Part shown: positions 1 through 38,164 of the stretch, one piece after another
How positions within the stretch are numbered: the stretch's first letter is position 1
How the letters are laid out: each line of letters opens with the position of its first letter
Source: Oscillospiraceae bacterium
GTDB taxonomy: Bacteria; Bacillota; Clostridia; Oscillospirales; Ruminococcaceae
DNA length: 38,164 nt
NCBI GenBank assembly: GCA_017399765.1
Contig: JAFQBH010000019.1
Span: 1-38,164 of the forward strand
Direction of reading: 5' to 3'
Notes under the pieces: model-generated
Database searches by the model: none
What the model saw: the letters and a program-made list of their open reading frames with translations, nothing else
Told to the model about the DNA's origin: nothing
Made by a program: the position numbers and the translations under genes

Positions 1-351
1 AATGGTGATGTTTTCGCCTCTTGCGGCGGAATGAACGGTTTCGCACATACCGATGGAAGCAAGGTCACCGTCGCCCTGGTAAGTGAATACGATTTTGCTG
101 GGGTCGGAACGTTTAACGCCGGTTGCAACAGCCGGAGCTCTTCCGTGTGCGGCTTCGACCATATCAACGGTGAAGTAATCGTAAGCCATAACGGAACAGC
201 CAACGGGAGCAATACCGATGGTTCTGCCTTCAATTCCAAGTTCGTCAATAACTTCCGCAACAAGGCGGTGAACAATTCCGTGGGTGCAGCCGGGGCAATA
301 ATGAAGAACGGCATCGGTGAGTGCCTTCGGTTTTTCAAAAACAACTGCCAT
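1..351 (-). CDS. vorA: 2-oxoacid:ferredoxin oxidoreductase, beta (TPP-binding) subunit, partial
   Basis: This is the N-terminal 117 codons of the thiamine-pyrophosphate subunit of a VOR/KOR-type enzyme; the rest lies beyond the left edge. The cysteine motif HYCPGCTHG is near residue 17-25, followed by GIAPVGCSV and the TPP/Mg motif start [11 protein letters not shown], then AARGENITI at the edge. The family decarboxylates 2-oxoacids to acyl-CoA, passing electrons to ferredoxin, and can run in reverse. The ATG at 349-351 follows the vorB stop by two bases and has a GGAGAGG ribosome site inside the vorB 3' end, so the two are coupled. Substrate (branched-chain versus 2-oxoglutarate) cannot be settled from sequence alone; the neighbours favour branched-chain 2-oxoacids. 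Confidence 0.9.
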
Positions 352-353
352 GA

Positions 354-1418
354 TTATTCCTCTCCTTTCTCTGCTTCTTTAATGGAAGCAAGAATATCGT
401 CAACGGTAGTTATCATGCCGCCGACTCTGGTGCAGCCGTAAACGGGCTTTTTGCAGCGGATAGCAAGTTCGATATCCTCTTTCATCTGTCCCATGTTAAG
501 TTCAACGGATATGAAGGATTTTACTTTGTCCGCAGCGACAAGAAGGGGCTTTTTCGGGAAGGGCCAAAGTGTAATGGGTCTTATCATACCGACTTTGATG
601 CCCTGTTTTCTGGCTTCAAGAATTGCGTTTCTGGAAACACGGGCGGTGATTCCGCAGGAAACAATGCAGATTTCCGCATCTTCCATCATGAATTCTTCCC
701 AAAGGCATTCCTCTTCTTCGATTTTCTTATATCTTTCGTAACGCTCAAGGTTGATATCTTCAAGCTTTTTCGGAGAAAGATAAAGGGAGTTTACAATGTG
801 GTGTTCGCGTTTGCATTCGGTACCGGTAACGGCCCAGTCCTTGGGGGTGTTATCGATTTCAACAGGGTCCGGAAGAACAACGGGTTCCATCATCTGCCCC
901 ATGGTGCCGTCTGCAAGAAGCATGCAGGGCATGCGGTATTTATCGGCAAGTTCAAAACCTTTAAGGGTCATATCAGCCATTTCCTGAACGGAAGCCGGAG
1001 CAAGAACGATTACGTGAAAGTCGCCGTGGCCGGGTCCGCGGGTTGCAAGGAAATAGTCGGACTGGGAAGGCTGGATTCCGCCAAGACCGGGACCGCCGCG
1101 CTGTACGTTAACGATAAGAGCGGGAAGGTCGGAACCGGCAAGATAGGAAATTCCTTCACATTTAAGAGCAATACCCGGGCTGGAGGAAGAGGTCATTGCG
1201 CGTTTTCCGGTTGCGGCAACGCCATAGACCATGTTGATTGCGGCGATTTCGCTTTCCGCCTGAAGGAAAACTCCGCCGATTTTCGGCATTTTTTTGGACA
1301 TATATGCCGCAACTTCGGTCTGGGGAGTGATAGGATATCCGAAATAATGGCGGCATCCGGCAAGGATAGCCGCTTCCGCAAGGGCTTCGTTGCCCTTCAT
1401 AAGAACTTTTTCCTGCAT
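354..1418 (-). CDS. vorB: 2-oxoacid:ferredoxin oxidoreductase, alpha subunit
   Basis: A 354-residue alpha subunit of the VOR/KOR family, close to the usual length. The pyrimidine-binding domain is seen in the N-terminal half ([16 protein letters not shown], then [24 protein letters not shown] and QRGGPGLGG), followed by the transketolase C-terminal-like domain (residues about 250-350). The start at 1418 is chosen over an in-frame one 24 bases upstream because GGAGG sits seven bases before it. It lies 13 bases after the ferredoxin gene and directly before the beta subunit, giving the D-B-A order typical of VOR operons. The gamma subunit is expected beyond the left edge. 2-Ketoisovalerate is the preferred substrate guess from the T-box context; 2-oxoglutarate remains possible. 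Confidence 0.9.
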
Positions 1419-1431
1419 ATTTCCGCCTCCT

Positions 1432-1638
1432 TTATTTTTCAACAGTGATTACGCAGTCCGGGCACATTGTTGCACAGAAAGCGCATCCGATGCATTTTTC
1501 GGGTTCAGTGATCTCAACGGGAGAATGACCTTTTTGGTTAAGTCTTTCTCTCGAAAGCTGGAGAAGATTTTTCGGGCAGGCATTTACGCAAAGACCGCAG
1601 CCCTTGCAAAGTTCTTCTTTAAAAGTAAGTTTTGCCAA
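1432..1638 (-). CDS. vorD: 4Fe-4S ferredoxin subunit of the oxidoreductase (VorD/KorD-like)
   Basis: A 68-residue protein with two CxxCxxCxxxCP clusters: [12 protein letters not shown] near residues 11-22 and [12 protein letters not shown] near 49-60. This is the two-[4Fe-4S] delta subunit that carries electrons between the catalytic subunits and external ferredoxin. Size and position immediately before vorB fit four-subunit VOR/KOR enzymes. A good ribosome site (GGAGG) precedes the ATG at 1636-1638, which lies 18 bases after the stop of the P-loop NTPase, so all four genes are probably one transcript. Confidence 0.9.
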
Positions 1639-1656
1639 AATCGTTGCACCTCCGTT

Positions 1657-2331
1657 TTATTTGTTAAGATGATAATATAGTTTCTGAAGCGAAAGGGGAA
1701 AAAGGTTTTCCACCTTATTTTTCAGTTCTTCATAAATTTTTTCGTCACAGCAGGTCATTTTTACCGGAATTCCGAGAGCTTTTGAAACATCTTCGGCATA
1801 AGCCATGCTGGAAAGAACATCTTCCGCGGTTGTTTCCGGACCGAGGTTTGTGTTGTTGACAATTCCGGTGAAAGGAAGCTTGCATGCAGCAACCATTTCT
1901 TCAACAACTTCAAGAGTATCCGGAACGGTTCTTGTGAGCGGACGGGCTTTGTTGACAACAAGAAGCATCTCGTAATCGTTTTCCTCGATTATCGAAGGAA
2001 CGTATCTTCCGAGAGCAAGTGCGCCGCGGTCATCGCCGCCGATATCAAGAACGCCGTATTCGCTTCGGCTGTCGATAAGTTCATAAACTTCCTTCGGCAT
2101 TGCCGGAGCATCAACGTTGCTGTTGGCGAACTTTGAGCATATAAGTTTTATTCCGTGCTCACGGAAAACTTCTTCGCTGTCAAGGGTGCGGAAATATGGG
2201 TTTACGATATCGAGATCCGCAACCGTTACCGGAAATCCGTGCTCACGTAGAAGCAAGGCATAGTTTACGGCGATATTGGTTTTTCCGCTTCCGTAATGGC
2301 CGGCAAAAAGCGTAAGTCTTTTGAATTCCAG
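1657..2331 (-). CDS. ParA/CbiA-like P-loop NTPase of the VOR operon, apparent CTG start
   Basis: A 224-residue P-loop protein. The Walker A motif GHYGSGKTN is near residues 11-19 and an Asp-rich DIGGDDRGA segment is mid-protein, as in the SIMIBI (MinD/CbiA) class. No ATG, GTG or TTG lies in frame before the Walker A motif. An in-frame TGA stands two codons upstream of a CTG at 2329-2331, and a perfect GGAGGTGA ribosome site ends a few bases before that CTG, so I take CTG as the start. The first TTG (2256) would delete the nucleotide-binding loop. Its place ahead of ferredoxin and vorB suggests a maturation, partner or regulatory role, but the function is unknown. A sequencing error at the 5' end is the main alternative. 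Confidence 0.75.
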   Translation of the reverse strand: MEFKRLTLFAGHYGSGKTNIAVNYALLLREHGFPVTVADLDIVNPYFRTLDSEEVFREHGIKLICSKFANSNVDAPAMPKEVYELIDSRSEYGVLDIGGDDRGALALGRYVPSIIEENDYEMLLVVNKARPLTRTVPDTLEVVEEMVAACKLPFTGIVNNTNLGPETTAEDVLSSMAYAEDVSKALGIPVKMTCCDEKIYEELKNKVENLFPLSLQKLYYHLNK

Positions 2332-2358
2332 AGGAAATCACCTCCGTTTTAGTAATTT

Positions 2359-2500
2359 AGCCTTCCCAGAGGGGAAGGTGGCACTTGCGAAGCAAATGAC
2401 GGATGAGGGATTATCAGGTAACGCGGAGCGTTCATAGTAATTTATCAGGGATATCCCTCCTCAGTCACCTTCGGTGACAGCTCCTCCTCCGAGGAGCCGG
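2359..2500. repeat. MITE-like intergenic repeat, copy 1 (full)
   Basis: A noncoding block of about 142 bases with a left arm containing CCTTCCCAGAGGGGAAGG, a middle GACGGATGAGGGATTA, and a right part with the hairpin TCACCTTCGGTGA followed by GAGGAGCC. Ends and interior can fold into a large imperfect palindrome. The left 54 bases recur with about two differences at 5184. Such palindromic elements are scattered in many clostridial genomes. It sits between the 3' end of the first synthetase gene and the NTPase gene, where it could act as a transcript-processing or attenuating structure. Confidence 0.75.
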
Positions 2501-2508
2501 AAAAAATA

Positions 2509-4791
2509 TCAAAGTTTGCTTCTTATAATCTTTCCGCTGGTCGTTTTCGGAAGTTCGGTGCGGAACTCAACGATTCTCGGATATTTATAAGGAGCTGTAT
2601 GGGTTTTAACGTAATTCTGAATTTCCTTTTTAAGTTCATCGGTGGGTTCCATGCCTTTGGTAAGGACTATGCAGGCTTTTACAACCTGTCCGCGAACTTC
2701 GTCCGGAGCCGCGCAAACGCCGCATTCCAGAACATAGGGAAGTTCCATGATGACGTTTTCGATTTCAAACGGTCCGATTCTGTAACCGGAAGATTTGATA
2801 AGGTCGTCGGCTCTTCCGACGTACCAGAAAAATCCGTCCTCGTCTTTCCATGCAAGGTCGCCGGTGTGATAAAATCCGTCGCGCCAGGTTTCTGCGGTTT
2901 TTTCGGGACTTGCATAATACTGATAGCTGAGTCCGCAGGGAAGACCTTTGCTGATATTGATGCAGATCTCGCCGGTGTCACCTGCGGCAACTTCGTTTCC
3001 GTCCGCATCAAGAAGATGAACATCATAAAGGGGAGAAGGTTTTCCCATGGAACCGATCTTGTGGCTTCCGCCGGAAAGGTTGCCGATGATAAGGGTGGAT
3101 TCGCTCTGTCCGAAACCTTCCATAATCTGAAGTCCGGTTGCGTTTTCAAACTGGCGGAAAACTTCCGGGTTAAGCGCTTCGCCGGCGATTGAAGCATGCT
3201 TGATTGAGGAAAGGTCAAATCGGCTCAGGTCCTGTTTGATAAGCATACGGTACATGGTAGGCGGTGCGCAGAAAGTGGTGATATGGTATTTTGCGAACAT
3301 CGGAAGGATTTTTTCGGCATCAAAGCGGTCGAAGTCATAGACAAAAATCGGAGCTTCGCAAAGCCATTGACCGTAAAGTTTTCCCCAAAGGGATTTTGCC
3401 CAGCCGGTGTCGGAAATTGTAAGATGAAGTCCTTCCGGATCAACGCAGTGCCAATATTTTGCGGTGATGAAATGTCCGAGAGGATATTTATAATTGTGTG
3501 CGGCAATCTTCGGATAACCGGAAGTTCCGGAAGTGAAGAACATGAGCATCGGGTCGTTTCCGCAGGCGGTTTCTTCGTTTCTGCGGAAGGAACTCGAGAA
3601 CATGGTGTAATCTTCATTGAAGTTGAACCAACCTTCGCGGCTTCCGTTAACTATGATTTTAGTTGTAAGGGAAGGGCTGTTGGCTGCGGCTTTGTCAACA
3701 GCATCTGCGGTTTCGCCGTCTGCGGTGCAGATGATCGCACTGATTCCGGCGGAATTGAAACGATATTCAAAATCGTGCTCAAGAAGCTGGTTCGTTGCGG
3801 GAATTGCAATTGCACCGATTTTGTGGAGCGCAAGAATTGCAAACCAGAACTGGTAATGGCGTTTGAGAACGAGCATAACTCTGTCGCCCTTTTTGATTCC
3901 GAGGGATTTGAAATAGTTTGCCGCTCTGCCGGATTCCTTTTTTATATCACGGAAAGTAAAACGGCGTTCGGTTCCGTCATTGGAAATATGGAGCATTGCG
4001 AGCTTATCCGGCTGTTCTCTTCCAAGGGCATCAACAACGTCATAGGCAAAGTTGAAGTTTTCTTCGTTTCTGAAAGAAATTTTGGTGCAAAGACCGTTTT
4101 TGTCTTTTTCAGTGGTGATAAATTTGTTATAAACACGCTCGGTATCGTCGGAACGATGGGGTGCGTTGGGAAGAATCGCGGCTTTGTGGGTGGAAGTTTC
4201 CTTCTGCGGAGTAAGAACTATCGCATAGAAAATGCAGTCCGCACCACCGACAGCGACCATTCCGTGAGGAGTGGAGCTGTCGAAATAAATGCAGTCGCCT
4301 TTGTTGAGGGTTTCGGTATGTTCGCCAATCTGGATTTTAAGGCTTCCTTCGATGATAAGGTCGAATTCCTGGCCTTCATGGGAAGTGAGGGCAATGGGGC
4401 TGTGCTCGGCTTCTTCGCTGTATTTATTTACAACAAAAAGCGGTTCGGAAATCCTGTTGCGGAAGTCGGAAGCCATGTTGTAATAAATCATTCCGTGAGC
4501 CTGTTCAATTTTCTGACCCTGTCCGGCTCTTGTAACGGTATATCCGCGAAGCTTGGGGCTCTGGCCTTCGATAATATCGGTGATATCGACGCCAAGGCTT
4601 AAAGAACAGCGGTAAAGGAAAGCAAAGTTGAGGTCGCGCTGGCCGGATTCACATTCAATATATTCTTCTTCGGAAACGCCGGTTCTCTGCGCCATTTCTG
4701 CGGTGGAAAGTCCGGTTATTTCGCGAAGAGCGCGGATACGTTCCGCCATCTCCTGAATCTTATATTCAAGTCCCGTAAGCTGTTTTTCCAT
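2509..4791 (-). CDS. XRE-cupin-acyl-CoA synthetase fusion (copy 1)
   Basis: A 760-residue fusion protein. Residues about 15-75 are an XRE helix-turn-helix, 118-193 a cupin (HEGQEFDLIIEGSL, then GDCIYFDSSTPHG), and 245-760 an AMP-forming acyl-CoA synthetase of the medium-chain type. The ATP loop is FFTSGTSGYPK near 418-428. Later motifs are EGFGQSES, YHTGDLAW and VGRADDLIKSSGYR, and the adenylation lysine lies in LPKTTSGKI near 754. All catalytic motifs are intact, so it should activate a carboxylic acid with ATP and CoA. The ATG has GGAGG nine bases upstream and follows a T-box leader. XRE-cupin is a known regulator architecture, so the protein may also bind DNA and sense its substrate; that is inference. 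It is a paralogue of the gene at 5293-7554. Confidence 0.9.
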   Translation of the reverse strand: MEKQLTGLEYKIQEMAERIRALREITGLSTAEMAQRTGVSEEEYIECESGQRDLNFAFLYRCSLSLGVDITDIIEGQSPKLRGYTVTRAGQGQKIEQAHGMIYYNMASDFRNRISEPLFVVNKYSEEAEHSPIALTSHEGQEFDLIIEGSLKIQIGEHTETLNKGDCIYFDSSTPHGMVAVGGADCIFYAIVLTPQKETSTHKAAILPNAPHRSDDTERVYNKFITTEKDKNGLCTKISFRNEENFNFAYDVVDALGREQPDKLAMLHISNDGTERRFTFRDIKKESGRAANYFKSLGIKKGDRVMLVLKRHYQFWFAILALHKIGAIAIPATNQLLEHDFEYRFNSAGISAIICTADGETADAVDKAAANSPSLTTKIIVNGSREGWFNFNEDYTMFSSSFRRNEETACGNDPMLMFFTSGTSGYPKIAAHNYKYPLGHFITAKYWHCVDPEGLHLTISDTGWAKSLWGKLYGQWLCEAPIFVYDFDRFDAEKILPMFAKYHITTFCAPPTMYRMLIKQDLSRFDLSSIKHASIAGEALNPEVFRQFENATGLQIMEGFGQSESTLIIGNLSGGSHKIGSMGKPSPLYDVHLLDADGNEVAAGDTGEICINISKGLPCGLSYQYYASPEKTAETWRDGFYHTGDLAWKDEDGFFWYVGRADDLIKSSGYRIGPFEIENVIMELPYVLECGVCAAPDEVRGQVVKACIVLTKGMEPTDELKKEIQNYVKTHTAPYKYPRIVEFRTELPKTTSGKIIRSKL

Positions 4792-4823
4792 ACTGTTTTT
4801 CCTCCGTTCCTTTTGGGAAGAAA

Positions 4824-5108
4824 CAAAAAAGCCCGTCCCAAAGAAATGATTCTTTGAGACGAGCTGTTTAAAAAAAACATACCCGCGGTACCACTCAAAT
4901 TGCGTTTGCTATTGCAAAACACCGCTCATCGGGTTCAAACAAACCCTAAGCACTTACGCAGCTGACGCGGAAGAGTTCTACTTGCGAAAAACGCTTTCTT
5001 CTCTTCGGCTCGGGAGCTACAGCAAAAAACACCCGTCATCGGCTTTTCATCAGCCGCCGACTCTCTTGAGGCAGGAAACGTTTTCCGCACTCTCCGTCAA
5101 AGCCTTTA
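4824..5108 (-). promoter_or_regulatory. T-box riboswitch leader of synthetase copy 1, probable Val specifier
   Basis: On the minus strand the leader has Stem I (K-turn near 5098, AGAGAG element near 5060), the conserved antiterminator box GAGTGGTACCGCGG (4883-4896), and an intrinsic terminator (hairpin 4830-4864, T run 4824-4829) ahead of the ribosome site. With the lower helix GGAG/CTCC, the codon one base before the helix is GTA (5020-5018), a Val specifier. The alternative Cys reading (TGT) conflicts with the variable base of the TGGT bulge, which calls for a tRNA with A73. Uncharged tRNA should promote read-through, so expression should rise when the amino acid is scarce. T-box identity is certain; the specifier is tentative. 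Confidence 0.88.
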
Positions 5109-5119
5109 TATTAAAAAGA

Positions 5120-5148
5120 ATCATATCACTTGATTATTTAATTGTCAA
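5120..5148 (-). promoter_or_regulatory. sigma-A type promoter of synthetase copy 1
   Basis: The minus strand reads TTGACA (5148-5143), a 17-base spacer, then TATGAT (5125-5120). Transcription would begin near 5112, just ahead of Stem I of the T-box. Confidence 0.85.
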
Positions 5149-5183
5149 GCTAAATTCAAAATTTTGAATAAATATTCCGATCA

Positions 5184-5290
5184 AGCCTTCCCGGAGGGGA
5201 AGGTGGCATTTGCGAAGCAAATGACGGATGAGGGATTACAAAAGAACACGGAGCGTTTAATCAGGTATATCCTTCTTCAAAGGCACCTTA
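5184..5290. repeat. MITE-like intergenic repeat, copy 2 (right part degenerate)
   Basis: The first 54 bases match copy 1 at 2359 almost exactly, including CCTTCCCGGAGGGGAAGG and GACGGATGAGGGATTA. The right half has decayed: the TCACCTTCGGTGA hairpin and GAGGAGCC end are missing. As with copy 1, it begins a few bases past the 3' end of a synthetase gene, suggesting that element and gene were duplicated together. Confidence 0.7.
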
Positions 5291-5292
5291 AA

Positions 5293-7554
5293 TCAAAGCT
5301 TGTTTCTCTGAATTTTTCCGCTTATAGTTTTCGGAAGTTCTTCGCGGAATTCAACAATTCTCGGATATTTATAAGGAGCCGTATGGGTTTTAACGTAATC
5401 CTGGATCTCTTTCTTGAGTTCGTCGGTGCCCTCAACACCCTTAACAAGAACGATGCAGGCTTTTACAACCTGTCCGCGAACTTCGTCCGGCGCGGCGCAA
5501 ACTCCGCATTCAAGAACATAGGGGAGCTCCATAATAACGTTTTCGATTTCGAACGGTCCGATGCGGTAACCGGAAGACTTGATGACGTCGTCCGCTCTGC
5601 CGACATACCAGAAATAACCATCCTCATCACGCCAGGCAACGTCGCCGGTGTGGTACATTCCGTCGTGCCATGCGGCGTCGGTTTTTTCCTGGTCTTTGTG
5701 ATAACCGAGGAAAAGTCCGCAGGGAACGGATTCGTCGGTCCTTACGACGATTTCGCCGTTTTCACCGGTGGGAACGGAATTTCCTTCGCTGTCAACAATA
5801 TCGATATTATAACCGGGGGTCGGTCTTCCCATGGAACCGGGTTTGAGAAGTCCGCCGGTAAGGTTAGCGAGGGTAAGGGTGGTTTCGGTCTGGCCGAAAC
5901 CTTCCGCAATGCGAAGTCCGGTTGCTTTTTCAAACTGATAGAAAACTTCCGGGTTAAGGGCTTCGCCGGCGGTGGTTGCATGCTCAATGGAGGAAAGGTC
6001 ATATTTGGAAAGATCCTGCTTTATGAGCATGCGGTACATGGTAGGCGGTGCGCAGAAGGTGGTGATATGATATTTCGCGAACATCGGAAGAATCTTCGAA
6101 GCATCAAATCTGTCAAAGTCATAGGTAAAGACTGCGCTTTCGCAGAGCCATTGGCCGTAAAGTTTTCCCCAAAGAGCTTTTCCCCAGCCGGTATCGGAAA
6201 TTGTGAAATGAAGTCCGTCACGGCGTACCCAGTGCCAGTATTTCGCGGTGACATAATGACCGAGAACATATTTATAGCTGTGGGTCGCAATTTTGGGATA
6301 TCCGGTGGTTCCGGAAGTGAAGAACATAAGCATGGGGTCATCGCCGCAGGGAGTATCTTCGTTTCTGTGAAGGCGGCGGCTGAAAAGCTCATATTCGCCG
6401 CGGAAATCGTGCCAGCCTTCTCTCGGTTCGCCAACGATGATTTTTGTGATAGGTTTATCGTAATTTTCCGCCGCAAGTTCAGCCTGATGCGCAGCATCAC
6501 CGACAGAAGTGCAGACGATTGCTTTTACGTCCGCCGCTTTATAGCGATATTCAAAGTCGTGCTGAAGAAGCTGATCCGTTGCGGGAATTGCGATCGCGCC
6601 GATTTTGTGAAGACCGAGGATAGCAAACCAGAATTCGGCGTGGCGCTTGAGAACAAGCATAACTGTATCGCCTTTTTTGATTCCGAGGGAAGTGAAATAG
6701 TTTGCCGCCTGGGCGGAACGTTCCTTCATATCACGGAAAGTGTAGATATTTTCGGTAAGGTCGTTGGAAACATGGACCATTGCAACTTTGTCCGGCTGCT
6801 GGCGGCCGAGTTCGTCAACAATATCAAATGCAAAGTTGAACTGGTCGGTATTGGAAAAATGAAGTTTTACCGGATAACCGTTTTCGTCGGTGTCTGCTTT
6901 TACAAAAGAGTTGCTGATAAGATCGTTTTCGTGGGTCGGCTTTTTAGGAATGATATAATCAGCTTTTTCCGGTTTTTTGTCCGCCATTACCATTGCAAGG
7001 AAGGTGCAGTCGCTTCCGCCGACGGCAATCATTCCGTGAGGAGTGGAGGATTTATAGAAAATGGAGTCGCCCTCATTAAGAATTTCGGTATGGTCGCCAA
7101 CCTGAACTTTGAGAGAACCTTTTATGACAAGGTCGAATTCCTGTCCGGCGTGGGTTGCGGTATGAATGGGCTTGTCCTGAAGTTCTTCGGAAAATTTATA
7201 AGTTACCCAATAAGGCGCACCGAGTTTTCTCTGAAACATCGGAGCAAGGTTCTGAATGCAGATTCCGTCCTCTTCAGCGGTAACAAGACCTTCGCCTTTT
7301 CTGGTTACGGTATAATGAGAAAGATTGGAAGCATGTCCTTCAAGAAGTTCGGTAAGTTCAAGACCGAACGCAAGGGAGCATTTATGAAGAAAAGAGAAGG
7401 GGAGATCGACTTTTCCGCTCTCATAAATTCGATATTGTTCCTCCGAAACTTCGGTGCGTTCCGCAAGCTGTGCAGGAGAAAATCCCACAATCTCACGCAT
7501 CTCACGAATTCGCTGGGCAATCTCCATAAGAGAGGTTTCTGTCTGTTTTTTCAT
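5293..7554 (-). CDS. XRE-cupin-acyl-CoA synthetase fusion (copy 2)
   Basis: A 753-residue paralogue of the protein at 2509-4791 with the same order: XRE helix-turn-helix (about 8-68), cupin (HAGQEFDLVIKGSL, then GDSIFYKSSTPHG, about 110-186) and AMP-forming acyl-CoA synthetase. The ATP loop is FFTSGTTGYPK, followed by EGFGQTET, YHTGDVAW and VGRADDVIKSSGYR, with the C-terminal lysine in LPKTISGKI. The open frame continues upstream through the T-box antiterminator, but the ATG at 7552-7554 is the sensible start: it lies after the terminator, with AAAGGA about 12 bases upstream. The C-terminal 80 residues are nearly identical to copy 1, while the XRE-cupin part has diverged more, so the copies may activate different acids. 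Confidence 0.9.
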   Translation of the reverse strand: MKKQTETSLMEIAQRIREMREIVGFSPAQLAERTEVSEEQYRIYESGKVDLPFSFLHKCSLAFGLELTELLEGHASNLSHYTVTRKGEGLVTAEEDGICIQNLAPMFQRKLGAPYWVTYKFSEELQDKPIHTATHAGQEFDLVIKGSLKVQVGDHTEILNEGDSIFYKSSTPHGMIAVGGSDCTFLAMVMADKKPEKADYIIPKKPTHENDLISNSFVKADTDENGYPVKLHFSNTDQFNFAFDIVDELGRQQPDKVAMVHVSNDLTENIYTFRDMKERSAQAANYFTSLGIKKGDTVMLVLKRHAEFWFAILGLHKIGAIAIPATDQLLQHDFEYRYKAADVKAIVCTSVGDAAHQAELAAENYDKPITKIIVGEPREGWHDFRGEYELFSRRLHRNEDTPCGDDPMLMFFTSGTTGYPKIATHSYKYVLGHYVTAKYWHWVRRDGLHFTISDTGWGKALWGKLYGQWLCESAVFTYDFDRFDASKILPMFAKYHITTFCAPPTMYRMLIKQDLSKYDLSSIEHATTAGEALNPEVFYQFEKATGLRIAEGFGQTETTLTLANLTGGLLKPGSMGRPTPGYNIDIVDSEGNSVPTGENGEIVVRTDESVPCGLFLGYHKDQEKTDAAWHDGMYHTGDVAWRDEDGYFWYVGRADDVIKSSGYRIGPFEIENVIMELPYVLECGVCAAPDEVRGQVVKACIVLVKGVEGTDELKKEIQDYVKTHTAPYKYPRIVEFREELPKTISGKIQRNKL

Positions 7555-7601
7555 AAGATCCAATATCCTTTCCGACCGCATAAAGGGTCTTTTTTTATAA
7601 A

Positions 7602-7866
7602 ATAAAAACCCGTCCCAAGAATAAAATCTTGAGACGGGTAAAAAAATCTTTTTATCCGCGGTACCACTCAAATTGCAGTAATACTGCCGCCTTCAGGCTC
7701 CAACAAGCCCTATTCCTTAACGCGGACAAACGGGGAACATCTACTGGGAAAAAACCTTTCGGGTTCCCGGCTCAGAAGGGATAAGTCCTTGGTTCGGAAA
7801 CTGCCGGTTTACACCAACCACCGGCTCTCTGCGCGTTTTCCGTTCCGACCGTCTTCGTCAACGCCT
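7602..7866 (-). promoter_or_regulatory. T-box riboswitch leader of synthetase copy 2, probable Leu (or Ile) specifier
   Basis: The minus strand shows a Stem I with K-turn TGACGAAG paired to CTTCTGA, the AGAGAGCCGG distal element, the antiterminator box GAGTGGTACCGCGG (7657-7670) and a terminator (hairpin 7608-7639, T run). In the specifier loop the purine run AGGA is followed by CTT (7785-7783) and A, matching the purine-codon-A layout of well-studied T-boxes and reading Leu. ATC (Ile) three bases later is the alternative. The TGGT bulge again predicts a tRNA with A73, which Leu and Ile tRNAs have. Confidence 0.88.
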
Positions 7867-7883
7867 TTTACAATATAGGAATT

Positions 7884-7912
7884 ACTTTAGCACTTTAATT
7901 AAATATTGTCAA
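7884..7912 (-). promoter_or_regulatory. sigma-A type promoter of synthetase copy 2
   Basis: The minus strand has TTGACA (7912-7907), a 17-base spacer and TAAAGT (7889-7884). The T-box Stem I begins within about 20 bases downstream. Confidence 0.8.
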
Positions 7913-7945
7913 CCCAAAAATGATAATTTTTTCACCAAAAATGAT

Positions 7946-8881
7946 TTACTGAAGCCTTGTGATAACAAGATGGGCGGAAACGGGTTCGATTCCGCCGGCG
8001 GAAGGAGTAATTGTAAGAGCGGTGGCGGTTCCTTCCGGGTTGCGAACGGTGAGAACGGAGTTCGCAATGTTGTTTTCAACAAGCGCCATTCCGATAATCT
8101 GGGAAGTTCCGGTTGCTCTTCCGGTAACGGTATAAGGAAGTTCGGTTCCGTTAAGAGTAAGAACAAGCTGACCCGCTTCGGTAACGCTTACCTGGAAAAA
8201 CACCTGGTAAACGCCGACTTCGGAAAGGAAAAAAGAAGAATCGGAAGCTCTTGAAATTCCGGTTCCGCCAATAGCGGTTTCCGAAGGGAAGGAAATATCT
8301 TCTCCGGCACCGATTGTTGCGGTATTATCCGGAGGCATGAGAGCATAAAAATCGGCAAAGCCAAGAACAGTTCCGGCGGGTCCCTGTGGTCCGGTCGGAC
8401 CGATAGGACCCTGAGGCCCGGTTGCACCGGTTGCACCAGTGGCGCCGGTTGCTCCCGCAGGACCGGTAAGACCTTGCGGACCGGCAGGTCCGGTCAAACC
8501 AACGGGACCCTGAGGACCTTGTTCGCCTGCAGGACCCTGAGGACCCGCAGGTCCGGTTAATCCGATAGGTCCCTGAGGACCGGCAGGACCTGTAAGACCA
8601 ATGGGTCCCTTAGGGCCCTGTTCACCGGCAGGACCCTGGGGACCCGCCGGACCAACCGGTCCCTGAAGACCGGCAATTCCCTGAGGGCCTTCCGGACCTA
8701 CCGCACCGGGAATACCCTGGGGTCCTCTCGGACCGATTTGTCCCTGGGGACCCGGAACGGGATAGGATTCACCGGTATTGCAGCAGCATCCTACCGGATA
8801 AGGCTGGGGATATGGGCGATAGCGGTTGAAACCGCATTGGAAATCAAAAGATTGATTTTCTGAACAATTATATCTGTTCAA
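7946..8881 (-). CDS. Collagen-like surface/exosporium protein (BclA-like)
   Basis: About 311 residues. A Cys/Pro/Tyr-rich N-terminus (residues 1-44, with VGCCCN) precedes about 42 unbroken Gly-X-Y triplets (GPQ, GPA, GLT, four GAT in a row), then a C-terminal beta-rich trimerisation-type domain starting [14 protein letters not shown], as in BclA-like proteins. There is no classical signal peptide, as is usual for exosporium collagens. Two consecutive TTG codons can start the frame (8884 and 8881); the second is seven bases from GGAGG and is preferred. The protein is expected to form a collagen triple helix on the spore or cell surface. The gene stands alone between oppositely oriented neighbours. 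Confidence 0.88.
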
Positions 8882-8977
8882 CAAAACACCTCCTTTTAAG
8901 GTATGCAGTCCATTCTATTCCGGAAAAAGAAAAATTGCCTTAAAAAGTGTTTTTGAACCACAAAATCAAAATTTCAA

Positions 8978-9006
8978 TTGACACAAAAGCAATAATGATA
9001 TATTTT
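8978..9006 (+). promoter_or_regulatory. Promoter of the RNHCP gene
   Basis: TTGACA at 8978-8983, a 17-base spacer and TATTTT at 9001-9006 lie 32 bases ahead of the ATG at 9038. Confidence 0.65.
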
Positions 9007-9037
9007 ATATCTATAATGAATTTACAGGAGGACTCTT

Positions 9038-9463
9038 ATGAACAGAGAAAATAAGAGAAAATCTTTTGAAAAAGGTTATTATAAAACCCATGCCTGCAAC
9101 GAGGTTTTTGTCTGCAAAAACTGCGGAAGAGAAGTTATTCCCGAAGGAGCGGGAAGCGACCACCGCAACCATTGCCCGAACTGCCTTTGCAGCGTTCATC
9201 TTGATAATGAACCCGGCGACCGCGAAGCGGATTGCGGCGGTCTTATGGAACCTATTGCCGTCTGGGTACGCAAAAACGGCGAATGGGCAATAATCCATCG
9301 CTGCAGAATCTGCGGCGCAATGAGCTCCAACAGAATTGCCGGTGACGATAACCCCATGAAACTTATGTCCATCGCAATGAAGCCTCTTGCAAATCCGCCT
9401 TTCCCGATTGAAAGAATCGAAGAACTCACCAAAATGATGGGCGGAGAAGGAAGCCTTGAATAA
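9038..9463 (+). CDS. RNHCP domain protein
   Basis: A 141-residue soluble protein with the diagnostic DHRNHCPNCLCSVHLD segment near residues 41-56, a second CKNCG knuckle near residue 26, and a HRCRICG knuckle near residue 90. These are arranged as zinc-binding ribbons of the RNHCP family, which often occurs near RNA or translation genes but has no established function. The ATG is preceded by AGGAGGA. It is monocistronic, with its own promoter and a terminator right after the stop. Confidence 0.85.
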   Translation: MNRENKRKSFEKGYYKTHACNEVFVCKNCGREVIPEGAGSDHRNHCPNCLCSVHLDNEPGDREADCGGLMEPIAVWVRKNGEWAIIHRCRICGAMSSNRIAGDDNPMKLMSIAMKPLANPPFPIERIEELTKMMGGEGSLE

Positions 9464-9473
9464 TCATTAAAAA

Positions 9474-9512
9474 CAACAGGCACGGCAGTTTGTTCTGCTG
9501 TGCCTGTTTTTA
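9474..9512 (+). terminator. Intrinsic terminator after the RNHCP gene
   Basis: Stem ACAGGCACGGCAG pairs with CTGCTGTGCCTGT across a short loop and is followed by a T run. Confidence 0.85.
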
Positions 9513-9542
9513 TAAAAAATGAATTTAAAAGGAGGAAAGAAT

Positions 9543-10058
9543 ATGCTTCAGCTGATAAAAAGATGTCCGGAATATGTTTCGGGGTACAGAGATTATTGTA
9601 AAGAGATATACGATGATCCGGCTGCACTTTTATATTTCCGTCCTACGAATCCAAAAAGCATTGATGAGAATTGGTTTTTACGGACAAAAGATTGGTATGA
9701 TAAAAAAGAAAAAGGCCTTATAGAAGGCCAGCCGGTAAGTTTTCATTATTGGGCAATAGATGACGGAAAATTTATCGGGGAATTTCAGCTTCGGACAGAA
9801 TTTACCGAAAAGGTGCTTAACGATATCGGAAGCATCGGTTATGCGGTAAGAGTCAGCGAATGGGGAAAAGGATACGGTACGGAAATCCTTCGTCTCGGTC
9901 TTGAAATTGCAAGAGAAAAGGGAATGAAAAAAGTCCTTCTCAACATAAACGAAAACAACGTTGCTTCCATAAAAGTGTGTGAAAAAGCAGGAGGAAAACT
10001 GCAGGATACAATAAATATAAACGGCGAAAAGAACAGAAGATATTGGATTGAATTATAA
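9543..10058 (+). CDS. GNAT family N-acetyltransferase
   Basis: A 171-residue acetyltransferase of the RimJ/RimL-like GNAT type. The acetyl-CoA loop is SEWGKGYGTEILR near residues 107-119, followed by the helix with NENNVASIKVCEKAGG near 140-155. The ATG at 9543 has GGAGG seven bases upstream; an in-frame ATG at 9519 lies inside the previous terminator tail and is rejected. The substrate cannot be told. It is a single gene bounded by terminators. Confidence 0.85.
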   Translation: MLQLIKRCPEYVSGYRDYCKEIYDDPAALLYFRPTNPKSIDENWFLRTKDWYDKKEKGLIEGQPVSFHYWAIDDGKFIGEFQLRTEFTEKVLNDIGSIGYAVRVSEWGKGYGTEILRLGLEIAREKGMKKVLLNINENNVASIKVCEKAGGKLQDTININGEKNRRYWIEL

Positions 10059-10060
10059 AA

Positions 10061-10088
10061 AAACAGCCTGCAAAAGCAGGCTGTTTTT
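10061..10088. terminator. Bidirectional intrinsic terminator
   Basis: Stem AAACAGCCTGC/GCAGGCTGTTT is flanked by A and T runs, so it can serve the plus-strand GNAT gene and the converging membrane-protein gene. Confidence 0.85.
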
Positions 10089-10101
10089 ATTTTTTTCTGA
10101 A

Positions 10102-10653
10102 TTATTCTGCGTAAACGGGTTTGTCAAGGTGGAAACCATTATATTTCTTATAGAATCTCCACATATGAAGCATGAGCATTGCTTCGCAGTAAAGGTCGAT
10201 TGCAAGGAAGATGAAGGAAGGAATTCCGTGGATTCCCATTGCGTGACCGGTAAGTTCAATGGAAGTTGCGATAATATCGATCCACATGTGGGTGATAAAA
10301 TGGTGGGACATGTGGTGGTCACTGGCTTCGTTTGCATATTTTGCATAGTTGGTGCACATAAGGTAAAGGAGCACGCAGAATGCGGCTTTGGGAAGAAGCG
10401 CAACAATGTGGTCAAGTTCGCCCCAGAGCATAATGAAAGAAGCGGTGGTGCAAACCATTGCAGTCATAATGGAAAGGGTGAAACCGCCGGTTTCTCTATG
10501 GAGAAGATAAAGTCCCGCGGTGATAAGAAGGAAGCCGAAGAAATCAAGAAGAGTTCCGACTTCGTGCCAGATGAGGTCGAGCGGAGCAAGCATAAGGCAC
10601 ATTCCGACGATTATCGGAAGGGTACCTTTAAGTCTGAGTTGGTCTTTTTTCAT
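10102..10653 (-). CDS. Integral membrane protein of unknown function
   Basis: A 183-residue protein with about five predicted hydrophobic segments (around 12-30, 35-50, 58-76, 85-100 and 145-160). A His-rich stretch ASDHHMSHHFITHMW near 110-124 could bind metal at the membrane. AGGGGGA precedes the ATG. I do not recognise the family. It is monocistronic and shares the downstream terminator with the converging GNAT gene. Confidence 0.75.
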   Translation of the reverse strand: MKKDQLRLKGTLPIIVGMCLMLAPLDLIWHEVGTLLDFFGFLLITAGLYLLHRETGGFTLSIMTAMVCTTASFIMLWGELDHIVALLPKAAFCVLLYLMCTNYAKYANEASDHHMSHHFITHMWIDIIATSIELTGHAMGIHGIPSFIFLAIDLYCEAMLMLHMWRFYKKYNGFHLDKPVYAE

Positions 10654-10796
10654 ATTATAATAATCCCCCTAAAATCTTTTGCCTGAAAAATCACAAAAGT
10701 ATCTATATATTTATATCATTAACCGAAAGAAAAAGCAACATTTTTCGATAAAATAACTTATTTTATATTAATAGGTTATATTATAAAATTGCGCTA

Positions 10797-10825
10797 TTGA
10801 AAAAAAGGTGGATTTAAGATATAAT
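10797..10825 (+). promoter_or_regulatory. Promoter of the ABC-F gene
   Basis: TTGAAA at 10797-10802, a 17-base spacer and TATAAT at 10820-10825, about 33 bases ahead of the GTG start. Confidence 0.8.
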
Positions 10826-10858
10826 ATATTGAATTATTTTTGAAAGGGGGATTTTTCC

Positions 10859-12769
10859 GTGATAATCGATATGAACGGAATTTCAAAAAGCTTCGGCGCA
10901 AAAACCGTTCTCACAAATCTCGATCTGAAAATTGAAGACCACGACAGAATCGGTCTTATAGGCGAAAACGGAGCAGGAAAATCCACTCTTTTGAATATTA
11001 TTATAGGCGATCTTGAATATGATACCGGAACTTTTGCAAAAGGAACCGGCAAAAAAATCGGTTTTCTCCGCCAGGACAGCGGCCTTGCTCTCGGCGGAAC
11101 GATTATTTCCGAAATGCGCTCGGTTTTTGAGCCCGTGCTCAAAGCAGAAAAACGCATAAGTGAACTTGAGCACCGAATGGCTGTTCTTGAGCACGGAACA
11201 GAGGAATATCATAATCTTCTCGCGGAATATGAGCACGAGAAGAACTTTTTTGAGGCAAACGACGGTTACAACGTTTCCGTAAAGATAAATACGATTCTTA
11301 CCGGTATGGGTTTCAGCAGTTTTGATCCGGAAACCCCGGTTGACAGACTTTCCGGAGGCGAAAGGACAAGGCTTGCCCTTGCAAAACTCCTGCTCGAAGG
11401 TCCGGATCTTCTTATGCTTGACGAACCGACAAACCACCTTGATTTCAAAACTCTTACATGGCTCGAAGATTATCTTATGTCATATAAAGGCGCAATTCTT
11501 ACCGTTTCCCATGACCGATATTTCCTTGACAAAATTGTTAATATAGTCTGCGAAGTTGAAAACAAAACTCTTGTAAGATATAACGCCGGATATACAAAAT
11601 ACCTCGATTTAAAGGCCGCAAGGCTTGCAAGAATGCAGAAAGAATATGACCGCCAGATGCGTGAAATTGCCGAACTCGAAGATTTTATCGCAAGGAACAA
11701 AGTCCGTGCTTCAACAACAAAACGCGCCCAGGCACGCGAAAAAGAAATTGAACATATGGAGATAAAGGAACGTCCCGTTCCGCCGCCGAAACCTCCGAAA
11801 TTCCGTTTCGGATATGAACGCGAACCGGTTAAAGATGTCCTTTTCGTAAAAAATCTTCCGCTCGAAGTGGGCGAAGGTTTTGAACGAAAAATCCTTAATC
11901 CTTCCGTTGATCTGGAAGTCCGCAGAGGTGAAAAAATCGCTCTTGTCGGAATGAACGGAGTCGGAAAAAGCACTTTTATAAAAACCCTTCTCGGAATTTT
12001 GCCGCATAACGGCGGAATCATCGAATGGGGAAGAAACGTCCGTACCGGTTATTACGACCAGCATAACAGCTATCTCAATCCCGCAAAAACAATGCTTGAC
12101 GAAATGTGGGATATGTTCCCACGTTCCGATGAACTGACTTTGCGCACCGCTCTTGGAAGAGCAAGACTCACCGGCGAAAACGTCTTCAAAAAAATCGAAG
12201 TTCTTTCCGGCGGCGAAAAAGCAAGGCTCAGCTTTGCGGCGCTTACCCTTAAAGATGCAAACGTTCTTCTTTTGGACGAGCCGACCAACCACATGGATAT
12301 TGCCTGTAAGGAAGCTCTTGATGAAGCGCTTCGGGAATATACCGGAACGATTATAATGGTCAGCCACGACCGCTATTTTCTTAACCGGGTCCCGACCAAA
12401 ATAATCGAAATGTTCCCGGACCATCTTTCCTGCTATGAAGGCGGATACGATGACTATATGCGTCTTAAAGAGGAAATTTCCGCCCCGGTTAAGGAAGAAA
12501 AGAAACCTTCCGCAAACGAAACGGTCTATTACCGTTCAAAACAGCAGAAAAGCGAAGACGCAAAACGCCGCAACCGCCTTAAAGCGGTTGAACAGGAAAT
12601 TTCCGATGCGGACGAGCGCCTTGCCGAAATCGAAAAGGAAATGGCAGATCCGGAAACTTGCGCTGATTATGAAAAAATGGCCGCCCTTTGCGCGGAAATG
12701 GAAGAACTTAAAAACCGCCAGAACGACCTTATGGACGAATGGGCGGAACTTTCGGAGGAACTTTCATGA
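10859..12769 (+). CDS. ABC-F family ATP-binding protein
   Basis: A 636-residue protein with two ABC ATPase domains in one chain and no membrane segments. Domain 1 has GENGAGKST (about 37-45), LSGGERTRLAL and LMLDEPTNHLD. A charged linker near 250-300 precedes domain 2, which has GMNGVGKSTF, LSGGEKARLSF and LLLDEPTNHMD. The C-terminus (about 560-636) is a Glu/Lys/Arg-rich coiled coil. ABC-F proteins act on the ribosome E site, as translation factors or antibiotic-protection proteins; nothing here shows which. GTG at 10859 is chosen because the GGGGG ribosome site is eight bases upstream, whereas the first ATG is too far. It is coupled to the next gene by ATGA overlap. Confidence 0.92.
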   Translation: MIIDMNGISKSFGAKTVLTNLDLKIEDHDRIGLIGENGAGKSTLLNIIIGDLEYDTGTFAKGTGKKIGFLRQDSGLALGGTIISEMRSVFEPVLKAEKRISELEHRMAVLEHGTEEYHNLLAEYEHEKNFFEANDGYNVSVKINTILTGMGFSSFDPETPVDRLSGGERTRLALAKLLLEGPDLLMLDEPTNHLDFKTLTWLEDYLMSYKGAILTVSHDRYFLDKIVNIVCEVENKTLVRYNAGYTKYLDLKAARLARMQKEYDRQMREIAELEDFIARNKVRASTTKRAQAREKEIEHMEIKERPVPPPKPPKFRFGYEREPVKDVLFVKNLPLEVGEGFERKILNPSVDLEVRRGEKIALVGMNGVGKSTFIKTLLGILPHNGGIIEWGRNVRTGYYDQHNSYLNPAKTMLDEMWDMFPRSDELTLRTALGRARLTGENVFKKIEVLSGGEKARLSFAALTLKDANVLLLDEPTNHMDIACKEALDEALREYTGTIIMVSHDRYFLNRVPTKIIEMFPDHLSCYEGGYDDYMRLKEEISAPVKEEKKPSANETVYYRSKQQKSEDAKRRNRLKAVEQEISDADERLAEIEKEMADPETCADYEKMAALCAEMEELKNRQNDLMDEWAELSEELS

Positions 12770-12948
12770 AAGAAACAGAAATAATCATACTTGTTGCTTC
12801 TTTTATCTGCGGTGCGGTTGGTTCTTTACTTGCCAAACGGGCAAAGAAAAAATCAAGCTATATGCTGCTTTATATTTCCACTGCCCTTGCGGTGCTTACC
12901 TTTATAGGAATAGTTGCAGCGGTAATATTTGTATTTTTTGATAAATAA
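12766..12948 (+). CDS. Small two-helix membrane protein coupled to ABC-F
   Basis: A 60-residue protein with two hydrophobic helices (about 5-22 and 29-56) separated by a basic loop KRAKKKS. Its ATG overlaps the ABC-F stop in ATGA, and GGAGG lies seven bases upstream inside the ABC-F gene, so it is translationally coupled. No family is recognised. The coupling suggests co-expression with the ABC-F factor, though most ABC-F proteins need no membrane partner. Confidence 0.75.
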   Translation: MKETEIIILVASFICGAVGSLLAKRAKKKSSYMLLYISTALAVLTFIGIVAAVIFVFFDK

Positions 12949-12955
12949 AAATAAA

Positions 12956-12987
12956 GCCCTTCGCTTTCGCGAAGGGCAATTTTTTTA
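12956..12987 (+). terminator. Intrinsic terminator of the ABC-F operon
   Basis: A near-perfect stem GCCCTTCGC/GCGAAGGGC with a short loop is followed by a T run. Confidence 0.85.
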
Positions 12988-12991
12988 TATC

Positions 12992-13165
12992 TTATTCAAC
13001 AACAGCGTAGCAGCAGCGAACGGGAGAATAGATTTTTTCTTCTGCTTTAAGTTCTTTGATTGCTTTGGAAACTGCGTCTTTGTTTTCGCCGAGAGCAGCT
13101 GCGATTTCGCCGGGACGAAGGGGTTTTTCTGCGTTTTTAAGGACTTCAAGGATTCTTTCTTTCAT
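12992..13165 (-). CDS. 57-residue winged-helix DNA-binding protein
   Basis: A complete short gene: ATG at 13163-13165, stop TAA at 12992-12994, with AAGGAGA eight bases ahead of the ATG. The protein begins MKERILEVLKNAEKP, then has RPGEIAAALGENKDAVSKAI, a clear helix-turn-helix, then LKAEEKIYSPVRCCYAVVE, which fits the beta-hairpin wing. It is a bare winged-helix domain with a CC pair at the C-terminal end that could bind metal or sense redox. It has its own strong promoter with a palindrome just downstream, hinting at control by a repressor or by itself. Confidence 0.85.
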   Translation of the reverse strand: MKERILEVLKNAEKPLRPGEIAAALGENKDAVSKAIKELKAEEKIYSPVRCCYAVVE

Positions 13166-13200
13166 TTTTAAAATCTCCTTTTATTTAAATTAGTTAATTC

Positions 13201-13225
13201 CTAATTGAGAACTATTATCAATTAG
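13201..13225. promoter_or_regulatory. Fur-box-like palindromic operator
   Basis: Perfect 8-base arms CTAATTGA and TCAATTAG are separated by nine bases. On the minus strand the centre reads TGATAATAGTTCTCA, which matches the 7-1-7 Fur consensus (TGATAAT-N-ATTATCA) at 12 of 14 positions. It covers roughly +5 to +30 of the promoter at 13237-13265, a position suited to repression. Confidence 0.6.
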
Positions 13226-13236
13226 TTTATGTCTGT

Positions 13237-13265
13237 ATTATATACTATATTTTTAGATTTGTCTA
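13237..13265 (-). promoter_or_regulatory. Promoter of the mini winged-helix gene
   Basis: The minus strand reads TAGACA (13265-13260), 17 bases, then TATAAT (13242-13237). Confidence 0.8.
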
Positions 13266-13301
13266 TAGAAAAATGAAAAATTTTTGAAAAAATATAAAAA
13301 A

Positions 13302-13328
13302 GATGTCCGGAAATATTCGCCGGACATC
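13302..13328. terminator. Orphan terminator-like hairpin between divergent genes
   Basis: Stem GATGTCCGG/CCGGACATC with a nine-base loop, with an A run before and a T run after. Both neighbouring genes point away from it, so no annotated transcript ends here. It may insulate the divergent promoters or end an unannotated small RNA. Confidence 0.6.
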
Positions 13329-13426
13329 TTTTTCTGCGTTATTATTATACCACATTTTCTGCTTTTAAACAAGTCTTGTATTAGCCAAAGGCGAAGTATA
13401 TAATTTTTTTCAAAAGGGGTGATTTT

Positions 13427-13993
13427 ATGCTGCTTTATCATGGAAGCCGAACCGGCGGAATAGAAATCCTTGAACCGCGCCTTGCGGACCACGAAAGACC
13501 GTATATCTATTTTTCAACAATCGAAGTTGTTGCGGCGTTTTATCTTTGCAACGCGGTGGAGCGTCCGTATTATTGGTTTCCTTATGGATTTTCGAAAAGT
13601 GGAGTTCCGGTTTATGATGAACTGTATCCAAATGCATTGGAAGAAGTTTCAAGAGGTGTAAAGGGATATATCTATACAGCTGAAACACCGGAAGAAAATC
13701 TGCTTCCTTTTAAAAATATACCCTGTGCAAGGCTTGGAACAAAGCCGGAAAAGGTTCTTGAATGTATCGAGGTTCCGGATGCCTATGATTTATTTATGAA
13801 TTACATAAAAGAGGGCAGGCTTATTGTAGGAAAATTTGAAGAAAAATCGGAAAAAGAACTGAATTGGTATTATAATAAAATTTTCGAATATATTACCGAA
13901 AAGGAAATGATAAAAACTCCGGATTGCTCCTACGCAAAATTTGTCCGTGAAAAATTTCCGTTCGTTTGGGAAAAATATGAAGGCAAATATTAA
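13427..13993 (+). CDS. Uncharacterised protein with LYHGSRTGG N-terminus
   Basis: A 188-residue soluble protein starting MLLYHGSRTGGIEILEP, followed by IYFSTIEVVAAFYL and a Tyr/Trp-rich middle (RPYYWFPYGF). The LYHGS start and an FST segment soon after recall small ADP-ribosyltransferase-like families (DUF3990-type), but no complete catalytic set can be confirmed, so this is only a lead. AAAGGGG lies ahead of the ATG. Its stop overlaps that of the converging DUF3021 gene by three bases, with no terminator between. Confidence 0.7.
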   Translation: MLLYHGSRTGGIEILEPRLADHERPYIYFSTIEVVAAFYLCNAVERPYYWFPYGFSKSGVPVYDELYPNALEEVSRGVKGYIYTAETPEENLLPFKNIPCARLGTKPEKVLECIEVPDAYDLFMNYIKEGRLIVGKFEEKSEKELNWYYNKIFEYITEKEMIKTPDCSYAKFVREKFPFVWEKYEGKY

Positions 13994-14409
13994 TTATTTT
14001 CTTTGCGGAGCCTGTTGATGCTATCGGTTTTTCTGCGTGTAAAAATGTAAATAAAAAGCCATATCAGGGCGAATCCTGCGGCAAAAATTGCGGTGAAAAC
14101 TCCTATTTCGTTTCTCGGAATCCAATCGTTAAGAAGATACATAATTAGATAATCCAGATAAAGAACCGCCGCGTGGATCATTATTGAAGAAGCGATGGGA
14201 AGCTTTTCGCTTTGGTAAATTGCAGTAATGCCGCCGGCAATAAATGCCATAAGAGTGATCGAAAGAATTCCGAGAGAAACTTCGTTTATCGGAATGTTTT
14301 CAATGTTTTCTGTTCTTCCGACTATATAATAGATTATCGCAAGAATAAAGGGTCCGCCCCAGGCGCTGATAAAACCTCTCTTAAAAAATTCTTTGAAAAA
14401 AGATTTCAT
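13990..14409 (-). CDS. DUF3021 family membrane protein
   Basis: A 139-residue protein with four hydrophobic helices (about 12-30, 43-64, 73-92, 102-124) and a basic tail. The family is typically encoded immediately after a LytTR regulator and is thought to hold or modulate that regulator at the membrane. Its ATG overlaps the stop of the LytTR gene in ATGA, which fits that pairing. Confidence 0.85.
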   Translation of the reverse strand: MKSFFKEFFKRGFISAWGGPFILAIIYYIVGRTENIENIPINEVSLGILSITLMAFIAGGITAIYQSEKLPIASSIMIHAAVLYLDYLIMYLLNDWIPRNEIGVFTAIFAAGFALIWLFIYIFTRRKTDSINRLRKENN

Positions 14410-14849
14410 TTTCCAAAATACCTCCTTTTAATTTCCGCAAAACAGCGTCTTGAAACATATTCTTTATTGCCGCTTTTAAAAACCGCATCAACAGCGCCGC
14501 TGAAATTTGCAGAAAAACGTTCGATCCGTTTTTCGTTCGCAAGGGCGGATTTGTTGATTCGGATAAAATATGAAGGAAGGATCTCCTCGATTTCATAAAG
14601 CCGCATTTTTATCCGGAATCTGTTTCCGGAAGAATCGGTAACAAAGGTTTTTCCCTCTTCAGAAAAAACAGATTCAATTTCCGAAAATGAAAGAAGCTTC
14701 ATTTCATCTTCGGAAAAAACAGGAATACGGTCGTTTCTGCTGTATTGCATCACAAGAGCTTCGATTCTTTCGGTAAGGGAAGAGCGATCGTGCACTGTCG
14801 CAGTAATTTCCTCTTCCTTGGATTTATCGATGATAAGATTGAATTTCAT
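14406..14849 (-). CDS. LytTR-domain transcriptional regulator
   Basis: A 147-residue protein. Residues about 1-55 are a short N-terminal region without a receiver domain; 55-147 form a LytTR DNA-binding domain (LLSFSEIESVFSEEGKTF, YEIEEILPSYFIRINKSALAN, then NKEYVSRRCFAEIKRRY). It belongs to the stand-alone LytTR group that pairs with a DUF3021 membrane protein, often autoregulating. CAGGAGGTG precedes the ATG. The targets are unknown. Confidence 0.9.
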   Translation of the reverse strand: MKFNLIIDKSKEEEITATVHDRSSLTERIEALVMQYSRNDRIPVFSEDEMKLLSFSEIESVFSEEGKTFVTDSSGNRFRIKMRLYEIEEILPSYFIRINKSALANEKRIERFSANFSGAVDAVFKSGNKEYVSRRCFAEIKRRYFGK

Positions 14850-14935
14850 CGTTACACCTCCTGTGAGAAAAATATATCATATTGAAAAACAAAAATCATA
14901 AAATTTGAATCTTCGGTAAAAAATCGGAGCCAAAA

Positions 14936-14966
14936 GGAAAAAAACGCCGCGTTTCTGCGGCGTTTT
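14936..14966 (-). terminator. Terminator after the methionine sulfoxide reductase gene
   Basis: Stem ACGCCGC/GCGGCGT with T runs on either strand; on the minus strand it lies just past the stop at 14974. Confidence 0.8.
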
Positions 14967-14973
14967 TCTTTTT

Positions 14974-15420
14974 TTATAAAACTTTTTCAAGAACTTTTAC
15001 AAATTCTTCAAGACCGGTTTTGTCCTTTTCGAAAAATCTTCCGATAACCGGGCTGTCAATATCGAGCACGCCCCAGATTTTTCCGTCAACATGGATCGGA
15101 ACAACGATTTCGGAATTTGAAGCGCAGTCGCAGGCGATATGTCCCGGGAACTGATGTACGTCATAAACAAGCTGGGTTTTGTCTTCAAAAACCGCGGTTC
15201 CGCAAACTCCGCGGCCGATTTCAATTTCAATGCAGGCGGTTTTTCCCTGGAAAGGACCGAGAACAAGTTTTCCGTCCGTCATTTTATAAAATCCCGCCCA
15301 GTTAAGATCCGGAAGATGTTCCCAAAGAAGGGCAGAAGCGTTCGCGAGATTTGCGGTTTCGTAAGGAACGCCGTCGGTTATTGCAGAAAGATTTTGGCAA
15401 AGAAGGGAATAATCGGTCAT
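14974..15420 (-). CDS. msrC: Free methionine-(R)-sulfoxide reductase (GAF domain)
   Basis: A 148-residue single GAF-domain enzyme that reduces free methionine-R-sulfoxide using thioredoxin. The three family cysteines are present in GRGVCGTA and HIACDCASNSEIVVPI, with the WAGFY and LDIDSP signatures. The start ATG overlaps its ribosome site region (GAGGCG) right after the upstream membrane-protein gene, one base away, so the two are one operon ending at the hairpin at 14936-14966. Confidence 0.92.
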   Translation of the reverse strand: MTDYSLLCQNLSAITDGVPYETANLANASALLWEHLPDLNWAGFYKMTDGKLVLGPFQGKTACIEIEIGRGVCGTAVFEDKTQLVYDVHQFPGHIACDCASNSEIVVPIHVDGKIWGVLDIDSPVIGRFFEKDKTGLEEFVKVLEKVL

Positions 15421-15421
15421 T

Positions 15422-15862
15422 TTACGCCTCCTTAAATTTCTTAACGGTTACGGCAATGTGTCCGATTGCGAAAATAACGGCGAAAACAACAAGGAACCAA
15501 TGGCGGAGAAGGATTCCGCAAAGAAGGAAAACTGCAATATTTATAATCGCAAGAGCCATTGCTTTTCCGAAGCTTTGTTTTTTAAAGAAAAGTACCCAAA
15601 GAAGGATATAAACCGCAAGAAGAATTCCGTTTCCGGCAAAATAGATTATCATTTCTTCGGAAGAAGCGAAACCAAATTCCCATATTCCGAGCGGAAGAAC
15701 CATAAGGAGCATTGAAGCATATCTTCCGAACTGTTCGGTGACGGAAGCGGCATCCGGCTTTTTGTTTTCTCTTTTTTCTTTATGGATAGCAAAAAGAAGC
15801 TCCGGAATTATAAGTATCCAGACTATTGCAACCTGGATAAAATTTATAAGATTAAGTACCAT
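15422..15862 (-). CDS. Membrane protein co-transcribed with msrC
   Basis: A 146-residue protein with four to five hydrophobic helices (about 8-25, 48-62, 70-90, 100-116, 119-136). No known family is recognised. Its stop lies one base before the msrC start codon, so translation is probably coupled. A TATAAT box stands about 30 bases upstream of the ATG. Any role in oxidative repair is only suggested by position. Confidence 0.75.
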   Translation of the reverse strand: MVLNLINFIQVAIVWILIIPELLFAIHKEKRENKKPDAASVTEQFGRYASMLLMVLPLGIWEFGFASSEEMIIYFAGNGILLAVYILLWVLFFKKQSFGKAMALAIINIAVFLLCGILLRHWFLVVFAVIFAIGHIAVTVKKFKEA

Positions 15863-15911
15863 TTTTAAAATACCTCGCAGGGGGAATTTTTTCTACATTA
15901 TACACCCAAAC

Positions 15912-15944
15912 GCAAAAAAAGAAAAGCACCGCGGCGGTGCTTTT
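15912..15944 (-). terminator. Terminator of the PAP2-like gene
   Basis: Perfect stem AAAAGCACCGC/GCGGTGCTTTT, with a minus-strand T run. The hairpin overlaps the last bases of the PAP2-like gene. Confidence 0.85.
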
Positions 15945-16587
15945 ATCTTTTCAAATTTATAATACTGTAATAAATCGAAACAAGGCCGATACTTAAAAGC
16001 AAACCGCCGATGATATCTGTAAGCCAATGCACTCCGGAAATCAGTCTTGCAGTAACCATAAAAACGGTAAAAATGCTTATCAGCCAAAGGGATGTTTTTT
16101 TTAAGCGGACGTTTTTAATCCTTCGCTTAAACTGAATCGCCGAGGTCGGCATAATGCACATAATAAGAAGCGTTGTTGAGGAAGGGTAGGATGCTTCGAG
16201 AATTCCATCAATTAAAACCGGGCGATAGTTTATAATAAAATTTTCAAAAAATAAATAAACCGCCGCTATAATAATATAAAATCCTCCAAGCATCAATATA
16301 TCTTTATCAACTTTGAATAGATTTTTTCTTTTAAGAAGCTGAAAGAATCCAAGCATGGCAAAACCGAACATAAAACAAACAGGAACAAGTCCAAGCCAAT
16401 CCGTCAAAACGTATAAATCCATGTTTACACCGATAAGGTTATGAAAAAATCCGTTAAGCAAAGCGAAACCAACATAAGAATCTTTCGGCCCGATTGCTTT
16501 AACATCTATGTTTTTAACAAGAAATGTCCATATAACAAATGCACAGATGATTGCTATTCCGGTAATTGATATTTTTTTATTTTTCAT
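15943..16587 (-). CDS. PAP2-like membrane protein with degenerate active site
   Basis: A 214-residue protein with about six hydrophobic helices. It resembles type-2 phosphatidic acid phosphatases: NYRPV near residue 120, SYPSSTT near 130 and ARLISGVHWLTDI near 180. The usual motifs are K-x6-RP, PSGH and SR-x5-H-x3-D. Here the first Lys is Glu, the motif-2 His is Thr and the motif-3 Ser is Ala, while the third-motif Arg, His and Asp remain. Activity may be reduced or changed. The ATG at 16587 is chosen for its GGACGGAG ribosome site; an upstream in-frame start overlaps the previous terminator. Confidence 0.8.
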   Translation of the reverse strand: MKNKKISITGIAIICAFVIWTFLVKNIDVKAIGPKDSYVGFALLNGFFHNLIGVNMDLYVLTDWLGLVPVCFMFGFAMLGFFQLLKRKNLFKVDKDILMLGGFYIIIAAVYLFFENFIINYRPVLIDGILEASYPSSTTLLIMCIMPTSAIQFKRRIKNVRLKKTSLWLISIFTVFMVTARLISGVHWLTDIIGGLLLSIGLVSIYYSIINLKR

Positions 16588-16645
16588 TTTTCTCCGTCCT
16601 TTGCTGTAATTTTTTAATAACAGCATAAGTCGAAGAAAGTGAAAT

Positions 16646-16680
16646 ATAAAGAAAAGTACCGTCACATGGACGATACCTTT
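16646..16680 (-). terminator. Terminator-like hairpin after the XRE-membrane gene
   Basis: Stem GGTATCGTCC/GGACGGTACT (imperfect) followed on the minus strand by TTTTCTTT. Confidence 0.65.
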
Positions 16681-16684
16681 CGTG

Positions 16685-17290
16685 TCAGCGGCGTTTTATA
16701 AGCATAATTGCTTTTATTACAAGAAAAACAAAACAGAAAAAAGCGGCGTATGGCTGAAGAGTCATCATAAAACAAACTGTTCCGGCAGCGCTTAATATCA
16801 AAGAAACAAAATGTTTGTTTTTTATCCAGAAATTGCAATCACAGTTTTGAAAAGCAAGAATCAGGATTCCGGTAAAAATAATTCCGAAAACAATGATAAA
16901 ATATACGCTTCGGATATATTCCGAAATTCCCGAAAGGGAGAGAAGAGAAACTTCCTTTATGATTTCTCCGCCTTTTTCGCCGAAAAAAGGAAGAAAGAGG
17001 AACATTATCATGCTGCAGTCCAAAAGGCCGAAAACGATATCGCGAAGGTGTTTTTCCCTTTGCCTTAAATCCTCATCGGCTGCCGCAAGAAGCTGTTCCC
17101 CGGAAAGAAGTTCGTCGATTGAAACGGAAAAATATTTCGAAATAGCTTTAAGAGATTCAATGTTCGGGATGCCTCTTCCGGATTCCCACTTCGAAACGGC
17201 GGTTCGGGAAACATATAAAATTCCGGCAAGTTCTTCCTGGGTAAGTCCTTTTTGCCTGCGCAATTCCTGAAGTTTTTCGCCTAATTCCAT
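16685..17290 (-). CDS. XRE-family regulator with membrane-anchored C-terminus
   Basis: A 201-residue protein. Residues 5-60 are an XRE helix-turn-helix (LRRQKGLTQEELAGILYVSR, then SKWESGRGIPNIESL). A charged linker leads to four hydrophobic helices (about 83-103, 121-146, 158-177 and 180-196). This layout occurs in many Firmicutes as membrane-tethered repressors that may sense envelope state. It lies just upstream of the PAP2-like gene on the same strand but a hairpin separates them. Confidence 0.85.
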   Translation of the reverse strand: MELGEKLQELRRQKGLTQEELAGILYVSRTAVSKWESGRGIPNIESLKAISKYFSVSIDELLSGEQLLAAADEDLRQREKHLRDIVFGLLDCSMIMFLFLPFFGEKGGEIIKEVSLLSLSGISEYIRSVYFIIVFGIIFTGILILAFQNCDCNFWIKNKHFVSLILSAAGTVCFMMTLQPYAAFFCFVFLVIKAIMLIKRR

Positions 17291-17311
17291 TAATGATCAT
17301 TCCTTTATGCT

Positions 17312-17344
17312 AAATGGGCAATCCCGCTTCGGGACTGCCCATTT
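17312..17344 (-). terminator. Terminator after lysS
   Basis: Stem AAATGGGCA/TGCCCATTT with inner TCCCG/CGGGA forms a long hairpin 13 bases past the lysS stop. The minus-strand T run is short. Confidence 0.7.
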
Positions 17345-17356
17345 TTTAAAAATTAA

Positions 17357-18880
17357 TTATTTATCGGTGGGTTTCATGGTGGGGAAGAGAAGAACGTCGC
17401 GGATGGAAGCACTGTCGGTAAGAAGCATTACAAGTCTGTCAACACCGAAGCCAAGTCCGCCGGTAGGAGCCATGCCGTATTCAAGAGCGGTTACGTAGTC
17501 ATAGTCAACCTGCGCTTTGCTTGTGGGGTCAAGTTCAAGACGTTCCGCAACCTGGCGTTCAAAACGGCCTTTCTGGTCGATAGGATCGTTAAGTTCGCTG
17601 AATGCGTTGCCGAATTCGGTTGCGTTGATGAAATATTCAAAACGCTCGGTGAATGCGGGATCTTCCGGTTTGCGTTTTGCAAGGGGGCTGATTTCTACGG
17701 GGTAATCGTAGATGAAAGTAGGCTGGATAAGGTTTTCTTCAACGAATGCATCGAAGAATTCAGCAAGGATAGCGCCTTTGGTGGGAACTTCCGGAAGTTC
17801 AACGTTATGTTTTTTAGCAAGCTCAATTGCTTCTTCGTCGGAAGCAACTTCGGCAAAATCAACGCCGGAATATTTTTTGACCGCTTCGATCATGGTAAGT
17901 CTTTCCCAATGACCAAGATCGATTTCGGTGCCCTGATAATTTATTTTAAGGGTTCCGCAAACGTTCATTGCAACGGTTTTCATCATATCTTCAACAAGGT
18001 CCATCATTCCGCGGAAATCGGTAAAAGCCTGGTAAAGTTCGATGGAGGTGAATTCCGGGTTATGTTTGGTATCCATACCTTCGTTACGGAAAATACGGCC
18101 TACTTCATAAACTCTGTCAAGACCGCCGACGATAAGGCGTTTGAGGTAAAGTTCGGTTTCAATTCTGAGAACCATATCCATATCAAGGGTGTTGTGATGA
18201 GTAAGAAAAGGTCTTGCGGAAGCGCCGATTTCAAAAGGAGTAAGAATAGGGGTTTCAACCTCAAGGAAGCCGCGTCCGTCAAGGAAGGAACGGAGCTCAC
18301 GCATGATCTGGCTGCGTTTGATAAAAGTATCTTTTACTTCGGGGTTGATGATAAGGTCAACGTATCTCTGTCTGTAACGGAGTTCCTGGTCTTTAAGGCC
18401 ATGGAATTTTTCCGGAAGGGGAAGAAGAGATTTGGAAAGAAGAACGATTTTGGTTGCCTTTATGGAAATTTCGCCCATATGGGTGCGGAAAACAATACCT
18501 TCAACGCCGATGATATCGCCGATATCCCATTTTTTGAAATCTGCGTAATCCTCTTCGCCGACCATATCTTTACGGATATAAAGCTGGATTCTGCCTTCTT
18601 TATCCTGAAGGTCAGCAAAGGAAGCTTTACCCATTCCGCGCTTGCTCATAATACGACCTGCAAGAGAAACGGTCATGGTGCTTTCTTCGCCCTCTGCGGG
18701 GTCAACAAAAGTTTCTTTGATAGTGCCGGAATAACCGGTTACGTTAAATTTGGTGATGGTAAAAGGGTCTTTGCCTGCTTCGCGAAGAGCGGTGAGTTTA
18801 TCGCGGCGAATCTGGAGAAGTTCGGAAAGCTGTTCCGCGGAAAGTTCCTGCTGCTCCTGTTCCTGAATCTGTTCAGCCAT
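17357..18880 (-). CDS. lysS: Lysyl-tRNA synthetase, class II
   Basis: A 507-residue enzyme of typical length that charges tRNA-Lys. The N-terminal OB-fold anticodon-binding domain spans about 60-170 ([19 protein letters not shown]). The catalytic core contains motif 1 ([11 protein letters not shown]), motif 2 ([21 protein letters not shown]) and motif 3 ([13 protein letters not shown]). AAAGGAAG lies ahead of the ATG. It is transcribed alone from a visible promoter, with no T-box in the short leader. Confidence 0.97.
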
Positions 18881-18931
18881 TTATTTTATCTTCCTTTCAA
18901 AAGGTTATTTTATTACATAATAGAACATCTT

Positions 18932-18960
18932 ATTTTAACATATTTAAACTGAAATGACAA
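18932..18960 (-). promoter_or_regulatory. Promoter of lysS
   Basis: The minus strand reads TTGTCA (18960-18955), 17 bases, then TAAAAT (18937-18932). Confidence 0.7.
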
Positions 18961-18974
18961 CAGTTAAAACAAAG

Positions 18975-19000
18975 AAAAAGCCCGCAAAAACGGGCTTTTT
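18975..19000 (-). terminator. Terminator after the secreted-protein gene
   Basis: Stem AAAAAGCCCG/CGGGCTTTTT, a few bases past the stop at 19005. Confidence 0.85.
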
Positions 19001-19004
19001 TATA

Positions 19005-19631
19005 TCAATATATTTTTACAATATCGGAAAGAATAAGATGGGTTTTTTCAACAAGTTCCGGGTCCTTACAGGAATAGGAAACTGTGATGGTAGTATTAAC
19101 GATAATATCTTCATCGGAAGGTCCGGTTTTAACGAACCAGTGTTCTTTTGTATGATATTTATTTACGATAACTTTATCCTCAAGAACAGCGACAGATCCT
19201 ATTCCAAAAGAATAAACTCCGTTTCCAAGACTTGTAAATTCCGGAACAGAAAGTTCTTTCGAACGAAAAACAATTATAGAATTTTCCGGCATGGAAATGT
19301 TTCCTTTTCCTTCGGAATCAAAATGTTCCATGGTGAAACTGTATTCGGAAAGAAGTTTTTCAATTTTATCAGAGATTTCGGGTGAAACGGAATGGTGTTC
19401 CGCAGGAAAAACTCGATTATCTGCAGCAGTGACAAAAACGTTTTTTGAATTTCCGTTAAGTTCATCATAATCATAACTTCCGGAATAATCATAAAGATTT
19501 ATTCCAAGCCGCAGACTGGATATGGGGTTTCCGAGGAGTTCATATGCATCAATAAAATGATAAATTATTCCTAAAAACAGAATTACAGCGGCAATAATAA
19601 CTAATTTTTTCGTTTTCTTGGAAATTTTCAT
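19005..19631 (-). CDS. Membrane-anchored extracytoplasmic protein of unknown function
   Basis: A 208-residue protein with a basic N-terminus and one hydrophobic helix (about 9-26, KLVIIAAVILFLGIIYHFI), then a Ser/Asp/Glu-rich outer domain with no recognisable motif. There is no lipobox cysteine. AGAGGTGA lies just before the chosen ATG at 19631; an upstream in-frame ATG has no ribosome site. It is monocistronic, with a terminator after it. Confidence 0.7.
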   Translation of the reverse strand: MKISKKTKKLVIIAAVILFLGIIYHFIDAYELLGNPISSLRLGINLYDYSGSYDYDELNGNSKNVFVTAADNRVFPAEHHSVSPEISDKIEKLLSEYSFTMEHFDSEGKGNISMPENSIIVFRSKELSVPEFTSLGNGVYSFGIGSVAVLEDKVIVNKYHTKEHWFVKTGPSDEDIIVNTTITVSYSCKDPELVEKTHLILSDIVKIY

Positions 19632-19700
19632 AGAATCACCTCTTTCAATATAATAGTAACACAAAAAAGCCTTTTTGTTGCAAATTTTAATAAAATAAAT

Positions 19701-19727
19701 AAAAAAGCCCGCAGATGCGGGCCTTTT
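19701..19727 (-). terminator. Terminator after greA
   Basis: Stem AAAAGCCCGC/GCGGGCCTTTT, with an AAAAAA tract that reads as a T run on the minus strand. Confidence 0.85.
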
Positions 19728-19743
19728 AATCTTTTTCTTTTTA

Positions 19744-20217
19744 TCAGCCGATGCTGATTACTCTGAATTTTGCGGTGTCGCCGCCGGGAAGAACGGCTTC
19801 GGCAATTTCACCGACCTTTTTGCCGAGAAGCGCTTTTCCAACAGGAGATTCGTCAGAAATTTTGCCAAGGTCAAGGTCTGCTTCGGTGGAACCGACAATG
19901 GTGTATTCAAGCTCCTCTTCAAATTCTTCGTCATAAACTTTTACGAAAGAACCAAGAGAAACAGCGTCTGTAACAAGCTCGGTTTCATCAAGAATTACAA
20001 CGTTTTTAAGCATAACTTCAAGGTCTGCAATTCTTGCTTCAACAATTGCCTGTTCGTTTTTTGCTTCGTCATATTCGCTGTTTTCGGAAAGGTCACCATA
20101 ACCGCGTGCAATGCGGATTTTTTCGGAAACTTCTTTTCTGCGAACGGTTTTGAGCATTTCAAGCTCTTCCTCAAGGGCTTTAAGACCGCTTGCGGTTACA
20201 ACAACTTTTTTATCCAT
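19744..20217 (-). CDS. greA: Transcription elongation factor GreA
   Basis: A 157-residue protein of standard length. The N-terminal coiled coil (about 8-75) carries the signature [20 protein letters not shown], whose acidic tip residues stimulate RNA polymerase to cleave backtracked RNA. The C-terminal FKBP-like domain includes [22 protein letters not shown], written as two parts [13 protein letters not shown] and [20 protein letters not shown] lies ahead of the ATG. It has its own promoter just downstream of the division operon. Confidence 0.96.
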
Positions 20218-20253
20218 TTAAAAATACCCTCCTTAAGGGAATACAATATTTCA

Positions 20254-20282
20254 ATTATATTCGTGTAAAACGAAAAAGTCAA
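20254..20282 (-). promoter_or_regulatory. Promoter of greA
   Basis: The minus strand reads TTGACT (20282-20277), 17 bases, then TATAAT (20259-20254). It starts 18 bases past the preceding gene, with no terminator between, so some read-through is likely. Confidence 0.8.
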
Positions 20283-20299
20283 GAAAATAATGTCGCAAA

Positions 20300-21553
20300 T
20301 CAACCTTCTGAAGAAGATTCTTCGGAAGAATCCGTTTCGGTTCCGGTTGTGGGTGCAACGGAAGAAGCAGCAATTTCGATTGCTTTTGAAAGCTGGGAAT
20401 CCATTGCCGGGTCAAGAAGGGAAAGATCTGTAAAATTCAAAGTTGTGTAATCGAACGCAACAACATGGTCAGGCGTTACGCCAAGACCTTCCCAGGCGGT
20501 TTTGGAATTTGCAAGATAATATTTTCCGACCGTAAGCTGAATTGCGGAACCATCGTCAAGTCTGTAAATTTCCTGAAGGGAACCGAAACCGTCGGTTTGA
20601 GAACCGACAATGTTTGCAATTCCGAAATCGCGAAGGCCGGCAGCAAAAAATTCCGCAGCTCCGGAAGTGATTTCATTTACAAGAACAACAACGGGAATTA
20701 CCGTGTCACGGGAATTTGAGGTATAAAGAACCTCGTTCGAACCGTCGCTGTATTCAATATAAAGAATATCGCCGGAACCGGCAAATTTGTCGATCATTTC
20801 AGCGGCGGCGGAAACAAGACCGGTGTTTACGGAACGAACGTCAAAGATAAGCGCGGAAGCCCCGGCGGAAATTGCTTTTTCAACCTCTTTGCTGAACTGG
20901 TCCGGAGTTCCTTCGGAAAAATCGTTTATTCTTAAATAATGATAGTTTTCAAAGACAGTTGAGTAAACTGTTGTGGGAACAAGAACACGTCTTGTAATTT
21001 CCATTTCGGTGTCTTCGCTGTCGCGGCGAACGGTAAGCGTAACTTTTGTTCCCGCTTCGCCGGTAAGAAGAGCTTCGCCCTGTGCATAAGTTTCGGAAGT
21101 AAGGTTTATATCATCAACTTTAATGATAAGATCTCCGGGAACAATGCCTGCGGAAGCTGCGGTGGAAGTTTCATAAACGTTTTCGACAAGCATATAACCG
21201 TCGCTGTCCATGGAAACAGAAATTCCAACGCCGGAAACTGTTTTTCCGGAAGCTTCCAAAAATGCGGCGTATTCCGCGGGGTTCATATATTTTGCATAAG
21301 GGTCGTTGATTCCGGAAAGATAACCTTTTGCAACAGCGTCCATAAGGGCAGGCTCATCAATGTGTTCATGATGGTTGTAACGAACATAGTTATCTATTTC
21401 CGTAAATTTTGCATACATGTTTTCACGTTCGGTAATGCTGCTTACTTTTTCATTGAAATTATTGAGAGCAAGAACCATTGTAAAAGTAAAGGTTATTGCA
21501 ACGGCAATAAGAACAAGTGTAACGGCAGTACCTAAACTGATTTTTTTACCCAT
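20300..21553 (-). CDS. S41/CtpA-like PDZ protein, probable pseudoprotease
   Basis: A 417-residue protein: one N-terminal membrane helix (about 8-30), a PDZ domain (about 100-185, VSGVGISVSMDSDGYMLV) and an S41 peptidase fold (about 195-385), ending in a Ser/Glu/Thr-rich tail. Aligned by eye to Prc/CtpA, the segment NEITSGAAEFFAAGLRDFG replaces the usual NxxSASASE block and puts Gly at the catalytic Ser. GSQTDGFGSLQ puts Phe at the catalytic Lys of TFGKG. The DLRxNPGG motif is also altered to DVRSVNTG. The fold is intact but proteolysis looks lost. It ends the CdaR-ftsE-ftsX-M23 operon, so a scaffold or PDZ-binding role in cell-wall remodelling is plausible. Confidence 0.88.
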   Translation of the reverse strand: MGKKISLGTAVTLVLIAVAITFTFTMVLALNNFNEKVSSITERENMYAKFTEIDNYVRYNHHEHIDEPALMDAVAKGYLSGINDPYAKYMNPAEYAAFLEASGKTVSGVGISVSMDSDGYMLVENVYETSTAASAGIVPGDLIIKVDDINLTSETYAQGEALLTGEAGTKVTLTVRRDSEDTEMEITRRVLVPTTVYSTVFENYHYLRINDFSEGTPDQFSKEVEKAISAGASALIFDVRSVNTGLVSAAAEMIDKFAGSGDILYIEYSDGSNEVLYTSNSRDTVIPVVVLVNEITSGAAEFFAAGLRDFGIANIVGSQTDGFGSLQEIYRLDDGSAIQLTVGKYYLANSKTAWEGLGVTPDHVVAFDYTTLNFTDLSLLDPAMDSQLSKAIEIAASSVAPTTGTETDSSEESSSEG

Positions 21554-21574
21554 AATTTTCTCCTTGGTAAAGAA

Positions 21575-22828
21575 TTAGGTAACGTAAGAAATCGGGTTAA
21601 CCGCTTCTCCGTCAATGCGCACTTCAAAATGAAGATGTGCGCCGGTGCTCCAACCGGTGTTTCCGACTCTTCCGATTTGTTCGCCCATAACAACAATGTC
21701 GCCGACTTTTACGTCAATGGCGCTGAGGTGGGCGTAAAGAGTTGTAATTCCGCCGCCGTGGTCAACGATTATGTAAGTTCCGTAACCATAGGAATAACCG
21801 TTGTAAGGGCAGGTTTTGGTGTGTACAACGGTTCCTGTGTTTGCGGCAACAACAGGTGCACCGTGAACGCCGGAACCGGTTATATCGATTCCGGTGTGAA
21901 AGTCGGTATTGTTAAAACGCCAGCCGTAATAGCTGGATATTTTGGAATATCCGGGAACGGGCCACATCATTTCGCCGCCGACATAAGCTTCGTTTGAAGT
22001 GTTGAGGTTTTTATAAATATCAAGAAGTTCCGCCTGGATCTGTTTTTGCATTGCGGAAAGTTCTTCGTAGTTTGCTTCATATTCCTTTTGCATAGCGGAA
22101 AGATCCTGAATAGAGTTTTTGGCTTCTTTAAGCTGATTTTCAAGTTCTTCCTGTTCTTTTTCAAGGGCGGCTTTTTCTTCTTCAAGAGCTGCTTTTTCAG
22201 CTTCGAGAACAAGTTTTTCCTCTTCAAGTTTTACAAGTTCGTCGCGAAGTTCAGAAACAATTTCCTTGTCATGTTCGGCAATTCTTTCAAGATATTCGCT
22301 TCTGGTAAGAAATTCGGAAACGCTTCGGGAAGAAAGAAGCATGATAAGGGAATTTGCGCTGTCGGAATATCCGCCGGTCATATAAATCGCTTTTACTCTG
22401 TCTCGGAAAAGCTGAAGGGTGTCTTCAATATCCTTTTCTTTTCCTGCAATTTCCTGTTTTTTGTCGAAAATATATTTGTTGGTAAGCTGAATTTTCTGAA
22501 GACCGACTTCAATTGCTTTCTGAGTGATGCTTATTTTTTCATCAATGCTGTTGGCAATGGCCTGCTGTTTCTTTTTGTCATCTTTAATGCTGGAAATTTT
22601 ATTGTTATAATCCTGCATTTCCTGCTGAATTTTTATCTGCTCGTCCTGAAGATCGGAAATCTGGTTGCGGTATTCCTCTTCGGAAGAATCCGTTTCCGGA
22701 ACGGGAAGAACTTCAGGATCGCCGTCAGTTTCGTCGGCAAAAACGAGGGGAGCGGTGATTATCATTAAACCGCAAAGACAGAAACAAAGCACGGAAACAA
22801 GAAAACGTTTGAAACTTTTTTCAGTCAT
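21575..22828 (-). CDS. EnvC/PcsB-like M23 peptidase with coiled coil (FtsEX partner)
   Basis: A 417-residue secreted protein. A signal peptide covers about 1-31 (LCFCLCGLMIITAPLVFADE), coiled coil spans about 50-265 with a break near residue 160, and the M23/LytM domain occupies about 290-415. Zinc and catalytic residues are present in FHTGIDI and TGAHLHFEV, so the hydrolase itself looks active. In other bacteria such proteins are recruited by FtsX and activated by FtsE ATP hydrolysis to cut septal peptidoglycan. The ATG at 22828 has GGAGG five bases upstream and lies 13 bases after the ftsX stop, which supports that partnership. Confidence 0.9.
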   Translation of the reverse strand: MTEKSFKRFLVSVLCFCLCGLMIITAPLVFADETDGDPEVLPVPETDSSEEEYRNQISDLQDEQIKIQQEMQDYNNKISSIKDDKKKQQAIANSIDEKISITQKAIEVGLQKIQLTNKYIFDKKQEIAGKEKDIEDTLQLFRDRVKAIYMTGGYSDSANSLIMLLSSRSVSEFLTRSEYLERIAEHDKEIVSELRDELVKLEEEKLVLEAEKAALEEEKAALEKEQEELENQLKEAKNSIQDLSAMQKEYEANYEELSAMQKQIQAELLDIYKNLNTSNEAYVGGEMMWPVPGYSKISSYYGWRFNNTDFHTGIDITGSGVHGAPVVAANTGTVVHTKTCPYNGYSYGYGTYIIVDHGGGITTLYAHLSAIDVKVGDIVVMGEQIGRVGNTGWSTGAHLHFEVRIDGEAVNPISYVT

Positions 22829-22841
22829 AATGTCCTCCTTA

Positions 22842-23744
22842 TCAAACTTTAAGATGCTTGCCGATAAAGGCAACACAACCGAAAAGACCGATGAATGCGC
22901 CGCCGCCGATAAATCCTATAAGAAGATATTGGGAAACGACAGAAAAGGGAACAAGTTCGGAAATAATCTGTCCGAACCATGTGGCGGTTTGGGAAGATAC
23001 CCACTTTACAAGATAGTCATAGGCGAAGTAAATGATTCCATAAGAAAGAGCGCCGGAAAGAACGCCAAGGGTAACTCCTTCAACAATAAAGGGAAGACGG
23101 ATGAAACCGTTTGTTGCGCCGACATATTTCATTATGTTTACTTCGCGTCTTCTGCTGAAAACGGTAATTTTAATGGTGTTTCCGATAATCATAAGTGAAA
23201 CGGAAATAAGAAGGCCAATTATGATTGTGCCGCCGACATAAGCCATGTTTTTGACACCGGTTATAACTTCGGCAACTTCTGTAAGAGCGGAAACTGAATC
23301 TACTCCAAGAAGTGCTTCAATATGCAAAACCGTGTTTTCAAGGTCAGAAACATCATCAAAGGTAACGCGGAAAGAATCGGGAAGGTTGTTTTCTTTTGCG
23401 TAAGCATCAAAAAGCATACCGTCATCTCCCATAGATTCCATCATATCGAGAAGAGCATCTTCCTTAGAGATGAATTCAATGGTCGCAATTTTTCCGGTGG
23501 CTATAAGACCGTCGCGAACTTCTTCAACGGCAGCGTCATCAAGTCCGTCCTCAAGATAGACAATGGCTTCGCTTTGGTCTTCAACTGCATCCACAATGCT
23601 TGAAACATTCACCGAAAGAAGAGCTGCAGCTCCGATAAGAAGCATGCAGGAAATGAGAACACCAACGGAAGCAAGTGACATAAGACGGTTGTTCCAAAGG
23701 TTTTTAAAGCCCTGTTTGACAAGATAGAAGAAACTGTTCAGCAT
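22842..23744 (-). CDS. ftsX: Cell division permease-like protein FtsX
   Basis: A 300-residue protein of standard FtsX layout: a cytoplasmic start, helix 1 (about 22-45, MSLASVGVLISCMLLIGAAA), an extracellular domain (about 46-165) and three C-terminal helices (about 170-300), with the FtsX segment SRRREVNIMKYVGATNGFIR near 198-217. Its start overlaps the ftsE stop by seven bases. It should transmit ATP-driven conformational change across the membrane to the M23 hydrolase next in the operon. Confidence 0.95.
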   Translation of the reverse strand: MLNSFFYLVKQGFKNLWNNRLMSLASVGVLISCMLLIGAAALLSVNVSSIVDAVEDQSEAIVYLEDGLDDAAVEEVRDGLIATGKIATIEFISKEDALLDMMESMGDDGMLFDAYAKENNLPDSFRVTFDDVSDLENTVLHIEALLGVDSVSALTEVAEVITGVKNMAYVGGTIIIGLLISVSLMIIGNTIKITVFSRRREVNIMKYVGATNGFIRLPFIVEGVTLGVLSGALSYGIIYFAYDYLVKWVSSQTATWFGQIISELVPFSVVSQYLLIGFIGGGAFIGLFGCVAFIGKHLKV

Positions 23745-24421
23745 AAGTTCGCCTCCGTTTCTTTTGTATCGCGGATAACTTCGCCTTTGTTTATGGTGAT
23801 AACACGGTGGTTGAATTTTTCGACCAGATCGTGTTCGTGGGTTACCATCACAATGGTTACGCCAAGCTTGTTGATTTCATTGAGAAGATCGACAATTTCA
23901 AAGGAAAGTTCCGGGTCGATGTTTCCGGTGGGTTCGTCCGCAATTATAAGAGAAGGGGAGTTTACAAGGGCGCGCGCAAGAGCAACACGCTGCTGTTCAC
24001 CGCCGGAAAGTTCTTCGGGTTTGCATTTCATTTTGGAAGCAAGTCCGACAAGATTGAGCATATAAGGAACTTTTCGTTTGATTTCTTTAGGACGTACGTT
24101 TGTAACGCGGAGCGCAAAAGCAACGTTGTCATAAGCGGTCATGTTAGGTATAAGGCGGAAATCCTGGAAAACAATACCGATGGAACGGCGGAATTTCGGG
24201 ATTTTGTATCTTGCCATTTTACCAAGGTTTTTACCGTTTACTTTAACAATACCGGAGTTTGCGGTTTCTTCGCGAAGCATAAGTTTGATAAGGGTGGATT
24301 TTCCTGCGCCGGAAGAACCGACGATGAAAACAAATTCGCCGTCATCAATCCTAAGATTTACATTATCAAGTGCAACGGTTCCGTTGTGATATTTTTTGGT
24401 AACATTCTGAAATTCTATCAA
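23738..24421 (-). CDS. ftsE: Cell division ATP-binding protein FtsE
   Basis: A 227-residue ABC ATPase with Walker A GSSGAGKSTLI (about 36-46), signature LSGGEQQRVALARAL, Walker B LIIADEPTGNID and switch His in VTHEHDLV, all typical of FtsE. The start is TTG (24421-24419), with GAGG seven bases upstream; no ATG fits. It lies 32 bases after the CdaR-like gene and overlaps ftsX, forming the FtsEX complex. Confidence 0.95.
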   Translation of the reverse strand: MIEFQNVTKKYHNGTVALDNVNLRIDDGEFVFIVGSSGAGKSTLIKLMLREETANSGIVKVNGKNLGKMARYKIPKFRRSIGIVFQDFRLIPNMTAYDNVAFALRVTNVRPKEIKRKVPYMLNLVGLASKMKCKPEELSGGEQQRVALARALVNSPSLIIADEPTGNIDPELSFEIVDLLNEINKLGVTIVMVTHEHDLVEKFNHRVITINKGEVIRDTKETEANLC

Positions 24422-24453
24422 TGCTGTACCTCGCTGTAAAACGGAATTTTAAT

Positions 24454-25539
24454 TTAATATTTTACGGGATTTGCAGAAAGATATTTTTTGACCATAAGAG
24501 CAACCTTGAAAATAATTGCGTGGTCAAATTCGCGGAGGTCAAGGCCGGTAAGCTTTTTGATTTTTTCAAGACGGTAAACAAGGGTGTTTCTGTGAACAAA
24601 AAGTTTACGGCTGGTTTCGGAAACGTTAAGGTTGTTTTCAAAGAATTTCTGGATGGTGAAAAGGGTTTCCTGATCAAGACTTTCGATAGAACCTCTTTTG
24701 AAAACTTCTTTAAGGAACATTTCACTTACGGTTGTGGGAAGCTGATAAATAAGTCTTGCGATTCCAAGATTATCATAGCTTACAATGGATTTGTCAGTAT
24801 CGAAAACTTTTCCGACTTCAAGAGCAACCTGTGCTTCTTTAAAACTTTTTGCAAGGTCTTTGATTCCGGTTGCGGCGGTTCCGATGCCTACGTTTACTCT
24901 GGTAAAGAATTCGCTGCCAAGAGTATCAACAATGGAGCGGGCAAGTTTTTCAAGATCGGAACTTTCAATGCCGGGTCTTATCTCTTTGACAAGAACAACG
25001 TCGGATTCGCTTACGCTGAAAACAAAATCCTTGGATTTATCCGGGAAAAGGTTCTGAACAATATCGAAAACGGAAATATCGTTTACGGTAAGAACGCGGA
25101 TAAAAAGAACGACTCTTGAAACATCGGTGGGGAAACGAAGTTCCCTTGCTTTGATATAAATATCGCCGGGAAGGATGTTATCAAGAATTACGTTTTTGAT
25201 GAAGTTTGCACGGTCATATTTTTCATCATAATATTGTTTGATTCCGGCAAGAGAAACGGCCATAAGGGAACAGAACTGCGCGGCAAGTTCATCTGTTCCG
25301 GCAACAAAAACCGCAAATTCGGGTTTTTCGTCGGAACCAAAAGTTTTGTATGTAAAACCGTCGCGAATATGGCAATCTTCGGTGGAACCGTAATCGGTTA
25401 CAAGAAAATCGTTTCGTTCGCCGGTACGCGCAAGGTCGCTACAGGCAACGACAGATGCGCAATCATCAACAACGCCGACAGTACGACCGATACTGTCATG
25501 CATCTGGTGTATTATACCTTGAAATAATCTGTTTGACAT
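24454..25539 (-). CDS. CdaR/PucR-family transcriptional regulator
   Basis: A 361-residue regulator. Residues about 1-130 form a sensor region, about 140-270 a GGDEF-like CdaR middle domain, and about 290-350 the C-terminal PucR-type helix-turn-helix (FFENNLNVSETSRKLFVHRN followed by TLVYRLEKIKKLTGLDLR). Family members usually respond to sugar acids or purines, but this one heads the ftsE-ftsX-M23 operon, so it may control division or wall genes, including itself. The start has GAGGGG five bases upstream and a clear promoter. Confidence 0.88.
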   Translation of the reverse strand: MSNRLFQGIIHQMHDSIGRTVGVVDDCASVVACSDLARTGERNDFLVTDYGSTEDCHIRDGFTYKTFGSDEKPEFAVFVAGTDELAAQFCSLMAVSLAGIKQYYDEKYDRANFIKNVILDNILPGDIYIKARELRFPTDVSRVVLFIRVLTVNDISVFDIVQNLFPDKSKDFVFSVSESDVVLVKEIRPGIESSDLEKLARSIVDTLGSEFFTRVNVGIGTAATGIKDLAKSFKEAQVALEVGKVFDTDKSIVSYDNLGIARLIYQLPTTVSEMFLKEVFKRGSIESLDQETLFTIQKFFENNLNVSETSRKLFVHRNTLVYRLEKIKKLTGLDLREFDHAIIFKVALMVKKYLSANPVKY

Positions 25540-25587
25540 TAGTACCCCTCTTTCAATAGAACATATAATAAAAAATGTCCATTACAT

Positions 25588-25616
25588 ATTTTAAAGGATA
25601 ATTATATTTTTTTCAA
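25588..25616 (-). promoter_or_regulatory. Promoter of the CdaR-ftsEX operon
   Basis: The minus strand reads TTGAAA (25616-25611), 17 bases, then TAAAAT (25593-25588). From here to about 25750 no other gene is visible; the stretch is AT-rich. Confidence 0.7.
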
Positions 25617-25753
25617 GACAATTTAGTAAAAATTTCATAAAAATTCACATTTATTTTTATGCCTGTTTACCAGCTAACATGTCCAATTGCATAAAAACAA
25701 AATATTTCTTTTGTGCAAAACGTAATTTTTTCAAAAAAATGCCGATTTGGCTT

Positions 25754-25788
25754 AAAAAACAAAGCCCAAGCTTAAAAAAGCCGGGCTT
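25754..25788 (-). terminator. Terminator after the 54-residue gene
   Basis: Outer stem AAAGCCC/GGGCTTT with inner GCTT/AAGC pairing, followed on the minus strand by TTTGTTTTTT. Confidence 0.75.
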
Positions 25789-25823
25789 TTGTGCAAAATA
25801 ATGGAAACAAAATCACAGAACCA

Positions 25824-25988
25824 TCACGGTTTAAAAACAGTTTTTTCTTCGTCCGCATCAAAAATCTGTTCGGATTCTTCTTCAAAACGAAGAAACGAAA
25901 GCCTGTGGGGGCTGAATTCACCTATGTAATCTTCCGTCTCCTTTCCGTATATTTCGTCGGAAAAACGAAATTGCTTCAAGTTTTTCAT
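25824..25988 (-). CDS. 54-residue acidic protein of unknown function
   Basis: A complete short gene: ATG at 25986-25988, TGA at 25824-25826, with a perfect GGAGGTG ribosome site six bases ahead. The protein begins MKNLKQFRFSDEIYGKETED and is rich in Asp, Glu and Phe, with no membrane segment or cysteine. The C-terminal third (FEEESEQIFDADEEKT) is strongly acidic. A terminator follows. I do not recognise a family; the strong ribosome site and codon use match real host genes. Confidence 0.75.
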   Translation of the reverse strand: MKNLKQFRFSDEIYGKETEDYIGEFSPHRLSFLRFEEESEQIFDADEEKTVFKP

Positions 25989-26048
25989 AAAAAACACCTC
26001 CGTGATATTTTATGAAAACAAAAGAGAATTTGTCAGCAATGCGTAAAT

Positions 26049-26537
26049 TTATAATGTATGATAGAAAAGAACAATGTCTTCAAAATGCCCGTCCTTCATT
26101 CGGAACCCGCCGGGAATTGTTCCAAGGCGCACAAAACCGAGTTTTTCATAAAGATGAAGCGCCGGGTGATTTGCGGCAACAACGGCGTTGAACTGCATAA
26201 GGCGGAAACCAAGTTCAGAAGCTTTTTTAAGAGAATGGCTGACAAGCGCTTCGCCGAAATGTTTTCCTCTGCAATCAAATTTTACAGCATAACTTGCGTT
26301 GGCAATGTGTCCGCATCTTCCGATGTTATTCGGATGAAGGATATAGAGCCCGACCATTTCTCCGGTTTCCGTATCAAAGGCGATTCCGGTAAAATCCTGT
26401 GCCATAAAAAATTTTTCCGCCTCTTTCGAGGAAAGAGTTTCAAGCTGGGGAAAGGCAACCCCGTCCTCGACAACCCGGTTCCAGATAGCGGCGGCTTCCT
26501 TTGCGTCGTCTTTTGAAAATTCTCTTATATATACCAT
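26049..26537 (-). CDS. GNAT family N-acetyltransferase
   Basis: A 162-residue acetyltransferase covering one GNAT domain. The acetyl-CoA loop is CRGKHFGEALV near 84-94; the later VVAANHPALHLYEKLGF segment is near 119-135. The ATG at 26537 has AGGAGG eight bases upstream; a GTG nine bases earlier touches the ribosome site and is rejected. The substrate is unknown. Confidence 0.85.
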   Translation of the reverse strand: MVYIREFSKDDAKEAAAIWNRVVEDGVAFPQLETLSSKEAEKFFMAQDFTGIAFDTETGEMVGLYILHPNNIGRCGHIANASYAVKFDCRGKHFGEALVSHSLKKASELGFRLMQFNAVVAANHPALHLYEKLGFVRLGTIPGGFRMKDGHFEDIVLFYHTL

Positions 26538-26654
26538 TGATGACACCTCCTGAAACGATATTTACATTCTATCACATATTTTTCAGAAGGTATATGTTTC
26601 GACCGAAAAATCCCGCCGAAAATTATATAATTTTTTGCGGAAGGGGGAAAAGCA

Positions 26655-27518
26655 TTGACGGTTGTTTATGTTGATATTCTCCTTGTAATAAATCTTGCGG
26701 TGGATTATCTTGTGCTTTTCGGAACGGCAAGACTTTACGGAGCAAGATTTATAAGGTTAAAAGGTCTTTTCGGAGCAATTATCGGGGCGGTTTATTCTCT
26801 GCTGATTTTTGCTGATTTGCCGAAAATGCTGTTTGCGGCAACTAAGTTTACGGTTTCGGTGATTATGGTGTTCATAACTTTCGGAAAACAAAAACCGAAA
26901 GATTTTTTTCGCCTGCTGGCGCTTTTTTACATATGCGGTTTTTTGTTTTCGGGATTTATGATGCTCATAAATTCATTAATAAAAACAGATTCGTTTTTTA
27001 TAAAGGGCGGAATAGTATATTTCGAATTTTCCGCAGTTGGAATTGTCGTTTCCGCGGCGGCAGCCTTTATTGTTACGGAAATTTTGAAGAGGATTTTCAG
27101 AAGAGGAGAACCGGAAGGACTTTTTATCGCAAGGGTTTTCTTTAACGGAAAATCCGCGGTGCTCAAATGTTTTACCGATACCGGAAATTCGCTCTGTGAT
27201 CCCATAAGCGGAACGCCCGTGGCTGTGGCTTCTCCGAAATCCGTTGAAAAAATTTTACCGGAAGAAATGCTTGCGGCAATGATGAAAGAGGACTTGAGCA
27301 CGGAATATAAATTCCGGTTGATCCCATGCAAAACAATTTCCGGTTCGGTGCTCGTTCCGGCGTTCCGTCCGGATAAACTGGTTCTGAAAAATGAAAACGG
27401 GGAATATGAGGCGGAAGAAATTATGGTTGCCGTTTCGGAAAATGCGCCGGAAAACACTCTCATCATAGGCAAAAATTTAATATTAAGCGAAGCAAAAAAA
27501 TTCTTTTCGGAGGTATGA
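26655..27518 (+). CDS. spoIIGA: Sigma-E processing peptidase SpoIIGA
   Basis: A 287-residue membrane aspartic protease that matures pro-sigma-E in the mother cell during sporulation. Five N-terminal helices span about 5-145; the soluble protease domain follows with the catalytic FTDTGNSLCDP motif near 176-186 and a late IIGKNLILS segment. The start is TTG, seven bases after GGGGG. The gene is immediately upstream of sigE, the universal arrangement. Confidence 0.93.
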   Translation: MTVVYVDILLVINLAVDYLVLFGTARLYGARFIRLKGLFGAIIGAVYSLLIFADLPKMLFAATKFTVSVIMVFITFGKQKPKDFFRLLALFYICGFLFSGFMMLINSLIKTDSFFIKGGIVYFEFSAVGIVVSAAAAFIVTEILKRIFRRGEPEGLFIARVFFNGKSAVLKCFTDTGNSLCDPISGTPVAVASPKSVEKILPEEMLAAMMKEDLSTEYKFRLIPCKTISGSVLVPAFRPDKLVLKNENGEYEAEEIMVAVSENAPENTLIIGKNLILSEAKKFFSEV

Positions 27519-27521
27519 TAA

Positions 27522-28238
27522 ATGAATATATCCGCAAAAATGAAAACATTTTTTGAAAAATTTCTGCTAAAATATTTTTCAAAACCAATATTCTATATAA
27601 ATGGTCCGGATAATCTTCCGCCGCCCCTTTCAAAAGAAGAGGAGGAAGAAGCGTTTTTGCTTTTGGAAAAAGGCGACCCAAAGGCAAAAAATATGCTCAT
27701 CGAGCATAATCTCCGGCTTGTGGTATATATTGCAAAAAAATTTGAATCCACCGGTATCGGGATAGAAGACCTTGTTTCGATAGGCACAATAGGTCTGATA
27801 AAAGCAGTCAACACTTTTTCACCATGTAAAGGCATTAAACTTGCCACATACGCTTCAAGATGCATTGAAAACGAAATCCTTATGTTTATCCGCAAAACTC
27901 AGCCGCTTAAAAGCGAAGTTTCAATAGATGAACCGCTTAACGTGGATTGGGACGGAAACGAACTTTTGCTTTCGGATGTTCTCGGAACGGAAAATGACGT
28001 TGTCAACCGCGGAATCGAACAGGATGCGGAAAGAATGGTGCTCAACGAAGCTGTTGACCGCCTTGGAGCAAGAGAACATAAAATAATGGTGCTCCGTTTC
28101 GGTCTTAAAGGCGAAAAGGAGCACACCCAAAAGGAAGTTGCAGATATGATTGGCATAAGTCAGTCATATATTTCCCGGCTTGAAAAGAAAATTATTGGAA
28201 AGCTTAAAAAAGAACTTGAAAAAACGGCAATGTTTTAA
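27522..28238 (+). CDS. sigE: RNA polymerase sporulation sigma factor, pro-sigma-E
   Basis: A 238-residue sigma-70 family factor. The N-terminal pro-sequence (about 1-27) ends near [17 protein letters not shown], where SpoIIGA cleaves. Region 2 contains [12 protein letters not shown] and [14 protein letters not shown], and region 4 ends [20 protein letters not shown]. It switches on mother-cell genes after asymmetric division. Three bases separate it from spoIIGA, and GGAGG lies eight bases before the ATG. The usual sigG does not follow; tspO converges instead. Confidence 0.96.
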
Positions 28239-28239
28239 A

Positions 28240-28704
28240 TCAATTAAGCCTCCAGATCATGAAGTTAAGGTATCCCGCAAAGCAGACCCATGCGAAATAC
28301 GGAAGCAAAAGCCAACCGGCAATTTTTTTGATTCTGAAAAATTTTATCATAGTGATGCCTATGAGCACCAGCAAAATAAGAAGCCAGATAAATGCCGCAA
28401 AATATTCCCGGAAGTTGAAAAAGATAAGCGTCCAGCAGAAATTAAAAACAAGCTGTGCGCCGTAAAACAAAAGCGCGGAATCAAGTTTTCTTCCGTTTGA
28501 GCACCAAACGATTCCCGCGGAAATTCCCATGAGCACGAAGAGAACGCTCCATACTATTGGAAAAAGTTCTCCCGGAGGAGAAAGGGGCGGGCGATTTATC
28601 GCCGAATAAATGGGCATACTGTCTTTTGTAAGAAAAGCCGAAATTCCGCCGATTCCCAAAGCAAGGGCAACCGAAAAAATATACGGAACAAATTTTTTAA
28701 ACAT
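28240..28704 (-). CDS. tspO: TspO/MBR family membrane protein
   Basis: A 154-residue five-helix protein. Family signatures are RPPLSPPGELFPIVWSVLF near 38-56, a Trp/Asn-rich FNFCWTLIFFNF and the C-terminal LLPYFAWVCFAGYLNF. TspO proteins bind porphyrins and other ligands; the bacterial role is unsettled. The ATG at 28704 has GGAGG about nine bases upstream. It converges on sigE with one base between the stops. Confidence 0.93.
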   Translation of the reverse strand: MFKKFVPYIFSVALALGIGGISAFLTKDSMPIYSAINRPPLSPPGELFPIVWSVLFVLMGISAGIVWCSNGRKLDSALLFYGAQLVFNFCWTLIFFNFREYFAAFIWLLILLVLIGITMIKFFRIKKIAGWLLLPYFAWVCFAGYLNFMIWRLN

Positions 28705-28769
28705 AAAAAACACCTCCGGAAAAATTATACGGATAATCGGGAAGGTTTATACATGGAAGGAGATTTTTA

Positions 28770-28916
28770 ATGTTTCGGAAGAAAAAGGAGAAAAACAAAA
28801 TAATAGTTCCGCTTTTTGAAACAAATCCCATTGCAAAAGGCGAAAAAGGAACAGAAAAAACTCTTGAAGATGCCGTTGAAATGGCAAAAAAATGGGTCGA
28901 GGAAAACAAACTCTGA
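28770..28916 (+). CDS. 48-residue charged protein of unknown function
   Basis: A complete short gene with AAGGAG seven bases before the ATG and TGA at 28914-28916. It starts MFRKKKEKNKIIVPLFETNP, then has a Lys-rich loop and a likely amphipathic helix TLEDAVEMAKKWVEENKL. No membrane segment or cysteine is present. A strong terminator follows at once. The start of the gene lies divergent from tspO. No family is recognised. Confidence 0.75.
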   Translation: MFRKKKEKNKIIVPLFETNPIAKGEKGTEKTLEDAVEMAKKWVEENKL

Positions 28917-28917
28917 A

Positions 28918-28956
28918 AAAGGGCTTCGTTTTTTGTAAAACGAAGCCCTTTTTTAT
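28918..28956 (+). terminator. Terminator after the 48-residue gene
   Basis: Stem AAAGGGCTTCGTTTT/AAAACGAAGCCCTTT with a T run. Confidence 0.88.
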
Positions 28957-28983
28957 AAAAATATAAATAATTATAAAAAAATA

Positions 28984-29012
28984 TGTCACATAAGCGGATT
29001 TTGTGCTATAAT
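28984..29012 (+). promoter_or_regulatory. Promoter of the transketolase operon
   Basis: TGTCAC at 28984-28989, a 17-base spacer and TATAAT at 29007-29012. Confidence 0.7.
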
Positions 29013-29052
29013 ATATTCGTCTAGTTGTATATAACTGGAAGGAGTGAAAAGA

Positions 29053-29850
29053 ATGGACGAAATCTGCAAACAAATTCGCAGAATGACAGTTGAATGTATC
29101 GGAAGCATCGGAAGCGGCCATATCGGCGGTTCCATGTCTATTGCCGAACTTATGAAGGTGCTCTATTTTGACAAGATGAATGTTGATCCTTCTAACCCGA
29201 AAATGGAAGGCCGCGACAGACTTGTTGTATCAAAAGGCCATGCAGGCCCGGTTGTTTATGCAACCCTTGCACTCAAAGGTTTTTTCCCTAAGGAATGGCT
29301 CTATACCCTCAACAAATTCGGAACCAATCTTCCGAGCCATTGCGATATGAACAAAACTCCCGGCGTTGATATGACCGCCGGTTCCCTCGGCCAGGGCTTT
29401 TCCTGTGCTGTTGGTATCGCAATAGGTTCAAAAATAAAAAAAGACGGCGCAACCATTTATACCGTAATCGGCGACGGCGAATCCCAGGAAGGACAGATTT
29501 GGGAAGCAGCAATGCTTGCCGCAAGCAAAAAAGTCGATAACCTTATCGGTTTTACCGATTATAACGGAATGCAGCTCGACGGTAACGTAGAGGATATCAA
29601 CTCTCTCGGGAACCTCAAATCCAAATGGAAAGCATTTGGCTGGTACACCCAGGAAATCGACGGTCACGATTGCGATGCAATTTCCGCCGCAATCGACCGC
29701 GCAAAAGCTAAAAAAGGTCAGCCCTCCATGATAATCCTCAAAACTGTCAAGGGCAAGGGCATCAGCTTTGTTGAAGCCGCCGGTTATAAATCCCACAGCA
29801 TGACCATGAATAAAGAAAACGTAGAAGCCGCACTTGCGGAACTTCAGTGA
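29053..29850 (+). CDS. Transketolase, N-terminal (TPP-binding) subunit
   Basis: A 265-residue protein corresponding to the first domain of transketolase. The TPP/Mg motif starts GDGESQEGQIWEAAM near residue 142 and ends with FTDYNG; HIGGSMS and SKGHAGPVVYA are upstream. It must pair with the C-terminal half encoded next to transfer two-carbon units in the pentose phosphate pathway. Split transketolases are common in Clostridia. The ATG at 29053 is preferred to an in-frame GTG because of GGAGTG eight bases upstream. Confidence 0.94.
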   Translation: MDEICKQIRRMTVECIGSIGSGHIGGSMSIAELMKVLYFDKMNVDPSNPKMEGRDRLVVSKGHAGPVVYATLALKGFFPKEWLYTLNKFGTNLPSHCDMNKTPGVDMTAGSLGQGFSCAVGIAIGSKIKKDGATIYTVIGDGESQEGQIWEAAMLAASKKVDNLIGFTDYNGMQLDGNVEDINSLGNLKSKWKAFGWYTQEIDGHDCDAISAAIDRAKAKKGQPSMIILKTVKGKGISFVEAAGYKSHSMTMNKENVEAALAELQ

Positions 29851-29869
29851 AAGGGAGGCGGATTTTGTT

Positions 29870-30796
29870 ATGATGATGAGAGAAGCTTTCGGAAGCACTA
29901 TCGCTGAACTTATGAGAAAAGATGAACGCATCTGCGTTCTTGATGCCGACCTTGCAAACTGCAACGGAACAACCGCTCTTCGCAACGAATTTCCGGAAAG
30001 AGCCTTCGACGTCGGCATTGCCGAACAGAACATGGCTTCGGTTGCCGCGGGACTTTCTTCCTATGGTTTCATTCCTTTTATTTCTTCTTTCACTCCTTTT
30101 GCAACAAGAAGAATCTGCGACCAGATCGCAATTTCCATTGCTTACGCAAAACAGAACGTAAAAATCGTCGGTTCCGACCCGGGAATTTCCGCACAGCTTA
30201 ACGGCGGAACCCATATGAGCATGGAAGATATCGGCGTTCTTCGTTCCATTCCGACAATGGTTATTTTTGAACCCGTCGATAACGAACAGATGATCCAGGC
30301 TCTGCCCCAGATTGTTGATTACAACGGTCCCGTTTATATCCGTATGTTCAGAAAAGAATGTCCCGAAGTTTTCGGAAAAGATTATAAATTCGATCTTTTC
30401 AAAGCGGACAAAATCAAAGAGGGAAAAGACCTTACCATTTTCGCTTCCGGAATTATGGTAAAAACTTCCCTTGATGCCGCGGAAAAACTTAAAGCGGAGG
30501 GAATCGATGCCGAAGTTATCAACGTACATACCATCAAACCCATTGATGCTGAAACTGTAATCGAATCCCTTAAAAAGACAAAATGCGCCGTTGTTGCGGA
30601 AAACCACAACATAATCGGCGGTCTTTTCTCCGCGGTTTCCGAAGTTGCGGTCCAGAATTGCCCTGCAACTATCATTCCCGTCGGCGTAAAAGATGTTTTC
30701 GGCGAAGTAGGAAAACTCGGCGAACTTGCCGAAAAATTTGAAATGACCGAAAAAGACGTTATCGAAGCGGCAAAAAAAGCTTTTGCCGCAAAATAA
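29870..30796 (+). CDS. Transketolase, C-terminal subunit
   Basis: A 308-residue partner of the preceding protein, holding the pyrimidine-binding domain (CVLDADLANCNGTTAL, GIAEQNMASVAAGLSS) and the transketolase C domain (about 185-300). Three ATGs in a row begin the gene at 29870; GGAGG lies 11 bases upstream of the first and nothing fits better. An in-frame upstream codon near 29834 lies inside the previous gene and is rejected. Confidence 0.93.
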   Translation: MMMREAFGSTIAELMRKDERICVLDADLANCNGTTALRNEFPERAFDVGIAEQNMASVAAGLSSYGFIPFISSFTPFATRRICDQIAISIAYAKQNVKIVGSDPGISAQLNGGTHMSMEDIGVLRSIPTMVIFEPVDNEQMIQALPQIVDYNGPVYIRMFRKECPEVFGKDYKFDLFKADKIKEGKDLTIFASGIMVKTSLDAAEKLKAEGIDAEVINVHTIKPIDAETVIESLKKTKCAVVAENHNIIGGLFSAVSEVAVQNCPATIIPVGVKDVFGEVGKLGELAEKFEMTEKDVIEAAKKAFAAK

Positions 30797-30814
30797 TAGA
30801 AAGGCAAAGGTCCA

Positions 30815-31252
30815 ATGAAAAAGAAAGCAAAAAAACCACTTTTTGATCCAAGACTTCCCGGTGCAAAAATGATTTTCTACGGCGCAATCCTTCTTATGAT
30901 TGCCGGAGGAATAAATGCATTTTTCTCCTGGGTATTTGTAGTCGGAACTTATCTCGGCGCGGCACAGGTTGGCGACGTTTTCGGTTCCGCAATTGTAACC
31001 TGCCTCATGGTCGCAGTTGCGTTCCTTGTTGCCGTTGACGGAATCAACCACCGCAACCACCCCAGCAAAGCAAGGAGCATAGTTGTAAAAGCAATCTGTG
31101 CTTTTGTAATCGCCGTTGCGTTTATGCTCCAGTTCAGCAACTTTGATGAAGAGTTCTGGGGAGTTGTTGCAGCGGGTATCACAATGGGCGGTTCCGCAGT
31201 TATGGCTATCGGTGCATTCAGAAATGCAAAAATGGCCGGTGGCAAAAAATAA
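30815..31252 (+). CDS. Four-helix membrane protein downstream of transketolase
   Basis: A 145-residue protein with a basic start (MKKKAKKPLFDPR) and four hydrophobic helices (about 20-42, 48-70, 84-102 and 110-132), ending with a short basic tail. Eighteen bases separate it from the transketolase gene, which makes it the third gene of that operon. AGAAAGG lies ahead of the ATG. No family or function can be assigned. Confidence 0.7.
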   Translation: MKKKAKKPLFDPRLPGAKMIFYGAILLMIAGGINAFFSWVFVVGTYLGAAQVGDVFGSAIVTCLMVAVAFLVAVDGINHRNHPSKARSIVVKAICAFVIAVAFMLQFSNFDEEFWGVVAAGITMGGSAVMAIGAFRNAKMAGGKK

Positions 31253-31267
31253 TTGAATCAAAACATA

Positions 31268-31296
31268 AAAAACGCAGGTCATTGACCTGCGTTTTT
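31268..31296. terminator. Bidirectional terminator between converging operons
   Basis: Stem AAAAACGCAGGTCA/TGACCTGCGTTTTT with almost no loop. It serves the transketolase operon, and the GH2 stop codon lies inside the stem. Confidence 0.88.
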
Positions 31297-33006
31297 TATT
31301 TCTTCATAAATTTTTTCGGAAACCGGGAGAAATTCTTCCGGTTTTATTTTAAGAACTTTTCTGTCATAGCTCAAAATTCCGTTTGTTTCGTCCTCAACGT
31401 CCGAAACCTGGGTATAAATTGCGGCGCAAAGTCCGTTTTTGACCGCCGGAATTATATCGCGTTCATAAAGTTCCGAAACGGCAAAAACAAGTTCTTCGCG
31501 GGTTTTGAATTTCTTGTATCCGTATTCGTTTCCGACGTTAAAACGGTGGTCTTCCGGAGCAAAGGCATAACCACCGAATTCAGTCAGGACAACGGGCAGT
31601 TTACAGCTTTTGATATTAAAAGGTTTGAAATAGCAATGTTCGCTTGAAACGTCGCTTTCTCCGCCTTTGAACCAGCCGGAGGTTGAACCGATGAATCTGC
31701 TGTCATCAAGTTCCTTCATTCTGCGGTAAGCTTCGGTGCTGCAAAATTGTCCCCAGCCTTCGTTAAAAATCGTCCAGTAACAGATGCAGGGGTGATTTTT
31801 AAGCTGCTCAACTGTCTGTTCCATGGCTTCAAGGAAGGCTTTCCTTGTTTTTCTGTCACGGTGGAGTTTTTTGTCGTTTCTATGCTTGAAGCCAACTGTC
31901 GGAAGAGCGGTATCACGGAAAAAGCTGTAATCACCGTTGTTGACCATATCCTGGAATACGATCATTCCAAGCCTGTCGCAGTCATAATAAAACTGTTCCG
32001 GCTCGATTTTGATATGTTTTCTGAGGGTGTTGAAACCAAGGGATTTTGCCGCAAGAATATCTTTTTCATAACATTCTGGGGAGGCGGGAGTAAAAATTCC
32101 GTCGCTCCAGTAGCCTTGGTCAAGAAGTCCATGGAAAAAATAAGGTTTTCCGTTAAGACAAAGCCGTTTTATTCCGCCGAAATCTTCGATGGAAAGGGTG
32201 CGGAGAGCAAAATACGTTTCGATTTTATCTTCACCGGCGGAAATTTCACATTCATAAAGATACGGGTGTTTTGGCGACCAGATTTTTGGGTTTTTGATTT
32301 CAATTCTTGCTTTTCCTTCGGAAAAATTCTCTTTGATGGTCTTTTTCGATGTTTTTATGGAAATTGTTCCTTCGGAAATTCCTTCGATTGAAAATTCGGC
32401 AAAATCTTTTCCGGTTTTGATATTGACCGAAGTTATGTATTCTTCCGGAACAGATTCGATCCATACCGTCTGCCAGATTCCGGAAACGGGAGTGTACCAC
32501 ATTCCGCCGCGGTTTGCGCTTTGTTTTCCATATGGGAGAACAAAGGAACTCATATTATCTTTTGCTTTGACAATGAGCATGTTTTCTTCCTTGAGCACGG
32601 AAGTTATATCAAAAGAAAAATGCTCATATCCGCCCCTGTGCTCGCCGATTATTTTTCCGTTGAGCCATACTTCGGCCAATTGGTCAACTGCGCCGAAATG
32701 GAGAATTACCTTTCCGTGATTGAAATTTTCCGGAAGGCTGAAAGTTTTTCTGTAAAACAGATAATCGCTTTCAGGAATTTCTCTGTGCAAACCGGAAAGA
32801 AGCGATTGGGGAGGAAAGGGAACGGTTATTTTTTCGCCGAAAAAACCGGGAATAACGCTGTTTTTTGCAGTGCAAAATTCCCATTCTCCGTTAAGGCAGA
32901 AAAAAGAATCTCTTTTCATCTGCGGGCGGGGATAGGAGTTCCAGGGTATTTCGGGAAGGTTTTCGCTTTCCTCTGTATATAAATCAGCAAAAATTTCTTT
33001 TTTCAT
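31279..33006 (-). CDS. Glycoside hydrolase family 2 protein
   Basis: A 575-residue intracellular GH2 enzyme with no signal peptide. An N-terminal jelly-roll sugar-binding domain (about 30-170), an immunoglobulin-like domain (about 175-265) and a TIM barrel (about 270-560) are recognisable. The acid/base Glu lies in TIFNEGWGQF near 415 and the nucleophile Glu in VLTEFGGYA near 483. It is shorter than classical LacZ and nearer the beta-glucuronidase/beta-galactosidase short forms; the substrate is not evident. The ATG at 33006 overlaps the upstream stop (ATGA) and has GGAGG four bases ahead. Confidence 0.9.
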   Translation of the reverse strand: MKKEIFADLYTEESENLPEIPWNSYPRPQMKRDSFFCLNGEWEFCTAKNSVIPGFFGEKITVPFPPQSLLSGLHREIPESDYLFYRKTFSLPENFNHGKVILHFGAVDQLAEVWLNGKIIGEHRGGYEHFSFDITSVLKEENMLIVKAKDNMSSFVLPYGKQSANRGGMWYTPVSGIWQTVWIESVPEEYITSVNIKTGKDFAEFSIEGISEGTISIKTSKKTIKENFSEGKARIEIKNPKIWSPKHPYLYECEISAGEDKIETYFALRTLSIEDFGGIKRLCLNGKPYFFHGLLDQGYWSDGIFTPASPECYEKDILAAKSLGFNTLRKHIKIEPEQFYYDCDRLGMIVFQDMVNNGDYSFFRDTALPTVGFKHRNDKKLHRDRKTRKAFLEAMEQTVEQLKNHPCICYWTIFNEGWGQFCSTEAYRRMKELDDSRFIGSTSGWFKGGESDVSSEHCYFKPFNIKSCKLPVVLTEFGGYAFAPEDHRFNVGNEYGYKKFKTREELVFAVSELYERDIIPAVKNGLCAAIYTQVSDVEDETNGILSYDRKVLKIKPEEFLPVSEKIYEEIKNAGQ

Positions 33007-33974
33007 TTTTCCTCCAAAACAATTTCTGTCGTAATTTTTCCGTAATCTTCGGAAAAGCTGTCGCATATAAAAATCTGTATCATAACAGATTTTCCGTTTT
33101 TCAATGAATCGATAACAAAAACGTCGTTGTCGTTTATGTTGCAGGGATAAATCATTTCCGGAATAAAATTTTCCTTTTTTGAAAATCTTTCAAAATCGTT
33201 TCCGAAATTTTTAAGTCGAAAAATTTCAATATATTCGCAGGTTTCGTCATAAGGCGTATATATTTTTCCGAAATAATCGGCCGCATATTTTTTTGATTTA
33301 ATTTCGATTTCGGTGCGGGAAAGAGGATTTATAAGATTTTTCAGAAGTTCCGGAACAATTTTTATTCCTTCGCCATAATGCTTTTTTAGCAGGGAACACA
33401 TATTTTCGAAAATTCCGAGGTTTGCTCCATATTCCGGAAAAATATGGGCTTCGCCGTAAAAACCAACGATGTCACAGTCGGTTTTATCAAATTCACGGAT
33501 AAAATTTTCCGCCATTGCTTTTTCGCGGGAACCTTCAAAGTAACTTTCTCCGCATTTTTCCTGCCATTTTTCATAGTATTTTCTGCCCTGTTCAATGTTT
33601 TCGGAAACAAGACGATATTCTTCGGAATCCGGAGAAACGGTTTCCAGATATCTTTTTCCGGTAGTATCATAAGAGTGGCCGATATCCGTTCCGTGAAAAA
33701 CGGTTTTTGGGCAAAATAATTTTGTTTTAATAAAAAATTCCTTGTCAAAAACCGAGTTTCCTGCGGTTTCTTCGTTATCGGTCCAAAGTTCATCAAGAAT
33801 TAAATCGTCTTCGGAATTTATCCAAAGATTCAGAAACTGCGCGTAAAAATATGGGATTTCAAGAAAAAGATGGCGTAAGCCGCGATCATAAAAATCCTTC
33901 CAGATTTCAAATTCTTTTAAACAAACGGCTTCACAGCCGTGGATCTCGCCAAAAAGATATGCTGTTTTTGTCAT
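33003..33974 (-). CDS. TIKI/ChaN-like superfamily protein
   Basis: A 323-residue soluble protein. It opens with YLFGEIHGCEAVCLKEFEIW, then LRHLFLEIPYFYAQFLNLW, and later has DIVGFYGEAHIF near 168-179. The GExHG start, a Glu-rich second strand and a late G-x-x-H element match the EreA/ChaN/TraB (TIKI) fold, a metal-dependent hydrolase-like superfamily. No signal peptide is present. It is translationally coupled to the GH2 gene by ATGA. The family call rests on motif resemblance only. Confidence 0.65.
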   Translation of the reverse strand: MTKTAYLFGEIHGCEAVCLKEFEIWKDFYDRGLRHLFLEIPYFYAQFLNLWINSEDDLILDELWTDNEETAGNSVFDKEFFIKTKLFCPKTVFHGTDIGHSYDTTGKRYLETVSPDSEEYRLVSENIEQGRKYYEKWQEKCGESYFEGSREKAMAENFIREFDKTDCDIVGFYGEAHIFPEYGANLGIFENMCSLLKKHYGEGIKIVPELLKNLINPLSRTEIEIKSKKYAADYFGKIYTPYDETCEYIEIFRLKNFGNDFERFSKKENFIPEMIYPCNINDNDVFVIDSLKNGKSVMIQIFICDSFSEDYGKITTEIVLEEK

Positions 33975-34099
33975 AAAAACTCTCCTTTATATTATTTTTC
34001 AGGAAGAGCAGAGCGCATGGCGTTTCATCCTTTCAAAACTTGCTGAATAAAGAATAACATATATAAAGATGACTGTAAAGATTATAAAAAACACATAAA

Positions 34100-34131
34100 A
34101 AAATCGGATAGCCCAAAGGACTATCCGATTT
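34100..34131 (-). terminator. Terminator originally serving a tRNA gene
   Basis: Stem AATCGGATAG/CTATCCGATT lies immediately past the tRNA CCA end on the minus strand. Confidence 0.75.
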
Positions 34132-34174
34132 TGGTCTGAGTGACGGGACTTGAACCCACGGCCTCTACCACCCC
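34132..34174 (-). other. tRNA 3'-end fragment, probable attachment site (attL)
   Basis: On the minus strand the sequence ends in a T-arm (GTGGG-TTCAAGT-CCCGT), an acceptor 3' strand CACTCAG, discriminator A and CCA. No matching 5' half (acceptor CTGAGTG, D-arm, anticodon arm) lies upstream; the next bases are AT-rich noncoding DNA. A tRNA tail without its body, next to an integrase-bearing segment, is the usual left scar of integration into a tRNA 3' end. The intact tRNA should be at the far end, off the window. Confidence 0.75.
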
Positions 34175-34440
34175 AAAATGATTAGTTTTGCAACATTTGC
34201 TCCAAAACACAACATATTGCAAGGGGGTAAAGGGGGCTTGCCCCCTTTATTCAGCAGTAGCACCGCTAATGCTGACCGCCTTGTGATATGGTCGAGCGGT
34301 TTGCGAAAAGTACCGGAACGGCATAATTCGCCTTATTAGCAATGCACCACGATAGGTTAGCACCCAAATATAGTTAGACGCAGTCTGTTATAGAAAACGG
34401 CACAGATCCTCGAAGCATGAGAGGTTCTGCTGCCGTTTTT
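34175..34440. other. Noncoding end of the integrative element
   Basis: About 265 bases without a gene. It contains two TTGCAA words 39 bases apart near 34185-34225, which could be integrase arm sites, a GGGGGCTTGCCCCC hairpin near 34230-34247, and an ACCGC/GCGGT inverted pair near 34275-34300. A hairpin at 34394-34440 ends the XRE gene. Confidence 0.5.
34394..34440 (-). terminator. Terminator of the element's XRE gene
   Basis: Stem AACGGCA(G)CAGA.../...CTGTGCCGTT with inner CCTC/GAGG pairing, four bases after the stop at 34444. Confidence 0.65.
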
Positions 34441-34443
34441 TTA

Positions 34444-34875
34444 TTAGAGGTTTTCTATTTCTTTTTTTATTTCATTTAATTGATTTTGCATATTATCCAC
34501 TTTTGCTTTGATATCTTCTCTGTTGCTTTCGGTTGTTTCCTCTTTTGGTTTCTCGCTTGAATATCTTCCAAAACGATTATCGGTTAATTTGCAAATATAA
34601 TCCATAGAAACATCATACAAAATGGCAAGTCTTGTTAATACTTCTGCATTAGGCTCTGTTCTTTCTGCTTCGTATCCTGCATAAGTTGTGCGATTTATTT
34701 TTATTTTTTTAGCCACGTCTTCTTGTGTGAAATCTTTTTCGGTTCTTAATTCTTTAAGTCTATCAGCAATCATTTTTTTGCGCTCTTTAAATTCTTTGTT
34801 GTATTCTAACCCGGTTTCTAAACTTTTATTATAGGTTTCTTTAAATGCTTCGATTATACTGTTCTGCTTTTCCAT
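34444..34875 (-). CDS. XRE-family (phage repressor-like) regulator
   Basis: A 143-residue protein. Residues about 1-35 are helical; 37-95 form an XRE helix-turn-helix (LRTEKDFTQEDVAKKIKINR, then GYEAERTEPNAEVLTRLA). The C-terminus (about 105-143) is a Lys/Glu-rich coiled coil ending NMQNQLNEIKKEIENL, fit for dimerisation. It is divergent from the small-gene/rep operon, the standard layout for a repressor that keeps an element quiet. The ATG at 34875 has GGGAGTG close upstream. Confidence 0.85.
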   Translation of the reverse strand: MEKQNSIIEAFKETYNKSLETGLEYNKEFKERKKMIADRLKELRTEKDFTQEDVAKKIKINRTTYAGYEAERTEPNAEVLTRLAILYDVSMDYICKLTDNRFGRYSSEKPKEETTESNREDIKAKVDNMQNQLNEIKKEIENL

Positions 34876-34981
34876 TTTATCACTCCCTATGCACAAGTAT
34901 ATACTATTTTGACAAGAAATGCAACAAAATTTGTTTATAATGCTGAAATTTGCAGAATATCCACAAATTGTAGAATTTCAC

Positions 34982-35010
34982 TTGAAATATAGCAAATTTA
35001 ATGATATTAT
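34982..35010 (+). promoter_or_regulatory. Promoter of the element's rightward operon
   Basis: TTGAAA at 34982-34987, a 17-base spacer and TATTAT at 35005-35010, ahead of the gene at 35065. Confidence 0.65.
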
Positions 35011-35022
35011 TATGTTACAAAA

Positions 35023-35039
35023 TGTAGAACTATTCTACA
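35023..35039. promoter_or_regulatory. Palindromic operator, probably for the XRE repressor
   Basis: A perfect 17-base inverted repeat, TGTAGAA-CTA-TTCTACA, just downstream of the -10 box. Related half-sites TTGTAGAAT (34968-34976) and TTGCAGAAT (34950-34958) lie nearer the repressor gene, giving a multi-operator switch region. Confidence 0.65.
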
Positions 35040-35064
35040 AATCGTGTAAATTGGAGCTGATTTC

Positions 35065-35253
35065 ATGAAAAACTGTTATCTGTTAATTGATGAATACTAC
35101 ACAATAGATGGTGATGTTATTTCAATATGTTCAATTAAAGGTGGGTTTGCTGTCCGCATACATAACAGATTTTGTTATTCAAATCCTGCGCTTAATATGT
35201 GCAGAGAGTTTGTATATACCTACATTGTAACAGAAGCAAAAAATATTCTTTGA
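35065..35253 (+). CDS. 62-residue element protein of unknown function
   Basis: First gene of the rightward operon, with GGAG eight bases ahead of its ATG. The protein (MKNCYLLIDEYYTIDGDV...) looks beta-rich, contains three cysteines and no membrane helix. Its place directly behind the operator suggests an early gene of the element. No family is recognised. Confidence 0.65.
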   Translation: MKNCYLLIDEYYTIDGDVISICSIKGGFAVRIHNRFCYSNPALNMCREFVYTYIVTEAKNIL

Positions 35254-35266
35254 AAGGGGTTATTTT

Positions 35267-35518
35267 ATGTACAATGTCAAAGTCACACTTCCTTGTAAAG
35301 TAGAGGAAAATACGCATTTTCTTGTTTATTATGAACTTCCAGAGGGAGTAGGTTTCTCAGGCTTCTATGCTTCCGATAAAGCAGAGTTCATAGATAATTT
35401 TTCGAGATGTTTTGCGAACCTTCCGGAAGAAGCTATCAATTATGACCTTTACCAATATGTTCCAGTACAGTTTACGGAAATTGATAGAACTGTTTGTGAG
35501 CTATCCGTTACGCCATAA
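35267..35518 (+). CDS. 83-residue element protein of unknown function
   Basis: An acidic soluble protein (MYNVKVTLPCKVEENTHFLV...) with AAAGGGG ahead of the ATG, 13 bases after the preceding gene. It has no membrane segment or known motif. Its position ahead of the replication initiator is typical of accessory genes of rolling-circle elements. Confidence 0.65.
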   Translation: MYNVKVTLPCKVEENTHFLVYYELPEGVGFSGFYASDKAEFIDNFSRCFANLPEEAINYDLYQYVPVQFTEIDRTVCELSVTP

Positions 35519-35531
35519 CCTTCCATATTAT

Positions 35532-35571
35532 AACCGCCCTATGCGCGGATAAATACCGCGCAGGGGTGGTT
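35532..35571. other. Long GC-rich hairpin ahead of rep, candidate origin or terminator
   Basis: Arms AACCGCCCTATGCGCGG and CCGCGCAGGGGTGGTT pair over about 16 bases with one bulge and a seven-base loop. It is not followed by a T run, which argues against a simple terminator. Rolling-circle origins often carry such a hairpin next to the rep gene. The surrounding 35519-35663 has no gene. Confidence 0.5.
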
Positions 35572-35663
35572 GCTCCATACTTGACTAACTAACACATCTG
35601 GGAAATAAATATCTTCTCTTATGGCTTACGCCTCTCTCTCTGTATATTGTGAGGTGCTTTCTT

Positions 35664-36476
35664 ATGCCTTTAGTCGATACTAAATATAAATATAATCAAG
35701 CTGTTGTAAAACTGTTTGGATATGGTGATTATAAAAAAATAAAAATTACAACAATGCGTTGTTTGAGAACCGCAGGTATCGAAGATGATAGCGAAGTTAA
35801 AGCAATACGCGGAACTGTAAATGATGAAAAAATAGAGGAAAGTATTATAAGAAGTAAAAACACAGTTTTCGAACTCGCTTTTTGTAATCCTTGGGAACTA
35901 TTTTTCACAGCAACATTAGATGAAAATAAAGTTATAAAAAATCGCTCCGACTTGGACAAGTTTAGAAAAGAAATTAAAGATTTTTTCAAGTATATGCGTA
36001 AAAAATACGGCTTAAAAGATTTGGCTTATCTGCTGATACCGGAACATCACGAAGATAATGAAAATTGGCATATGCACGGTTTAATTCACGGTCTGCCAGT
36101 TGAATTGTTACATCAATTTAAAATCGGTGATGTTATGGGTAAAAAGATAGCTGAAAAGGTAAAAAAAGGTGAAGTCGTTTATAACTGGCTTGATTATTAT
36201 AATAAGTTTGGTTTTTGTGATTTGGAACCTATTAAAAATCACGAGGCGGTTTCAAAATATATCACAAAGTACATAACAAAAAGTATGAGTTCGGGTGTTA
36301 CTGAACTTAATAAAAATACTTATTTTCACTCACTTGGATTAAAAAAAGCTGAAATAATAAAAAGGGGTTTTCCGCTTGTTGATTTTGAGCCATCTTTTCA
36401 AAATGATTATTGTTCTATAGCTTGGCTCGACTACTCAAAAGAAAATGAAGAACTGGTTAAGGGTGCTATATTTTAA
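35664..36476 (+). CDS. rep: HUH-type rolling-circle replication initiator
   Basis: A 270-residue protein. The HUH metal motif is in NWHMHGLIHGLP near residues 133-144, preceded by LFFTATLDENKV (strand of motif 1, near 75-86) and followed by VSKYITKYITKSM near 199-211, which holds the candidate nicking tyrosine(s) with the usual Y-xx-K spacing. It resembles initiators of small phages and rolling-circle plasmids of Gram-positive bacteria. It should nick a double-strand origin nearby. The ATG at 35664 has GAGGTG upstream. The integrase gene follows after nine bases. Confidence 0.85.
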   Translation: MPLVDTKYKYNQAVVKLFGYGDYKKIKITTMRCLRTAGIEDDSEVKAIRGTVNDEKIEESIIRSKNTVFELAFCNPWELFFTATLDENKVIKNRSDLDKFRKEIKDFFKYMRKKYGLKDLAYLLIPEHHEDNENWHMHGLIHGLPVELLHQFKIGDVMGKKIAEKVKKGEVVYNWLDYYNKFGFCDLEPIKNHEAVSKYITKYITKSMSSGVTELNKNTYFHSLGLKKAEIIKRGFPLVDFEPSFQNDYCSIAWLDYSKENEELVKGAIF

Positions 36477-36485
36477 GGTGTTGAA

Positions 36486-37265
36486 ATGAAAACAGCAGAT
36501 TTTTTTACTGAATGGCTTGCAGATGAAAAAGCAGAATTGAAGCTTTCTACATACGAAGCTATGACCAATTATATAAACAGCCATATTATACCGTGGTTTT
36601 CTGTAAATGCTCCGATACTGGAAAATATCAAGGCTCGTGATGTTCAAAATTATGTAAACTACAAATTGAAAAGCGGAAGGCTCGACGGCAAGAGCGGTGG
36701 TCTTTCTCGTGCTTCGGTGAGCAAGCATTTGAGCATCATAAAACAGGCATTGAATAAAGCTGTGATATTTGAATATCTATCCGCAAATCCTGCTGCGTGC
36801 GTCCGCTTAAAGCGTGCAAAATCCATATATACAAAAAGAACTGTTATGTTGAGCACGGAAGAAGCACAGAAGCTTATAGAAGCCTTTAAAGGGCATTATC
36901 TATATGAAGCTGTTGCACTTGCTCTCTATTATGGTTTGCGCCGTTCAGAGGTTTTAGGGCTTAAATGGTCGGCAATAGATTTTTCAAAGAATGAAATCAG
37001 AATTGAGCACACAGTTGTTAAAAGCCTTACTATTGAAGCAAGCGACAGCACAAAAACATTTTCAAGCCATTGTGTATATGATATGTTCCCCGATATTCGG
37101 GAAATGCTTCTTGCATTAAAGGCTCGGAATCCGCAAGGCTCTGAATATCTTTTCCTCAACAGTAAAAAAGATAAAGTAATGCGTCCAGACTGTATGACAA
37201 GAGGATTTGAAAGAAGATTAGTAAAAATGGGCTTTAAAAAAATGCGCTTTCACGATTTGCGACAC
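36486..37265 (+). pseudogene. int: Tyrosine integrase, truncated at the HDLRH box
   Basis: About 260 residues of a tyrosine recombinase remain. A core-binding domain (about 1-95) and the first half of the catalytic domain are normal: the first catalytic Arg is in YYGLRRSEVLGLKW near 149-162, and the box MRFHDLRH is near 253-260. After HDLRH the frame runs on into unrelated low-complexity residues until 37640, without the second His/Trp and the nucleophile Tyr. Those residues are the reverse side of the serine recombinase gene. The enzyme cannot be active as it stands, so the outer element is probably stranded. Confidence 0.88.
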
Positions 37266-37293
37266 CCGTATGTCAAGCACACGACAAAAATTT

Positions 37294-37431
37294 TTAGCTT
37301 GCGCTTGAAGTTTTTTCAAGCGCAGCCGGTTCCTGATGCTCTGCGAAAAACTCGTGGAGCTTTTCTGCATCTTCGGGAAGGAGGAAGCCATAACCCTTTC
37401 CTCCGATCCTGCAATAAAAAGCTATCTTCAT
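37294..37431 (-). CDS. 45-residue protein next to the serine recombinase
   Basis: ATG at 37431, TAA at 37294-37296, with GAGG about 9 bases upstream. It begins MKIAFYCRIGGKGYGFLLPE, then has a helix-like EKLHEFFAEHQE. The MKIAFYCR start resembles the first strand of serine resolvases (which read YCRVS), but the catalytic Ser is absent and nothing else matches. It lies ten bases past the recombinase stop and near the element end. A real small gene is likely; the function is unknown. Confidence 0.55.
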   Translation of the reverse strand: MKIAFYCRIGGKGYGFLLPEDAEKLHEFFAEHQEPAALEKTSSAS

Positions 37432-37441
37432 TGTCAATACC

Positions 37442-38164
37442 TCAATCGAAAATGTCTTTGATCTTATACGCGATTTCAATGCGGTTATCGGGGTACACAA
37501 GCACCCTGTCAATGAGAAGATCGGTCAGTTCGACAGTCAGATCTTCGGAATTGAAAACCGCTCTTGCGGCTTCCTGTCGGTTGTCATGCCGTACCTGTTC
37601 TTCCTGCTTCTGCTTCGCCTGTGCCAATACTACGGCATAGGCATTTTTTGTTTTCAAAAGCAGTTCATCACACGCCGCTTTTTCTGCCTTATAGGTATCA
37701 AGGTCGATTTCTCCCAAGAGATACCGTTCATACAGTAACCGCTTGCCATCCTGGAGTTCTTCGATCTGCTGCTCATATTCAGACCGTTCCGGGGCGGCAG
37801 CTTCCAGACGGACAGTGCCATCGGGGTTAAGGGATGCGGCAGCTTCCATCTGCTTTTTCAGCGTGATAAATACTGCCTTTTCCAGCTCCACCGCATTGAT
37901 CCTCATTTTGTGGCAGCGGCTTTCCTCGTCAGCTTCGGAATGGCGGCAGTAGTAATACGATGTTTTCTGCATCGTGCGGGACAACGCATGACCGCAGCAT
38001 CCGCAAAACGCCTTGCCTTTCAGCGGATAGTTCCGCTTCTTTTTGTTAGGCTGGGAAAACCGGAGCTGGCTGGTCTGCACCTTTTCAAATACTGTTTTCT
38101 CAACGATTGCCGGGTGGTGGTCGGGGATGATATACCACTTGTCCCTGTCCTTCATCCGGCTCCG
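37442..38164 (-). CDS. Large serine recombinase (TnpX/TndX type), C-terminal part
   Basis: The last 240 codons of a large serine recombinase; the catalytic N-terminus is off the right edge. The recombinase domain tail (WYIIPDHHPAIVEKTVFEKV) is followed by a zinc ribbon (FCGCCGHAL, then SYYYCRHSE with RC) and a long coiled coil rich in Glu, Lys and Gln (about 115-205 of the visible part). The C-terminal YKIKDIFD is typical of recombinases of Tn4451/Tn5397-like elements. It would excise and insert the nested element. Confidence 0.92.
   Translation of the reverse strand, partial: RSRMKDRDKWYIIPDHHPAIVEKTVFEKVQTSQLRFSQPNKKKRNYPLKGKAFCGCCGHALSRTMQKTSYYYCRHSEADEESRCHKMRINAVELEKAVFITLKKQMEAAASLNPDGTVRLEAAAPERSEYEQQIEELQDGKRLLYERYLLGEIDLDTYKAEKAACDELLLKTKNAYAVVLAQAKQKQEEQVRHDNRQEAARAVFNSEDLTVELTDLLIDRVLVYPDNRIEIAYKIKDIFD

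Follow-up and report, generated by a model that had tools for sequence, protein, structure and literature searches.

At the start of the window, the whole 38,164-nucleotide stretch of DNA that was analyzed (contig C17 of a 1.83 Mb Oscillospiraceae metagenome-assembled genome, 88% complete), the minus strand carries, in order, T-box 1, ACS_A, T-box 2, ACS_B, a P-loop gene, vorD, vorB and a partial vorA. A promoter-like site opens each of the two synthetase arms, TTGACA-17-TAAAGT at 7884-7912 for the isoleucine (Ile) arm and TTGACA-17-TATGAT at 5120-5148 for the valine (Val) arm, followed by a T-box leader (T-box 1, 7627-7870; T-box 2, 4852-5109) with its intrinsic terminator (7608-7639 and 4830-4865, respectively). 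These promoter-like sites and terminators are pattern matches that rank at the top of the two scan lists, in which the totals did not exceed those of shuffled sequences (5 versus 8.1 and 12 versus 12.4). ACS_A (753 aa, 5296-7554) and ACS_B (760 aa, 2512-4791) are 64% identical, and in both a helix-turn-helix (HTH) and cupin part is fused to an AMP-forming acyl-CoA synthetase (Pfam domains HTH_19, Cupin_2, AMP-binding and AMP-binding_C). Two repeat-like stretches that look alike by eye lie at 2349-2500 and 5183-5285, one after each synthetase gene, and the gap lengths after these genes vary among genus members. A collagen-repeat protein with a BclA_C-like end (7949-8884) adjoins the operon.

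Downstream of ACS_B, weak Pfam matches indicate a CbiA/ParA-like P-loop ATPase at 1657-2334, where the 5' limit is not a fixed start codon; the gene keeps this position, ahead of vorD, in almost every mapped operon. An earlier sequence-only reading had placed the two T-box synthetases directly ahead of VorD-VorB-VorA on one strand, which this gene between ACS_B and vorD corrects. The window then encodes a VorD-like 2x[4Fe-4S] delta subunit (1432-1641), a VorB alpha subunit (354-1418; POR_N and PFOR_II domains; NF005507 at 531.8 bits, cut-off 399) and, truncated where the contig ends, a TPP beta subunit of the VorA type (1-351). Contig C44 of the same genome opens with a piece repeating the last 59 residues of the window's vorA product, and runs on with the remaining vorA, vorC, ilvE, a LeuA-like gene and a TIM-barrel/synthetase fusion; in G014, a member of the same genus, the entire gene order lies on a single contig. 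The alpha, beta, gamma and delta subunits of Vor are thus all present, with beta split over two contigs. VorB exceeds its NCBIfam cut-off, while beta, delta and gamma have the Pfam domains and score under the NCBIfam cut-offs.

Both leaders match the Rfam T-box family RF00230, T-box 1 at 82.6 bits (E 1.2e-17) and T-box 2 at 79.9 bits (E 5.8e-17). The E-values are far from chance, but both scores lie under the gathering score of 93, so a default Rfam scan shows neither; among four relatives, six of 12 T-box matches pass the gathering score, including all three of one locus (L115; 117.1, 103.6 and 99 bits). The antiterminator of both leaders contains the T-box sequence GUGGUACCGCG with an intrinsic terminator downstream, and Stem I, with a specifier loop and covarying helices, is present as in members of RF00230. 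In an alignment of 39 Stem I sequences (A3), the specifier falls within a loop of 5 nt, and the bases that change belong to a covarying helix. On alignment A5, which was fitted to the Stem I model, 94.1% of cells are paired (at most 45.6% in slid versions) and 19 of 20 pairs have changed on both sides, with a covariation of 0.693 versus at most 0.171 when slid. The Stem I model R1 matched T-box 1 at 91.4 bits, also matched T-box 2, and gave 170 matches over 130 sources. T-boxes are switched on by starvation for an amino acid, and the two window leaders would be expected to act by tRNA-dependent antitermination.

We read the specifier of T-box 1 as Ile (AUC, 7782-7780) and that of T-box 2 as Val (GUA, 5020-5018), with both codon positions assigned by eye. 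The RF00230 search found 13 T-boxes in the source genome, and ten with a named gene behind them fit the expected codon by eye: leuS, tyrS, pheS, two trpB, cysE, metN, alaS, thrS and valS, where nine gene names are over the family cut-off and metN is below it. R1 matched six of the 11 T-boxes outside the window, with the correct loop triplet for leuS, valS, pheS and one trpB, and with gaps in the alignment of tyrS and L006. The valS T-box of this genome has the same specifier loop (GUA) as T-box 2. The base following AUC is C in the window and a purine in the genome's other T-boxes; across the 90 distinct AUC loops it is A in 50, C in 39 and G in one. In the same genome, two separate trpB genes (L004 and L009) each lie behind a Trp (UGG) T-box, and L006 (G000:C44:45761-46003), a T-box that by eye carries UUC (Phe), precedes an apparent ABC-transporter substrate-binding protein and permease.

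We found 162 copies of the synthetase fusion in 121 sources (duplicate contigs included), and 140 of them are preceded by a T-box motif at a distance of up to 700 nt. Among the 22 without such a motif are distant relatives (44-51% identity) as well as ACS_B copies lying directly after ACS_A behind one AUC T-box (L085-L092), so Val control is not universal. The 137 distinct T-box sequences comprise 90 with AUC, 43 with GUA, three with GUC and one misaligned. In the register table of distinct loops the ‘Ile’ and ‘Val’ groups are defined by the triplet itself, and the table tells only which of the neighboring registers are variable; counts in which the triplet was not imposed come from the BLAST classes and the tree. 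Sorted by best BLAST class, the fusions nearest ACS_A have AUC in every one of their 81 T-boxes, and the T-boxes of those nearest ACS_B (n = 58) read GUA in 43, GUC in three and AUC in 11, with one misaligned (L161, AUC by eye). These 12 AUC-reading cases are single fusions at 51-60% identity, none of them in the Val clade. A FastTree tree was built from 151 distinct fusions (92 Ile-read, 44 Val-read and 15 unassigned); in it, the 44 Val-read fusions form one clade (support 100) with seven unassigned and none of the Ile-read members, corresponding to a single change of specifier amino acid. Another genome of the genus, G011, is without the full fusion, and its HTH-cupin and synthetase parts match separate pieces (L078 and L079), with vor on another contig, which is possibly an unfused form.

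Several clues point to the acids that these enzymes activate. The nearest PDB chain to ACS_A is 3ETC (637 bits, the synthetase part alone being matched), the archaeal enzyme MacsMa of Methanosarcina acetivorans, which is described as preferring 2-methylbutyrate (PMC10455477). MbcS is the best NCBIfam model for both ACS_A and ACS_B, at 439 and 430 bits against a cut-off of 850; according to the account of the Staphylococcus aureus enzyme, it activates 2-methylbutyrate and isobutyrate and uses isovalerate poorly (PMC10026030). The cleanest difference within the synthetase domain is position 458, which is Gly in 99% of Ile-read enzymes and Ala throughout the Val clade (100%). This position is four residues before the one aligned with MacsMa Trp259 (numbering offset by hand), which the MacsMa authors call critical for substrate binding (PMC10455477), and MacsMa itself has Gly there. 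The alanine in the Val clade could make a smaller pocket for a smaller acid. From the domains and the tree, together with the nearest structure in the case of ACS_A, we predict that ACS_A is a 2-methylbutyryl-CoA synthetase and ACS_B an isobutyryl-CoA synthetase.

The remaining genes and the genomic background fit a synthetic role. The ilvE product on C44 scores well over two family cut-offs (TIGR01123, 412 versus 250; NF009897, 500 versus 307); the gene is part of the operon in the genus and, by eye, shares the locus in 29 of 43 vorA-bearing loci of L085-L163, some of the others ending early. A check for the standard pathway genes, proposed with the sequence-only reading, found neither ilvC nor ilvD in any of the 15 genus genomes searched; the source genome itself is 88% complete. 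Among 100 relatives, ilvD was over the cut-off in three of the 26 with a complete fusion (G033, G058 and G074) versus 46 of the 74 others, or 3/15 versus 43/65 when counted by genus (Fisher p 0.0027, with relatedness corrected to genus level only). It was also over the cut-off in seven of 50 further fusion genomes, hand-picked from the 80 behind the named loci; on hand-made lists with relatedness ignored, ilvD accompanied ACS_B in 2 of 37 versus 5 of 13 without it (p 0.009). The fusion does not adjoin vor in 11 of the 26 relatives; two of them (G071 and G084, 85-86% complete) gave no PF01063 aminotransferase match, and G088 gave no vorB over the cut-off. Three genus members (G001, G003 and G008) are without the fusion, a vorB over the cut-off, ilvE and the LeuA-like gene all together; lacking the whole set and ilvCD as well, they probably import the amino acids.

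We therefore propose, with considerable confidence, that this is a biosynthetic operon for acid activation, ferredoxin-driven carboxylation and transamination, in which each acid is called up by the tRNA of its own amino acid. Uncharged tRNA-Ile would bind T-box 1, the leader would antiterminate and ACS_A would be made, converting scavenged 2-methylbutyrate to its CoA ester; uncharged tRNA-Val on T-box 2 would likewise bring on ACS_B and the activation of isobutyrate. A shared ferredoxin-dependent VorABCD would carboxylate either acyl-CoA to the 2-oxo acid, which IlvE would transaminate to Ile or Val. This gut bacterium thus appears to make Ile and Val from scavenged short branched fatty acids and CO2. 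Vor and IlvE are reversible in principle. With the T-boxes, specifier register, gene order, protein families, missing ilvC and ilvD matches and the agreement of specifier with clade all read from the DNA, we infer flux towards the amino acids. The earlier preference for biosynthesis over degradation is thereby strengthened, by the Ile and Val specifiers, by ilvE in the operon, by the absence of ilvC and ilvD and by nearest enzymes that use 2-methylbutyrate or isobutyrate.

Run in the opposite direction, the same genes could serve a Stickland-like degradation, with Vor oxidizing the 2-oxo acids of Val, Ile and Leu to acyl-CoA and the synthetases working in reverse or salvaging acids. Vor enzymes are best known for the oxidative direction, and relatives that have ilvCD carry vorB-family genes too. 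Yet the T-boxes respond to amino-acid starvation, AMP-forming synthetases push acid towards acyl-CoA, the 15 genus genomes searched yielded no ilvC or ilvD, and the specifiers correspond to the products of the synthetic pathway, which makes degradation improbable. Marginally less probable again is that the acyl-CoAs serve as primers in making the branched-chain fatty acids of the membrane. This role is the one described for the S. aureus enzyme MbcS (PMC10026030), the top NCBIfam model here, though under its cut-off; it would leave no role for Vor, for ilvE in the operon or for a separate specifier per enzyme, and lipid demand is not tied to tRNA charging. MbcS presumably has neither the HTH-cupin part nor a T-box.

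It is very unlikely that T-box 1 reads Leu (CUU, as GGA-CUU-A) or, at register +1, Ser, even though CUU is present in the window and register +1 gives only synonymous Ser codons (UCA/UCC/UCG) in all 90 AUC loops: the CUU position lies in the covarying helix and varies in relatives (CCC, CUU, CCU, CAU and others) beside a constant AUC, and register +1 misreads the leuS, valS, pheS and trpB T-boxes of this genome and would erase the difference between the two T-boxes of L140 (CAUCC versus CGUCC). The Leu reading was rejected on these grounds. The sequence-only reading, which gave the specifiers as Val and Leu or Ile, thus already held the right answer for T-box 1; Val (GUA) and Ile (AUC) stand and Leu falls away.

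Under the proposed biosynthetic route, the acid and amino acid pairs are those long described for reductive carboxylation in the rumen, where isovalerate gives Leu, isobutyrate gives Val and 2-methylbutyrate gives Ile, as recounted in PMC7356843 with reference to Allison, Bryant, Robinson and Peel (1962-1971). In that account the route is known as labeling chemistry, whereas here we propose a set of genes in which each amino acid has its own synthetase and its own T-box. Compared with its relatives, ACS_A is nearest to MacsMa among solved structures (PMC10455477), comparable over the synthetase part alone, and MbcS is likewise an AMP-forming synthetase for 2-methylbutyrate and isobutyrate that serves membrane lipids (PMC10026030), unlike the role proposed here. 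The T-box leaders of ileS, valS, leuS and leuA belong to the same RNA family and answer to the same amino acids; unlike them, the window T-boxes would govern how acids are activated for one common carboxylating enzyme. The main text of two T-box catalogues (PMC2494555 and PMC3766115) does not contain ‘acyl-CoA’, ‘CoA ligase’ or ‘ferredoxin’, and none of the open-licence titles and abstracts searched links T-boxes with synthetases of this kind or with the carboxylation of branched acids. The chemistry is old and T-box control of amino-acid synthesis is known; within the literature searched, the gene set, the assignment of a separate T-box to each scavenged acid that enters a common reductive carboxylase, and a LeuA relative without the metal-ligand pair look new.

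That branched volatile fatty acids act as growth factors for rumen bacteria has been known since the 1960s, and the candidate genes now proposed assign an activating enzyme to each acid and suggest how the cell chooses among them. This offers a rule for annotation, that the T-box specifier names the acid, and predicts a need for isobutyrate, 2-methylbutyrate or isovalerate in particular uncultured gut bacteria. Genomes without ilvCD are not necessarily those of amino-acid auxotrophs.

Leu is probably made by the same scavenging and carboxylation route. The LeuA-like gene and the TIM-barrel/synthetase fusion, which lie downstream of ilvE here and have their own Leu T-box in many relatives, would form an arm that probably serves the conversion of isovalerate to leucine. 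Among L064 and L085-L163, 27 loci gave a hit to the LeuA-like gene; a T-box was matched ahead of it in 20 of these and in none of the other seven. The specifiers of the 20 are CUC in 14, CUG in five and CUG by eye in one (L090), and G074 and G082 add two more CUC T-boxes by eye. The LeuA-like gene behind a Leu T-box is mostly seen with the third synthetase, the order LeuA-like, TIM domain, third synthetase is constant where all are visible, and the arm is either continuous with ACS_A in a single run of genes or oriented divergently from it. For the Leu part of the earlier proposal, no T-box was found before the arm in the source genome, and relatives carry one that reads CUC or CUG. As to the classical Leu pathway, aconitase-family (PF00330) matches are absent from 13 of the 15 genus genomes, G011 and G014 having frames of 772 and 692 aa. 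Of 50 other genomes, nine contain frames the size of LeuC (409-468 aa, by eye), and a contig end of G113 holds a 358-aa piece. Genomes with the Leu arm do not lack LeuC significantly more often than the others (1/21 versus 8/29, p 0.061).

The LeuA-like proteins keep the HMGL and LeuA_dimer domains in all seven scanned. None of 31 LeuA-like ORFs has both histidines of the HxH metal-ligand pair when compared with 3ewb (L169 keeps one), and the proteins depart from true LeuA, which is recognized by these ligands and the LRDG motif of the catalytic domain. Having lost the histidine pair, they are not classed as isopropylmalate synthases; the C44 protein scores 258.6 against the TIGR00973 cut-off of 598.7. 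The C44 copy (G000:C44:2384-3796, L164) and those of 30 more loci are candidates for a pseudoenzyme that may sense leucine.

More tentatively, and with somewhat more doubt than belief, we suggest that the arms form a modular system in which the tRNA of each amino acid selects the scavenged acid to be activated for one shared carboxylase and transaminase. In such a system AUC would call for 2-methylbutyrate (Ile), GUA for isobutyrate (Val), CUC or CUG for isovalerate (Leu) and UUC for a phenylacetate-CoA ligase (Phe, in five order-level relatives and L154); an isopropylmalate synthase that has lost its catalysis and kept its leucine-binding domain would sense leucine for the third synthetase, and the Ile and Val synthetases would regulate themselves through their HTH-cupin parts. 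A PaaK-like gene behind a Phe T-box is possibly the phenylalanine arm of this logic. Its product is nearest to the phenylacetate-CoA ligase PaaK and below the cut-off (TIGR02155, 525.8 versus 646.3 bits). A T-box motif precedes it in five of 30 relatives' loci examined, which are the five most similar, and these five T-boxes exceed the RF00230 gathering score in a search run on 12 of the 30 loci. At L154 (12577-14230), a PaaK-like gene has an ACT-domain neighbor and a T-box in front. The five PaaK-linked T-boxes (L174-L178) and that of L154 all show GAA-UUC, which we take to read Phe.
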